Origin: Pelagophyceae sp. CCMP2097
Lineage: Eukaryota; Sar; Pelagophyceae
Assembly: GCA_026770575.1 (NCBI GenBank)
Contig: MU657211.1
Coordinates: 260,275-324,274, forward strand
Length of the DNA stretch: 64,000 bases
Direction: 5' to 3'
Part shown: positions 1-64,000 of the stretch, piece after piece
Position numbering within the stretch: the stretch's first letter is position 1
Layout of the letters: every line of letters begins with the position of its first letter
The notes under the pieces: model-generated
Told to the model about the DNA's origin: nothing
The model's input: only the letters and a program-made list of their open reading frames with translations
Databases searched by the model: none
Made by a program: the position numbers and the translations under genes

Positions 1-234
1 CCGCGGTGGGCTCGCCGTCGTGATGATAATTACATCTAGATTATGGGCTCCGTTTTTTGGCGACTAAAGTAAATTACTCTGGCTCAAGAAGTAATTTATC
101 ATAACTTATCCAGTAAGTTACTAATAATTATTCTTACGAAACTTACTTTTACCATCCATACTGTGAGTTGGCTCCGACTCGGAACGTTTGCGGCGCAGCG
201 CCGGCCCCCGGTCGGGCCATCCTCCCGGCCGTGC

Positions 235-729
235 ATGGACGGGACGTGGCGGCCGCCGCTGGACGATTCGCTGGACGTTGACGGCGTGCCGCTTGGCTTC
301 AAGGCGGCGGCGCGGGACGCGGCGTTGGCGCTCGGCGCTATCGAGCTCTACAGCTCCGCCGGCGACACGCTCGACCCGGAGCACGCGCGCCGGTTCTACG
401 CCCTCGCGGACGACGCCTACTGGGCCCGCGCCCTCGCAGAGCAGGACGTCGCCGCCGACGGCGGGCGCCACCCGCGCGACCACAAGCGGCCGCAGCAGCC
501 CCAGCTCGAGCCGCAGCACCAGCCGCAGCGGCAGGAGCAGCACCAGCCGCAGTGGCAGGAGCAGTCCCCGCCGCAGTCCGACTCGATGACGCCCTCGGCG
601 CGCGCGCAGCAAGCGCTGCTGCACCGCGCGTGGGCGCAGCGAAGGATGTGCGCCGCGGACCGCAAGGCGCTCCGGGCGCTCCACGACCGCCCCGCGCTCG
701 CCGCACCGCGTGGAACCAACGATGCCTAA
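235..729 (+). CDS. hypothetical protein, Gln-rich tail
   Basis: I do not recognise this protein (164 aa). The frame is open upstream to 163 but the first in-frame ATG is at 235, so I start there. Residues 1-80 have ordinary acidic/hydrophobic composition with alanine-rich helical stretches. Residues about 85-125 are a Gln/Pro/His-rich low-complexity segment, followed by a basic helical tail ending Gly-Thr-Asn-Asp-Ala. It points toward the 3' end of Cactin on the other strand, about 250 bp away. An additional 3' exon cannot be excluded. The Gln tract could also be read in other frames, but only this frame keeps balanced composition on both sides. Confidence 0.45.
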   Translation: MDGTWRPPLDDSLDVDGVPLGFKAAARDAALALGAIELYSSAGDTLDPEHARRFYALADDAYWARALAEQDVAADGGRHPRDHKRPQQPQLEPQHQPQRQEQHQPQWQEQSPPQSDSMTPSARAQQALLHRAWAQRRMCAADRKALRALHDRPALAAPRGTNDA

Positions 730-976
730 TCAACTCTGAGGACTCTCAAAAGTGCCGAGCTTGCAGGGCACTCGAGGCCCCGAGCCGCCGAGACGGCCGC
801 GTCGCTCCTCGAGCGTCGGCGCGGGCCTGGCCTCGACCGCCTCACAAACCCCGACGTGGTGCTCATCCGCGTCCGCGCAGGACCCCTGGTTATGCTCGCG
901 TCGCGGCGTCGCGGGAGGGTGGCGTCGCGGCGCGTTTGCGGCAGCCGTCGTCTTCGTGGCCTCTCCGGGCTTTGCC

Positions 977-2729
977 TCAGCGGCGGTAGCGCCAGCGCTT
1001 GAAGTTGAAGTGGAGCTGCAGGATGCCCCGCTCGAAGACGCAGCGGTAGCCCTTCTTCGGGCCGTGCTCCCACTCCTGGTTGACGACTTTGAATGCGACG
1101 TCCTCGTACGGCGGCGAGGCAGTGAAGCGCAAAATGGCAAAGTCTTTGCCGCCGGCGGGGTCCTTTTCCAGCGTAAACGTCGGGATGTGCGTCCGATCTA
1201 TCAAATCCGGGTAGAACAAGTTGAACTTGTAGCCTTGGACAATCTTGGGCGGCGGCTCCTCGTGCGTGTAGTGCGTCTGGTTGTATTTGTTCCACTCGTA
1301 CCCAGTCCGGATGCGGTTCAGGTACCGAGGCTTGCGAGGCTCGTACTTGTCCGCCCACGCCGGCCGCGCCACTTCCACTTCCGCAGACGCGACCATGACT
1401 TCTTCGTCTTCCGCCGTGCCGCGGTCCGCCTCGCGCGCGGCCATGTCCACCGCCGCGCGGGAAGAGTCCTTCGCCGCGCCCGCCGCCACCGGCTCGGGCG
1501 CCGGCGCCTTGGCGGGCGCCGCGGGCGCGCGGCTCATGAGGTCGGCGCGGCGCGCGGTGACGAGGGCGAGCTGCCTCTGCAGGAGGTCGGCGTGCGTCGC
1601 CGACAGCGTCGCCGCCGCGCGCGCGAGGCGCGCCTCGCGCAAGACGTGGTGCCAGTACTCTGGCGACTCGTCGTCGTCGGAGTCCGGCTCGTCGATGTTG
1701 CCTTGGACGTCGCGGATCATGGCGTCGAGCTTGACCACAGACTTTCCTTCCAGCATCTTCCGCACGTCCGCCGCGACGGCGCCGTGCACGGCGCGCGACC
1801 CGCGGCGCCCGCCGGCGTCGCCGAGCTCGCAGTCGCAGATTTCCACAAAGGCGCGCCAGAAATCGACATACTTGCCGTCCGAACCCTCGAGGTCCGCGTA
1901 CGCCAACGCGTCGTCGCGCAGCTGCACCAGCGCCGCGCCCGTGATCCCTGCCACGATGCTGCGCGGCTCGCGGAGCTCCACATCTAAATCCGCGAGGTCT
2001 GTGCGCTGCGCGCGGTCGTCTTCGCGGTAGGAAGAGTACTTTACTCCGCCCGTCTTCTCTTGCGCCGAAAAATCGTCGCCGTGCGCGATGCGCCGCTCGT
2101 CCAGCTCCGCCTAAAATGGAAGGCGTGCGAGGGCGTCGGTCAAAGGGCGTCGCACCTGCTCGATCATAAGCATGTTTTTCGCGACGCAGTCGATTGGTTG
2201 CGACCGGTGGTTCGCCAGGCGCAGCCTGGACCGGACTTTGGTCTGCTCCAAATGGAACTCCTCCTCTTTACCCTGCCAGTCCGAGTACTGCGCCGCCTCG
2301 CGCAGCCGCGCCTCCTCGTCGCGCAGCCGCTCCATTTCCGCCAGCTCGTCCTCGCGGTCCTTTCTGCGCTTCCTTACCTTTTCAATCTCAGACAGGTAGT
2401 GCGCAGACGACTCGCCGCTCTTCGAGGACTACAGAGGCGGCCGCCGTGAAGGGAGGCGCGACCGGGCGAGCGCCGGGGGGCGCGCGCGGACGCACCGTCT
2501 TGTCCGCGTCCTTTTTCTTCCAGACGAACTTGCGCCCGAGGTCCGCGTCCCCAAACGGATTGTCGTCGTTCGTGTAGCCCACCTGCATTTTCCGTCGGGG
2601 GGGCGCAGCGACGACGGGCGCCTGCTCGCGGGGGCAGCAGACGGATTAATCGATTCGTACCTGTTCATAAAGCTTCGGCGCCTTTTCCTTCTTGCGCTTC
2701 TTGCTGCCGCGCTCCGGCGACGGCGACAT
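977..2729 (-). CDS. CACTIN: Cactin (splicing-associated factor)
   Basis: Cactin is a conserved nuclear protein that in animals and plants associates with the spliceosome and supports pre-mRNA splicing. Four exons, read downward: 2729-2661, 2582-2496, 2428-2156, 2110-977, all phase-consistent GT-AG, giving 520 aa. The N-terminus carries the family motif NPFGD followed by a FVWKKK-type element. The middle exon has the charged coiled coil and the RSRLRLANHRSQPIDCVAKN block. The C-terminal exon holds the diagnostic CactinC domain: WADKYEPRKPRYLNRIRTGY, then EWNKYNQTHY, KIVQGYKFNLFYPDLID, PYEDVAFKVVNQEWE and a terminal LHFNFKRWRYRR. Introns are 78, 67 and 45 bp. It is shorter than the human protein mainly because the Arg/Ser-rich N-terminus is missing. 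Confidence 0.95.
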
Positions 2730-2837
2730 CGCGCAAAGGAGGGGGTCCGACGCGGAGGACCCTGCTCTTCCCTGCTCTTCCTTGTGCTTTCGGGCAACGC
2801 GAACTATCGCCAAAGAGTTTTTGGTCTAGGGATCCGA

Positions 2838-3149
2838 TTAAATCCGAGTTTCGAGGAAAACCGTTTTGGCCGCGGCCGCCTTCTCTGGCGCCGCAGCAGC
2901 GTCGTTCCTGCGGCGCTTCTTGGCCTTCGACTTGGTAGTGGGCGTCTTGAACTTCAGGAGATCGTCGCGCTCGGCGTCCGTGATCTTAAGGTCGGCCACG
3001 AGCGACGCGGGCATCGTGATCGAAGGATGCGAGGCCTCCCAGTGCGCCCGCATGCACCGGTACTTCCAGAAGTACCGCAGCATCGGCTTCGGCGGGCACT
3101 CGGGACACTGAATGAGGTGGTTCGTCGACGGCGCGCCCTCGGTGAACTT
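2838..3149 (-). CDS. C-terminal exon with zinc-finger-like CxxC/H motif
   Basis: A 103-residue open exon after a plausible acceptor (TAG ending at 3150). It has CPECP followed about 14 residues later by CMRAHWEASHP, a spacing like a C2H2/BED-type zinc finger, then a lysine/arginine-rich stretch (KSKAKKRRR) and a stop. Directly upstream, in the same frame but across a TAG, the DNA reads GQIVYSHACA, which also looks like a zinc-finger half; the TAG sits exactly where the acceptor is proposed. It may be the 3' end of the WD40 gene next door or a separate broken gene. I could not settle the join. Confidence 0.35.
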   Translation of the reverse strand, partial: KFTEGAPSTNHLIQCPECPPKPMLRYFWKYRCMRAHWEASHPSITMPASLVADLKITDAERDDLLKFKTPTTKSKAKKRRRNDAAAAPEKAAAAKTVFLETRI

Positions 3150-3194
3150 CTAGGCGCATGCGTGCGAGTACACGATCTGGCCGACGACCTTGCA

Positions 3195-3866
3195 TCATGA
3201 AGCGCTTGCCGTCGGGCGAGAACGCGCAGCAGAAGCGACGCTGGTGTGCCCCTCAAGCGTCAGCAGCAGCGCGCCCGTCGCGGCGTCCCAGAGCCGCGTC
3301 GTCTGGTCGTCGCTCGCCGTCACGATTCGCTGGCCGTCGGGCGAGAACGCGCAGCATTCGACGTAGCTGGTGTGCCCCTCGAGCGTTGTTTGCAGCGTGC
3401 CCGTCTCGGCGTCCCAGATGCGCGCCGTCTTGTCCTCGCTCGCCGTCACGACGCGCTTGCCGTCGGGCGAGAACGCGCAGCACGTGACGATGCGCGTATG
3501 CCCCTCGAGCGTCAGCAGCAGCGCGCCCGTCTCGGTGTCCCAGAGCCGCGCCGTCCGATCGGCGCCTGCCGTCACGACGCGCTTGCCGTCGGGCGAGAAG
3601 GCGCAGCTCCGGATCTCGTCGGTGTGCCCCTTGAAGATTGCTTGACCCTTACAATTGTATTTATACAATTGTAGGAATTCCTAAGTAGTAAGAATCAGGT
3701 CCTTCCAGACGAGTCTGCGCACGGCCGGCGCCACGGCGCGCGCATTTCGAGCGACGCGCTTCGTCAGGAAGCTGAGCTCCAGCACGTCGAGGACCGCCGG
3801 CGCGGCGCCGACGTCGGCGCGTCGCGGCTCGGCTCGCGCGGCGGCCGCGTTGTGGGAAACGTCCAT
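3195..3866 (-). CDS. WD40-repeat protein, possibly degenerate
   Basis: Two exons, 3866-3711 and 3647-3195 (202 aa). The first exon, starting at an ATG at 3866, encodes a Leu/Ala-rich segment; the second encodes three complete, nearly identical WD40 repeats (each GHT..., CAFSPDGKRVVTA, then ARLWDTETG). A fourth repeat begins GHTS but the frame is then lost: the DNA still spells CAFSPDGKRF one base out of frame near 3215-3235, and the reading frame stops at 3195. Three and a half blades are too few for a propeller, so this is either a truncated array, a pseudogene, or one base has been lost in the assembly. The 63-bp intron contains two nested palindromes (3652-3681) that recur near 57000. Confidence 0.5.
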
Positions 3867-4125
3867 CCGCTCAGCCGCGCCGGCAAAACGGAGACTCCTC
3901 CAAGCGCGCGCGGCAAGAGCTCGCCGACTACCGCGCGCGAGGACCCTCGACGACTCTCTTTGAGGAGGTCCCGCCGCCTCCGAGTCGGACGCGGCCGACG
4001 CGCGGACCAAATTCGGGCGGACAAAAGCAATAAGTTCGAAACTCAGTCTTGTCGAGCGGCGGATGGGCCGCGCTCCTGCCCTCCCGAAATATTTTCGCGA
4101 TCCGAGCGCGTCGTCGAGTTGGCTT

Positions 4126-4160
4126 AAAATCCACCCTGGCTGGTGCTGGGTGCCTCGCCC
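4126..4160 (+). repeat. dispersed repeat A, copy 1 (diverged)
   Basis: Core TTAAAATCCACCCTGG followed by a degenerate CTGGTGCTGGG. It is a diverged copy of a core seen more perfectly at 7131-7170 and 56747-56785, lying just after the stop codon of the minus-strand alanine-rich gene. Confidence 0.6.
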
Positions 4161-4162
4161 CC

Positions 4163-6417
4163 TCATCGTGGCGGCGGCACCTCGCGGACGCAGTCGACCG
4201 TGGCGATGTTGTTCACCGCCGGCTCCCGCGACGCCTCGGCCGCGGCGGAAATGCGCACGCGCGCGGCGAGCGTGAGCCTGCAAGCGGGCCGGGGTGCGTC
4301 CTTTGGATCGCCTCACGGATCCTTTCGAGGCGTGTGGACCCCCACGGATTGTGGGAGAGGGGCCAGGCAAAGACTGACGCGATGCGCTTCGACGAGGCGC
4401 GGGTCTCAAAGTCCGGGGCCTTGCGGAGCTTGGCGACGGCTGCAAACGCGCGGAGGTTGGACCTTGCGAGGTCGTCCGTCTGCTCGCGCCACTTGACTGC
4501 TTCGTGTAGACGCTCGCCCCTTTCGCCCGCCCCGCACCGCCGCTCCACGGCCGCGAGCGCCTACGGTCCGTAAGTGGGCGCCGCGGCCACTGGCCGTTTT
4601 CGCGGGCCAGAGGCCTCTCAGCGGACCCTCTCAGCGGACCCTCTGCGCGGACGCACGGCGGCGGCTTTGTCGGCGGCGGCGCGCGCGTTGGCCGCGGCGG
4701 CGTCGAGCTCGGCGGCGTGGCCGCGCGCGGTGCGCGCGAGCGTGCTCAGCGTCGCGGCGGCGTCGCGCGCGGCCGCGTTTAAAACTTCTCTGCCAAACGC
4801 CGCTTCCGAGAGGAGCGCCGACGCGCGGGCCGCAAAATCGGCGACGAGAAGCGGCGACGCCGCGTCGCGCGCCGCCGCGCGGCACCGCACTTCTGCCGCC
4901 GCGGCCGCCGTGCGGAAGAGGCGCGCCGCCGCGACCGCCGCGGCGTCCGCGGCGTCTGCGGAAGAAGGAAGAGGCGTCCGCAGCGTCCGTGGAAGAGGCG
5001 GCGGCGCGTCGGCGAGGCTGGCGAGCGCTTTTGTCCGCGAGGCCTCTGCGAGGGCGGCCTCGCGCGCGATGCTGAGGATGAGCTTTGCCGCAGCGAGGGC
5101 CTGGCGGTCCGGCAGCAGCGGGGCGAGGCTGCCGAAATCATCGCCCGGGCCGCAGAACCTAAGTAGCCATTGACGGCTCCATACACGCGGCCACGATCGG
5201 GGTCTTTCCGCCGTCGATTCTCGATCCTCTGGGATACTGCAGTCGCGCCGTCGAGAAGGTCTGGACGCGGTCTTCCGACTTGCCGAGCGTGGCCGCCTTT
5301 TTCAGGACGACGAGCGTCGCGTCGCCTTCGGCCATGGCCTTTTTGAGCGCCGCGAAGTTTGCCGACTCTGGCGGCGCGGCGGACGGGCGCGTGGCCATGC
5401 CCTGTCGGCGCCGGGCGGCGTCGAGGGCTTCGCAGACGTCGCCGTGAAAGACCGAGTACTCCAAATCCGACACGCCGGCGTCGTCGCGCGAGGCGAACTT
5501 GCGCCGCGCCGACGCGCCGACGCCGCGCAGCGCCGTGCCCGCGGCGCCCGCGGCAAGAGCGCCGTCGTCGCGCGACGCCCGCGGAGAAAACGCTATCGCG
5601 TTCACGACCAAAGCGCGCGCCGACGCCGCCGAGCTTAGGGGCGGCTGCAGGCTGCGCACGCTCGTCCGGAAGTGCGACCGCCCGAGCCTGCGGGGCGGAG
5701 CTGCAGGGCGCTTGCCGGGACGAGAACGAAAATGCCCCGACAAAAGACGACGACGCCCCGACGGAAGACGCACTCGAGGGCCTGCTGCTCGAGCGACGTC
5801 CTGACCAGGGACTTGCGGTTGCGTTTTATGACACTTGACGTGAGATCATCCACCTCAGCCGGCGCGTCGGGCTTTGTCTCCCCCATCCAGGGCCCAGAGT
5901 ACCAGTGCGCCGCCGGCGCGGGCGCGGGCGCCGCCGGCGGCGCGGCAACGAGCGACGCCGGCGCCTTGGCGGCGACGCCGGACGTCGCCCGGTCCGCCGC
6001 CGCCTTGCCCGCGGCCGCAGTCTCCGCGCGCGTCTCGGCGCGCGGCACCGCAGACGCCATGCGCGGTGCCGCCGACGCGCTCCGCGCCGGCCGCGCCTCG
6101 GCGAGGGCGCGCGCCGCGCGCGCGCGCGCGCCGTCGCCGTCGGTGAAAAGGTCGCCGCCCGTGACGGCGGCCGCCGCGGTCGCCGCCGTCGCCCTTGCCG
6201 TCACCCGCGGCGACGGCGGCGGCGCGGCGGCGGTCGCGGCGACGGCCTTGGCCGCCGCGGGTTTGGGGCTGAAGAGCTTTGGGATGCGCCCGAGCCACGA
6301 CTTGCGTTTGCCTTCGGGTTTCGCTTTGACTACGGGTTTGCCTTCCGCCTTGCCTTCCGCCTTGCCTTGGGCCCCGGCGGCCGCCGCCGCGCCGCTCTTG
6401 CCGCCCAGAAGCGGCAT
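4163..6417 (-). CDS. alanine-rich helical protein, unknown
   Basis: I do not recognise this family. Five exons, 6417-5774, 5633-5238, 5158-4657, 4560-4346, 4277-4163, all in phase, give 623 aa. The first 240 residues are Ala/Arg/Lys-rich low complexity with KRKSWLGRIPKLFSPKP. From about residue 250 the protein is predicted long alpha-helix: FAALKKAMAEGDATLVVLKKAA, then ALAAAKLILSIAREAALAEA, then a heptad-like Ala/Leu coiled coil that runs across the third intron without a break (RAAADKAAA joined to ALAAVERRCGAGERGERL). The continuity of the helix across that junction supports the splice. The start is the first ATG of the open region. The stop lies about 10 bp from a copy of the dispersed repeat at 4126-4160. 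Confidence 0.6.
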
Positions 6418-7887
6418 TGCGCCGCCGGGAAGCCGGGCGCGGGATCCCCGCGCGCGCGCGCGGGCTACGAAACCTAAACTCGTTCTTTAAACAAGGTGTT
6501 GCTTTATGGAAAGGGCGCGACGATGGTCGCCAAACTCAGGTAGATCAGTTCATGCTCATGTTGGGGCCTGTGGCGTCCTGATTTGTTATGGAGGTCCATA
6601 GACGAGGATTTGTTAGTCGCGAATACCTCGGCCATCACGCCCGCTAACGCAGCTGGTGCGTATTTGCACTCGGGTTCCACCCGCTTTGACGTTGCTACAA
6701 ATTTCTACGGATTTTCCGCCGACGAACATATTCAAGCTGCGCGTGGAGCGGGACTCTCGTGCTGGACACGCTTTCAAACCTGATGTTTTCACAACATTTT
6801 TTCCTATTTTTTTTTTTGTAAGTCTTGCATTGCAGACTATCTACTTTAGCTCGGAGGCAAAAGAGGAAAACACGGAGGAAAGGACCCAGGCCATGCCCTG
6901 GGCCGGTACGCGGTACATCCTCATCCCGAATGAACTCGAAAAAGCCGCTGACGCCCCGCCCCCCAACCGGCTACCTCAACGAACCAGACCGAAGTGCCAA
7001 AGTGACTGGGCACCCATACCACCGCGAGGAGACGCCGCGCTATATGTGCTGACGCGCTCTCCGAGGCCTTGGCTCCGGGCCTCTGGGCCTGGTTGCCAAC
7101 CTTTGACTCGGGTTTGGCGGTTATCCCCCTTTGGGCCAGCCCCACCCAGGGTGGATCTTAAGCAAGCAAGCTGCTTATGCTCACTTTGCCAGTTTTTCCC
7201 ACGGGCCCGCATCGCAAAATTGCAACTGCGTACCGCGCCGCACGCCGCGGAGAAAAGTTGGAGAACGGTGTGTTGAAACATTTGGACAGGATCTCAGAGT
7301 AGGCTACCTTTTTATCGGGAAGGTGATGCACGCTGCTTTCATGGCGAATTCGACGCAGCCTGTGCAAAAAGTCGCAATAATCATTATGGACACTACGAGC
7401 AGTTATGAAGGAGGGTACCATTGGTATACGGTTGGCTTTACGATGGCGCGGCGATCAGCACCTGAGGATGGTGATGCAGTTCCGTCATGGTCGTAGACTA
7501 GTCCGCTTCGACCCCTGCAGTTGACTTCTAAAGGAGAGTCGTTCGGGTGGCTATGCGCCGTGGAATATATGTAAATGTCGTGGCATTGTATGGCGACGCA
7601 GTGTCGTCGCCGAGGTCGCCATTCTAGCGACCTGCCGAGGTCGCCTTCATGGCGACCTCCTCCCCCCTTCCCCTAGATTTAATAAAATCCCTAATCCCTC
7701 TTCTCTCGCTTTCGGAAGCGTTGGATTCTGCGTCGCGCGTCGTGGAGTAGGGGAGCACGGCGGCGGATTCTGTCGCCGAAATGAAAGGGTTTGATTTTAA
7801 TGTCGCAAGGTAAAATACTACAGAATTGCCCTAAAATACTCAAACGCAAGGGACAAAGGCCCCCTCCGGGGGTCTGCAGTACCCCCA
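6418..7887. other. AT-richer repeat island, no gene seen
   Basis: No open frame here has balanced codon use. The stretch 6540-7880 is clearly less GC-rich than the flanking genes. It contains repeat A (about 6965-7170) and a region of direct and inverted GGTCGCC/GGCGACC motifs at 7585-7660. A T-run (6802-6820) and poly-A-like tracts suggest old inserted elements. Confidence 0.5.
6965..7170 (-). repeat. dispersed repeat A, long copy
   Basis: Read on the minus strand it starts GCTTGCTTGCTTAAGATCCA, then CCCTGGGTGGGGCTGGCCCA, and continues with CCGCCAAA, ...GTCAAAG, ...CCAGGCCCAGAGGCC and ...CTTTGGCACTTCGGTCTGG. The same order of blocks with small differences occurs on the plus strand at 56747-56945, so the repeat unit is at least about 200 bp, not just the short core. 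No coding sequence in it is convincing. Confidence 0.7.
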
Positions 7888-9085
7888 GTGCGCCATGTTA
7901 ATTATTTTACATGGATAATTGGCTATTCTTCAGCACATGGAGCCAAACAGACCCCCCTCTTCAAAACCCAGGACCCTTGGGAGGGGGCGCATGTCGATAT
8001 TTGCAAAAGGCTCTCTATGTTAAGGCGCAATCTTGATAAAATGGGTTGCCATCCTCTTGGACCCCTAACATACATTTCGAAACAAGTCGCCCAAACCTTG
8101 GTTTTATCGCACGCATTGTATGATTCTGAAATTTGGCAAAACGGTTTTGAATGCGAACCAGTACAACAAGAAATGGATAGAATCTATAAGAGGCTCTTGG
8201 GCGTGCCAATTAAAACTAATAAAACTGCATTTCACTACGAACTTGGACTTATTGATCAAAGGTTCCGTGCCCTAGTGGCTGCCCTCAAGTTTCGTAACCA
8301 TATTATAAGGCTCCCTGATCACCGTCTCGTTGAACGCATGTACGTTGCACTGCGTTCGGAAGTCAGTATCAATTCTGGCGATCCCAAGTATATCAAGAAC
8401 AGTGTCACTCAAATCCTCGAACCCTTAACGATCGACCTAGACTGGTGTGAACACATCTCCGGTACCGCAACTGCAAAAGCTAAGGCACACGACATTTTAT
8501 GCTATCTACAGATGAACAAACTCTTAACTCGGTCAGCAACTTCTGTTACAATCCAAACACTCACGAGGTGGTCAACATCTTACCGTACGGCCCTATACCT
8601 TCTTCGTAACCCACGCGCTTCCTGGGATCTTCGTGAGGGTCGAATTTTGAAAACTAAGCTTCGCCTCAGTTGCTTCGAGGCACTGGGCAAAGGGCATAAT
8701 GTCAAAGATTCTAGCGATTCTCGTGGTCGCATTACTCGAACTAAGTCCATTCCGTACACCCTGTGCTGTCGCCAGCGGTACACGGAATCTATATATCATA
8801 TTTTGGGAGATTGTGCTACTTACGCTATACCCCGTGAGGAATGTTTTAGCAGAATAAGTGAGAAAATTCCTCTTTTTGATACTCTGTCAATCCATGCTAA
8901 GGTTGACTTCATCATGCATGAGAATACTCCCCATTTCGTCGATACTTTCATTTATCGTTTCTTATTTAAAACCTATCAAATTCGTGCTAAGTTGGTTGAT
9001 CTGACTAGGCCAGGAGAAGGTCCTCCGGGACTGGACATCCTGTGATTTTTATTACATTACATTACACATTATTATTAGCTTAAAT
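7888..9085 (+). mobile_element. 5'-truncated LINE, 3' half with RT C-terminus
   Basis: An open frame of 385 codons (7888-9045) with low GC and codon use unlike its neighbours. It matches the region C-terminal to the reverse-transcriptase catalytic core of LINE ORF2: ALYDSEIWQNG, IYKRLLGVPIKTNKTAFHYE, ELGLIDQRFRALVAALKFRN, and a terminal zinc-knuckle-like CCRQRYTESIYHILGDCATY. The YADD core is absent, so the copy is 5'-truncated and inactive. After the stop there is a tail of short repeats (ATTAC units, 9052-9075) typical of the 3' end of non-LTR elements. The last coding bases (9008-9046) recur as a 35-bp perfect match at 27446-27480, where they form an intron. Confidence 0.85.
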
Positions 9086-10218
9086 CCATCGCTGTAACGT
9101 GGATTATGGCCGTCCCGTCACCAGATACCTGCCTGGTATCTGGAGATTCCTCGGCGCGGCAATGCGCCTGTTCGTAAACTTTTTGTGTAATGTCCTTGGT
9201 TGGGTCGTCCCGCACACGATTGAACAGCGGGCTAAAGGGGCTTTGCCTACGAGGTGGGGTGAAAATGCAGGATTTAAGCGATAGCATGGGTGAGTCGTCG
9301 CGCGACGAGCGGGGGCTCCTTGACCCACAAACAGGATCGCCGCGGTCTATAGGATCCATGTACCTACTGCAAACCACCTCGAGGTGGAAGCGTGCGCATA
9401 CGGCCCGTGACACGGCTTATCCGCCCCGACTTCGGATTTACATAAACACACACCGAAACCGAAACCGTAAATATCTCAATAAATATTTTTAATGCCCTCA
9501 TCAATTCTTAAAAATCCCTTATTGAGGACACAACCGAATCCACAACTGGGCATGCAGCAGCCTAAAAAATAGGGTGTCTCGTACGGGCGTCTCCCGGGTA
9601 GGCCGGGTAAAGACTGCCGCGTGTCCGGGGCGTCGAAAGAGCCGCTCAAAAGCCCGCAAGGCTCAATTATGGCGATTTCTTTTAAGAATCGGCGCCAAGG
9701 AGCGCGATTCGCGCGAAAAAAATGCGACCACTCGATTCCCCGCCCCACTTACCCCCTTAATCAATCAAATGCCAGCTAGGTCGCGCGACGAAGCAGCCTC
9801 GCGCGCGCGTGGCGTCATATTTGTGCCGAGCGTGGAAAGTGAAGGCGTCCTTTTAAAGTAGAGGAAGGCCGAGGAGAAAGGCGCTCGAGATGCGATATCT
9901 CGATGTGATAGGATTCGAGGCGTGCGGTTGGAATAAAACGGAGGCGAGCCGTGCTCAGGGCGTCCGTGGTCGGAGCCGGCACTGGCAGATGCGGCCTGCA
10001 GAAACGCGCGTTGTGCCTCGCGCGCCCTTTGAGGCGTCTCGTTTCGGCCCCGCCGTCTCTTTTCGGCGTCGTCGGCCGGCCAGACAATCAAGGCTCACGG
10101 AATAGTCTGGGCCACCAGGTCCGCCAGGGTCGGAGAATGCGGCGGACGAACCACTTGTAGCGGTGCGTAACAGACGCCTCGCTGCTCCGGTGCACGAGGC
10201 GGATGCCTAGGGCGCGAG
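9086..10218. other. intergenic, mixed composition
   Basis: I see no gene I can support. A 9-bp-stem hairpin (CCAGATACC and its complement, 9120-9142) lies here. If the F-box gene has one more exon, it would start at 10209 after the TAG at 10210-10211 and run to about 9970; three frames are open there and I could not choose. Confidence 0.4.
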
Positions 10219-11774
10219 TCAGGCGCCGGTGACGGTGCGGCGCCTCCCTCCGGCGTCCACCTCTGGCTCTGGGATGCTCCGCCGCGGCTTTTCCGGGCGT
10301 GCCCAATACGAACGCAGGCTTCCACGGTCTCGCTTGACCCAGAGCCTGCCCGAGCTGGCGACGTTGCAGACGCAGTACAAGTCGTCGTCGGTGGACGCAG
10401 AGGCGTCGACTCGGTCGATCACGGCTCGGAGCCAGGCGCCCGGCACGGTGTTGCCGCTGCACCAGACTTCGACGTCGTCGCCCGGCTCGATGACGCAGTG
10501 CTTGCCCTCCAGCACGGGCCATCTGAGCTGGTCCCGCGAGACCCACTCGTCCCAGCGCGCGTCCCAGTCTAAATAGTGGACCTTGTACCTCTTTTGCGTC
10601 ACGTCAAGGGCGTCCAGCGCAGCGCTCGCCGAGCGCGGCCGCGCGGGCGACGCGCCCGGCGCCGCCGCCGGCAACGCGGGTAATTCGCCCGCCGCCTTTT
10701 CGCAAACCTCGGCCGCCCACCAGGCGAGGCCGCGGTAGACCTCGAGGCCCTCCAGTCGGAAGCGACCCTGCCACGCAACCTCGATGCGGTCCCCGACCGT
10801 CGGGTCCCGGATGCGCTGCCGGTACGACCTGCGGCGCCAAGGTTCGCGCACAGATTCGGCCGGGGCCAAAGCGGGCCGGTCCCCGACTTGGTGCCAAAGG
10901 GCCGCCGGAGAAGAAGGGCCGTCCACCCCACGAAACCGCCGAGGGGTCTCGCTCGTCTTCCGAGTGCGCGGACGCTGCGTCGGACTCTTTCAGCGACGCG
11001 CCAAAGTCGAACTTGAACGCGCCGTCGCGCGAGAACCGCCGCTCGTACGCCGCGCGCCAAGCCGCGTCGCTCTCCGCGATCTCCATGACGCCGCGCGAGA
11101 CGCACGACATCTTCGCCAGCCTAATTCCGACCGTGCGCCTTTGGCGGCGAGAGCGCGAGTGCTCTGTCGTGCCCCCAGAGGCGCAGGCGTTGCTGACATG
11201 GAGATGCCGAGGAAGGAGAAGATGGTGCCCGCCGTGAGCTCGCGCGGCAGCATGCTGAGGCGGCCGCAGCCGTCGAAGAAATGCAGGATGATGGACATTA
11301 GGAACGTGCGGTTCTCGCGCGACCACGCAGAGTGCTTGCCAGTCAAGTTCTCCGGCGCCGCGCCGTCGAGGAGCGGCCGGCAGCGCACGACCTGCGGCGG
11401 CAAGCTCGGAGAAGCGCCCATCTCGCGAGGAAAGCGCGCCCCCCGGGCGCCGGCGGCTCAAAATTTTAAGGGCGGCCACGCACCTCTTCTGTGCGCTTCG
11501 GGTCCGCGCACGCCACCTCCATGGCCGTGAGGACCTTGTTCAGCTGCGTCCGCACCTGCGACGCCGCGGATCGCAAGGGGCGCCGCCGCGGGCGCAGGTG
11601 CGGGCGTTTGCGTCATGCCACTGTCCAAAGGCCCCGCGCACGCCGCTGTCCAGAGGCCCCGTCAGGCAAGGTGCGACGGACCTCGATGGCGGTGCTGCAG
11701 CCCTTGAGCGACGAGATCTCGCTCTGCACGATGCTCGGCCGCTCCGCCTCGGAGGCCCTCGGCGAAACCATCAT
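10219..11774 (-). CDS. F-box protein with Tudor/chromo-barrel-like domains
   Basis: Five exons: 11774-11682, 11555-11484, 11421-11198, 11120-10932, 10828-10219 (395 aa). After an N-terminal helix, residues about 110-160 form an F-box: LSMLPRELTAGTIFSFLG joined across an intron to LAKMSCVSRGVMEIA, the usual L-P pattern followed by the cysteine/serine-rich second helix. C-terminal to it are two small-barrel-like segments: GDRIEVAWQGRFRLEG ... KRYKVHYLDWDARWDEWV (chromo-barrel/Tudor-knot signature) and GDDVEVWCSGNTVPGAWLRA ... LWVKRD. Family knowledge suggests an SCF ubiquitin-ligase substrate adaptor that reads methylated or other modified proteins; that role is inference. The start could be either of two adjacent ATGs. 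The 3' end may instead splice at 10251 to a further exon. Confidence 0.7.
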
Positions 11775-12620
11775 AGACGACGTTTCGCTCTTTTTATAAC
11801 CTGAGGCACCACCGCGTCCGAGGCGCAGCCGCAGCCGCGCGTCGAAGAGGGGCGGCTTTAACGCAGAAATACACGGCACGGCCGCGGGATCTCCCCGTCT
11901 CGGACTGCGGGGTAGACGACTGACCTGGATGCGTCGCCTCGGAAGGCGCCCGAGTGTAAGACCTGTTTGAATGCGGGGGTCGGCCGCGCGCCGCGCACCC
12001 ACCCGGGACCCCGTCAAATTGTTCCGGCTCTGCGGCGCTCCCGGAGTCGGAAAAAAGTCCACGGAACGTCAAACTCGAGAGCCGGTCGTCCGACGACTGC
12101 CGCCCTCTGCAGTCCCCACCCGGCCCCGCGCCGCCGAGGCGCGGGGAATTTTCATCGAGCGCCCCTGATGTGGCACAGGTGCCCTTGGAGATTCTGGACG
12201 TCTATCGACGCCGGGAGCAGACATCCTAGCGCATCCGGTGCGGCGCGCCACACCGCACAGTAGCCAGGGGCTCGGGAGGGCCGCTCCTCCGATGGGGCCG
12301 TCGACGCCGAAAGCTTCTCTCGCTTTTGGAAAGCTGCTGGTCAAGTTTGCCCTTTTTTGAAACACACTCGAGCACGCGCTCGGCAGAGAGCGCGCGAGAG
12401 CTCGCGCGAGCTCGCGAGAGCCACTGACTCCAGGGTCGCTCGCATATGGGAATCTGCTGGCCCCAGGCGGTTCGCAGCGGGCCGAGACTCGGCGCTCTGT
12501 CGCTGCGTTGGGACCGCCACCCCCGGGCGGGAGGCCGTCAGACTCCAGAGGGTGCCCCGATCTATTTTAAGCGTGGCGGCAGTGCTCGATCGCGGAGTCG
12601 CACAGCACTGCGCCGTGATG
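11775..12620. other. intergenic region upstream of F-box gene
   Basis: No supported gene. A run of GCGCGAG/CTCGCGC palindromes (12378-12420) and a CCACCCCCGGGCGGG-type GC box (12516-12530) are visible. The RRM-repeat gene ends at 12621. Confidence 0.4.
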
Positions 12621-15614
12621 CTATCGCCGCGCCGATGAGAACTCGACGGCCGCCTCTAACGCTGGCCGCGCCGCGCCGAGCCCGATCCCGTCCGCGGCGA
12701 CATGCTCGAACTCGTGCGCCCACCCGATGCGCGGGAGCACCGTCGACGCAGCGCGCTGCGTCCACGACGGCTCTTGACGACTATACGCCGCAAGAAGCTC
12801 GGCCTCGTGCCGACACAGCAGCACCGTCAATGCGTGCTGCGGCGCCTCCAGTCGGAGATGCACGTAGACTTGATGCAACTGAGACAGCTCGTCGGGACTG
12901 AACTCACTGATCTTCGCTTCTATTCTCAACGCAATCGCCTCGAGCAGCGCCGGCGCCTCGACTCTCGCAGTCGCAAAAGCCCACGCGGTGTTCGCGAGGT
13001 CTTGCGGTTTGAACGTCGCAATCTTCTTCGATGCTTCTGCGGCGACGGCCTCGAACAGCGCCGGCGCCTCGACTCTCGCCGTCGCAAACGCCCGCACGAC
13101 GGTCGCGAGGGCTTGCGGATTGAACGCCGAGATCTTCTTTGGTGCTTCGGTTGCGACCGCCTCGAACAGCGCCGGCGCCTCGATGCCCGCCTTTGCATAA
13201 GCCCACACGGTGTTCGCGAGCGCGAGCGAGTGGAACGACGCGATCTTCTTGGCTGCTTCTGCGGCGACCGCCTCGAAGAGCGCGGGCGCCTCGACGCCCG
13301 CACTCGTAAAAGCCCATACGGTGTTTGCGAGGTTTTGCGGGCTAAACGTCGCAATCTTCTTGGACGAGGCCGCGCCGACCAACTCGAACAGCGCCGGATC
13401 CTCGACGCCCGCCCTCGAGTACGCCCAAACGGTAATCGTGAGGTCTTGCGGGGTGAACGTCGCAATCTTCTTCGATGATTCTGTAGCAGTCGCCTCGAAA
13501 AGCGCCGGCGCCGCGACGCCCACCGTCGCATATGCCCACACGGTGTTCGCAAGCTCTTGCGACTTGAACGTCGCGATCTTCTTTGGCACTTCTGCGGCGA
13601 CCGCCTCAAACAGCGCCGGCGCCGCGACTCCCGCCGTCGCGTAAGCCCACACAGCGTTGGCGAGGTTTTGCGAGTTGAACGTCGCGATCACCTTTGGTGC
13701 CTCTGCGGCGACCGCGTCGAACAGCGCCGGGGCTTCGATCCCTGCCGTTGAATAAGCCCACACGGTGTTTGCGAGCGCTTGCGGGACAAACGTCGCAATC
13801 TTCTTTGACGATTCAGCGGCCACCGCCTTGAACAGCGCCGGTGCCGCGACTCCCGCCGTCGCATAGGCCCACACTGTGTTGGCGAGCGCTTGTGGGACAA
13901 ACGTCGAGATCTTCTTTGGTGCTTCGGCAGCCACTGCCTCAAACAGCGCCGGCGCCTCGACTCCCGCCGTCGAGTAAGCCCACACGGTGTTCGCCAGCGC
14001 TTGCGAGTTGAACGTCGCAATCTTTGTGTGAGCTTCTGCGGCGACCGCCTTGAATAGCGCCGGCGCCACGACTCCTGCCGTCGAGTAAGCCCACACAGTG
14101 TTCGCAAGCTCTTGCGAGTTGAACTTTGCGATCTTCTTTGGGGCTTCTGCGGCGACCGCCCTGAACAGCGTCGGCGCCTCGACTTCCGCCGTCGCATAAG
14201 CCCACACGGTGCTTGCGAGCTCTTGCGGATTGAATGTCGCGATCTTCTTTGGTGCTTCTGCGGCGACGGCCTCGAACAGTGCCGGCGCCGCGACTCCTGC
14301 TGTCGCATATGCCCACACGGTGTTCGCGAGCGCTTGTGAATTAAACGCCGCGACTTTCTTCGATGATTCTGCAGCGATCGCCTCGAACAGCGCCGGCGCC
14401 GCGACGCCCGCCGCCGCATAAGCCCACGCGGTGTTCGCGAGGTCTTGCGAGTTGAACGTCGCGATCTTCTTCGATGCTTCTGCTGCGACCGCCTCGAAGA
14501 GCGCCGGTGCTTCGATTCCCGCCGTCGCATAGGCCCAAACGATGTTCGCGAGCTCTTGCGGGTTGAACGTCGCGATCTTTGTTTGTGCTTCTGCGGCGAC
14601 GGCCTCAAACAGCGCCGGCGCCTCGACTCCCGCCGTCGCATAAGCCCAAATGGTGTTCGCGAGCGCTTGCGGGACGAACGTCTCGATTTGATGTGGTGCC
14701 TCTTCGGCGACCGCCTTGAACAGCGCCGGCGCCTCGACGCCCGCCGTCGCGTAGGCCCACACGGTGTTTGCGAGGTTTTGCGGGACGAACATGGCGATCT
14801 TCTTTGTTGATTCCGCGGCGACGGCCTCGTAAAGCGCCGGCGCCACGACTCCCATCGTCGCATAAGCCCACACGGTGTTGGCGAGCGCTTGCGAGTCGAA
14901 CGTGGCGATCTTCTTCGGCGCTAAGGCGGCGACCGCGTCGAAGAGCGCCGGGGCCTCGACGTTGCCGATCTTGGCGATGCCCCAGCAGGCGTTTGAGAGC
15001 CCGCGCGACTTCCACTGGCTCGAGTCGTCGACGATACTCGACGTGGCGCGCTCGACCAACTTGTGCAGGAGCGGTTGCGAGGCCTTTTCGAAGGACCTGC
15101 GGAGGACGCCGAGGCGGTGGAGCGCCGTGGCGAAGTTGACGTGGTTGAAGATCGGGCCCTCGCTCTCGAAGAGGGCGAGGATGTCGGCGGCGGCCTCGGA
15201 CGTGACGAGCTCCTTGTTTAAAGCAACGGCCGCGTCTCGGTTGCCGAAACGCCGCGGCTCTCGAGTCGGAGCCTTGCGCGCCGGCGCCGCGTCGGAGGAA
15301 ACGTTCAGCTGGACCGCGATGCGGCGGCCGGCCAAGATGGCGCCGTCCATCTCGCGGCGCACAGCGTCGCACACCGCCGCCTCGACGGTCACAAAGGCGA
15401 AGCCTCGCGACTGGCCCGTCGCGTTGTCCAAAGGGACGCGGACGCCCCGCACGGCGCACACGGCTTCAAAGGCACCGCGCACGTCGTCCGCCGTCGCGCC
15501 GCTCGGCAGGTTGCGCACGAAGAGCGCCGCCTCGGCCGTTGGACCGCGGGCGGCGAAGTGGCGGACCGGCGGTCGGATGCCCGCCAGCGCATTGCGGGGC
15601 CGGAACGTGTGCAT
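12621..15614 (-). CDS. RRM protein with ~19 tandem 37-aa repeats, truncated RAP end
   Basis: Single-exon, 997 aa. Residues 1-24 are basic and Arg/Ala-rich, like an organelle presequence. Residues about 29-105 form an RNA-recognition motif with RNP2 LFVRNL and RNP1 RGFAFVTV. From about residue 180 there are about 19 tandem 37-residue repeats with the pattern SQALANTVWAYATAGV followed by APALFEAVAAEAPKKIATF; each repeat is 111 bp and length is conserved. Such repeats, together with a C-terminal RAP domain, are typical of organelle RNA-processing proteins in algae and apicomplexans (OPR/FASTK-like). Here a RAP-like start (IGWAHEFEHVAADGI, then EAAVEF) is cut by a stop within a few residues, so the RAP domain is incomplete. 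Likely role: organellar RNA binding. Confidence 0.85.
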   Translation of the reverse strand: MHTFRPRNALAGIRPPVRHFAARGPTAEAALFVRNLPSGATADDVRGAFEAVCAVRGVRVPLDNATGQSRGFAFVTVEAAVCDAVRREMDGAILAGRRIAVQLNVSSDAAPARKAPTREPRRFGNRDAAVALNKELVTSEAAADILALFESEGPIFNHVNFATALHRLGVLRRSFEKASQPLLHKLVERATSSIVDDSSQWKSRGLSNACWGIAKIGNVEAPALFDAVAALAPKKIATFDSQALANTVWAYATMGVVAPALYEAVAAESTKKIAMFVPQNLANTVWAYATAGVEAPALFKAVAEEAPHQIETFVPQALANTIWAYATAGVEAPALFEAVAAEAQTKIATFNPQELANIVWAYATAGIEAPALFEAVAAEASKKIATFNSQDLANTAWAYAAAGVAAPALFEAIAAESSKKVAAFNSQALANTVWAYATAGVAAPALFEAVAAEAPKKIATFNPQELASTVWAYATAEVEAPTLFRAVAAEAPKKIAKFNSQELANTVWAYSTAGVVAPALFKAVAAEAHTKIATFNSQALANTVWAYSTAGVEAPALFEAVAAEAPKKISTFVPQALANTVWAYATAGVAAPALFKAVAAESSKKIATFVPQALANTVWAYSTAGIEAPALFDAVAAEAPKVIATFNSQNLANAVWAYATAGVAAPALFEAVAAEVPKKIATFKSQELANTVWAYATVGVAAPALFEATATESSKKIATFTPQDLTITVWAYSRAGVEDPALFELVGAASSKKIATFSPQNLANTVWAFTSAGVEAPALFEAVAAEAAKKIASFHSLALANTVWAYAKAGIEAPALFEAVATEAPKKISAFNPQALATVVRAFATARVEAPALFEAVAAEASKKIATFKPQDLANTAWAFATARVEAPALLEAIALRIEAKISEFSPDELSQLHQVYVHLRLEAPQHALTVLLCRHEAELLAAYSRQEPSWTQRAASTVLPRIGWAHEFEHVAADGIGLGAARPALEAAVEFSSARR

Positions 15615-16079
15615 GCAAGTCGACGCCGCTGGGAACCTCGATGGGGCTCGGCGTCGACTGTCAACCTGAACACAGGCCCCTTTACCGAAAATGTGACTCA
15701 GTCTGAGGCCGAAAGTTAAGTATTTTTATCGGGCTAAAACCGGGCTAAAACCGGTTAAAAATGGAGTTAAGTATTTTTATCGGGCCCCAAAATAAAAACT
15801 GACTCTCTCCGCGATGCTAACCGAGGCGATTTAGCATCAGTGTTTTTAACGGAGAGAGAGGGTTTTTAACGCGTAATGCGTTTACGCGAGGGGCGCTTGG
15901 CCAATTGGAGGGGTGCACACGGCCGACCGTCGAGGGCATAGCCTCGGCACCGCTCCGAGACCGAGACTGCCCGCTCCGAGACTGCCCCCCCAGCGGCATT
16001 CAAGAGGCCCGGGCGTGGTTTTAGTGTGACTGCGGCGGCGGGCTTTGAATCAGGCGAGGCACCTCGAAGGAGGCGCCTC

Positions 16080-16281
16080 ACCACAGGGCGTCGCTGTCGT
16101 CGTGTTCTGACGCCGCCGCATCGCCTGCGCCGGGGGCGGCAGCGGCCGACTGGGCGGCGGGTGCCTCGGGAGCGGGCGCCTTTGGAGGCGCGAAAGCCGC
16201 GGCGACACTCTCGCGAGTGGGCACGGGCGCCTGGATCGCGGCCCTCAAGCCCGCCCTGGCCGCGTCCTTCTCCGGGCCCTA
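16080..16281 (+). CDS. possible exon inside the inverted-repeat element
   Basis: One frame in this stretch has coding-like composition: an Ala-rich segment, then AAATLSRVGTGAWIAALKPA ending SGP and a stop at 16279-16281. Start and upstream splice are unknown. It could be a captured exon or chance in GC-rich sequence. Confidence 0.2.
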
Positions 16282-16351
16282 GCATGTTTGCGCCTGCGCC
16301 GAGGCAAGCGTCCGCAATGCGCGCGGGCGCGGCGGCAGTCTCGGTCTCGGA

Positions 16352-16981
16352 NNNNNNNNNNNNNNNNNNNNNNNNNNNNNNNNNNNNNNNNNNNNNNNNN
16401 NNNNNNNNNNNNNNNNNNNNNNNNNNNNNNNNNNNNNNNNNNNNNNNNNNNNNNNNNNNNNNNNNNNNNNNNNNNNNNNNNNNNNNNNNNNNNNNNNNNN
16501 NNNNNNNNNNNNNNNNNNNNNNNNNNNNNNNNNNNNNNNNNNNNNNNNNNNNNNNNNNNNNNNNNNNNNNNNNNNNNNNNNNNNNNNNNNNNNNNNNNNN
16601 NNNNNNNNNNNNNNNNNNNNNNNNNNNNNNNNNNNNNNNNNNNNNNNNNNNNNNNNNNNNNNNNNNNNNNNNNNNNNNNNNNNNNNNNNNNNNNNNNNNN
16701 NNNNNNNNNNNNNNNNNNNNNNNNNNNNNNNNNNNNNNNNNNNNNNNNNNNNNNNNNNNNNNNNNNNNNNNNNNNNNNNNNNNNNNNNNNNNNNNNNNNN
16801 NNNNNNNNNNNNNNNNNNNNNNNNNNNNNNNNNNNNNNNNNNNNNNNNNNNNNNNNNNNNNNNNNNNNNNNNNNNNNNNNNNNNNNNNNNNNNNNNNNNN
16901 NNNNNNNNNNNNNNNNNNNNNNNNNNNNNNNNNNNNNNNNNNNNNNNNNNNNNNNNNNNNNNNNNNNNNNNNNNNNNNNNN
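16352..16981. other. assembly gap (630 N)
   Basis: All bases are N. Any reading frame crossing it is meaningless. Confidence 1.
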
Positions 16982-17138
16982 GCGTTTAGAGTTCTCAAAT
17001 ACTTAACTTTCGACCAAAAGCATTTTTAACCGGCTAAAAAGTTTTTATCCGGTTAAAAATACTTAACTTTCAGCTTGAACATTCCCGGATCATTTCGGCG
17101 ACGTTACACTTGCGACAAAACTGGCGCCCCGCCTCGTC

Positions 17139-17161
17139 TCGCTGCTGCTGCTGCTGCTGCC
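17139..17161 (+). repeat. CTG triplet repeat in ITPA 5' leader
   Basis: Seven tandem CTG units about 20 bp before the ITPA start codon. Confidence 0.8.
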
Positions 17162-17177
17162 GCGGTCGACTTGCGCC

Positions 17178-18151
17178 ATGGCGTCGGGCCTGGCGAAGCG
17201 GTCGCGCGACGTGGGGATCACTTTTGTCACTGGCAACGCCAAGAAGCTGGAAGAGGTCCTCGCCATCCTCTCCTCGGGTGGACCCATCCCGTGCGCACTC
17301 TTGCCGCGGCCAAGACCGACGGCGTGCACGCAGACGGCTGCCCCGTAGGTTTGACATTTCGAACCAGAAGATTGACCTCCCGGAGCTGCAGGGCGAGCCC
17401 GAGGATATCGCGCGCGAGTGCGTCGGGTTCGAGATGGGTTCGAGATGGGTTCGAGATGGGTTGACACCGGAGTTCGAGGGACGAGAGCCCACCGGAGTGC
17501 GACGGACGAGCTCGGCCCGGTGTGCGAAACGACTGCGCCCGCTCCGAGGGCGTGTGGCCGCTCGAAACGAGGCGCGTAGGAAGTGCAAGCTCGCGGCAGA
17601 GCGCGCGGACGGGCCCGTCATGTGCGAGGACACGCTACTATGCTACAACGCGCTCGGCGGTGGACGCAGCGTGGTGACGTCGGAACGCTATATTATACGG
17701 CGACATTTGAATGCTCCGTGGTCCCGGCCACGTCCCGGGTCTCCAGGCCTCGATGCGGTCCCGATTCAAAGTTGTGGTAGGTCTGCCCGGGCCGTACATC
17801 AAATGGTTCCTGGACAAGACGGGCCACGCTGGGCTGAACAACATTCTCGCGGCGTACGACGACAAGTCGGCCTACGCACAATGCCTCTTCGCTCTGTGCG
17901 CCGGGCCGGGTAGACCCGTGCGCCTCTTCGATGGCCGCACGCACGGCAAGATCGTCGGCGCGCGCGGGCCGCCGGACTTTGGCTGGGACCCGGTCTTCCA
18001 GCCTGACGAAGGTCAAGGCCTCACGTACGCGGAAATGGAAAAGGTCGACAAGAATTTGATCTCGCACCGCTACCGCGCGCTCGACCAGCTCCGCGACTGG
18101 CTGCTGGAGAACCACGAGGCCTTCCGCGACGAGGCGCTGCAAGGCGAGTAA
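17178..18151 (+). CDS. ITPA: inosine triphosphate pyrophosphatase (HAM1/ITPase)
   Basis: Hydrolyses ITP, dITP and XTP to monophosphates and pyrophosphate, cleaning deaminated purines out of the nucleotide pool. Four exons, 17178-17290, 17349-17417, 17580-17659, 17781-18151, all in phase, give 210 aa, close to the usual 190-200. Family motifs in order: [16 protein letters not shown] at the N-terminus, [32 protein letters not shown] (joined exactly across intron 3), [23 protein letters not shown] and the C-terminal [14 protein letters not shown]. The perfect reconstruction of conserved motifs across each splice makes the model firm. Intron 2 carries three tandem 11-bp units (GGGTTCGAGAT, 17424-17456). 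It converges on the TBC gene. Confidence 0.96.
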
Positions 18152-18560
18152 ACGCCAAAGTCCGCCCCGCTTCGGTGGTCCCGCGCTCCGGAGCCGCAGG
18201 GAGCGTTTAATGCGTTTCCCGGGCGTTATCCTTGGACTGGGCACTCCTCGTTCGAACCTCGTTCGAACCTCGGGATCGGCCGTCCGCCTCTCCGTATGGG
18301 ATAGCCAGGGTGCCCGTCAGACGCTCTACTGCCCGACGAGGGTCGCAGTGCCGCGCGTGATCCGCGCGCGCTAGTTCGGCGCGCTCCCCGTGCCGCCCGG
18401 GTGCGATCTGCTGCCAGTGCTGGGGTATGGAGGAGGCGCAATGGGGAGTTCGCAAAGCGCACACGAAAGACCCCTCCCCCCGCCGACTTGCGGGTGTCTC
18501 AGCTCGTCGGGCCCTGCCCGGCTCGTCTGGCTTGCGTCTCGCCGGGCCTCGCACAAGCCG
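18152..18560. other. intergenic between convergent genes
   Basis: About 410 bp between the ITPA stop and the TBC stop. It holds a direct repeat CTCGTTCGAAC (two copies, 18247-18270). No gene seen. Confidence 0.5.
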
Positions 18561-21094
18561 CTAGAAATACGATTCGAGGAAGATGGAGTCGTCGATGTCG
18601 ACGTGCGGCGGCTCGCTGCGGTAGCGGGTCGCCGTGGCGGCTTCAGAGTCGTCGCTGCCCGCCCGTCGCCGATCCGAGGACGAGTCGTCCCGCCCCGGCG
18701 CGGCCGCGCGCGGCGGCCGAACGAGCGGCGACGTGCCGAGCCGCCGCGCGAACCTAGGCGAGGTCGTTCAGTGGCGGCACAGCGACGGTCGCGAGTGCGC
18801 ACCATGCATCGACTGCTGCGAGGGGCCGCGATACTTGCTGCAGGAGGCGGTCCTGCTGCGTCTCCGGCGCGGCCAAGGGGAACCTCTTTGCTGCAAACGC
18901 GGCCCAGAGCTGCGCGTCGAACTGCGGTAGCAGCGCCCGCAGCTCCGCCGGCTCGAGCGTGCGCACCGCGACGTCGACGAGAGCCGCAAAGCCGCCGACC
19001 TCGAGCGTCGACACGCGCGGCACCGACGTCTCGATGAGAGCCGCGCTGACCCGTAAAGCCACGCCGTCGACGCGCGCCGAGTCGTCTTCGAGATCGTCGC
19101 CGCCGTCGCGGAAGGCGTCGTCGTCCGAGTCGCCTTCGCGCCCCCTTCGCCGCGCGTCGCCTTCGAACGACGCGCCGCGCGCGCGGCCCGGCGTGCCCGG
19201 CTCGCGCAGCACGGAATGCACGAGCGCCAGCAAAGCGTCTCGCCTTCGCCGCTTTGCGACGTCGGCGCCGACGACGACGAGGTGCCTGCCGCGGAGGCCC
19301 GCGTCGGCGCAGATGCGCGCCTTGGCCCAGCGCGCCAGGCCCGCGCGACCCGCGTCTGCGAAGAGCCCGCCGTAGACTTCGTCTCCCGCCTTTGCGTGCG
19401 AGAGCGGCGTCACCGACCCGGCGAGGTATCCGGCAGCCCGGTGCGCCGCGTCGTCGGGCGGCGTCACGTCCACCACCACGAAGCGCAGTATGGACCGCGG
19501 GGCCGCGCGGCCGAGGCGCGTCGCGGCCATGCTCTCAAAGAGCTCCGCCGGCCGCATGACGACGCCGTGCGCGTCGGAGGCGTCGCCGTCGCAGTCGTCG
19601 GCCGCGTAACGGTCGTCGTCGCCGCGCTCGTCGCCGCGCCCGCGGCGCCCGTCGCCCGCGCGCCGCGCGCCGCCGCGGCCCGGCGACGGCGCGCCGCCGC
19701 GGCCCGGCGACTGCGGCCGCGCGTCGTCGTCGCAAAGCAGCGCCTGTGCGACCAGGCCCGATCGACGGACGGGCTCGCATCGGCGGCGATTGTATCACGC
19801 GGGACAAGCACCTTTTTGAGCGCGCCTCGGAGGCAGTGCGGCGTGGCCTCGCGCAGCGCGCGCGCCTCTGAGACGACGGCTGAAAGCGCGAGCGATGCCC
19901 CGCCAATGAGTTGGAGCGAGGCGAAGACGTGCGGCAGCCGCGACGGCGCCGCCTCGAGCAGCTTGGACCGGTGCCTGCAGCCCCGCGGGTCGGACGGCGG
20001 GCCATCCGGCCTTACTTTTTGCTTGACGCATCTCCGGCCTCTCTTGGACATCTCTGGGACGCCGCAAAGATCGCACGCCCGCAGCAGCGCGAGGCTGCCG
20101 TAGAATACGCCACCCGCGTCGTCGAGCGCCTAACGGTCCAAGGTGCTCGCTTCGGAATGGCGCGTTTCCGCGCGCGACGGCCACGCTCGGAGGCCCCGGC
20201 TCTGATGCCATTCACACATTCCGTCATCATCCCTGCGACTTTCCGCGTTTGTCGAAAGGCGCGGGCGCTCACGATCCATGCGTCGAAGATGTGGAGCACG
20301 TGGCCGAGCGAGTCCGGCGCGGCTCGCGCCATGAGCGTGAGGAACCACGGCGTCGCGTAAAGAGCTGGCGAGAAGCCCGCGCTGCAGAGGTGGTGCGAGA
20401 GCTCGGGGTCGTGGTAGTTCGCCAAAGCGCTGAACAGGCCGCAGGCGCGCAGCAGCGGCCGGTTCGTCGACGCGGAACCGGAGGCGTAAAACGCCGCCGC
20501 GAAGCTACGGGGGCGACGAATTCGCGTCTTCCCCCGCCGCCGACTCTGCGTGCGCCGTCGCCGCGGCGGTCCCGGGCTTGCAGACGCGGCGTTGCGCGAA
20601 GAGACAAAGGCGTCGAAGAGGGCGTGGAGTTCGTCGTCGACCGGCGCCAAGAGGGAAAACGGCGCAGCGAGTTCGTTCAACCCCTGGCGGTACGGCGCGC
20701 CGCGCGAGGCGCAAAAGCGCCTGAGTAAAGACCGCAGGTCCTGCTGCGCCGCGTCAGTCACGCACCTAGGCGACGACGTCGATATAAGTAATCAACCCTC
20801 ACCTCACGTCAGGCGCTCGCGGCAGAGGCCATCGACCGGCGCCGTGCGGCGGAAGCCGCCGTCTCACTCGGCGCGTCTGGTGCGGCGGACGTCTGCGTCG
20901 AGGACGCGCTCCTCGTCGACGGGGGCGTCGTCGTCGCAGGGCCGCGTGGGCCGGTCGGCAACACGGAGGAGGACTGTCCAGAGTTTGCGGCGCTGCTGGA
21001 CCGTTAGCGGCCGCTCGCAGTCCTCCAGGACTAGCCGCCGCAGCGTAGAGGCGTCCGGCGCCGGCTTGACCAGCTCCAAGGCCAGCGCGTCCAT
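18561..21094 (-). CDS. TBC domain plus rhodanese-like protein, TBC1D23-like
   Basis: Six exons: 21094-20868, 20765-20586, 20504-20273, 20129-19812, 19743-18803, 18753-18561 (696 aa; human TBC1D23 is about 700). The N-terminal half is a TBC (Rab-GAP) domain with an IxxDxxRT-like motif (LDADVRRT), a YxQG-like motif (YRQGLNELA), FSALANYHDPELSHHL, and FYGSLALLRACDL. The second half has a rhodanese-like domain, ILRFVVVDVTPPDD ... GYLAGSVTPL, preceded by a long Gly/Arg/Asp-rich linker. In animals TBC1D23 bridges endosome-derived vesicles to trans-Golgi golgins and lacks GAP activity; here both catalytic-finger motifs appear present, so activity is possible. The last intron is 49 bp. TBCK is the main alternative, but no kinase domain is seen. 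Confidence 0.85.
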
Positions 21095-21414
21095 CGCGAC
21101 GCCGCGCAGATACGTCGCGCCTTCTCGGGAGCCCTACCGACCGGAGATTCGAAGATACCTAGGCCTGGGTCCACATCAGGTCGGACGCCCACGCGAGCTA
21201 CGGTTTTCTCGTCCGTTGCACTCGGATCTGCTCGTCCTGCAGCACTCGAGCTAATCCTCATCGGATTCCGCAGCGGCAGCCGCAACGGCGCGCGCGGGGC
21301 TTCGAAGCCCCCCCGCTGGCATCACGGCGAGGGAGCCAGCTTGCTCAGACAATGATTCGTTGCAGCCCAGACAATTGTTAGTTGTAGTGCCGGGTCGTCG
21401 ACCCGTCTCGGAGC
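21095..21414. other. intergenic, promoter of TBC gene
   Basis: About 320 bp with a C-run and the palindrome ACAATTGTTAGTTGTAGTG near 21371. No gene seen. Confidence 0.4.
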
Positions 21415-21918
21415 TCATTTCTGGAGAAAAGAGGTGCGAGACGCAATAGCGTCGAACTCGTCCTCTTCCTCCTGGTGTCGCGCGTGCCGCTGCGGCCTAG
21501 CAAGCGCAACGTCGCGCGAGGCTGGCGGGGGATCGCAAGGCAAAGGCCTCGCGGGCGTGCACGCACGGCATCGACCCGTCAAAGCCCGGCTGGCCCGGCG
21601 CGTGCTGGCCGGCGGCGTGCTGCTCCGGCGACGACAGGAACGCGTCGGCCGGCGGCGGCGGCGCGTGCTGCGCCGCGTGCGGCACCGGCGCGTGCAAGAA
21701 ATCCTAAACCGCCGCGCGTCCGCAAAGAAACGCCGCGCGTCCGCAAAGCCGCATCGCAAAACGCGCCCACACGCAAGGCGCACCTCGACGGCGCGCGCCG
21801 AGTTGTCGCCGGGCTCCTGCTTCACTGCCGCCGCGTACGACTGCTGCGGCGCCTGCTGCTGCGGCTCCTGCGGCTGCTGCTGAGGCGGCTGCTGCGGCCG
21901 CTGCTGCTGCTGCTGCGC

Positions 21919-21952
<34 letters not shown>

Positions 21953-24654
21953 GCTTGCTGCTGCTGCTGCGGCTCCTCGAAGTACTGCTGCGGCGCGCCG
22001 GGCGGGTACTTGGACGGCTTCTGCGCCGGCGGCGCTCCGGCGCCGGGCGGCTGCTGCTGCTGCTGCGGTGGGGGCACGAACGTCTCGAACGGCTGCGCGG
22101 CGGACGCGTTCGGGGCGTCCATCGCGTAGGGTTGCTGCCCCGGCGCGTGCCCAGGCTGAGGCGCCGCGGCCGCCGGCGGCTGCTGCGGCTGCTGCGACGC
22201 TTGCTGCATCTGCGGCTGCTGCTGCATCTGCGGCTGCGGCTGTGGCTGCGCCTGCTGCGGCTGCGGCTGCTGCTGCGGCTGCTGCTGCTGCTGCATATGC
22301 TGCTGCATCTGCTGCTGCTGCATCTGCTGCTGCATCTGCTGCTGCTGCATCTGCTGTGCCTGCTGCTGCGCCGCCATCTGCGCCATTGCTCGCCCTTGCG
22401 CCGAAAGCGAGCGTGTCAGCTCTGGGGCCTGGCCTTGCAGCTGCGGCTGCTGCTGCTGCATTTGCGCCATCTGCGGCTGTTGCGGCGGCTGCTGCTGGTG
22501 CACGCCCATCTGCGGCGGCTGCTGCTGCATCTGCGGCTGCATCGACTGCGGAATTTGCTGGTGCCCCATTTGCTGCGGGACCTGCTGCTGCTGCTGCTGC
22601 GGCTGCTGCTGCGGCTGTTGCTGCGGCTGCTGCTGCTGCTGCTGCATCGCCTGCGGCAGTTGCTGGCGCACCATCTGCGGCTGCTGCTGCTGCTGCGGCT
22701 GCTGCTGCTGAGGGACCATCGGCTGCGGTCCTTGCGGGTGCGCGCCCATCTGCTGTCCTTGCTGCTGCGGCGGCTGCTGTTGCTGTTGCTGCTGCTTCTG
22801 CTGCTTCTGCTGCTGCTGCTGCTGCGGGACCATACCCTGCGGCACTTGCTGATGGACTCCCATCTGCTGCTGTCCCGGCTGCTGCTGCTGCTGCTGCTTC
22901 TGCTGCTTCTGCTTCTGCTGCTGCTGCTGCTGCGGCACCATCATCTGCGGCACTTGCTGGTGCACGCCCATCTGCTGGCCCGGCAGCTGCTGCGGCGCCA
23001 TTTGCTGCCCGTGCGGGTGCGCGCCCATCTGCTGCGGCTGCTGCTGCTGCATCTGCGGCTGCTGCTGCTGTTGCTGCTGCTGCGGTTGTTGTTGTTGTTG
23101 TTGCTGTTGCTGTTGCTGCTGAGGCGGCCCTTGCTGCCGTGGCTGCATTTGCTGCATCTGCTGCTGCGGCGGCGGCTGCGCGCCCATGGGCTGCTGCTGC
23201 TGCCGCTGCTGCACGTTTTGCTGCAGGTGCTGCTGCTGCAGGTGCTGCTGCTGTTGCTGCTGCAGCAGCTGCTGCTGCAGCTGTTGCTGCTGCTGCAGCT
23301 GCTGCTGTTGCTGCAGCTGCTGCTGCATTTGCTGTTGCGCGGCCGCGTCGTTGGCCCCGCCGGGCTGCGAGAGCTGCTGGTGCATCAAAGCCTCTTGCGC
23401 AATCTTCTGCTGCTTCTTCAGCTGCGCCATGGACTGCTTTGGCGCGGCGGGGAAGAGCGTCGTCGGCGGCGGCGCGCCAAAGTTGGGCTCCTGCAAACGC
23501 CGGATTTTGGCCTCGAGGAGCTCGACCTCGACTTGCAGCGCCGCCTGCGTCGCCTGGGCCTGGTCGCCCTTGGACTGCGCGCCGGGCGGCGACGACGCGG
23601 CGTCCAGGCCGGACCGCGACGTATGATTAGACGGCGAGTACGCCTGCCCCGCGTGCGCCGCGTGGACGGCCACGGCGACCTAGAATATGACGTCGATGCG
23701 CCGCGAGGGGGCCAACCGGGTCTGCAAAGAGGACGCGGGTGGCTCACGTCGACTGCGAGCGTGGCTTGAGCATGGAGGCGCCGGTCCGCGGGTGCGTCGC
23801 CGTCTTCCGTACCGGCGTCGTCGCGTCGCGACGGCACGGCGCTCTCGACCTCTGCCGCGAGCGACGCCGTCTTGAGCGCCGCGTCGACGACTGTGGCCGT
23901 GAGCAGCGCGTCCGCCTGCGAGACCAATTCCTGGTTCTTAAAGTTCAACTTTTCGTTCTCCTTGCGGTGCCGAGACAGCTCCGCCTCCTGCTGCTCCAGC
24001 CTAGAGTGGAAGGCGGATCAACAAAAGGCGCGTCGTCATGGGCATTGCACAGATGCTTTTGACGCACTTCTCTCGGAGCGAGGTATTCTTCTGCTTCAAG
24101 ACCTGGATCATCGACTCGTGCTCATTGCGCTTGTCGCGCGCCATCTCGACCTCGCGCTTGAGGCCTAGAAATGAAGCGTCGCGGCGAAGGGCGAAGCCGA
24201 CGTGCGGCCGCCGTGGCGTGGACCCGAATCGCGGGCGCAGGCGCAGACTGTCGACGAGCTGGAGCGCCTTGTTGAACGGCGGCTTCTTGGCCCCGTCGCC
24301 GGACTCGTAGCCTAAAGGCCGGCGTCCGCATCTGTGCAGCGCCTCTTTCGCCGTCCACGGGCCGCGGCGAAAGATCGGCGACGCACCCTTTTCGACCGTC
24401 TTCGTGGCCTTTTCGCCCTCCTTGCCCTTGGTCTCTGCGACGAGGAGCTTCAAATCCTCCATGTGCTTGACCATCACCGCATTGTGCTGGGCGAGCTGCG
24501 CGAGGACGTCGCGCGTCGCCGCCGCCGCGGCGCCGTCGGCCGGCGGCGGCCAGGCGCCGGTGTCGGAGGCGACCTGCCTGGAGACGCGGAAGCGACCCTT
24601 CTTCTGCTGCTCCACGCCGCGGTCTTGGGCAGCGAGGTCCTGCGCCGACGCCAT
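21415..24654 (-). CDS. coiled-coil polyglutamine protein
   Basis: Seven exons: 24654-24387, 24311-24249, 24164-24068, 24000-23748, 23679-21784, 21703-21567, 21496-21415 (931 aa). The N-terminal third is a coiled coil that runs smoothly across four introns (for example NTSLREK joined to LEQQEAELSRHRKENEK). Residues about 300-860 are a Gln-rich, Pro/Met-containing low-complexity region with many pure Q runs encoded by CAG. The C-terminus reads SYAAAVKQEPGDNSA, then DFLHAPVPHAAQHAPPPPAD and ends EEEDEFDAIASRTSFLQK. The architecture resembles transcriptional coactivators or Mediator-type subunits, but I cannot name a family. It is divergent from HUS1, with starts 423 bp apart. Confidence 0.8.
21890..23350. 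repeat. CAG/CTG trinucleotide repeat region
   Basis: Interrupted CTG (plus strand) tracts over about 1.4 kb, coding for Gln on the minus strand. Long apparent frames on the plus strand here are Leu/Ala artefacts of the triplet repeat. Confidence 0.95.
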
Positions 24655-25076
24655 GCCGCGAGCCTCGCCGACGAAATTCCGCGCCGAGCGCGGTAGAGCC
24701 GATAAGCCGCACGAGCCGAGGGGCTGATCTGCCGCCGCCACGCGCCGCGGATTTTCGCCGACCAACCGACCCGCCCGCAGACCCGTTCAATGTCCACGCC
24801 GACTGCCAGTGACCCTTCAAAAGGCATCAATCGCCGAAAATTCGTCGAAGCCGATCGCGCGACGATCCGCGCGCGCGATCCGGAAAGCGCGCGAGGCGCC
24901 GGCGACTCGCTTTGTCGGACCGGCCAGGCCGGCCGCTCGACTTGCGCCGCGGCGCGTCGGCCCTCGCGAGGCAGCGCGGCCTGCGGCGAGCAAGGGACTT
25001 GCGCCCTCTCGACGCCGCCGCGGGCCACCGCCAGCCGCCGCGAGCCTCCGCCGGCCAAGAAGGCCCCGCGGGTGCC
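24655..25076. promoter_or_regulatory. shared upstream region of two divergent genes
   Basis: 422 bp between the starts of the polyQ gene and HUS1, rich in GCGCGCGATC/GATCCGCGC palindromes (24855-24890). No gene is seen in it; it must hold both promoters unless a 5' UTR intron exists. Confidence 0.5.
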
Positions 25077-26814
25077 ATGCGCTTCAAGGCGGAGTTCCCG
25101 AGGGAAATGCACTCGACTGTGATGGGTGCGCGCCACTTGTTTGCGAGGAGCTCGAGAGGGGCCGTCGATTTTTGCGCGAGTCTTGCGGCCGCAGGCATGC
25201 TGCAGTGCCTCGCGGCGATGGATTCGTCGACGGGCAAGGTGCGCCTTCTCGGGTGGCGGCGCGCATTCGACCGTTTTGCCGGTCGAAGGCCGTCGCAGTC
25301 CTGGGAGACGCGCCGTCCCATAGTCCTGCGGCCGCAAGATCGTGCTCCAAATCTCGCCCCAAGGCTGGAACATCATTCTCGTGCGCGAATGCGTCAGACG
25401 CCGCGTCCGCCTCGTTGGAAGACGCGGAAATGTCTGGGGGTCATATCGTCGACTTTTGGAGTCGTCGTCGAGCGGCCGCGCGCAGGCGGACGATGTGCTG
25501 GCGTACGCCGACCTCGGCACGGCGGCGTTTACGGACTTCCGCGTGCAGAGTAAGTCCGACGACTGCATCTGGCTCGCCATGAGTCTCGGACACTTGGTGC
25601 GAATCCCGGCCCGACAAACCTTCTTCGTGCGATGAGGCGGCGCACCGCGGACGAGGCGCGCGCTGTTGGGGATGCGCGCCGGTCGTCTGTTTCAATGGCC
25701 GTCTAGGTCCAAGCGTTGAAGTCCTCAAAAGACGGCGAGTCGACAAAGGTGCGTCAGAGACGGCGCGCAAAAGGGTCGGACCTTTGCAGCGTCCAGCGAG
25801 CCGACCGCGCCCTCTAGCTGAAGCTGGCGAAGCGCGATGACGAGCCGTGCATCGTCGTCGAGATTGATACGATGGAGGCAGAAGTCTCCCACAAGGTGCC
25901 CGTCGCAATCATCGCGCGCGAGGAGATGGACGTCCTCCGGTGCGCGCGGCGCCGGCGGGCGCGAGGGACGCCAGAGAAGCGCTCGTCCACCTGCGGAGAG
26001 GCGCTCTGGAGCTGCAAAGGGGCTGCCTGGGCTCCTCGGCACTTTTCTTCGCTTTAGGCCGCCGGACCTGCCGCAGCCGGCGGTGATGCTGCGGTTGCCG
26101 GAGCACAAGACTCTGCGCACCGTCGTGGAAAAGTTGAAGGGCATTGGCGACCGGCAACGCGGCAACACCAAGTACGTCAGTTTGAAGGCCGAAGCCTGCG
26201 GCAACATCTCGCTCCGCTGCGACACGGACACCGCCGCGTGCGTCGATGCGCCGGAACCCGACTCGGGGAGGACGGTCTCGGATTCAGACTTTTTCTTGAG
26301 GATGCGATCATCTTCTTCTATTATGCACTCCAACGAGGCTGCTAAAACCAACAGCGATCATTCTCTAGGATCAAAACCTTCTTTTCAGACCTGCAGCCGA
26401 GCGCGACGCAGCCGCCCGGCGGCGGCGCGCGTGCGACGGACGTGACCGTCAAGGTCGAGTCGAAGAAGTTGTGCCAGGCGCTGTCGTGCTATCAGATGGA
26501 CTTCGAGTCGATCGACTGTATTGACACGCTGCGTCCCGAGCCGCGCGGCGCCCGCGCAGACGACGAGCCCTCGCGTGCGCCGGCCTCGGAGGAGGATTCT
26601 GCATCCGCGACGACGGAGAGGCCGCGACTCTGCCCGCATCGGAGTCGACAGAAATCGGAGATGATTCAGTGGGCTTTCTGTCGGCGACTTGCCAGTCTCT
26701 TTAGGCTGCCCCATCGAGCGGCACGCGCTCGTCCTGTACGTCACGCTCCAGCGCGGCCTCGGCACGGTTTCGTACTACATCAACACCGTCGAGGACGACG
26801 ACGACAACTTGTAG
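25077..26814 (+). CDS. HUS1: checkpoint clamp protein HUS1
   Basis: HUS1 is one of the three subunits of the 9-1-1 DNA-damage checkpoint clamp (with RAD9 and RAD1). Nine small exons: 25077-25125, 25195-25238, 25324-25380, 25486-25596, 25707-25748, 25818-25939, 26058-26274, 26397-26532, 26705-26814 (295 aa; human 280). Conserved features: MRFKAEF at the start, CGRKIVLQISPQGWNIIL, DCIWLAMSLGHLVQALKSS, LKLAKRDDEPCIVVEID, the VEKLKGIGD segment, and a C-terminal LVLYVTLQRGLGTVSYYI. Phases agree at every splice. The end of exon 7 and start of exon 8 are the least certain; intron 7 carries dispersed repeat B. The stop codon lies inside a 50-bp tandem duplication. Confidence 0.9.
26318..26354 (+). 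repeat. dispersed repeat B, copy 1 (in HUS1 intron 7)
   Basis: Block CTATTATGCACTCCAACGAG then GCTGCTAAAACCAACAG. A copy with three differences lies at 51716-51752. Both are in the same orientation. Confidence 0.75.
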
Positions 26815-26912
26815 CAGACGGCGGAGGACAGCGCGGCCAAAAGGCCGACGACGACAACTTGGAGCAGACGGCGGAGGACAGCGCGGCCAAAAGGCCGACG
26901 ACGACTAATTGG
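26798..26912. repeat. 50-bp tandem repeat at the HUS1 stop
   Basis: Two full 50-bp units plus a partial third, starting ACGACGACAACTTG. The first unit has TTGTAG, giving the stop; the second has TTGGAG instead. The units otherwise look identical. Confidence 0.85.
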
Positions 26913-27035
26913 AATGTGTGAACTCGTCGGAGAGCCCCATGGCAGCCGCATTCGCTCTGGGGTGTCCCCCGGAAAGTGCCTTGTTGCATCTTCAGGATTC
27001 CGACGTGGCCCAAGAGTCGCACTGGCACGTTAAGG

Positions 27036-28549
27036 TTAGCCGGCGAGGACCCAGTCCTTTATGACGAGGGAGATCTTGTTCCCCACCTTGTTCGCCTTTG
27101 CGACGAGGAGGTTTTGGAGCCATGCCTTTTCGGGCTGCGTCTGCATCGAGTCGACGAAGTTCTGACGCATCGTGACCGCGCGCTCCTTGGCCTCGCGGTC
27201 GACCTTGCGCCGGAGCTTCTTCACTTCGATAGACTCGGCCGTCGGCTTGGCCAATCCGGCCGGCGCGGGCAACAATGCGAGCTGCGCGGCCGCGGCGGCC
27301 TGGCCCTCGGTCACGTCCGAGATGAGCTTTTCCCAGACCGCGTCGAGCGCTTCTTGTCTTTCCGGCGCGAGCGTGCCAAAGGGGACGACGAGGAACGAGG
27401 CGCAGACGGCGAGGTGGTCCGAGGGCCACTCGGCGCTCGGCAAACCTAGGCCAGGAGAAGGTCCTCCGGGACTGGACATCGTGTGAATCTATGACATGAC
27501 ATGACATTACCTTTTTCGACGACGTCGACTTGGAAATCTTCCAGCGTCTGCCACACTTCGACGCATTTCAAAGACGCATCGGTGTAGAGGACGTGGTCGA
27601 GTGCGCAGCAGACGCAGGGCGGTGCGAATACACCCGACTCGTCGAGCTCGTACGCCGACCGCGTCGCGCCCGTGCCGACGCGGGTCAAAGGGCAGACCGC
27701 GTGGTGGTCGAAAGCCGAATGGACCAAGGCGTCCCACTCGTCGAATTCGCTCGCCGTCGGCTCGGCGGTTCGGAGCGAAAAGGCCGCCTGCTTTGAACGC
27801 TGCTCCGCCGTCCCGACGTCGCCGGTCAAAGCTGCGTACACGCCGCTCCCGGGCAAACATTCCGTGTTGAGGTCGCCGGCGATGATCAGGCGCGTCTCGA
27901 CGCCCATATACTGCGCCGCGCAGTCGTGGCAGCGCGCGAGCGTGGAAACGCGCTTGGCCTCGCTGTTCGCATCCAAGTGGACGCACGCCACGGCCAAGCT
28001 TGCCCCCCCGGCAGTCTCGAGGCCGACGACGAGGCGCGTCGTCGTCGGCTCCGATTCCCACTTGATCTCGGCGGCGGCCGGGCGCACGAGGATGACGTTG
28101 CCCACCGCCTTTGCACTTGCCAGGACGCGGCCGTTGCGGTCCGCCAAGCGCTGCAGCTCGCGCTGCGCCGGCAGGCAAGACGAGTAGGGCAGTTCCCGGA
28201 GCCACGCCGGGAGGACGAAGCGCCCTTCGACGTACTCGAACTCGACCTCTTGCAGGCAGACGACGTCGGCATCTGCTCGTATGACGTGGTCGCGGAGCTT
28301 CGTCTGCCGATTCGCCCAGTCCAAGTCCTCGGCCTTGCACCACTCAAAGGCCGCAAAGGGCTGGATTGCGCCCGTGCGCGAGTCGACGGTGCGGACGTAG
28401 AGCGGGGCCAAGACGTTGTACGACATGACGGACAGCGCCGACGAGTCCGACTTTGGGCTCAGTGCGGGCACCTTGCGCACCGCCGTCATCGCGGACATCG
28501 AACGCTTCGCGGTGAGCAGCACGGCGGCCTGCCAGGACCCGCCGCGCAT
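27036..28549 (-). CDS. CCR4-like endonuclease/exonuclease/phosphatase protein
   Basis: Member of the EEP hydrolase superfamily that includes CCR4, Nocturnin and Angel deadenylases; probable role, removal of mRNA poly(A) tails or related phosphodiester hydrolysis. Two exons, 28549-27511 and 27445-27036 (482 aa). Active-site motifs: VMSYNVLAPLY, CLQEVEFEYVEG (metal-binding Glu), GDLNTE, and CALDHVLYT. The last motif, LPSAEWPSDHLAV (catalytic Asp-His), is reached only after removing the 65-bp intron 27510-27446; reading through it gives a premature stop just before the motif. That intron is entirely a LINE fragment (see mobile element at 27446). The C-terminal 120 residues beyond the domain are helical and lysine-rich and unfamiliar. 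Confidence 0.88.
27446..27510 (+). mobile_element. LINE 3'-end fragment acting as an intron
   Basis: On the plus strand the 65 bp begin with 35 bases identical to the end of the LINE frame at 9008-9042 (CTAGGCCAGGAGAAGGTCCT, then CCGGGACTGGACATC), followed by TGTGA and a tail of ATGAC units. On the minus strand the same 65 bp run GTAATG...CCTAG and form the only intron of the EEP gene. The acceptor AG comes from LINE coding sequence and the donor GT from its tail. Confidence 0.9.
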
Positions 28550-28783
28550 GGATCGGACCGCGTCGTATCGCCGAATGCAAGCAATTTCAAGGGTAAATGT
28601 TTGGGTAAAATACCTGTGTACTCGTGAGGTCGCGGTCCGCGCGGCGGCCGAAGGGGTAAGAAAACCTCTTGGTCCAAGGGGACAGCGGCTGCGAGGGAGT
28701 TGACATGTTAAAATCTGGTGCGGGGTATGTTCGAAGGGGGGCGACGTCGAGGTGCAAGCGCGCCTTGAGGAGTCGGGGAAACG

Positions 28784-31700
28784 TTATCTGCCTGCAAAGT
28801 GGTCGTTGTTGATGGCCAGAATCGGCCGCGCGCCGGAAACGTCGTCGTCCGGCGAGTCGTCAGACCGCGCGCCGAGGCGACTTGAAAAGAAGGCGCCTAC
28901 GTCGACAGCGTAAAAAGGCGGCGCTCGAACAAAGTAGACACGCGAACAAAGTAGACACGCACCGGCGGCCGTGTTTGGCTTGACGACGCAAATCATCGCC
29001 ACGCGGATCTTCACCGTGTTCTTCGCCGCGCGCCGCGCCGCGTCGGTGAGCACGACGGCGCGGAGGTGCTTGGCGTCGGCGCGCGAGATATCTTCAAAGG
29101 GCTCGCGCAGCCAAGAGAGCGACATGGCCCGCTGCGCGATGAAAAAGTCGCCGCCCACCTCGTGCGTCTGCACGTCGCACGCAGCCAGCCGCAGGCCCGC
29201 CGCCGCCTAGAGGCGATATGAAAAGGTCGTTTGCGGGGAAGCATGAAAGCGACTCACAGCCGCGGCGGCGATGGACGACGCGGAGCAGGCGCCGCGGATC
29301 GGCGGCTGTGACTTGATCTTCACGTCGAGTGGCCGCATGGCCGGCGCCGCCTTGGCCTCGGCCTTGGCGGGCGTGCTTTTTCGGCGCTTCTCGGCGCCCG
29401 TGGCGTCCTGCGGGCCGCCCGTCGGCGACGACGCCGCGGCCGCGTCGGTGGCCGGCGCCACGTCGGGCTGCGCCGTCATCGCTGCGTCGGCGGGCGCGTC
29501 GGCGTCGGCGGCGGGGGTGGCAGTCCACTCTCCGAGGTGGAAGGCGCCGACGAGGCCCCGCGAGGCCAGGGCGGCGACGACGGCGGGCTCCCAGGCGGCG
29601 CTGTGGTCGTCGGCCTCGGCGCCGTCGTAGCTCTCCGCGAAGAGGTCAAAGGCTAAAGCGCCGCCGGGCCGCAGCAAAGCGTTGGCGACTTCGAAGACGT
29701 CGTGTTCGTTGAGACACGCCATGGCGTGAGAACACGTCACAACGTCGCACGCCCCAGCCAAATGCGGCGGCAGCCGGTCCGTCGACCGCTCCACGGGGAT
29801 CTGCCACACCGTCGCGCCGCCCTGCGGCCCGAGCCGCGCCACCGCCGCGCGCGCCCGAGCCAGCGACGCCATCTGGTGCGACGGCTCCACGAGCTCCACG
29901 CGCAGGCTGCGCCGCGGCAGCAGGCGGCCGCCGCCCTTGGCCGCCCTCTTCGACGCCGCGCGCGCGGCTTTGAGCTCGTCGGCCATGGCCCACGCGCATT
30001 GGCCGCTGCCCGCGGCCAGGTCCACATGCAGCAGCGGCGGCGCGCCGCCGCCCTCCTCGCCTCCAGCCTCGGCCGCGTCGGCGCCGGCCTCGAGCGCGCG
30101 CGAGCTCTCGAGCGCGGCGCGCGCCACGCGCCGCGCCAGGCGCCGCATCAGCGGCTGCGACGCGACAAACGCCTCGTACGCGGCGCTGTGCCGGTCCCAC
30201 CAGCGCACCCAGGGCACGTCGCCCTCGAGGCGCGCCTGCTCGGCGCGCGCGGCCGCTTCGCGCGACGCGGAGATGTTCTCAAAGCCGTCGGCGCCCGCGA
30301 ACGCGGACGTCGCGTCCGACCCACACTCCGACGGCGCCACCGAGCCGTCGACGCTGAGCGCCGCGTCGATGGCGTCGTCGAAGTTGTACTCCTGCTGCTG
30401 CTGCAGCTGCGCCACGAGCGAAGGCGGCTCCCGCGAGAAGCCGCGCATGCGCAGGCTGTCGTCGTTGCGAGACCCAGCGTCGCGGCCGCCGCCGAGCGAG
30501 AGCGAGAGCGACGCCGAGCGCGCGCGCCGCTCCGACGAGTGCTCCGACGGCGTGCCCGCCTCGCTCGGCGGCCGCGCCAGCGCCGCGCGGAGCTCCGCGC
30601 CCGACTCGTACCCGCGCTCAAAGAGCGCGCACCACGCCAGTGGCGGCGGCTCCGCGCCGGCGTGCTTCGCCGTCTCGAGGCCCTCGGCCTCCTTGGCGTC
30701 CTCGCGCGGGCCCGCGGCCGGCGAAACGTCGCCGGCGGGCCGCTCGGGCCGCTTGCCGTCGAATTCGTCGCACTCATACAGCGCCGCGTCAAAGTGCGTC
30801 TCCTTAAGCGAGACGAGCGAGAAGAGCGGCAGCGATAAAGCGCCGACGAGCTCGGAGCAGGTGAGCGACGTGCCGCCGCCCTCGTATGACCGCCATTCGT
30901 TGGCGTTGCCCGTGACAGTCAAAAGCCGCGCCCCCGGCCCGAGGAGCAGGGCCAGCGCCAGCGCCGCCGCCTCGGCGTCCAGCGCCCAGAGCAGCTGGAA
31001 GCCCTGGCAGTCAAAGGCAAAGTCGAACTGGAAGGCCTGGTCGTCTCCGTGCGCGGCGCCAACGGCCTTGGGCGCCGCCTTGGCGACGGACCCCATGGCC
31101 TTTGAGACGCGGCCGGAGAGCGACCGCTTGCGGAGGTCCTCGCGCGCGCGCGCCTGCTCATGGAACGCGCGCGCCGCGGCGAGAATGAAGACGGACGAGT
31201 CGGCGGCCATCGCGTCCGCGCAGAGGAAGAGGCATCGGTCCGCCACGCCCGCCTTGCGTGCGCGCTCCCGCGCCGCCACCACCGCCGACTCCGCGATGTC
31301 CACGCCCACGACGAGCGCGCACCCGCACCTGCGCGCGCGGAATCAAGACGCGAGAGCAAGCGCGCTCAACGACAGGGACACCAAGGGGGGTTTGCGGCGG
31401 TTCCGCGCCGCCCCGTCGGACGGGGACGGCTGGACGCGCGGGCGACGGCCGCCGCGAGTCACGGCGGCGCGTGCCTCGGCCGGCCGTCGCGCCGGACCCG
31501 TCGCAATGAGGGCATATATTTGTTTCCGTCGCGAGATTTTTTTTGGATGAAATTTCTGAAAGGGCTCCCTCGCGGGGCGGAGCGGGGGCGCGCGGGGCGG
31601 GGCGTCGGCGGCGCCGCGGCACGCACTTTGCGAGGTGCACGGCCGACGCGCCGGTCCCGCAGCAGAGCTCGACGGCGCGCAGGCCGGCGACGGAGACCTT

Positions 31701-31793
31701 GCGCGTGTAGTCGACGAGCTGCGACGTCGGCACGGACGACTCCCACGGCGTGCGGTGCTGCCGGTAGATCCCGGCCCAGCGCTCCGCCGCCAT
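28784..31793 (-). CDS. protein with two SAM-dependent methyltransferase domains
   Basis: Four exons: 31793-31627, 31328-29258, 29206-28963, 28896-28784 (864 aa). Domain 1 (residues about 20-260): VELCCGTGASAVHLAK is the glycine-rich SAM-binding motif I, continued across intron 1 by CALVVGVDIAESAVVAA (acidic residue after beta-2) and then DRCLFLCADAMA. A Ser/Arg/Gly-rich linker of about 150 residues follows. Domain 2 (about 430-600): LLHVDLAAGSGQCAWAMADE is a second motif I, with LRVELVEPSHQMASLARARA, CDVVTCSHAMACLNE and LLRPGGALAFDLF. Substrates are unknown. The tail (HEVGGDFFIAQRAMS... to HFAGR) may pack against domain 2. The last intron carries a short tandem repeat (GTGTCTACTTTGTTCG twice). 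Confidence 0.85.
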
Positions 31794-32050
31794 GCGCGCC
31801 CCGGCGCCGCCGCGCGGGCGGTGTTCGCCGGCACCGCCCGCCCGCGGCAGGAGTCGCTCGCCCTCGCGCGCGCCGCGTCGATGCTGCGCCGCCCGAGCCG
31901 GGGGTGCCGCGGCGGGCTCGGTGCGGCCGGCACGGATGCTAACCGGCGAGAGACGCCGAGTTTTCCCAGAATGTGAAGTCTGCAGCAGCAGAAAAGGGCC
32001 GCAAGATTTCCGTTATGCTTGAAATTACAACAATGTTTTCACTTTCGAGA
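31794..32050. other. intergenic, up to the hAT insertion
   Basis: No gene seen; promoter side of the methyltransferase gene. Confidence 0.4.
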
Positions 32051-32967
32051 CGCGTGGACAGCGGTGGGAATTCATTTAAGGGTGAAGTGAATTATTCTTG
32101 AATAAATTCACTTCGCCATATTCACTTCACTTCACTCGTCACTTCACTACCGTCGAACATTTGTGAAGGACTTCATTAATGACTTCACCAACCTCGGCCG
32201 CGCCACCGTCGAACGTCGCTGTTCGGTCCCCGGAGGAGGTCCCACCGTCTCTCTGAGGTCTCCGGAGGACCGGAGGGAGTCGCACTGCCCTTGAGCAGAC
32301 GTCCTGGGGCCATTGGTGGCGCATACAGCCGTCGGCGGACGAGCCTTGCGATTTGGAAGGGACATATTTTGGCGTCGAGCTGGCGTCGAGCTTCTGCGAG
32401 CGCATCAACTCCGCGGCGAACCTCGTGCTCACCAAGGGCAACTCGGTCCTCGCCAACGAGGAGATCGATATGTGCACGACGCTGCGCATGAACCGAACGT
32501 TCATGCAGTTCATGCGCATCCACTATAACCACATCTCGCTCCAGCAGTACAAGATGACTGTCGTCACGGAGGAGGACAACGAGCCCGACGAGCCGTGATT
32601 CCCGTGCCCCTCCAAAATGTGCCGTGCCTGCGATCCCGCGCCGCACCGCCCAATCCCTCGCCGCCCTGCGGCGGCGACGACGACGCGCCCGCCGTCGTCT
32701 CCGCCGCGCTCTGGCGCATACAGCCGCCGACGCACCGCCGCCGCCGCCGCCGCCGCAGGAGACGGGCTAGCGCTTAAGCGTGGTTCGCTCATTTTTCAGC
32801 GAAGGCCTAGGAAAACCCGCAGATTCACTGATCACTTCACATTCACCAGGATTTGCAGCCGTAGTGAACGTCATTCACTCGTCACTCACTACCACCGAAC
32901 ATTTGAGACCTCGCGTGAATATTCACTTACTTTGAATTTCCAGTGAATTCCCACCGCTGCGCGTGGA
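32051..32967. mobile_element. non-autonomous hAT-like transposon with target duplications
   Basis: The element itself is 32059-32959 (901 bp). Both ends are the perfect 16-bp inverted repeat CAGCGGTGGGAATTCA (32059-32074 and the complement at 32944-32959). It is flanked by perfect 8-bp direct repeats CGCGTGGA (32051-32058 and 32960-32967). Eight-base target duplications with CAG...-type termini are hallmarks of the hAT superfamily. Subterminal TTCACT-type repeats occur at both sides, and a block of about 30 bp (CTCGTCACT...CGAACATTTG) is present in direct orientation near each end (32134-32163 and 32878-32905). No transposase is encoded. Confidence 0.92.
32290..32598 (+). pseudogene. gene fragment carried inside the hAT-like element
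   Basis: A frame open from about 32303 to the stop at 32596-32598 encodes a well-formed, balanced peptide: GTYFGVELASSFCERINSAA, then NEEIDMCTTLRMNRTFMQFM, then HISLQQYKMTVVTEEDNEPD. A ...TTGAGCAG acceptor-like site lies at 32293-32301. There is no start codon or upstream exon in the element, so it looks like a captured 3' exon from a host gene. A 15-bp piece of its 5' part (TGGCGCATACAGCCG) is repeated at 32711-32725. I do not recognise the donor gene. Confidence 0.5.
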
Positions 32968-33152
32968 TTCATAAGAGGCCCCATCGACGCTGCCGAGGAG
33001 GAGTAACCCGCCACAAGCAACCCGCCGATTGCAAGACCAAGATTTTTAACGGAACTCTCCCATAACACCGGACTCCGACTCGTGCGAAGATGCGTTTACA
33101 ATCTCTGTGCATGTGAAGCAGACGTTCCAACGCCGCGGTCGGACGAGCCGCG

Positions 33153-34184
33153 ATGGTCGCGCTCGACGACCTTTCGGAGCTGTTCTCCTCGAAGCTGCCG
33201 ACGAAACTCGACGCCTTGCTCCTTTGTGGTGCGTCGCAGTGGAAAATCGCCTCCCTTTGGATGACCGACTCTCACGCCGACGGACGCGCCGTCGGAGGAG
33301 AGGCGCGTTCCAATTATCCCGGGAGGCAAGGCGCGGGAGGCGCGCCGGCCATCTTCGTGCTCGCGCCGCCGGCTTGAGGAGACTTGCCAGTCGCGCCGCC
33401 GCGGCCGAGAGGCGTTTCGAGAAACACTCCTCGTCTTCTTGGCGAATTTTTCTCGCGGTGGGCCCGGCGCCGTCGGCGGGCGACGCTCGGTTTGCCGAGG
33501 GCGGTCCGGCCGCCGCTGACGTTTGCCGCTCGCAGGGCTCGTCGCCTTTGCGCTCGTACTGCTCGGTCGCGCCGGCGTCTCTTCGCCGCGGCGGCCCCGG
33601 CGCGAGGGCTGACGCGCCTCCCGCGCAGGCGGCTGGGCGCAGCGCCGGCGAGACGAGCGGGCGACTTCGGCCGCTCCGAAGAAGCGAAAAGCTAAAGCCC
33701 ACGCCCGAAAGGACGGCGACAAGCGCCCTTCCGACGCCGGCGGCCCCGCCGAGCCCGCGGCCCCAAGGACACAGGCGTCCAACGGGTCGACGGCCGTCAG
33801 CGGCAACGGCGCCGACGACGACGACGTCCTTGAACCCTCGGCAGCGTCCGCCGGCCAACCCCGAGACGCGCGCTTTGCGAGTCGCCGAGAGGCCTTTGAA
33901 GCTGCGCCTTTGATCGGACGTTGCGGCCGAGTCGATGGACTTGCACCGTCGTCGTACGATCGATGAAACGCGCCCCTATCAACAATGCGACGCGCCCGTA
34001 GGAACCGCCGGCGCTGATCGACGAGACGGACGAGGCCGACGACTTTGAGCTCTTCACCGCCGAGCCCGAGCACACCGAGTGGATGGACGTCAAGGTCAAG
34101 CCGCGAAAACGCAAAAGCGCCGGCAGGCTAAACGCCGAGGAGCACGACGGCAGGCCACGCGCCGAGGAGAAAGAGCAGCCCTGA
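33153..34184 (+). CDS. basic, probably nuclear protein, unknown
   Basis: I do not recognise the family. Exon 1 is 33153-33228, MVALDDLSELFSSKLPTKLD, ending at a GTGCGT donor. A middle exon ends near 33926 and starts near 33628 (two candidate acceptors); it contains the bipartite-NLS-like KKRKAKAHARKDGDKR and DDDDVLEPSAASAGQPRDAR. The last exon, 34002-34184, is acidic then basic: ALIDETDEADDFELFTAEPE, then KVKPRKRKSAGRLNAEE. Phases agree for the last junction (phase 0). Intron 1 is about 400 bp, long for this region, so a small exon may have been missed. Confidence 0.5.
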
Positions 34185-34324
34185 GGCGCCCGCTAGGCCC
34201 GACGACGAAACCAAAACCATTGCAGCCGCCACACTGCACAAATGTGTCCCGCATCCGCGGCCCGAGGCACTCTCGTCGCGGTTGTTCCGCGATTATCATA
34301 TACGTTCGGGAGGTCTTCCGTTTC

Positions 34325-35898
34325 CTAGAACGAGTCGAGGTCGTGGAGGATCTGCGGCATGATGGGGATGACCTTGAAGACGTCGTTCTTTGGCAGCTTG
34401 GACGTTGTCGTGGGGATGGAGTCGGTGACGTAAAACGACTCGAAGACGTCGCGGTCGCCGCCTGGTGTTTCGGGCGTCGAAGCAAGTGGTTGAGACGAGA
34501 CCCGGCGGTGTCGGACGTCGAAGAAAGTGGTTTCGTGCGCACCTCTGGAGAAGCGCAGGTAAGCGTCCTTTGGGAAGACGGCGTGCGCGACAAACGCGGA
34601 CACCGACGCGGCGCCGAGCCTGCGGGGAGCCGAGTGGCGAGGCGCGCCGTTGGGGCGCGCAGGCGCGTCTTTGTAAAGTGCGCCGTACGACCGTGTCTCT
34701 TTTTTTGGGAAAGCGGCGTTCCTCGCGCGAGTGCGCCTCCACGGGAGAGGCGGCGCACTTTTTCAGCGCGACGCCGCACTCGTAGAGCGTGCCTCCCGTC
34801 TGCACGAGGTCGTCAACGATGATGATGTGCCTGCCATCCGGGTGGCCGTCCTGGACGGAGATTTCGCGCAAGTCGCCGTTGCGAACCTTGCCGCAGACCT
34901 AGCATCGCTCGTCGTCAGCCGCCCACGCCGGCCACGGATCCCCCCCCCCCCCGTCACGCCTCCGCTCCCGTCGTCGGGCTGCGGCGGTCCATCATTGGGC
35001 CCTTTTTCGGCGCGGGCGATTCGCGATGATCTCGTAGTCTTGCGAATCAAACATGTGCTTGAAGCGCTTGGCGGCGCCGTCGTCGGGGAACGCGACGGCG
35101 TCGATCTTGCGGTCGCCCTTCTCCTCTCGGAGCGCGGAAAGGAGGCGCGGGACCGTCGTCTTCAACGATGCAATCGTGTTCCCGTGGAGATAAAAGCGGT
35201 TCTGCAAAGTGTGCAGGTCGTAGAGGATGAGTCTGGTGGGCCGGCCGCAGCTCGGGAGCGCGGAGAAGAGCTGGGCGTAGGTGTTGGCAGTCGCCACCTC
35301 GCCTTCGGTGATGACGCGCTCCATGGTCCCGGTCGGATAGTACGGCAGCACAATGGTCAGCGACTCGACAAACGACTGGAGCAGCATGACCATGACCTGG
35401 GAAATGGTCATATGATGCGATGAATCGGACATTGGCATGACGTTACCTGGAACTGCGACAGCGTGACGTCGTTGTTGTGGAACGAGGCGACCATCAAGAC
35501 GTGCTCGCCCGCGATGAGGTTGTGCGGCGAGAAGCCGCCGACGACGATCTTGTCCGTCCCGTCGGCGAACTTGCCCCATTGCGTCGGATGGAATCGGAAC
35601 CGGTCCGGGGACGAGGCCTAAACCAGGGTGGAAAACGCCCAACGGCCTTTTTGAAACCGGCGATACGCACCTCGATTGAGAGCGCTAAGTCCTCGCAGGC
35701 CGGGGCGGCGATGATCTGGTAGCGCTTCTCGCCGCGGCGTTTGGTCTGGCGGTCGTACTCCATTTTGTCGTAAATCTCCCGGACGTCGTTCTGCGCCAGC
35801 GCCGCAACCGGCTTCGTGCGCCGCGGGGCGGACGACGGCGCAAAGGCGGATGAGGAACCGAACCAGCCGACGCAGAGCACCGAAACTGAATGCCGCAT
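34325..35898 (-). CDS. PRS: ribose-phosphate pyrophosphokinase, plant class II type
   Basis: Makes PRPP from ribose 5-phosphate (plant class II enzymes can use nucleotides other than ATP). Six exons: 35898-35671, 35617-35447, 35396-35025, 34898-34759, 34619-34543, 34461-34325 (374 aa). Motifs: QWGKFADGTDKI, GEHVLMVASF, LPYYPTGTMERV, ATANTYAQLFSALPSCG, LILYDLHTLQNRFYL, AFPDDGAAKRF, and the PRPP-binding loop IIIVDDLVQTGGTLYECG, ending SFYVTDSIPTT and LHDLDSF. The N-terminus, hydrophobic then GSSSAFAPSS, resembles the bipartite plastid signal of heterokont algae with the ASAFAP motif, so plastid targeting is likely. Intron 3 appears to be GC-AG (donor GCGAAT). Intron 2 resembles the LINE tail. 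Confidence 0.93.
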
Positions 35899-36258
35899 CC
35901 GACTCGGCCCGGGAGATTAGGAACTTGACTTATCGCCAATAATGATGCACCTCGCTCGCTGAAACGGACGGCGTTAAAGGTTAGTACCGGCGCCGGCGCC
36001 AGTGTGCGTCACTGGCAGGCCTGCGCCGCGGCGCTCTGCTGCCAGACTGCGGGGTGCTTACGGTCGCGCGGACCGTCGTTGCTGATGGCTCCCGAGCCCC
36101 CATCGACAAGGACCGTGGCGACGTCGCCACCAAAAGTCGGTCGAGCCCATAAGTCCGCGAGCGAGTGCGTTATCGAGTGAATCGGCGCGGATCGGGCGTG
36201 GTCGGCCGGCCGCGCTCTGCGTGGTGAGCGGCGCGCGCACCGGCGGCGGCGGTGGGGC
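35899..36258. promoter_or_regulatory. upstream region of the PRPP synthetase gene
   Basis: 360 bp between the PRS start and the 3' end of the next minus-strand gene. A short AT-rich patch (35925-35990) lies just upstream of the PRS start. No gene seen. Confidence 0.4.
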
Positions 36259-38810
36259 CTAGGCGGCCTCCCAGGCCGTGCCTGCGTCGTGGACCATGTT
36301 CCGCCCGACGAAGCGGCAGACCTAGCGGGCGCATGTTCCGGCCGACGAAGCGGCAGACCTAGCGCGGACTTGGGCGCGCTGGAGGCGCCGGAGTTCGCAC
36401 CTCTGCGCCGTAGAGCTGGTCGCAGCCGCGGTCGTCGTGGTACATGAGCCTGCGGCGCGCGGTGGCCGCCGCGCCGCGGAGAGGCGCGGGAGAGGCGGCG
36501 AGAAAGCGCACCGGCGGCTCTGCTTGGAGAACATGGCGTAGAGCCGCTCGGCGTCGCCGCGGTGCTCGTCGTGCCTGCGGCCCCACCGTCTAGGGTGGAC
36601 GCGCCTCGCCTTTGCAGTGCGACGGACCTCGGGACGATCAGTAGCGCGGGGAATTCGAGGGGCTCGTGGGAGAAGAGGGGCTTGGCGAATCCGTCCTTGC
36701 GGGCGCCGCGGTGGAGGCGGTAGTCGTCGGCGCCGCCGAGGGTTCGCCGGATCTCGCGGGCCAAGTCCGCGCCCGCGCCGTCGAGCTCCCGCGCCCATCC
36801 AGACTCGCGCGCCGCCACGCAGCAGCCGGCGACGGGGAGGAACCAGGCGCCGCCGGCCTCGGCCACGCGGCCGCGCATGGACTCGGGCCACCGCGCCGCC
36901 GCACAGCCAGCCGCGCCGCCGGCCGCGTCGCCGCAGCCGTGCAGGGCGTCTGCGAGGTGCCCCGCGGCGGCGAGGGCCCAGAGCGTGGCCATGACCTCAG
37001 CGCCGACGCCGTGCGCAACAACAAAACGGCAGCCGATTTCCTCGTCCGCGCGCCAGAGGACGCCGTCGTCGCAGAGGAAGCGGATGATGTGCGAGAGCAC
37101 GCGCGCCGCGACGCCTTCCCACGCGCTCAAAAGCAGACATAGGGCGGAGCACGGCGGGCGCACCATAGCCGGACTCGCCCCTTCTCCACCAGCCTTGCTT
37201 GATGAGCAGGTTCCAGGGGACGATGTCCATCTGTTTCGTCCGCTGGAGGTGCGACCCGACCTCGCGCAGCGGCAACGACCTGGGGGCGCCGTCGAAGTGC
37301 GGACCGAAGTGCGGACCAGAGAAGGCCCGACGTACGTTTTGGCGCCCCAGCCGCCGAGGAACGCGCAGCGGATCGGCGCCCGAGAGGCGCGGCCGTCCGA
37401 GCCCACGAACCGCGGCACGATGTCCGGCGGCGCCTCGAAGGCGCTCGCGTCCTACGCCGTTGTCAAGGGCCCGGCCGCTCGAGGGGCCGGTGTCCCGAGG
37501 GCCGCGCCGTCGGACCGGCGCAGTGCGAAGAGGACCCCTCTCGTCCCCCCATCGAGGGACGAGCACCTTGTTCAGCCGGTATCTCCGGGCGCACAAGTCG
37601 TCGATTTCCTACGCGCGGCGAGTGACCCGACTAGCCCCCTTCCTGTGCGATGAACAACTGCGGCCCAGACGGCGCCAATAGGAGGCTCACGAGCGCGGAG
37701 AGGGGCACCCAGCCGCGCGCGGGCTCCGAGATGCGAGCCCCTGTGGATCAGTCGGTCGAACGTCCATCGCGGCACCGCGTCGCTCCTCCACAAGGGCCAC
37801 TCACAGCAGTGCGCGCTGTCTTGGTCAAAGGGCGGCGGCTTGAAATCGACGACGGTGACCTACGGCGGCGATGGGACGGCTCCCAAGCCGCAGCGCGGGA
37901 GCGGCAGCGGTATGGGGGCCAAGGAACAAGGCACCTTACCTTTTCACGGTGCTTGCGGAGCTTGGCGACGGGCCGGCCGCGGTCGTCGACGACGCTGAGG
38001 AAGAGCGCCGCGACGTCGGCCTCCGGCGCCTCGACGCTGCGGGCGGCGGCGGGCGCGACCCTAGGGACGTGCACGCTTGTCGCACGCTCGTCCGACGGCG
38101 CCGGCCACGGGACCCGCCCCTCGCGGCCGGCGCGGGGGCGCGTGCACGCGACGGTGGACGCCAGGCTGCTTCCGAGGCCATCAAAGACACTTTGCGCACT
38201 CTTCGTCGCTCGGGGGCTCCTCGGCAAGCAGCTTGAGCGAACACCAGCCTGCGCGGCGCGCTTTTCCGCGGCGCGGGCGGCCGAGAGTCCTCACCGCGCG
38301 CCGGGGCGTCGATGCGGACGCGGACCGTTTGATCGGCCGTTTCTTGGTACGCGGACGCGTCGCCGCGGGCGGCCGAGACGCGCGCCCCACGCGGCAGTTG
38401 CGCCACTGTCGGCGTGTCGACGGAGACGCCCTCGCGCACGACGCAGCCGCGCGCGCCCACGACGACGTACCACTGTGTCGCCTACACTTGCGCGGGTGCG
38501 CCGGGGAAGCCTTGGCACGCGGGGAAGCGTCCAACGGGCAAATCGGATATGCGGCGAGGAGGCGGTGCCGCACGGCGTTTTGCGCTTGGGTCGGCGGTTG
38601 CGGCGGCACGGGCGGCGGCTCCGGTTCGGCTGCGGCGGTGTCGGCGTTTATTACGAGGTGGCTACCTTGCGGGAAATCTTCCCGGAGGCGCCTGAGCAGG
38701 CCGTCGGCGCTTGCGCCTGCGGCGGCCGCCGCCGCGTCGGCGCCCTGCGAAGACAGCTCGAGCCCCAGGGCCTCGAACCAGAACGGCGCGTCGTCGCGCG
38801 CGCGCGTCAT
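36259..38810 (-). CDS. SH3-like domain protein, unknown, 12 exons
   Basis: Exons: 38810-38574, 38481-38295, 38248-38191, 38057-37940, 37859-37671, 37608-37567, 37451-37336, 37279-37190, 37125-36628, 36589-36512, 36449-36401, 36321-36259; all phases agree (574 aa). The N-terminus is Ala/Pro-rich. Residues about 80-165 look like an SH3-type barrel: TQWYVVVGARGCVVREGVSV ... VRVRIDAPARGWCSLKLL, with the typical GWCSL ending. The rest has no motif I can name: PDIVPRFVGSDGRASRAPIR, QMDIVPWNLLIKQ, VAARVLSHIIRFLCDDGVLW and a terminal LMYHDDRGCDQLYGAE. The ATG at 38810 is the first in the open region. Start is 177 bp from the divergent MFSD1-like gene. The last acceptor is duplicated (see findings). 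Confidence 0.7.
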
Positions 38811-38986
38811 CTGGGCTTCGCGCCGCGGAACAATTCTCGGCGTCGCCAAAGTTTGGCGAAGGGTAAGCGTTTTGCAGCGACTCGGACTGGAGGTCTGCCA
38901 CTCGTGCGCTACTCTTCATCTGCAAGGCGGACAAGGAGACCGGTCCTGCGTCACTACTTGGAGCCGTTGGCGCTGGCGCTGCGCGT

Positions 38987-40294
38987 ATGGCGCGGCCGCC
39001 GTACTTGCTGGCTCTTTGTTTGATCTGCTCCGTTTCCATCTCCAACTACTTCGCATACCATGCACCTTCCGCTACAGTCGCGCGGTGGGAGCACCGCTAC
39101 AACCTCTCCACGCGCGAGTTCGGCGGCTTGTTTACGATCTATTCGGCGCCAAATGTGGTCCTCGTCTTCTTCTCAGGCAAGCTCGTAGACAGGTACGGCG
39201 TCCGGTCCGCCGCCGTCGGGTTCAACATACTCATCGTCCTGGGCATGATCGCCTGCGCTCTGGCGCCGCGAAACGGCGCCAACCTTCTTGGCGCGTCGCC
39301 CTACGCCTGGCTCCTCTTGGGCCGCACTCTGCTGGGCTTGGGCGGCGAGAGCGTCTGCGTCTGCGTCTTCGTCATGCTCTCAAAGTGGTTCCGCAAGCGA
39401 GGCTTGCTCAACACGGCCATGGCCCTGAACCAGGCCACGGTCCAGGTCCTCGGCTCCTCGGCCGCGTTCTACGTCCTTCCGAGGTGCTCCTTGAAGAGGT
39501 CGCTCTGGCTCGCCGTCGGCGTGGCCATGGCCTCGCTCCTCGCGACCGTCGCGTACCACCGCGTCGAAGCCGCCTGGGAGGCCCACCTCGACGACGAAGA
39601 GGAAGAGGCCGCGCCGGGCTACGCCGCCGTCGCGCAGGCCGAGGCAAAGGAAAAGGAGGCAAAACCCATGGCCTCGCGCGTGTTTTGGGTCATACTGGTG
39701 CAAATCGCCTTCACGACGCCCGTCCTCTACACCTTTACGGCCTTTGGCGCCGCGTACCTCGACGAAGACTTCCCGAACGTCGAGCGCGGCGCAGACGCTG
39801 TTACCGTGCTTTACCTCGCCATCGCGACCGCGCCCTTGGCCGGCGCCATCGTGGACCGCACGGGCCGGCGCGCTTTGGTGCAGTGCGCGGCGACGGCGCA
39901 GATCCCGTTGGCCCTCGCCGCGCTGGCGTTGAGATTGCTCCGGCCGTCGGTCTGTTTGGGATGGATGGGCGTCTCCTACGCTTTTTCCGAACCCAACAGC
40001 CTCGCTTTGGTCGCGCTGGCCGTCGAGCCGGAGTGGCAAGGCACCGCCTTTGGTCTCGAGGGCTGCGCCATCTCCGCGGCGCTGTTAATCGAACCCCTCG
40101 TCGTGGGGGCCATGCGCGACGCGACTGCATCTTTTCAAGCGTCGATTTGGCTCTTCGTCGCGCTCACCGCCGCCGGCGCAATCGCCTCGCTTTTTCTACT
40201 CGTCACCGACACGGACAACCTCCTCAACCAAAAGCCAACGCGCGCGCGGCGGGTCGCCATCGACGCCGCCGACCAGACGCCGACGCCGACGTAA
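38987..40294 (+). CDS. MFSD1-like major facilitator transporter
   Basis: Intronless, 435 aa, twelve predicted hydrophobic helices in two bundles. The N-terminal region fits the MFSD1 group (lysosomal dipeptide exporter in animals): YLLALCLICSVSISNYFAYH, FTIYSAPNVVLVFFSGKLVD, then RYGVRSAAVGFNILIVLG and the LLGRTLLGLGGESVCVCVF loop characteristic of that group. A Glu-rich cytosolic loop (EEEEEAAPGY) separates the halves. Substrate is unknown here; small peptides or organic solutes are inference. The start ATG gives the first helix directly. It shares a 176-bp upstream region with the SH3-like gene. Confidence 0.85.
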   Translation: MARPPYLLALCLICSVSISNYFAYHAPSATVARWEHRYNLSTREFGGLFTIYSAPNVVLVFFSGKLVDRYGVRSAAVGFNILIVLGMIACALAPRNGANLLGASPYAWLLLGRTLLGLGGESVCVCVFVMLSKWFRKRGLLNTAMALNQATVQVLGSSAAFYVLPRCSLKRSLWLAVGVAMASLLATVAYHRVEAAWEAHLDDEEEEAAPGYAAVAQAEAKEKEAKPMASRVFWVILVQIAFTTPVLYTFTAFGAAYLDEDFPNVERGADAVTVLYLAIATAPLAGAIVDRTGRRALVQCAATAQIPLALAALALRLLRPSVCLGWMGVSYAFSEPNSLALVALAVEPEWQGTAFGLEGCAISAALLIEPLVVGAMRDATASFQASIWLFVALTAAGAIASLFLLVTDTDNLLNQKPTRARRVAIDAADQTPTPT

Positions 40295-40506
40295 AAGCCA
40301 TCTTTGGACGCGCAAGACCCCATCGTTGAATCGCATCTCGGAATGGAGCACATGCCGAGTCGGCGGCTTCCAGTACGAGCGGCGTGTTTTGAACCGCCTG
40401 GACCAGCGACGAAGAGTGGAGCACTCTGCGGCCGCAGCCTGGGTGCCCCGAACGATAGCGTTTCGTGGGATTGGGGTGCATTACAGGAAGGCTTTTAGCC
40501 GGGCGA

Positions 40507-42539
40507 TCATTTTGGGCCTTTTGATCTGTCGGCGAGTGACCGCATCGAGTGTACGACGGGTCGAAGCTTGTCCACGGCGTGCGGGGGGAGGCCGATCTCG
40601 CCGAGGTCGGCGTCCTCGAGGTAGCAGAGGCCCTGGACGCCCTCGACTTGGTTGTCGATGAAGCAGGGCATGAACGACTCGAGGCCCAGGGCGCCCAGCA
40701 AAGCGTACAGCTCGCCGTCCGCGGGCGCGGATTCGTACGATGTCGGCGCGGAAACGTACGATGTTGGCGCGGCGCCGTAATTCTGCGCGGCGCCGTACGC
40801 TGTGTGCGCGGCGCCGTACGCTGTGTGCGCGGCGCCGTACGCGGGCACCGGCGGTGCGGGCGATGGCGCGTAGTCCGAGGGCGGGGCGTCGATTGGCCGT
40901 GCGGGCGGGCAAGTGACCGTATCGTGGTACGGCGGCGGCGGAGGCTTGCCGTAATGCGCGTGCGATCCGCGGCCGCCGCGGTCGAGGGCCGAGCGCTCGA
41001 GGGCGAAGCGCACGGCGGCCTCTTCTGCGATTTTGTCCTCTCTTTCCAATCTCGCCGAGAGCGCGATCGCGGCCGCGAGGCCGACGTCGTCTCGCGCGTT
41101 TGCGGCGGCGTGGGCGCGGTGCTCCGTCTCCGAGAGCGCGACGGCGGCGGCCTCGGCGGCCGCCTCTCGCTGGAGGCGGAGCTTTTTGAGGTGACTCTCG
41201 GATTCAGCTTCAGCCTCTGATCGGGCCAGCGCCACAGCCCAGTCGCGGGCCTCGACGGCCTTACGCTGCAAAGCCTCGGCCTCGGACCGCTCGAGCGCAG
41301 CCGCCCAGTCGCGCTCCTCGGCGACGCGGCGCGTTTCGCGCGCCTCGTGCGCGGCGACTTGTGAGAGCTGGAGGATCTCGGAAAGGTCCTCGTCACCGCG
41401 CGAATGCGTATTTGAGTCTGCCAGCGACCGCGCCAGCGCCGCCGCGAGGTCCGGCGACGGGTCTGAGGGCGCGCGCCGCGGCGCGGGGGGGTCGTCGAGC
41501 CCCCGCGATTTGCGATATTCGTCGCGGGCCGCCTTTTTCGAAAACTCGAGCGCGCGCCGCAACTCCTCGTCATCCGCTGCCTCGTCGCGGGAATCCTGCT
41601 CGGCGCGCGACTCCCGGAGGGCCTCTTCGTACCGGGCGTCGTCTTGCCCCCCGGCCGGGGGGGCGCCATATGGGGGGCCGTAAGCGTCCGAGCTCAAGGC
41701 GTTGCCCCCCACGCTTGTGTAGGAGAAGTCGTTTTGAGAACGACAAACTCCCTCGTCGCCACCCCCGCCGAGCCTCGAGTTCTCGAGCGTGCGCCTAGCG
41801 TGCGCGGTAAGGGCCTGCCCCCTGCGTCGACGGGACGCACTCGAGGGATAGGGCGTCGGCGTCGTCGTGGCCGTCGGTGCGCCGCGGGGACAACTTTTGG
41901 TACCCGACGACGCGTCCCTGTGTCTTTGGCGCGTCGCAATTGAGGCACGCCCCTCGCCTTCGGAAATTTGCCCGCGAGCAGCCACCGCAGATCCAGTCGC
42001 CCGGTAAAGCGACGTGCCCACCCGAGGTCCTTGACCCCGAGGTCCACGCCTCGTTCTCGTTGTACGCACCATCGCCGTACAGTGCTGCAGCCGGCGACAG
42101 CGCAGACTGGTACGTCCCCGGCGCCGACTGGTACGCCGCCGGCGCCGCGGGGGCGTACGACCCCGGCGCGGGGAACGGCGGTGCGTGGATGGGGGGCGGC
42201 CAGTGCGAGGTGTGGCCGGGCGGCGCCGAGTGCGGCTTCGGCGGCCGCCGGCCGGGGCCGCGCCCCGAAGCCTTTTTCGACTCCGGGAGCTTGCGGGCTA
42301 TCTCCGAGAGCGGCGCGCCGTACGCGTAAGATATAGGACCTACGGCAACCGTCAGCGTCACGCGGGCGCAGCCGCGCTCGTGACTGACAACCAAAGAGCA
42401 GAGAATTCCTCGAATGTGCCTGTTCGGACTGCGGCGCACCTTTCTTCTTTCTCCCCTTTGGCACGGCGCTGTTTGCGCCCGCCGCGCGGTGGGGCGAGCC
42501 TGGACTCTGTTCATCGCCCTCCGAACTAGTCGAGCTCAT
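40507..42539 (-). CDS. UIM-array protein with RanBP2 zinc finger and SAM domain
   Basis: Three exons: 42539-42440, 42339-41841, 41794-40507 (628 aa). After a Ser/Glu/Lys-rich start and a Pro-rich segment, residues about 165-195 form a RanBP2-type zinc finger (WICGGCSRANFRRRGACLNC). The central 250 residues hold about eight ubiquitin-interacting-motif-like helices (DEELRRALEFSKKA, DLAAALARSLADSN, DEDLSEILQLSQ, DWAAALERSEAEA, GLAAAIALSARLE and others). A Tyr/Ala/Pro tandem repeat (AYGAAHTAYGAAH) follows, then a C-terminal SAM domain (LGALGLESFMPCFIDNQVEG to IGLPPHAVDKLRPVV). It is likely a polyubiquitin-binding scaffold; the client is unknown. Divergent from the metacaspase (starts 275 bp apart). 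Confidence 0.85.
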
Positions 42540-42813
42540 CGGCCCTCGCCGTCAGCGCCCAGAATCGGCTCCCAGGCGAGGCGGCGTCGGGCCCGCGGGG
42601 GAAAATCACCGCCGACCCGGACCCGCCCCGAGGGACCCGGGCGATGGCTCGAAGTCGACCACGAGAAGAGGCCACCCGATTGGGTGAAATTGCGTGCAGA
42701 ATGAATTTTTGAAGGCGGGGAAACTTTTTGGGTCGAGTCGTCCACGCGTCTCGAGCACCGACGCGAGCGCGGCGCGTCCGGCGGCGTCGGTTGCGCGCCG
42801 GCACTCCGCGGGG

Positions 42814-44446
42814 ATGTACGCACCGCTGCCGCCGGGCTGGGAGGAGAAGCGCGCGCCGGACGGCCGGGCGTATTATGTGCGTCTCGCACCGCATGCGCGT
42901 CTCCGCTGCCCAGCTCGCGCGAGGCATGCGCGCGCAGGTGTGCCACACCACGCAACAGACGTCGTGGGAGCGGCCCGCGGCGGCCCCGGCCATGGCGACG
43001 GCCGTGGCCATGCCGCTGCCGCCGCCGCCCGCGCCGCAGCTGCCGCCGCGCGCTGAGCAGATGCCTCCCGGTTGGGAGGAGAAGCGCGCGCCGGACGGCC
43101 GGTCGTACTACGTGAACCACCGCACGCAGTGCACGCAGTGGACGAGCCCCGTCCACGGCTCGGCGACGGAGGTGCCGCAGCCACCGCAGCCGCCAGTCGC
43201 CGCGCACGTCTACCAGGGGAGCGCGCCCGCCGTCGCGCAGGCCTACCAGGGCCAGGGCGCGCCCGCCGCCGTCGCAATGGCCTACCACGGGGCCCCGGCG
43301 CCCGGCGCCGTCGCGCAGGTCTACCACGGGGCCCCCGCGCCCGGCGCCGTTGCGCAGGTCTACCACGGGGCCGCGGCGCCCGGCGTCGTGGCGCAGGTCT
43401 ACCACGGGGCCCAGGCGCCTGGCGTCGTGGCGCAGGTCTACCAGGGCCCCCCGCAGGCCTCTGCCGCCATGGCGCAGGTCTACCAGGGCCAGGCTTCTTC
43501 GCAGGGCTCGCCGGCGCCCATCTTACACTCTGGCCGCACCAAGGCGCTGCTCGTGGGCTGCAACTACAAGGGCACGCGCAATGCTTTGAATGGCTGCGTC
43601 AACGACGTGCAGCGCATGCGGACGTACCTGCAGGGTCAGGGCTTTGCTCAACTGGTCGTCCTCACCGACGACTCCCAGGACCGCGACCGCATGCCGACGC
43701 GCGACAACATCGTCAAGGGCTTGAAGTGGCTCGTCGAGGGCGCCGGCCGCGGCGACTCTTTGTTCTTCCACTTTTCTGGCCACGGCTCGCAGAAGGAGGA
43801 CATTTCCGGCGACGAGGCGGACGGGTACGACGAGACGATTGTCCCGTGCGACATGAAGCAGATCACTGACGACGAGCTGCACGCTCTGTGCATCGCGCCG
43901 CTGCCCGACGGCGCTCGGCTGACTTCCATCATGGACTGCTGCCACTCTGGCACGGGCTTGGATCTGCCCTTCAACTTCACGCAGGGAAAAGGGTGGGTCA
44001 CCGACGACTGCCCGGCGTTTTCGCGCGGCGACGTCCAGCTCTTCTCCGGCTGCGAGGACGACGCTTGCTCGGCGGACACGTTTCAAAACTTTAAAGCGGG
44101 AGGGGCCATGACCAACGCCTTCCTCAAGGCTTTAGGGCAGGACCCCATGCCTTTATATCCAGAGTTCATGGCTGCTTTAAACCGGGCCATGAAGAGCCAC
44201 GGCTTCAAGCAGAAGCCTCAACTCTCGTCGAGCCAGCGCTTCGGCCTCGCGGACCGCATTTTCAGTTTGACGCAAGGCTTTGTGCCAAACGGCAACGCAC
44301 AAATCGGCAGAGTCATGCAACCGGGCCGCGCGCCGCGCCGCCGGAAGAAGGAGAAACGCTCGGGCATGGGCGGCATGATGGGCGGCGGCATGCAGGGCAT
44401 GATGGCCGTGGGCATGGGGGCGGCCCTGATGTCCTCATTTTTTTAA
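42814..44446 (+). CDS. type I metacaspase with two WW domains
   Basis: Calcium-dependent Arg/Lys-specific cysteine protease family. Two exons, 42814-42876 and 42938-44446 (523 aa). Residues 5-35 and about 78-107 are WW domains (LPPGWEEKRAPDGRAYY joined across the intron to HTTQQTSWERP; and MPPGWEEKRAPDGRSYYVNH to WTSP). A linker of imperfect 13-residue repeats (VAQVYHGAPAPGA) follows. The p20-like catalytic domain starts RTKALLVGCNYKG and has the catalytic His in FFHFSGHGSQ and catalytic Cys in IMDCCHSGTG; the p10 part includes LFSGCEDDACSAD. The C-terminus is Lys/Arg-rich then Gly/Met-rich. Canonical type I enzymes have Pro-rich or zinc-finger prodomains; WW domains suggest recruitment to proline-rich partners. 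Confidence 0.92.
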
Positions 44447-44723
44447 AGGCGCCTCTTTGAAGGCGCCCTGCCGACCGCTGCACTAACGTCTGGGTCCCAA
44501 ACTCTCCGAAGACGGCGGCCGGGAGACCGTTTCATTTCTATCCCGGGGAGACGGCATATCCGGGGGAGGGGGTACTCGGTCGGGTCTGTGAATGGTTCGT
44601 TCGTTATGAGGACAGCGCCTTTCGCGGCGGTCGCGCGTGGAGCGGCGGCTTCAGAGAAGCGGCCTGCGGTTAAGAAGTTGCGTGTCCCAGGCGCTCGGCG
44701 GGACAGGGGGCGACGGTGGGCGG

Positions 44724-47026
44724 TCAGTCGTCGAGCGTGGGCGTCCAGTCGGACGCTCCGGGCTCGTCGGCGGCGGCCTCTTCGTCGTAGGTGTCGAAGT
44801 GCGAGGCGTCGAATTCGTTTGACACTTTGATGTCAATCGGCGGCGGGACCGCCTTTGCGTTAAAGTTCGCTAGATCATCCCATGCAAAGCCGCTGAAGCA
44901 GCGGTGCTTCTTGATGGCGGCGCACCCGCCCTTGCCGTTGCCGAGTCGTTTGGACTGGCAGAGCTTTAAAAGCTTGCGGACAATGTCGGAGACGTACTTG
45001 CCTAAATGGTTCGGAAAGGACATACTCCCACTCAGAATCTTCTCATAGACCTCCATGGGGTCGTCGGCGTAGAACGGCGGCACGCCCGCCACGAGCTCGT
45101 ACATGAGAACGCCCAAAGCCCAGTAGTCCACCGCCTTGTCGTGCCCTTCGTTGAGGATGATCTCCGGCGCGAGGTAGTCCGGCGTGCCGCACAAAGTCCA
45201 CGTCTTGGAAGTGACGACCTTTGCGAGGCCCAAATCGACGATCTTGACATAACCCGCCCTGTCCAGCACCAAGTTCTCCGGCTTCAAGTCGCGGTAGGCC
45301 ACTTTCTTGGCGTGCATGTGCTCGAACCCGAGGACGACACTGGCGGCGTAGAACTTCATCATGTTCTCCGTGAAGCGGCCCTTTTTGCGAAGGTGCGAAA
45401 ACAGCTCGCCGCCGATTAAAAGCTCGAGCAAGAAGTAGATGTACTTGGAGTCCTGGAACGACGACACCAACTTGATGATAAAGGGCGAGTCGAGCTGCAT
45501 CAAAATGTCGCGCTCCATGAGCACGTGCTCCTGCAGCGAGTTCTCCACGATTGCCTGCTTCGATTGCGACTTGAGCGCGTAGGCAGCGCCAGTCGTCGCG
45601 TGCCTAGAAATCGCGGTAACTTCCGCGCGCGAAAGGATCCCGGGCCTCCCCCCGGCGTGTTTCGAAAGCCTTTTTGCCGCTCACTGCGACGGTTTTCCGG
45701 CTCGGGCTTTCCGGTTCGGGTTTTCCGACAGACGCCGCTGTTGACGCGACGAGCTTGACGCGCCCAAAGGCGCCCTGTCCCAGCGTGCGCTTCATGAGCA
45801 AGTCTCGCAAGCCGATGCCCTCGGATGCTCTGATCGTGGACTCGACTGCGACTTCGACGTTGGTGCCGTTCTCGACCAAGTCCTCAATCGACCCGAGCAG
45901 CGTGATAAAGTCATCGCGGTCGACGCAGAGCAGCAGCACCGAGCCCTTGGCCGTGCACGTCGCGGCGCGCTTGTCGTCTGCCTTTAGGGCGCGGTCGCCA
46001 AAGTACCCCCCCGCGCACAACGTGGCTACGACGCCGTCTTTATGCGTCCGAACGACCACTTCGCCCTTTGCGATGATGTAAAACGTGTGGCCGACGTCGC
46101 CCTCGCGGATGATGTGCTTGCCGTCCTCGACCTGGTCCTCGTCCATGGCGTCTGCGAGTCTGGCGAGCTGCTCCGCCGTGATCGCGTCCTTCAAAAGCTT
46201 CTCCTTCTTCGGCACCCCACCAAAGCCGCCGACACAGAGGCTCACGTTCTGCAGGAGCTGCGCGTGGTACGCCGACCTTTGTCTGGCCGCGACGGCGAGG
46301 ACCAAACGGTACTCTTCTCTGTCGATCTTCCACAGCGTCGCCCTCCCCCGCGACACCACGGAAGCGGCTCGAGGCGTGTTGTACATCAACGCCAGCTCGC
46401 CAAAGGACTTGCCCGCCTGCAGCGTCGCCACGGGCTTTGAGTTGCCCTCAATGTAGACGTCACATTCGCCGCACTCGATAATATAAAACGTGTCGCCCTT
46501 GTCGCCTTGAGAGACAACCTTGACGCCCGCCCCGTCGATGCGCACGCACCTACAGTGAACGCGTCTCGCGCAGGACAGCAGGGCCTCTGCGACGTTTTGG
46601 GTTTCCCAGGCGCAGCGTCTCACTCAAAGTTACCCAAGAGCTCGGTCAGCTCGGTCTTGCGGCAGCGCTTGAAGAGGATGTTGTCCTGCATGGCCGCCGT
46701 GAGCAACCGCGTCACCGCCTCTGTTTTAGGGACGTTTTTGGGTTTATACTTATCCAAATCGATCTTGTCCACGACCGCGCGGTTGTCGTGCTTCGCGTTG
46801 ACGCAGTGCAGCGCCAGCTGCCGCAGACGCACCACCTGCAGAAAAGAGCCTCAAAAGTCGACCCACGGATCCCAAAAGAGAAATGCGCAACGGAACGCGC
46901 CTCGTCGCGGAGCTGCGTTTCTGTCAACAAGTCCTTGGCCTGCCCCCACCCATCCTTGGCGTCGATCTGGAACGCCGTGTGGATCTTCTGCTTCATCTCC
47001 GCGGGGACGGAAGCGCCGCCGCCCAT
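44724..47026 (-). CDS. cGMP-dependent protein kinase (PKG)
   Basis: AGC-family serine/threonine kinase regulated by cyclic nucleotides. Four exons: 47026-46892, 46835-46624, 46549-45746, 45603-44724 (676 aa, typical PKG length). MGGGAS at the N-terminus is a myristoylation-type signal. Two cyclic-nucleotide-binding domains: SQGDKGDTFYIIECGE ... GKSFGELALMYNTPRAASV (phosphate-binding cassette) and EGDVGHTFYIIAKGEV ... GGYFGDRAL. The kinase domain has LGQGAFGRVKLV, AYALK, YRDLKPENL, DLGLAK (DFG changed to DLG), TLCGTPDYLAPEII and the AGC tail. The second cassette reads DRALKADDKRAA, so GEL is replaced by DRA and that site may be weak. Start choice follows the myristoylation signal. Exon 3 donor was fixed by the GRVKLVA-to-AYALK spacing. 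Confidence 0.92.
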
Positions 47027-47922
47027 CTCGCCGACCGAGCCTATGTCTCTCGCGTCGAAGCGGCTCCGGGGGGAAGAGGCCTCGGCAAGGCCCCTCCCGC
47101 TTCGGTGCCCCACTCCTTCGACGCGACCTCCGGCGATCAAAAGCGACGGAGCGAAGGGGCGCCCACGGGGAGGCGCCACTCGCGGACTAGCCCCCTCGAG
47201 GCGTCTCGAGGCCGCGTGGACTTTTTTCGACCCGCGCCGAGGCCACATAGGCGACGGGGCGGGCGGACGCGGCGCAAAGATCGCCCTCGGGTGGGGTGGA
47301 TCCACTCGCCTTCCCCGCGGGGGTGGGTCCCACTGGGTCCCAGAGGCGCCTTTGGACGGCGTCGGGGCGGCAGAGCCGACCTCGCCGCCGTCGACGCGGC
47401 GCGCAGAGCGGTGTGCCCCGCGGCAAGCCCGCCGCCGCGCGCCGTGTGCGCGCGCCGCGGCGCCCGAGCCGTGCACCGCGCCATCGGAGGACTTGCTCTC
47501 TCGGGGAGTCGCACCGCCCGGGCCCTTTCCCGTCCACGCTCGCAGGGATGCGCCCCGGGAGCCCCACCGGTGCCTCGTGGGGCCGCGGGCGGACGCCGCG
47601 TTTCACTGCGCGCTCGGCTGCGCGCGACGTTGGCTGATGGAAGAACAGGTGTGGAAGGTTAACGTCGTGGTTAGCGGTCTATACTAGGGAACACAAACAC
47701 CGAAACAACTTTCAATTTTTCACCGACTTCCACTGAAGTTGTGGCAGGACCGCAAGCGCATTTGACTGGCTCCAAACGATCCGAGATCAGTCTACTTCAA
47801 GTCTTGGGCCAGTCCCACCCAGCCGGGTGGATCTTAAGCAAGCAAGTCACATTCGCAACGCGATCGGACGATGCGCTATGAGACACCGCCGGGGCGATGA
47901 CGATGGATGGGTCGCGGCGTGG
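47027..47922. other. intergenic between PKG start and gamma-tubulin end
   Basis: About 900 bp with no frame I can support. It is GC-rich to 47640, then AT-richer. It contains a repeat A core at 47814-47848. Confidence 0.45.
47814..47848 (-). repeat. dispersed repeat A, short copy
   Basis: Minus-strand core TTGCTTGCTTAAGATCCACC followed by CGGCTGGGTGGGACTGG, an imperfect copy of the core at 7131-7170. Confidence 0.7.
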
Positions 47923-50252
47923 TTACATATTGAGGGGCTCGTCCATCTCGGGGCCGCGGATGGTGTCGCAGGCCTCGTCGTCGGGCGCGCCCCAGTCGAC
48001 GTACTCGGGCGACTCCGCGGCAGTATACTCGTCGCGCAGCGAAGTCACGACCTCGCGCCTGCAAAAGCCGGTGAAAGGGCGCAAAGGGGCGCCACGAAGC
48101 GCGGAGCTCACGCGTCGTCGAACTCGTCCAAGTTGTCGGCGAAGATGGGCTCGCGGCGGTAGTTCTCGATAAACGCGTTGCGCTTCCGGATGCGGTCGTA
48201 CGCTCCGACCTCGCGTGGCATTAGACGCGCGCCGACGTTACAAAAGGGCGGACAAACACCAAAAGGCCTCGAATAGCCCTCGACGGCGTTCGACGGGCCA
48301 CGTTGCGTCGTCGTCCGTCGGCGGACGCAGGGGACGCACCGTCTTTGAGAAGAGCTGGGAGATGCACGTGTGGTTCGCTAACAGCAAACCCGAGACTTTG
48401 TGCTTGGTGGCGACGTAGGGCGACTTGCGCGACAGCGCGACGTTGAACGACGCCGGCCCCCAGGGCATGAACCGAACAAGCTCGCGCTCGCGCACGCGCT
48501 GCAGCGCCTTGTGGACCTGCGTCGGGTCGACGTCGCCCTGGATGATGTTCAAAACGCTGAGGTAGCACCCGAGGCGCGTGTTCGCTGAGACCATGATATT
48601 CTTCGCCTAAATGGGACCGTCAAGACCGGCGGCGTCCTTTGCGTTAGCGTCACCTGCGTCAGCCGCCGCATCACGTCCAGCACCGACGTCTTGCGCACGC
48701 CGCCCGAAGTGGCCTACAGAGTGCACGGATCGAAAGGGCGTGCGCATCCTCGACGTCGCCGCACCTGCTTCTGGTGGTCGTCGCTCGTCGAAATGGGCAG
48801 GCCGCCGCGCGACGACGCCGGCAGCGCCAGGTCGTCGGCCTAACTCTTCGGATGACGCCGCGTTTGGGGCATCTGGCGTCCGAGTGGCCCGGGCCCCTCG
48901 TCGGGCGACGTGGTGCCTCGGGGAGCAGGCTTCGGGCAATCACGCTTCGGGAAGAGGGCCATCGAAGATGCTGGGGCCTTGCACGAATACCGTTTTGCGA
49001 AACGCACCGAGACGGACAGTGGCGTGTACCCCGTCATCAAAAAGTGGCACCGCGGCGTCGGCACCAAAGACGCGACGAGGCCGACGAGGTCGTTGTTCAT
49101 GTACCCCGGGTACCTTCGCCGCGAGAATGTGCGGTTTGAAATCGAAAACAGCCTCCGGCGCGATCGTCCCGCGGGCCTCGCTCGACTTCGGCTTTCGCAC
49201 CGGAGCGTCGTCGTCGAGGCTGCCATGACGGTCGAGACTAAGGAGTTGACGTGGTGCACCGACGGGTTGGCGATGCGGAGGCGGTCGACGGCGATGCGGT
49301 TCAGCGCCTGTATCTTCAGATCAGACGCGCACCGGAATCGCGGCCGTCCGCGCGCAGAAGGTTGCACAAAGCCTCGGAAGAAACGCGTCACTCGCCGTGT
49401 TGTCGAGCACTACCACGCAGTCGGCGTTGACGGCGAGGCGCTTCAGCGTGAGCATAGAGTTGTACGGCTGCACCACGACCTGCAATCGAGACGGATGAGC
49501 CCAAGCACGAGATATCAAGGAGACGCACGTCCGACTGGTCCTCCTCCCAGTTTGGGAAGACGGAGTACGTCTGCACGAGCTTCTTCGGAAAGTGCTCATT
49601 TAACGCCTCGAGGATGTACGAGCCTACGCGGGCGCCGTCAGGGTCGGCCGCCCGAATAAGCCACGCACCCATGCCCGAGCCGGTGCCGCCGGCGATGGAG
49701 TGCGTCAGCACGAAGCCTTCCAAAGAGTCGGAGTTGTCGGCCTCTCGGTCGAACATGTCCATCAAAACCTCGCGGTTCTCCTCGGCTTGCCGGTATCCCG
49801 AGGCCCAGTTGTTGCCCGCGCCGCCTGCAAGCATGCGTCGGACGATTCTTGCATGGCGAAGAAGGCTCACCGCCCTCTTTTGCGACGAAGATGTTCTCCG
49901 GGTTGAACAGATTCCGATGCTGCGACGTCTGGATGTTGTTGACCACTCTGGGCTCGAGGTCCAGCAGCAGCGCGCGCGGGATGTAGCGGTCGTCGTCGGC
50001 TTGGTAAAAGAAGACGTCCTTGCGGTCGTCGCCCTCGGTCGCCCACTCCTCGGCTATGCCGTCGGGCTTAATGCCATGCTCCTACACGTCGACGACTGCC
50101 CAAAAGCGAAAAGCCGGGGGCCATGTGCACGCTCTACCAGGGTTCGCAGCATTCGACGGCGCAGGGGGACGCACTGCCGTAATCTGCTTCCAGAATTCCG
50201 ACCCGATCTGATTCCCGCACTGCCCGACGCAGAGCGTGATAATCTCCTTCAT
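47923..50252 (-). CDS. TUBG: gamma-tubulin
   Basis: Nucleates microtubules at centrosome/basal-body and spindle-pole gamma-tubulin complexes. Twelve exons: 50252-50175, 50081-49871, 49824-49669, 49623-49529, 49479-49396, 49307-49201, 49113-49014, 48839-48765, 48713-48654, 48606-48340, 48209-48112, 48058-47923, all in phase (488 aa). Motifs: [38 protein letters not shown], the GTP loop [68 protein letters not shown] and ESPEYVDWG. Compared with other gamma-tubulins there is a Ser/Gly-rich insertion of about 15 residues ([15 protein letters not shown]) and a 20-residue acidic C-terminal extension. Intron 5 appears to be GC-AG (donor GCGAGT); intron 3 is 45 bp and open in frame. Confidence 0.96.
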
Positions 50253-50719
50253 GCCGTCCGCCGCGGCCCGCCGCGATGCACCAAAGCAAAGGCCGAGAGC
50301 GCGCCCTGCGCGAAGGGCTTTTTCACGAGCGCTGTCGCCGAAGTTATTCAAATCGACTCTTTTCCGGTGGATAAGCGATTGGGGAAAGGGTTGCGTCCTC
50401 CTATCGGGGCGTTGCTGCGCGACGTGTTTAAGGTCCAACAAACGACGCGGGCGAGATACTGCTACGTTTAATCATTCATCGCAACAGACCGGTGGAAAAC
50501 CCGCGCAGCGAACGCCGGACGCCCGCAAGAAATGAAGCGGTCGGCGCGCGTCGGTGCGTCGCTCGAGCGTCTCCGCGCAACCAACAAGAGCAGCCCTCGA
50601 GCCGCCAGAGCACCAAAGCGGACCAGAGAGAGCCAAAAGGCCTCGAGGAGGGAGAGCCACCTCTTCCGACGACGGAGAGCGTGCGGCGGATCGGACCAGC
50701 GGCGAGGAGCCTCTCTCCG
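50253..50719. promoter_or_regulatory. shared upstream region, gamma-tubulin and next gene
   Basis: 467 bp between divergent starts. No separate gene seen. Confidence 0.4.
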
Positions 50720-51700
50720 ATGTCGCGGCCAGGGTACCCTGGACGCCACCACCGTCGAAGCTCGGTCCCCGTAGGCGGCGGCGCGTCGAACTCGGCTGGG
50801 CCGACGCCTCGGCAAACGCCTCGGCAAACGCCGCGGCAAACGCCTCGGCCGACGCCTCGCGGGGGCGTGCTGCGAATGACCGCGTCGGGTCGCACCACGC
50901 TCGAGCCGCTCGAGCCCGTGCACGACCCGAATGGCCACCTCCGGGCCGCGGACCCTTTGCTGCGGTCGTCGGCCTACAAGGATACTGCGAGTTATTACCA
51001 CGAGGCCCCATCCGGCCCGAACAACGCCGGCGGCGCGTTCCACGACGACGCGGGCACGCGCGTCGGCCTCGAGCCCGTCTACGTCGAGTCGCGCCACGAG
51101 TTTGGCGGCAATCCCGAGGAACTGAAGAAGACGCACGACTTTAACCTTGGCGAGAACCGCGTCTACCGCATGTGCGTCGCCCGTCTTTCGCCTTGTCTTT
51201 GAAGCTTTGCCGCCAGGTACGAGAAGCCGGTGGAGAACACGGCGCTGCAGTCTTCTAAATGGCAGGCGGCCAAGTGCTACTCGGATACGGACTGCATCAC
51301 GCCTCAATGGATGAAAGTCTCGTGCACGCCGTTCTACGCGCCGGCCAAGGCCACGGGCGGCTACGGCCGGCGCATAGAGGACGGGGCCATCTCGGACGAC
51401 GCGCCGGCCATGTTCCACACAGTGCAGCGCCGGCGCGCGGCGACGGCCGCGTCGGACAAGTCGTCTGACGCGCCCTGCGACCGCCGCGGCATGACTTCAA
51501 AGGACGCCCCTGACTGGTTCGCCTCGGCGCATTTAAGGCCGGCAAAGCTGCAGATGCGCAACACGCGCTTGATCTACAACAAGCAGATCCTCTTCGAGCC
51601 GCCGTCGCAAGGGCCGCCATTGAAGAATATGCTCCATTTCCCGTCCTCCAGAGTCAACTCCGCGAGGTCTGCAAGGCTCTACGGGCCGGAAGACTCCTAA
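50720..51700 (+). CDS. possible cilium/flagellum-associated protein
   Basis: Two exons, 50720-51171 and 51217-51700, phase 2 (311 aa). The N-terminus is basic with three to four tandem PRQT units (12-bp DNA repeat, 50806-50870). The remainder is a string of short Tyr/Pro motifs without long helices: DTASYYHEAPSGP, ESRHEFGGNPEELKKTHDF, CITPQWMKVSCTPFYAPAKA, IYNKQILFEPP. This short-motif, helix-poor style resembles microtubule inner or flagellar-associated proteins, but I cannot name an orthologue. The ATG at 50720 is preferred over the upstream open region, which lacks an in-frame ATG with coding-like composition. The 45-bp intron starts GTGCGT. Confidence 0.6.
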
Positions 51701-51715
51701 GCACCAGCATGTTTA

Positions 51716-51752
51716 CCTCTATTATGCACTCCAATGAGGCTGCTCAAACCAA
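51716..51752 (+). repeat. dispersed repeat B, copy 2
   Basis: CTATTATGCACTCCAATGAG then GCTGCTCAAACCAACAG, nearly identical to 26318-26354, just after the stop of the preceding gene. Confidence 0.75.
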
Positions 51753-51954
51753 CAGGCGGGGCCGCCGCGGCTGGATCCACAATACGGCTGTATACCTCCG
51801 GAATGCCCAGATGCCAAGGAGCCGGGAGCGGAGGTCTGTATACACTAAGCGCATCGAGGCCGACAAGGGAACGCGGAGCCACCGGGACCCTTGTGGAACC
51901 CCGGTTCTCCTCGGACGACTCCGGTTTTCGGAGAAGGGACACAGCCGCAGAGGC

Positions 51955-52079
51955 GCGCCGCGCCGGTGGTCGGCACCGTCATCGAATTCAAGTACTTTGA
52001 GCTCACGCGAGACAATGTCCCGCGCTTCCCGGTCTTCGCCCGACTCCGCCCAGACGTCGACGCCGACCAGTTCCAGTGA
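51955..52079 (+). pseudogene. fragment resembling the C-terminus of an ATP-dependent DNA ligase
   Basis: An isolated open segment ending in TGA at 52077-52079 encodes VGTVIEFKYFELTRDNVPRF followed by PVFARLRPDVDADQF. The pattern (VG, FKYFELT, VPRFP, R.R.D) is that of the OB-fold tail of small ATP-dependent DNA ligases. No other ligase exon is recognisable upstream within 250 bp; the flank is repeat B instead. A possible acceptor (CCGCAG) ends at 51953. It may be a relic or a terminal exon separated by a long intron. Confidence 0.35.
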
Positions 52080-52532
52080 ACTACCGCCGAGGCGCCCACT
52101 CCAAGCACCCGAGGCCCGAGGCAGAGCCGTCGCAGACGGCTCTGAGGGTTTCGGTGATCCACATTGGGCAGTTCATCAAATGAGACCTAACAGTTCTGGT
52201 CGTATACGGCTCCATATACGCCCAATCCTTGTCGTATACGGCTCTGTATACGCCATGCGCATGCACGGAGCGTCCGGACGGAGATTGCCTCATGCGCTCC
52301 GCCCTCCAATACGACTGTTTAAAGTAAACATCGCTGAAAACGTTCTCGCCGAAGTTTGGCCCGCCGTCAGCCCGTTCGTTCGCCACCCTGCGTGCGTCGC
52401 CGTGGGAGAGGCGCCGTGGGAGAGGCGTTTCGGTGGCGCCTCGCATCGCCCTTTAAGCATCATACGCTCGCTCGCAGGCGCGCGCCCTTGCAGCCTCCGG
52501 ACGCTCGCCGCTGAAGAGGGCTTCGAGGAGCC
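52080..52532. promoter_or_regulatory. upstream region of LSM2 with direct repeats
   Basis: Two copies of GTCGTATACGGCTC...TATACGCC about 38 bp apart (52198-52253), each itself near-palindromic around TATAC. No gene seen. Confidence 0.5.
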
Positions 52533-53072
52533 ATGCTCTTCTATTCGTGCGTCGCCTTGCTTGCCTCGTGCGCGCCGCACCGTTGAGCGGCGACGCAGGT
52601 TCTTTAAGACGCTCATCGGCAAGGAGATTGCCGTGGAGCTGAAAAACGACGTGCGTCGCCTCGCGCCTTTGGAGACGCCCCTCTTCCCGGTGGTGATGCG
52701 GTCGACCGCGACGCAGCCATACATCGATGCACGCGGTCGTCCCCCTCGACGTGCGCTGCCAGGTGGCGATGACGGGCAAGCTGCACTCGGTGGACCAGTA
52801 TTTGAACATCAAGCTCACCGACTGCAAGGTCGTCGACGCCGCTAGATACCCGCAGCTCACCTGCGTCACGAGCGTCTTCATCCGCGGAAGCGTCGTCCGC
52901 TACATCCAGATCCCTGTCTGCGACAGCGCCGGAAAGGACGACGCGCGTCCGCTCGAGAAAAAAACGATGGAGATCCAGGCCCCGCGCGACCGTGCGACTG
53001 ACGTAGGCCGCCGAGGTCGACACGGAGCTGCTGCAGGCGGCGGCGCGAAAAGAATCCAGCAACGCGAAATAA
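52533..53072 (+). CDS. LSM2: U6 snRNA-associated Sm-like protein LSM2
   Basis: Subunit of the LSM1-7 (mRNA decay) and LSM2-8 (U6 snRNA) rings. Four exons, 52533-52546, 52599-52650, 52763-52915, 53007-53072, give 94 aa (human 95). Exon 1 is only 14 nt (MLFYS). The Sm fold motifs are intact: FFKTLIGKEIAVELKND, GKLHSVDQYLNIKLTD (Sm1), FIRGSVVRYIQIP (Sm2), and the C-terminal AAEVDTELLQAAARKE. The near residue-by-residue agreement with the family across every splice makes this model very secure. Confidence 0.97.
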
Positions 53073-53266
53073 GCACTTTTCCGAGCGAGGCAATCATAAC
53101 GCAACTGGAGTGCCGAGCCTCTCCCCCGGCACCTACGGGAGGATCCACGCGGCAAAAACGATGGAATGCAACACGTGTCGCTGAAAAAAAGCCGAGTTTA
53201 GCGACGAAGTAGCGTTACACACCCACGGGTGCAAGCACTTGGCGGCGGTGCAGCGCCTCCTCAAAG

Positions 53267-56200
53267 ATGGCCGGGACCAGTGCCCGGGCGCCCGTCAAGG
53301 TGGCGGCGGTGCAGACCGTGCGGCCGAAGACGTTTATTCGGCAGCACCCGGGCGAGAAGGGCACGTTCCTCGAGGTGCGTCGAACGGCGCGCGACGCAAG
53401 AGAGACGGGCCTCGGGAAACGACGCCCGCCTTTGTAGGAAACGGTGCGCAAGGTGGGCTTCCAGAACTGGCAGGCGCTGGACATGGCGATCCATCTACAG
53501 CAGTTTTCCGAGGCGCAGCGCGATATGGAGGCCGCGGCCGGGACGGCGTCTCGGTCGTCGGACTCGGCTGCGGCGGCGGCGCGGCGCGTCGAGTACGAAT
53601 CGGCGCAGGCGCGGGCGCAGGACGCGGTGCAATTTATGAATTCCTGGATCGACGCGGGCTACCAGAACTGGCGCGCCAACCAGGGCGTCAAAAAGGCCCG
53701 AATCAAGCGCGACTTGCAGTTCGAGCTATCTTTACTCCAGCGCGAGGACCTCGACGCGGCCTACCTGGACCGGCGGTCGCAGGACGCTGCCGTCGAGGGT
53801 GTGGCCTGGTTTTCTCGGAACATGCAGCGCCTCGGCATTTCACCCGCGCCACCCGCCGACGGCGCCGTAGCGAACCTCTCCGAGCCGGCGATGTCATACC
53901 TGCGGCGCATCGAGGCCGAGGTCGCCGCCGCCGCGGACTCTGCCGAGGCGGGGGGTTTGATGGGGACTCTGCAGGCCAAGGCGCGCCAGAACCGCGCGGC
54001 GCGGTCGGAGCGCGACAAGCGCCGGCGGAAGATGCTCGTGGACCAGCGCCTCGCGCACGACGACCTCGAGACCAAACGCGCCGCCGACGCCGAGACGGAA
54101 GCGGCGCAGGCCGCGGGACGCCGGGAAGAGCGCGAGGCCGAGGCTTTATCCAAAGCCGCGCAGAAGAAGACGCGCGCCGCCGCCGCGCGCGACGACAACG
54201 TCGAGCGCTTGCTGAATACGTACCAAGCGGGCGTCGACGCGGCGCTGGCGGAGCTTTCAATTTCGGCGGCGCGGCGCCGCGCCGACGTCGACGCGACGGG
54301 CGAATTGCAGACAGCGTCGTCGGAGCGGATGCGGCTGCAGCGGGACCGCACGAGCGCCAAGTCGCACGCCGTCGCGCTCGAGACGGCGCGCCGGATCGTG
54401 GACCTTGTCTGCCTCGTCATCGACTGCCGCGCGGAGACGGCGTCTCTGCCCCAGCGAGGCAGAATGTCCGAAGCCGAGTGGCGCGATTTGCGCCAGCGCT
54501 TCGTCGCGCGCGGTCCGCTCGCGCACGAAGTCGGCGACGCCGCCACCGCGGGCGCCAAGTCGGCCGAGTTGGAGGCTTACGAGGCGGCGTCGCACTCCTG
54601 GGCCATCGACGGCGACGACGACGGCGCGCCGCCGGACTTTTGGGCGCAGGCCGAGCCCTGCGAGGCCGCCGTGGACACGATGCGCGCCCTCGTGGCCGAC
54701 CCGCCGCCAGAGGTTCGGCCGGCGTTTGCAAAGCCGTACCCGCGCCGCGTCGTCGTCTGCGTCGCCGGCCCCCGGCAAAACGACGAAGCCATCCGCGCCG
54801 CAATCGACCTCTGGAAAGGTGTCGAGGTCGTGACTTTTGAATCGGCCATGAAGGGTTCCATGGCCGCGGCCGCGGCTGCAGCGGCGGCGGCGGAGGACCA
54901 AGGCGAAACGCCTTCTTTGCCGGCGACCGAGGTGGCGCTGCGCGAAAAGGGCGCGCAGTTGCAGGCGCTGCACGATTCTGAAGCGGTGGACTGGCCCGAC
55001 ATGCTCCGCGCGGAGACGATATCAACGTTTCTGAAGCGGCGCGTCGAGGCCGCGCCTTGGACGTCCTTCGCGGTGCTCGGCTTTGCTGAAACGCTTCTGC
55101 AGGCCAAGCTGCTGGAGCACTGCCTCTCGGGTTACGTCGATGCGGAGATTGAGGCCTTTGTGGCGTTGCAAGTCAAGGATAAAAAGAAAGAGCCCAAGGC
55201 CAAGACGGATTCGGGCAAAGGCGACAAAAAGGGGACGAAGCGGGCCAGCAAGGGCGACCCGCCGCCCTCGGAGGACGCGGCGCCCTTGGAAGACAAGGCG
55301 TTTTTCACAAACGTCGTCGTTTTCGCGGAGCCCGAGCCCGAGCCGGCGCCCGAGCCGGCGCAAGAGGCCGAGGACGCCGCGCCGCCGGCGGACGCGGCGG
55401 ACGTGCCGGCGGTCGTGCCGGCGGCCAAGGGCGCGGCGGCGGCGGTGCTGGCTGCAGCCGCGCCGGTGGCTCAAGTCGTCGAGGAATTGGTTCTCGAGAG
55501 CTGGTGGCGGCAGCGCAACGGCGGCGTGGTCCGCTGCAGCGTCGTCGACGGCCTGGGCGCGGGTGAGTTTTCGGAGCTCGTCGACGTGTTCTTCGAAATG
55601 GCGTTTTATGGCGACCCCCCGGCCGCCGACGCCGTGGCTGCCGACGCTGACAAAGCGGAGGACGACGCGTGGAAGCACGCGGTGCACCGGCGCCTCGCGC
55701 GGCGCCTCTCGGTCTTCGGGCCGGCGCAGCGGCTCTGGCGCGAGTTCACCGTCACAAAGTCGCTCGACTTTGATGTCGGCCCCATGCGCGGCCAGCTCAA
55801 GGACTGGGCGGCCGAGGAGCGCGCGCACCGCGAGTCCGTCTTGGCATTTGCGGCGGCGTGCCGCGACCGCGCCGCAAAGGTGCAAGGCGCAGCAGAGTCG
55901 AATACAGGGCAGTTCCTGGCAGCAGTCCGCCTCCCAGACCCGCGCTGGGCCGACCTCGCCCAACGCGCGCGGCACTTCTACGACCGCGGCGGCGACGCCG
56001 GCGACGTCGTCGACGGCCTGGAGTTGGCGCTGGGAGATACCGTCGACGGCCGCTGCTCGGAGCACCGGCGCGTGGCGGACCTCCTCGTCGAGTCGACGCT
56101 CGGCGACGCCCAAGCCGCCCTCGACGCCGTCGACGCGCGCGCAAAGGCCCTCGTCGCCGCAGAAGTAGCGCGCTTCGCCACCGCGCTCACTTTGCTGGAC

Positions 56201-56656
56201 GAGTTCGAGACCTCCGTCTTTGTCGCGGGCGCCAACGATGGCGGCGCCGCCGATGCCGCCGCCGTGCTGCGCGCGACGGCGGCGCGCGTCGCAGCGGACG
56301 ACGACGCGCCGCTGTGCGACGTCTTCCGCGCCGCTGCGGCGACGGCGTTGGCAGCGGCGGCGCCGAAGAGCGCGGCGGGCCGCCGCGCTGCCGCGCAGCA
56401 GCCGGCCGCGCAGCTGTCGTCTCTGCGGCAGCCGCGCGCGACGGCCCTCGTCGCCGCGCACGTCGTGCGCCGCCTCCGGTCGACGGCGGCGCGCCTCGCG
56501 CGGACGCGCGCCGTGCTTGCGGCAACGGCGGCGGCGCTGCGGACGGAACTCGAAACGGCGACGACGCAGCGCCTCCAAGCCGAGCACGTCGCCGTCGCAA
56601 CCTTCTGCGAGTCGTTCCGCCGACTCGAGCCCCACGACGAAATGCGCGTCGAATAA
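53267..56656 (+). CDS. large coiled-coil protein, SPEF2/CPC1-like (tentative)
   Basis: Two exons, 53267-53374 and 53438-56656, phase 0 (1108 aa). It starts MAGTSARAPVK. The central region is rich in long Ala/Arg/Glu helices (VEYESAQARAQDAVQFMNSW, RRKMLVDQRLAHDDLETKRA). Around residues 450-560 is a nucleotide-kinase-like strand/helix region, VVVCVAGPRQNDEAIRAAID, where the P-loop Lys/Thr is lost, then VVTFESAMKG. This layout (coiled coil with a degenerate adenylate-kinase-like segment, acidic/Lys linker KDKKKEPKAKTDSGKGDKKG, then another helical domain) recalls central-pair projection proteins SPEF2/CPC1. The assignment is by architecture only; a generic coiled-coil protein remains possible. 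Confidence 0.55.
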
Positions 56657-57039
56657 CCACCCTTGCACCGCGCGAGCCACGCGAACAGGGTGAGTGCGAG
56701 GTGGATCTTTGAAAAGTCACGGGAGTCGCTCAAAACCCAATCGGGTTGCTTGCTTAAAATCCACCCTGGGTGGGGCTGGCCCAATAGGGTGTGCCCGCCA
56801 AAACGGTGACAAAGACGGGCTACCAGGCCAAAAGGCTGTGGATGCCCATGCCTGTGGCGGTGGTTTGTGCGCATAATTGCTCTTGACCGCCTCGTGCAAG
56901 GAAGGGGGCTAAACACTTTGGCTCTTTGGTCGGTTTGTAGGGGAAGCCTTGTGGGGTGCGAGTGGCGTCGGGTTACGGGACGGAGCCTCAACGCTGCTAC
57001 AATTGTAGTATAGGAATTCCTACGGGTGCTCATAATGGC
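56657..57039. other. intergenic with repeat A and palindromic motif
   Basis: Filled mostly by the long repeat A copy (56747-56945) and the paired palindromes ACAATTGTA and TAGGAATTCCTA at 56998-57021, which also occur at 3652-3681. Confidence 0.5.
56747..56945 (+). repeat. dispersed repeat A, long copy
   Basis: Begins TTGCTTGCTTAAAATCCACC, CTGGGTGGGGCTGGCCCAAT, then CCGCCAAAACGG, ACCAGGCC and CTTTGGCTCTTTGGTC in the same order as the minus-strand copy at 6965-7170. Confidence 0.75.
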
Positions 57040-60000
57040 CCGGTGAGCAACAAGAAGGCCGGGAAGAAGAAGGCGGTGGCGGCGTCCGTCGCCGCCGGCG
57101 TGCCCGTGTCGATCAAGGCGGCCTTCGCGCGCCTCGTCTCGCGGGCGCCTCTCAAAGCAAGGCGCGCGGCAGTCCTCGCGAGCCTCGGGAGAATCACGGA
57201 CTATAGCCAGCTGCCGTCGCACTTTGTAAAAGGCGTGCCGCCGTCCGTGGACGACGGCGACGTCAACGCCGACGAAGACGAAGTGGCGCTTCTTCGCCAT
57301 GCTCCACGGCCTGCTGTTGCAGGAGGGCGCCGACGGCCTCTTGAACGTCTTCGGCCCAGAGCTGGGCCCCTGCCTCCTCTCGGCGTTGGACGTGTTCCCA
57401 GCGGCGTCGCCCAGGGCCCTCGCCCACCGCGACGAGCACGACGGCCCCGCGGCCGACGAGTCGGACTCGGACGACGAGATCGACCTTGCGGCGCTCCGAA
57501 TCTCGGCGCCCGAGGAGACGGCGCTGACGGCGAAGCTTCGCGCGGCTCTCAAGGCTGTCGAGCGAATCAAGGCCGAGCACAAGCCTCCACCAACGCTGCC
57601 GCGCTGCCTGGCCATGGGCCAGCGCGTCCTCATCGCGAACATCAAGGCGCGGCCCGAGCTGAACGGCGTGAATGCCCAGGTCGTGGGCCCCGCAAAGGAC
57701 GGCCGGTACGACGTCCGCATCGTCAAGACCGGCTCGCTCTGGGGCGGCTACGAGACGCTCTCCCTGAAAGCAGAGTGCCTGTTGCAGACGCTCGAGGACC
57801 AGAACAAGGCATCGGCGCCGCCGGCGAAGAGCAAGGCCATTGACTTGGTGGGCCTGAACGAACAGATGATCGACGCCATCGAGCCGGCGCTGCGGCACGT
57901 CGGGTCGTCGAGTTTTCGGCGGCCAGGCAGGGTCCTTAGGCTGCTGACGCTCGAGGCTCTGGCAGTGCGCGGGACGGGGAGGTGCATGGCCGCCATGCTC
58001 AGGCGGACCGAGGGCACGGCCCAAAAAGTTGAAGACCTCGTCGCTCTAGCCGTCGACGCAGTCCTGTTCTGCTACTACCGCGACCGCCCGATATGGAAGT
58101 GCCCCGACGCTTTATTTTTCATCGGCGTCGCCCAACTCGCTCGAGTGAACCTCTCGGAAGCGGTTTACTATTTGAGCGCGTGTCTGCGCGCCAAGGCGGA
58201 AAGGTGGACTTTGGGCTCGAACCGCGCCTTTGCAGAGACGTTGCTCTTACAGGCGCGGCGCGAGCGCCCGCCTAGATTCGGCCAGTGGCGGCCAGTCGTC
58301 TCCAAAGTCGGCGAGACGCAGGCGCCGCAGCAGTCGTGCGGCCCCGCGTACTGCGACGTCGGCGGCACGTTGTACATCTTCGGAGGTTTGGGCGACGGCG
58401 GCAAGCAGGGCGCCATGCTGCTGCCCATGCTGCTCATCTTAGACGACAACGCGGGCACCAAACGGAATGAGAAACCGCGACACACTCCACGCCTACGACG
58501 TTTCAAAAAAGGCGTGGCGCTTCGTCAAACCCGCAAACGGCCCGACGCCGCCGGCGCGCGGCTTCGCCCAGCTGGCGCATTTCCAAGGCAAGCTCTGGCT
58601 CTTCGGCGGCCGCCAGATGTGGTCCGCCTGGCGCGACGCCTCCGCGCTCCTCGACGGCATGTGGACCTTTGACCTAACGTCTTTGAAGTGGCAAAAAGTC
58701 CCGGGCCCGCACCCGAAGCTGCGCGCGCCCGGCCCGGCGGCCGTCTTCGAGGGCGGCTGGTACGTCGTCGACCCGCAGGGGCTGGACGGCCGCCACGACG
58801 ACTCGATGAAGCTTTTGCTCCGCCGATTCGACTTTGCGTCGAAGAAATGGTTGGAGCGCGCGTCGCCGAATGCGCCGCCGCTGCGGCACGAGTATGCAAG
58901 ACGGCCGGCTGCACTGCTGGGGGATTCTGAAGACGCGCGCGGGCTTCACGCAGTCGATCATCCACTCTGTCGCGCTCGGTGGAAGAGACTGGGGCACCAA
59001 GTGGATCAGACATACCATCGTCGGCCCCGTCACGCCCGGCGAGACGCGCCTCCACGGCCACGTCGTTTTGACCTCGTCCGAGGCCGCCGCGACGTACGAC
59101 CCAATTGGCCAAAGACGCGGCGCGCGTATTTGTACGGTGCGTTTCCCGGTATGCGTCCGAGGTTGGATTCCGAGGCCTTGCATTTAGGCGGCTGGAACGA
59201 GGACATGTTCGAGCCGAGCGTCGGCCTGCCCGAGGGCCGGCCCTCGCTCCTCACGGGCCGCTACTTTGGCGTCGTAATCGAGATTGATATTTACTTTAAT
59301 CAATCAAACAGTCGGCGCGATTGATTTGGACCACAACTGCCTCCGCGTGGTACAAAGCCGCGTCTTGACCGTCGGAAAACTGGCCACAACGGTGCACACG
59401 GGAGTTTGGAGCGGCATCGCAGAGGCCCGATGCACGTCGCGGGGAAGACACTCCTCGTTTAAAGTGCGCAGTTCCGAAGCCGTCGTTCACGGGCGTGATA
59501 GGTCGAGCCGGCCGGCGCGGTGGACCGCGCGCCGGGCCCAGAGAAGCGGGCGAGCGTGCTTTTACGCGCCTCCAGCGACGCCGGGTCCGGCACGACCAAG
59601 GTGCTCTGCGGCTACGGCTACACTTCCTTCGATCCGCGGTACGGTGAGTTTCCCGCATCGGAGTCCTTTTTTTGCCCCTGCCGATCCACGAAGCGCGATC
59701 CATGTCGTTTGTTGACGAACTTTCTAACGACCAGTCACTGGCAGGCGGGCCCTTTGAGCCTCAAGAACCCGAACCGAGCGACTCTTATTCAGGTCGACAT
59801 GAACGAGTGCTTCGAGGTGCTGCGCGCCACTCTGTCGCAGAAGCCGGATCTGCGGAAAATGGTCGGCGACTTATGCCCCAAGAACCGCGGCCGCGGCGCT
59901 TTGGTGGCCCGGCTCACAAACGAGACGACGGGGCTGCCAGTCCAACCTCTCGACTTTTACACAAAGGAGCACCTTGGAACCTGGCGGTCCGAGGCCGAGA

Positions 60001-60482
60001 TCCGTCAGCGGTTCCCGGGCTTGGACTCAAAGGAAGGGGAGCTCGCGGGCATGCTCGACAACATGCAGCCAAACATGCAGTTCTTCGTCATCTACGTCGG
60101 GGCCGAGCAGATCCCCGGCGGGCCCCAAGTCCCGCCGCCGGGGTACCACCTCTTCGGCGGGTTCTTCGGCCGCTTTATTCCGGGGACGGTCTACGTCGAC
60201 AGCCATCACTTCCAGAAGACGGGCGAGCTCCGCCCGTCGTCGGACCACGGCGGCGCCGCGCCGGAGCGCATCACGGCGACCAAGGAGATCGTCTTCGAGC
60301 TCTGCGCCCACGGCGGCTGCGACAGACGCTTCGAGGGCGTCGGCGCGGGTGGACGCTCGGCGTCGGCGCCGAAACTATTTCGTTGCGCGAGCTGCGGGAT
60401 CGTCAAATACTGCTCCGCCGCCTGCCAGCGCGGCGACTGGCCCATCCACAAGGCGCTCTGCAAACAGAACAACGGCCGCTGA
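57040..60482 (+). CDS. kelch-repeat and MYND zinc-finger protein, frame uncertain
   Basis: Pieces in order: a Lys-rich helical start (KKAGKKKAVAASVAAGVPVS, no ATG visible in frame); exon joined at 57251/57303 by a 51-bp intron; a long exon with GQRVLIANIKARPELNGVNA and GRYDVRIVKTGSLWGGYETL, like a PPR-fold/TPR segment; kelch-like repeats (GGTLYIFGGLGDGG; NRDTLHAYDVSKKAWRFV; LWLFGGRQMW; MWTFDLTSLKWQKVPGP); and a C-terminal region NMQFFVIYVGAEQIPGG ending in a MYND zinc finger (CASCGIVKYCSAACQRGDWP, then HKALC). The frame changes near 58470 and 58890 without a splice I can justify, so either the gene is broken, the assembly has indels, or unusual introns exist. N-terminus and exon count are unresolved; two genes cannot be excluded. 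Confidence 0.55.
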
Positions 60483-60573
60483 CAAAGCGCTGACGGACGC
60501 CCTTCAAAGACGCCGCCCACGCGGCGGCCGCGCAAGCATTTTGGGTTAGGTCCCTAATCTGTTCTCGCGCCGT

Positions 60574-61410
60574 TTACGTCGGGTCGGGGGGCAAGTAGGT
60601 GCCCGGGATTTGAATGTCGCGGGTCCTCGCGCACCGCAGCACGGTCTCGCGGACCTCTGCCGGCTGGTCGGGGTCCTCCGACTCGATGAGCACGAGGAGG
60701 CCTCGGCCGAGGCGCTGCGCGATGAAGCCGACGTCGGCCTCGTCGCCATCCTCGACAAAGTCCTCGTCGCAGAGCTCGCGCTCGAGGCACCGCGCGACGT
60801 TGCCCGCCGCGAGGGCGCGCGCCGCCGCCGCGTTTGTAGCGTACTCGCCGACGGGCACGGCGCGCAAACGGCCGCAGCGGAAGACGACGTAGTCGAGCGC
60901 GGGTTCCAGCGCGCCTTCGACGGGGTCGTCGAGGAGCCGGAGCGCGACGGCGGCGCCGACGCGGATGCCGTGCGCGCGGCAGCAGTCGCCGACGTAGACG
61001 TGGACGTCGTCAAAGCCGTGCCGCCGCGCGCGCCTGGATGGTCGACGCGCGTCTGGACCGTCGACGCGCCTCGGCGGGAGCAGGGTCGCGCGGGAGGCGC
61101 ACCGTGCGGCGTCGTCGCTCGTGCTCGAGGCGAAGAGCTGCTGCAGCGACTGGCCGTCGCGGACGGCCACAAATCCGACGAAGGCGCCGGCCTCCTCGCG
61201 CAGCTTGAGCGCGAGACACGCGGAGTGTGGGGTCTCGAACGTCTCCTCGACGCGCACGGCGTGGCCCGCGGCGTCGACGCATTCGTACACGAGGTATTCC
61301 GTCAGCGCCGGCCGCGGCGCCGACCCGCCGGGCGCCAGCCTCGCATACGCCGCCGCCGGCGACGGCGCGGAACCCCGGAGGAACGACGGCGGTGAGCCCC
61401 AGGGGAACAT
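60574..61410 (-). CDS. hypothetical protein
   Basis: A single open exon of 278 aa from an ATG at 61410; an acceptor-like TAG at 61464-61466 leaves the frame open upstream, so a further 5' exon is possible. No family recognised. Composition is balanced: ALTEYLVYECVDAAGHAVRV, ACLALKLREEAGAFVGFVAV, DVHVYVGDCCRAHGIRVGAA, LDYVVFRCGRLRAVPVGEYA, FIAQRLGRGLLVLIESEDPD. The alternation of strands and short helices suggests a globular alpha/beta protein. It ends Pro-Pro-Asp-Pro-Thr about 90 bp from the end of the kelch/MYND gene (convergent). Confidence 0.6.
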   Translation of the reverse strand: MFPWGSPPSFLRGSAPSPAAAYARLAPGGSAPRPALTEYLVYECVDAAGHAVRVEETFETPHSACLALKLREEAGAFVGFVAVRDGQSLQQLFASSTSDDAARCASRATLLPPRRVDGPDARRPSRRARRHGFDDVHVYVGDCCRAHGIRVGAAVALRLLDDPVEGALEPALDYVVFRCGRLRAVPVGEYATNAAAARALAAGNVARCLERELCDEDFVEDGDEADVGFIAQRLGRGLLVLIESEDPDQPAEVRETVLRCARTRDIQIPGTYLPPDPT

Positions 61411-61821
61411 GCCGTGGCGCGGGTCCGAAGACCCCCGCGCCGCCGCCGACCGGACAGGCCTCTATGCGCGAGTTGCGGCGCTCGAAGAGCGTCTGCTGGG
61501 AGCACCAGCCGACATCGAGCCGCGTTCGCGCGAGGACCCTTTTGCGCAGTGGTGCGGCTAGTCGGGTTTTCGAGTTTGTGTGTTCAAAATAACGTTTTTT
61601 TTCGTGGAAGATTCTAAAGTTGAAAAGGTTCCGTTCCGTCCAAGACGCTGCCGAAGCCCACACCGAGCTTGGGCCCACCGAGCCCGAGGTGTGGTGGACG
61701 TTGGGTTGCACGTTGGGGTAAGAGCGACGTCCCGACGGACTGCATCCTTCGCTGAGACTTCCATGTACAAAGAGGTATCATATTAGTAATACTAGCAGTG
61801 TTGCCCCCAAAGCCACGGGGG
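61411..61821. other. intergenic between minus-strand genes
   Basis: AT-richer from 61560, with a T-run at 61594-61601. No RNA gene could be recognised here. Confidence 0.4.
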
Positions 61822-63369
61822 TCAGCGGAGGTGCTGGAGGAAGGCGAGCCTAGACCGCACGTTCGTCGGGGGAGCGCGCCCTGCACGCTCCGTCCAGCGA
61901 CTCACGGGTTTTGGACGAGTTCTTTGACGCGATTGGAAAATCTCGCCTGAGACGATCGTTTGCGGCCGAAGCGACGGATCAACGGGCCCCTTTGGGGCAG
62001 CCCCACCCAGGGTAAGCATGCGCCTTACCATGGTCGCGCCGTCGATGACTCGGTGGTCGGCGCCCCAGGACACGGCCGCCACGTGCGCGGCCACGACGCG
62101 GTCAGATTCTTCTGTTTCAAAGACGGGCACGCGCCGCGCGCGGCCGATGGCGCCGATGGCCACCTGCGGGAGCGCAACGACGGGCGACATGTACGTGCCG
62201 CCGACGGAGCCGATATTCGACAGCGTCAGCGTCGCCCCAGCTACGTCCGACGGCGATAGGCGCTCGGCGAGCGCGGCGTCGCGGAGGCGCCGCAGCTCGT
62301 CGACGATTTCAGAAACGGACTTGGTCGCGACGTCGCGGACCACTGGCACGACGAGGCCTGCGGGCGTGTCTACCGCAAAGCCAAAGTTGTGCAGCGCGTT
62401 GAAGCGGACCGCGGGCCTCTCCGGTGTGCCGCAGACGGACGCGTTGACGATGGGAAAGTCGCGCAGCGCGAGGCTCGCCGCCTTGAGCAGCAGGGGCAGC
62501 GCCGAGCAGCCCAGCGCTCTTTGCGCGGCCATTAGAACGTCCATACGATACTCGTCGCAAAAAACAAAGTGCGGCACCGCCAAAGAGGCGCCCATGGCGC
62601 GGAACATGGCCTGCCGCACGCCGCGGATCGGCACCTCTTCGCCCAAAGGCTGCGCGGTGGCGGCGCGGGGCAGCTCGTCTGCGGGGACTCCCGGCGCCTC
62701 GGCGCTGCCGCCGCGCGACGGGCCGGGGCCCGGCGGCGCGACGGTGGGCTCGTGGCCGTTGTGGTCGCTTCGTCGTGGCGGCGGCGTGGCGAAAAAGGCG
62801 AGGACGTCCCCCTTGAGCACGCGGCCGCCGGGGCCCGTGCCGTCGACGGCGCCGAGGTCGATGCCGCCCTCTTTCACCAGCTTCCGCACCGCCGGCGTCG
62901 CCAGCTTCTTGTGCCGCACATCAGCGGGCACCGCGGGCGCCGCGGCGAGCGGCGCCGCGGCGCCGTCGAGCGGCGCGGCCGTGGCGTCGGCCGCCGGCGA
63001 GCCGTGCGGCTGGATGGAGACGAGCGTCGCGCCGACTTGGACCATGGCCCCGGCGGCGTGGTGCACCATGGCGACGACGCCGTCGAAGCGCGAGGTGATC
63101 TCGACTGTGGCTTTATCCGACTGCACGGTGCACACGGCGTCAAACTGCTGCACCACCGACCCCACGGAAACGTGCCACTCCATGAGCTCCACCTCCGCGA
63201 TGCCCTCGCCGATGTCGGCCTGCGCGGCAGCGTCACGCGTGGACGCTGCACGCCCGGAAACACTTTTTGATAGCGGCTCCCTAAAAAAACGCGCGTCGAC
63301 GCACCAGCGCAAAGTTGACGAGGCTCGCCGAGGCCGGCGCGCTGCGCGGTACCGCGGACCGCCTGGCAT
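61822..63369 (-). CDS. DBT: branched-chain 2-oxo acid dehydrogenase E2 (dihydrolipoyl transacylase)
   Basis: Core enzyme of the mitochondrial BCKDH complex: transfers the branched acyl group from lipoamide to CoA. Exons 63369-62029, 61946-61906, 61849-61822 (469 aa). Residues 1-40 are Arg/Ala-rich like a mitochondrial presequence. Lipoyl domain: ADIGEGIAEVELMEWHV, with lipoyl lysine in VQSDKATVEI. Peripheral subunit-binding domain: ATPAVRKLVKEGGIDLGAVD. Catalytic domain: RGVRQAMFRAMGASLAVPHF, NFGFAVDTPAGLVVPVV, LTLSNIGSVGGTYMSPVV and the active-site DHRVIDGATM, completed across introns by ARFSNRVKELVQNP and LAFLQHLR. A possible further 42-bp in-frame intron before ADIGEG would not change the frame. 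Intron 62028-61947 contains repeat A. Confidence 0.95.
   Translation of the reverse strand: MPGGPRYRAARRPRRASSTLRWCVDARFFREPLSKSVSGRAASTRDAAAQADIGEGIAEVELMEWHVSVGSVVQQFDAVCTVQSDKATVEITSRFDGVVAMVHHAAGAMVQVGATLVSIQPHGSPAADATAAPLDGAAAPLAAAPAVPADVRHKKLATPAVRKLVKEGGIDLGAVDGTGPGGRVLKGDVLAFFATPPPRRSDHNGHEPTVAPPGPGPSRGGSAEAPGVPADELPRAATAQPLGEEVPIRGVRQAMFRAMGASLAVPHFVFCDEYRMDVLMAAQRALGCSALPLLLKAASLALRDFPIVNASVCGTPERPAVRFNALHNFGFAVDTPAGLVVPVVRDVATKSVSEIVDELRRLRDAALAERLSPSDVAGATLTLSNIGSVGGTYMSPVVALPQVAIGAIGRARRVPVFETEESDRVVAAHVAAVSWGADHRVIDGATMVRRMLTLGGAAPKGPVDPSLRPQTIVSGEIFQSRQRTRPKPVSRWTERAGRAPPTNVRSRLAFLQHLR
61990..62016 (-). repeat. dispersed repeat A core inside the E2 intron
   Basis: Minus strand reads CTTACCCTGGGTGGGGCTGC then CCCAAAGG, matching the core of the 6965-7170 copy including its AAAGGGG continuation. 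It lies wholly within the intron 62028-61947. Confidence 0.75.
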
Positions 63370-63695
63370 CGCGATCAAGGCCTCGGAGAGTGTTCTCAAA
63401 TGTGTTCTCGAATGTGTTCTCATCGTGGCACCCACCAGTGCGGCGTCGTGTGCAGTGACCGAGGGAGCAGGCGGCGACCGAGGGCGAAGCGTGCGTGCGC
63501 GCGCGCGAGCGCGACGGCCCTTTTCATTTTCTAGAACACCAGAATTCGGAACAACACCCCGAAAATGCGCCGCTCTGATCGCACAAGAACACACGAGGAC
63601 CCTTCTCGGCACGTCGGTTCACGGACCCAGCTTCGACGATTTAGGTATACACAGAGAGGCCGTCGCCTGCTCACGGGTCCAGGGCCGTTATTCGC
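63370..63695. promoter_or_regulatory. upstream of the E2 gene
   Basis: Three tandem TGTTCTC-containing units (63389-63420) and a GCGTGCGCGCGCGCGAGCGC run near 63490-63512. No gene seen. Confidence 0.4.
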
Positions 63696-63983
63696 TCATC
63701 GTCTTCGGGCGGCCGGGGTCGCCAGAGCGGGGCGACGAAGTTCGGGGGCAGAAACGCTTTGTCCAGGCGCCTCGTGCGCCGCCGTCGGCTCCAGCGGCGC
63801 GGCGCCGGGCGGCGCGGCCTCGTCGTCGGGGTCTGGGTGCCGCTCCGTCTCGAAGCGCGCGCGGCGCGGCCGCTCCAGGACAAACGAGCTGGACTTTCCA
63901 CCGACGCGCGGGATGCACAGCGCGTCGTACGGCACCCGCGCGTCGTCGAGCGGCACGGCGACCTGAGACCGCGCCGGGCCCAC
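63696..63983 (-). CDS. partial gene at window edge, unknown
   Basis: The start is not determined: the open frame runs to near the window edge. It reads QVAVPLDDARVPYDALCIPR, then SSSFVLERPRRARFETERHP and an Asp/Pro/Ala-rich segment. The last part in a second frame, KAFLPPNFVAPLWRPRPPED then DERITALDP and stop at 63671, is also coding-like, so the true 3' end may use a splice or be frame-shifted there. No family recognised. Confidence 0.4.
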   Translation of the reverse strand: MGPARSQVAVPLDDARVPYDALCIPRVGGKSSSFVLERPRRARFETERHPDPDDEAAPPGAAPLEPTAAHEAPGQSVSAPELRRPALATPAARRR

Positions 63984-64000
63984 GCCGCGCGCGCCCTCCT

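Follow-up and report, generated by a model that had tools for sequence, protein, structure and literature searches.

The window analysed here, a 64,000-nt stretch of DNA from the Arctic alga Pelagophyceae sp. CCMP2097, carries a two-exon gene of the EEP family (Exo_endo_phos) on its minus strand and a truncated LINE copy on its plus strand. The relevant features are as follows, with positions counted from the first letter of the window.

7888..9045, plus strand: 5′-truncated LINE copy, with a C-terminal open frame ending in ...LTRPGEGPPGLDIL (from the ORF list)
9005..9039, plus strand: 3′ coding end of the LINE, 35 bases identical to the EEP intron (sequence comparison)
9040..9066, plus strand: last codon, stop and ATTAC-unit tail of the LINE (sequence)
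27036..27445, minus strand: EEP exon 2, with the SDH motif and the stop; after splicing, the frame runs on to the stop at 27036
27444..27447, plus strand: ACCT next to the acceptor (AGGT in gene sense), presumably the left copy of a 4-bp target-site duplication
27446..27510, minus strand: spliceosomal intron of 65 nt, GTAATG...GGCCTAG, phase 1; missing from the peptide P0001, with a stop if retained
27448..27508, plus strand: intron body derived from the LINE and antisense to the EEP gene; 61 bp long on the assumption that ACCT was duplicated
27509..27512, plus strand: ACCT next to the donor (AGGT in gene sense), presumably the right copy of the same duplication
27511..28549, minus strand: EEP exon 1, with the frame open to the donor; 99% identical in the alignment with P0001

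Joined on the minus strand, the two exons (28549-27511 and 27445-27036) gave a 482-aa protein, and retention of the intron led to a stop after 367 residues, formed by the acceptor TAG; the first-pass annotation had likewise read splicing as restoring the frame with the SDH motif and read-through as ending in a stop. The intron, GTAATGTCATGTCATGTCATAGATTCACACGATGTCCAGTCCCGGAGGACCTTCTCCTGGCCTAG, sits between AAAAAG and GTTTGCC. Its segment at 27446-27480 matched 9005-9039, the 3′ coding end of the LINE in the window, at 35 of 35 bases. This identity had been pointed out in the first-pass annotation, but the LINE coordinates given there (9008-9042) were three bases off; the LINE frame ends two codons past the match with CTG TGA (9040-9045). 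The remaining bases of the intron, ATGACATGACATGACATTAC, correspond in diverged form to the LINE tail, ATTACATTACATTAC, as had been suspected from the likeness of its ATGAC units to the ATTAC tail. The assembly searched here (66 Mb, 638 contigs) may be partial relative to the published one, which comprises 85.8 Mb in 1716 scaffolds according to the accessible text of PMC9756366. A search of this assembly for the EEP core end together with its tail pattern, at ≤3 mismatches, returned one match, the EEP intron itself, and the subfamily sought was absent; the EEP tail with its ATGAC units occurred in no other copy, and thus the exact parent copy is absent from this assembly.

A protein search with the EEP protein retrieved 10 homologues, the best of which, P0001, aligned with 94% of the query at 99% identity and matched Exo_endo_phos in Pfam (PF03372, E 5.1e-11). 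P0001 is a peptide of transcriptome MMETSP0975, which we take to be from strain CCMP2097 itself. In the accessible parts of the sources, MMETSP0975 is entered as 'Pelagomonadales sp.' (PMC9983209), and MMETSP includes the alga CCMP2097 (PMC9133084). Across the EEP junction, P0001 reads ...QVDVVEKGLPSAEWPSDHLAV... letter for letter, and it continues as exon 2 reads, stopping slightly earlier. Splicing of the EEP intron out of transcripts is supported by this peptide. The GLP...PSDH stretch was also present in six of the nine other homologues (P0002, P0003, P0004, P0005, P0008, and P0009, the last with PTDH), while P0006, P0007, and P0010 end or diverge ahead of it. The sole difference between P0001 and the genome, RNAALA instead of RNGRVLA at approximately 28130-28160 of the window, lies far from the intron and reflects an allele, strain, or assembly difference.

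The 32-base 3′ core of the LINE had 84 exact copies in the 66-Mb genome, and a reversed-pattern control had 0; the identity between the intron and the LINE is therefore not due to chance. Pfam gave 0 families for six pieces of the window that covered the LINE end and the sequence leading up to it; in the 666-aa open frame of a longer copy of the family (L058), it recognised RVT_1 at E 2.8e-16 as well as a PHD finger. The source of the EEP intron is an RT-encoding non-LTR element, read here in its 3′ half. We mapped 74 of the 84 exact-core copies, chosen by the 3′ core, and read 75 including the LINE in the window. The 5′ end points of the 74 copies lay between 0 and approximately 1970 bases upstream of the core, the longest being limited by the available DNA, and truncation clustered near the core: 14 of the 74 had ≤7 LINE bases before it, including one (L018) that abuts a run of N and whose end is uncertain. 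A tail was recognised in 55 of the 56 copies scored for it (the exception was L010). The family has a fixed 3′ end with a tail and variable 5′ truncation.

The presence of ACCT at both ends of the EEP insertion is a point absent from the first-pass annotation. Such duplications were scanned for in 57 of the 74 copies, all taken down by hand, from which L010 (no recognisable tail) and L058 (5′ end missing) were then left out. Direct repeats of ≥4 bp at both junctions were present in 27 of the 55 scored copies, compared with 11% on average and 22% at maximum in 200 mispaired shuffles. These repeats are presumed target-site duplications made by the LINE family, and they are short for a LINE. Most of them (21 of 27) start with AC or CA, a proportion that is partly built in, as the scan permits the tail's own AC. 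The program called an ACCT repeat in three of the 55 copies (EEP, L003, and L013), all of which are introns of recognisable genes; re-reading added L004, which lies in no recognisable gene.

According to the first-pass annotation, the LINE tail and coding end, reversed, supply the donor GTAATG and the acceptor CCTAG. This holds for the context of the splice sites, but for the dinucleotides at the splice sites a duplicated 4-bp AGGT target is a better explanation than LINE sequence alone: the two nucleotides at each end of the EEP intron can be target, with the LINE tail and coding end completing the context. The origin of these bases is ambiguous because the tail too ends in AC and the LINE too has CT at this place, and since AC and CT at the ends fit both sources, LINE-supplied splice sites are compatible with a duplication. 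The overlap of the 4-bp ACCT repeat with bases that the LINE could itself supply counts against a duplication origin, whereas the direct repeats at other LINE copies favour it.

Ten places in the genome matched GACTGGACATC followed by ATTACCT, and all ten were read. Seven of them have ACCT at the 5′ junction also, and five of these seven are introns of recognisable genes, with the frame restored upon joining.

EEP-family gene, 27446..27510, minus strand: intron of 65 nt, phase 1
Methionyl-tRNA synthetase (MetRS), C5, antisense to the LINE: intron of 61 nt, phase 0
Oxidosqualene cyclase (OSC), C37, antisense to the LINE (L003): intron of 89 nt, phase 0
Class-3 lipase, C3, antisense to the LINE (L013): intron of 89 nt, phase 0
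LRR protein, C39, antisense to the LINE: intron of 74 nt, phase 2

At least five recognisable genes, EEP among them, thus have a LINE-end intron; the origin proposed for the EEP intron in the first-pass annotation stands and extends beyond this single case. The genome-wide search for the 35-bp core suggested there yielded 136 places at ≤3 mismatches. The five clean introns are all antisense and distributed over phases 0, 1, and 2. All five align with the reversed LINE end from donor to acceptor. Their host genes are mutually unrelated, so these are not introns of paralogues, and the five are introner-like in that they share sequence to near both splice boundaries in unrelated genes. The final AG lies in CTTAG|GT in OSC and LRR and in ATCAG|GT in the lipase, where the stub extends deeper into the LINE and the acceptor bases are other LINE or junction bases. 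A search for further ACCT cases with the upstream core returned six places, all within the 10 above. Sense-orientation LINE copies with AGGT after the tail gave 0 matches in the genome; as AC already comes from the LINE tail, this control is weak.

Joined at AG|GT on the strand opposite the LINE, the flanks of L003 encode oxidosqualene cyclase (CIGPVNK^VYNMLVAYDG) and those of L013 a class-3 lipase (GFPKAE^VLQYLTNKKS). NCBI gene-model proteins of CCMP2097 span both junctions (P0011 and P0131, respectively), and on the basis of these models the OSC and lipase introns are predicted to be spliced; a 55-aa piece of OSC alone matched 0 Pfam families, and the full protein P0011 was matched. The MetRS protein scored 156.5 bits against tRNA-synt_1g (PF09334) when spliced vs. 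103.4 bits when unspliced, and the LRR gene joined without the LINE end matched several LRR models in Pfam; protein homology thus suggests splicing of these two introns. When left unspliced, the EEP, OSC, lipase, and LRR genes have a stop inside the intron, and MetRS has a frameshift. P0001, the RT-encoding family, and these four further cases support the earlier claim that an antisense, 5′-truncated LINE end became a functional intron with the protein left intact. It is extremely improbable that the 65 bp are a recent unspliced insertion that breaks the EEP gene, the protein match having come from another allele. Disruptive insertions do seem to occur, judging from a sense copy (L048, C33) that by eye apparently lies in a coding exon away from AGGT, but P0001 matches across the EEP junction, gene models span two further LINE-end introns (OSC and lipase), and the diverged EEP tail suggests that the insertion is not brand new.

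Two copies with ACCT at both ends, on C36 (L004/L052, C36:187290-191290, 204 bp) and C122 (L083, C122:43200-44400, 159 bp), lie in no recognised gene. Three joined frames of the former and a 60-aa left piece of the latter matched 0 Pfam families; the joined frame of the C122 copy is open for 156 and 142 codons, and its right part is repetitive. These copies are possibly introns of unrecognised genes, or ACCT is possibly just a favoured site; given these copies, ACCT is not a mark of introns alone. The copies on C52 (L082, near a MYND-like exon by eye) and C161 (L084), which have no ACCT at the 5′ junction, and on C309 (L085), which has only ACC there, were not counted as clean introns. A screen for coding signal beside other copies used a model that was trained on the five genes themselves and looked at one flank, so it is not independent of them. 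Two copies had a coding look by eye, L043 (WD40-like) and L051 (kelch-like), but their frames stop before the element.

A different arrangement was observed in L087 (C2:189000-190050, LINE end at approximately 534), whose host scores 51.2 bits for a PH domain when an inferred 111-nt intron is spliced out. A very short antisense LINE end forms the 3′ part of this intron and unrelated sequence its 5′ part; it looks like a LINE in an older intron, with the LINE perhaps lending the acceptor. Other introns do contain LINE ends, then, and the EEP intron might similarly have come first, with a LINE end landing inside later and replacing its content. We consider this very unlikely: in the five clean introns, AGGT borders each end and LINE similarity stops at most a few bases short of either splice site, and L087 shows how different the picture is when a LINE lies inside an older intron.

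The five introns might also belong to a separate introner family that merely descends from a LINE end and copies from intron to intron (e.g., by reverse splicing). The EEP and MetRS introns have a common truncation point, ACCTAGGCC, with only two exact places in the genome, and both carry the GTGTGA variant and ATGAC units; the OSC and LRR introns have another end point in common, CTTAG. This explanation is nevertheless unlikely, as the five introns show three different 5′ end points and differing core variants (CCTCCGG in EEP and CCCTCGG in MetRS), each of which fits a separately truncated LINE, and LINE copies beyond the five have the same structure and short direct repeats. The shared end points may stem from the CT of ACCT pairing with CT in the LINE.

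Very probably, then, antisense 5′-truncated LINE 3′ ends at AGGT in coding exons became introns, including that of the EEP gene, a reading based on the sequence identity, ACCT at both ends, five restored frames, one transcriptome peptide, and two gene-model proteins. Target-primed reverse transcription is established LINE biology and would be the insertion step, through which the non-LTR retrotransposon would insert 3′-end copies, often very short, and leave short target-site duplications. If a stub of this sort came to lie antisense at an AGGT within a coding exon, duplication of that AGGT would give AG|GT at both ends, the reversed tail would read GT-AATG and serve as the donor, and the reversed LINE coding end would place the pyrimidine-rich CTTCTCCTGGCCT before AG as the acceptor. 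For EEP and MetRS, the resulting order in gene sense would be exon-AG|GT-AATG (tail reversed)...CTTCTCCTGGCCT (LINE coding end reversed)-AG|GT-exon. With AG|GT at both ends and the donor and acceptor context provided by the reversed LINE, the spliceosome would remove the insert and restore the exon exactly. This is the probable order of events, and selection would presumably retain spliceable insertions in genes.

LINE copies have CTGTGA after GACATC, which in gene sense reads TCACAG, a possible mid-intron acceptor. A search of the LINE ends at ≤1 mismatch counted 143 places, and among the 100 matches listed, four have G (TCACAC in gene sense) and 96 have C. The four G copies are EEP (27481), MetRS (L080), L087, and L088, all antisense in or beside genes; L088 lies just past a WD40-like frame. 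The core of EEP and L087 differs from that of MetRS, so the C-to-G change may be recurrent. It is possible that older LINE-derived introns lose the cryptic acceptor (CAG to CAC in gene sense) as a trace of selection, but further AGs persist in the G-variant introns, and the OSC, lipase, and LRR introns keep CAG. The LINE may be predisposed to intron-making, in that truncation leaves many copies with the length of an intron and the 3′ end, when reversed, would carry both donor and acceptor context; moreover, because the tail terminates in AC and AC or CA opens 21 of the 27 repeats, ACCT (AGGT on the other strand) would be a favoured site, genic or not. We only tentatively regard the family as so predisposed and as a continuing source of introns, a 'retro-introner' class with later loss of the cryptic acceptor, and hold this to be somewhat less probable than not.

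Introners of Aureococcus were reportedly described by Huff, Zilberman, and Roy in 2016 as DNA transposons with terminal inverted repeats and transposase-type insertion, the target duplication creating a splice site at insertion. They would differ in this from the five LINE introns, in which no terminal inverted repeats were apparent by eye and GTAATG and GGCCTAG are not mutual inverted repeats. Gozashti et al. are said to have reported in 2025 on introners from functionally diverse transposons, with an abstract that names retrotransposons among the introner sources; the idea of retro-derived introners would accordingly be already in print. In the accessible text of Gozashti et al. 2022 (PMC9860276), most introners are taken to propagate by DNA transposition and fungal introners are read as RNA-propagated, families with at least four introns were kept, and an Aureococcus introner is among the examples; 'non-LTR' occurs 0 times and 'retrotranspos' once in that text. 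As far as they are described there, these introners and the CCMP2097 introns have in common similar introns in unrelated genes, similarity extending to the splice sites, target-site duplications that aid splice sites, and aquatic protist hosts. Unlike them, the CCMP2097 introns have an RT-encoding LINE in the same genome as their parent and are antisense, 5′-truncated 3′ ends. Aureococcus introner elements are ~210 bp long in the accessible text of PMC9481584, compared with 61-89 nt for the LINE introns.

The available portion of PMC2394776 describes one case of a SINE-derived coding intron, in rice catalase A (CatA), and human Alu 'intronization', comprising four introns that are alternative and located in 3′ UTRs. 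The rice SINE and the CCMP2097 LINE are alike in that insertion of a non-LTR-type retroelement led to a new coding intron; five coding introns from one LINE family in CCMP2097 compare with the one rice case and with Alu in UTRs. In the AGGT duplication model of intron gain given in the same portion, two AGGT copies become the intron boundaries; that model duplicates exon sequence, whereas in CCMP2097 the duplicated bases surround an inserted element and presumably represent its target site. In the accessible parts of the open literature, we found no paper on introns from LINE 3′ ends in a pelagophyte. Introners and the SINE-derived rice intron are known, and a set of coding introns that trace back to truncated LINE ends adds a new variant to them. 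They bear on the long-standing question of where new introns come from, as one genome contains the parent family together with its truncated copies, the short duplications, and the introns that resulted. This provides a concrete and testable retrotransposon route to coding introns, for which the rule of antisense insertion at AGGT predicts the surviving genic insertions.

Several further observations concern the other LINE copies. The sense LINE end of L048 (C33:74700-78700), 367 bp in length, interrupts a zinc-finger-like exon (NF-X1-like by eye) and is flanked by a C-rich repeat (ACCC), not AGGT; two 100-aa pieces of the host matched 0 Pfam families, and the host is apparently a broken gene. 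Short palindromes, TAGGAATTCCTA and TACAATTGTA, recur in or beside LINE tails (L011, L021, L035, L040, L049, and others) and elsewhere, including approximately 3650-3690 of the window, as if small units had been inserted or had remained behind as footprints. L016 (C4:472212 and 472284) and L062 (C50:353223 and 353301) each have two LINE ends in tandem, spaced 72-78 bp, and in L002 (C96) one LINE end lies within the tail of another, as if the tail had served as a target or template switching had occurred. In L025 (C7:425993), a LINE end truncated at CTAGG adjoins CCCTAACCC-type repeats that resemble telomeric sequence.
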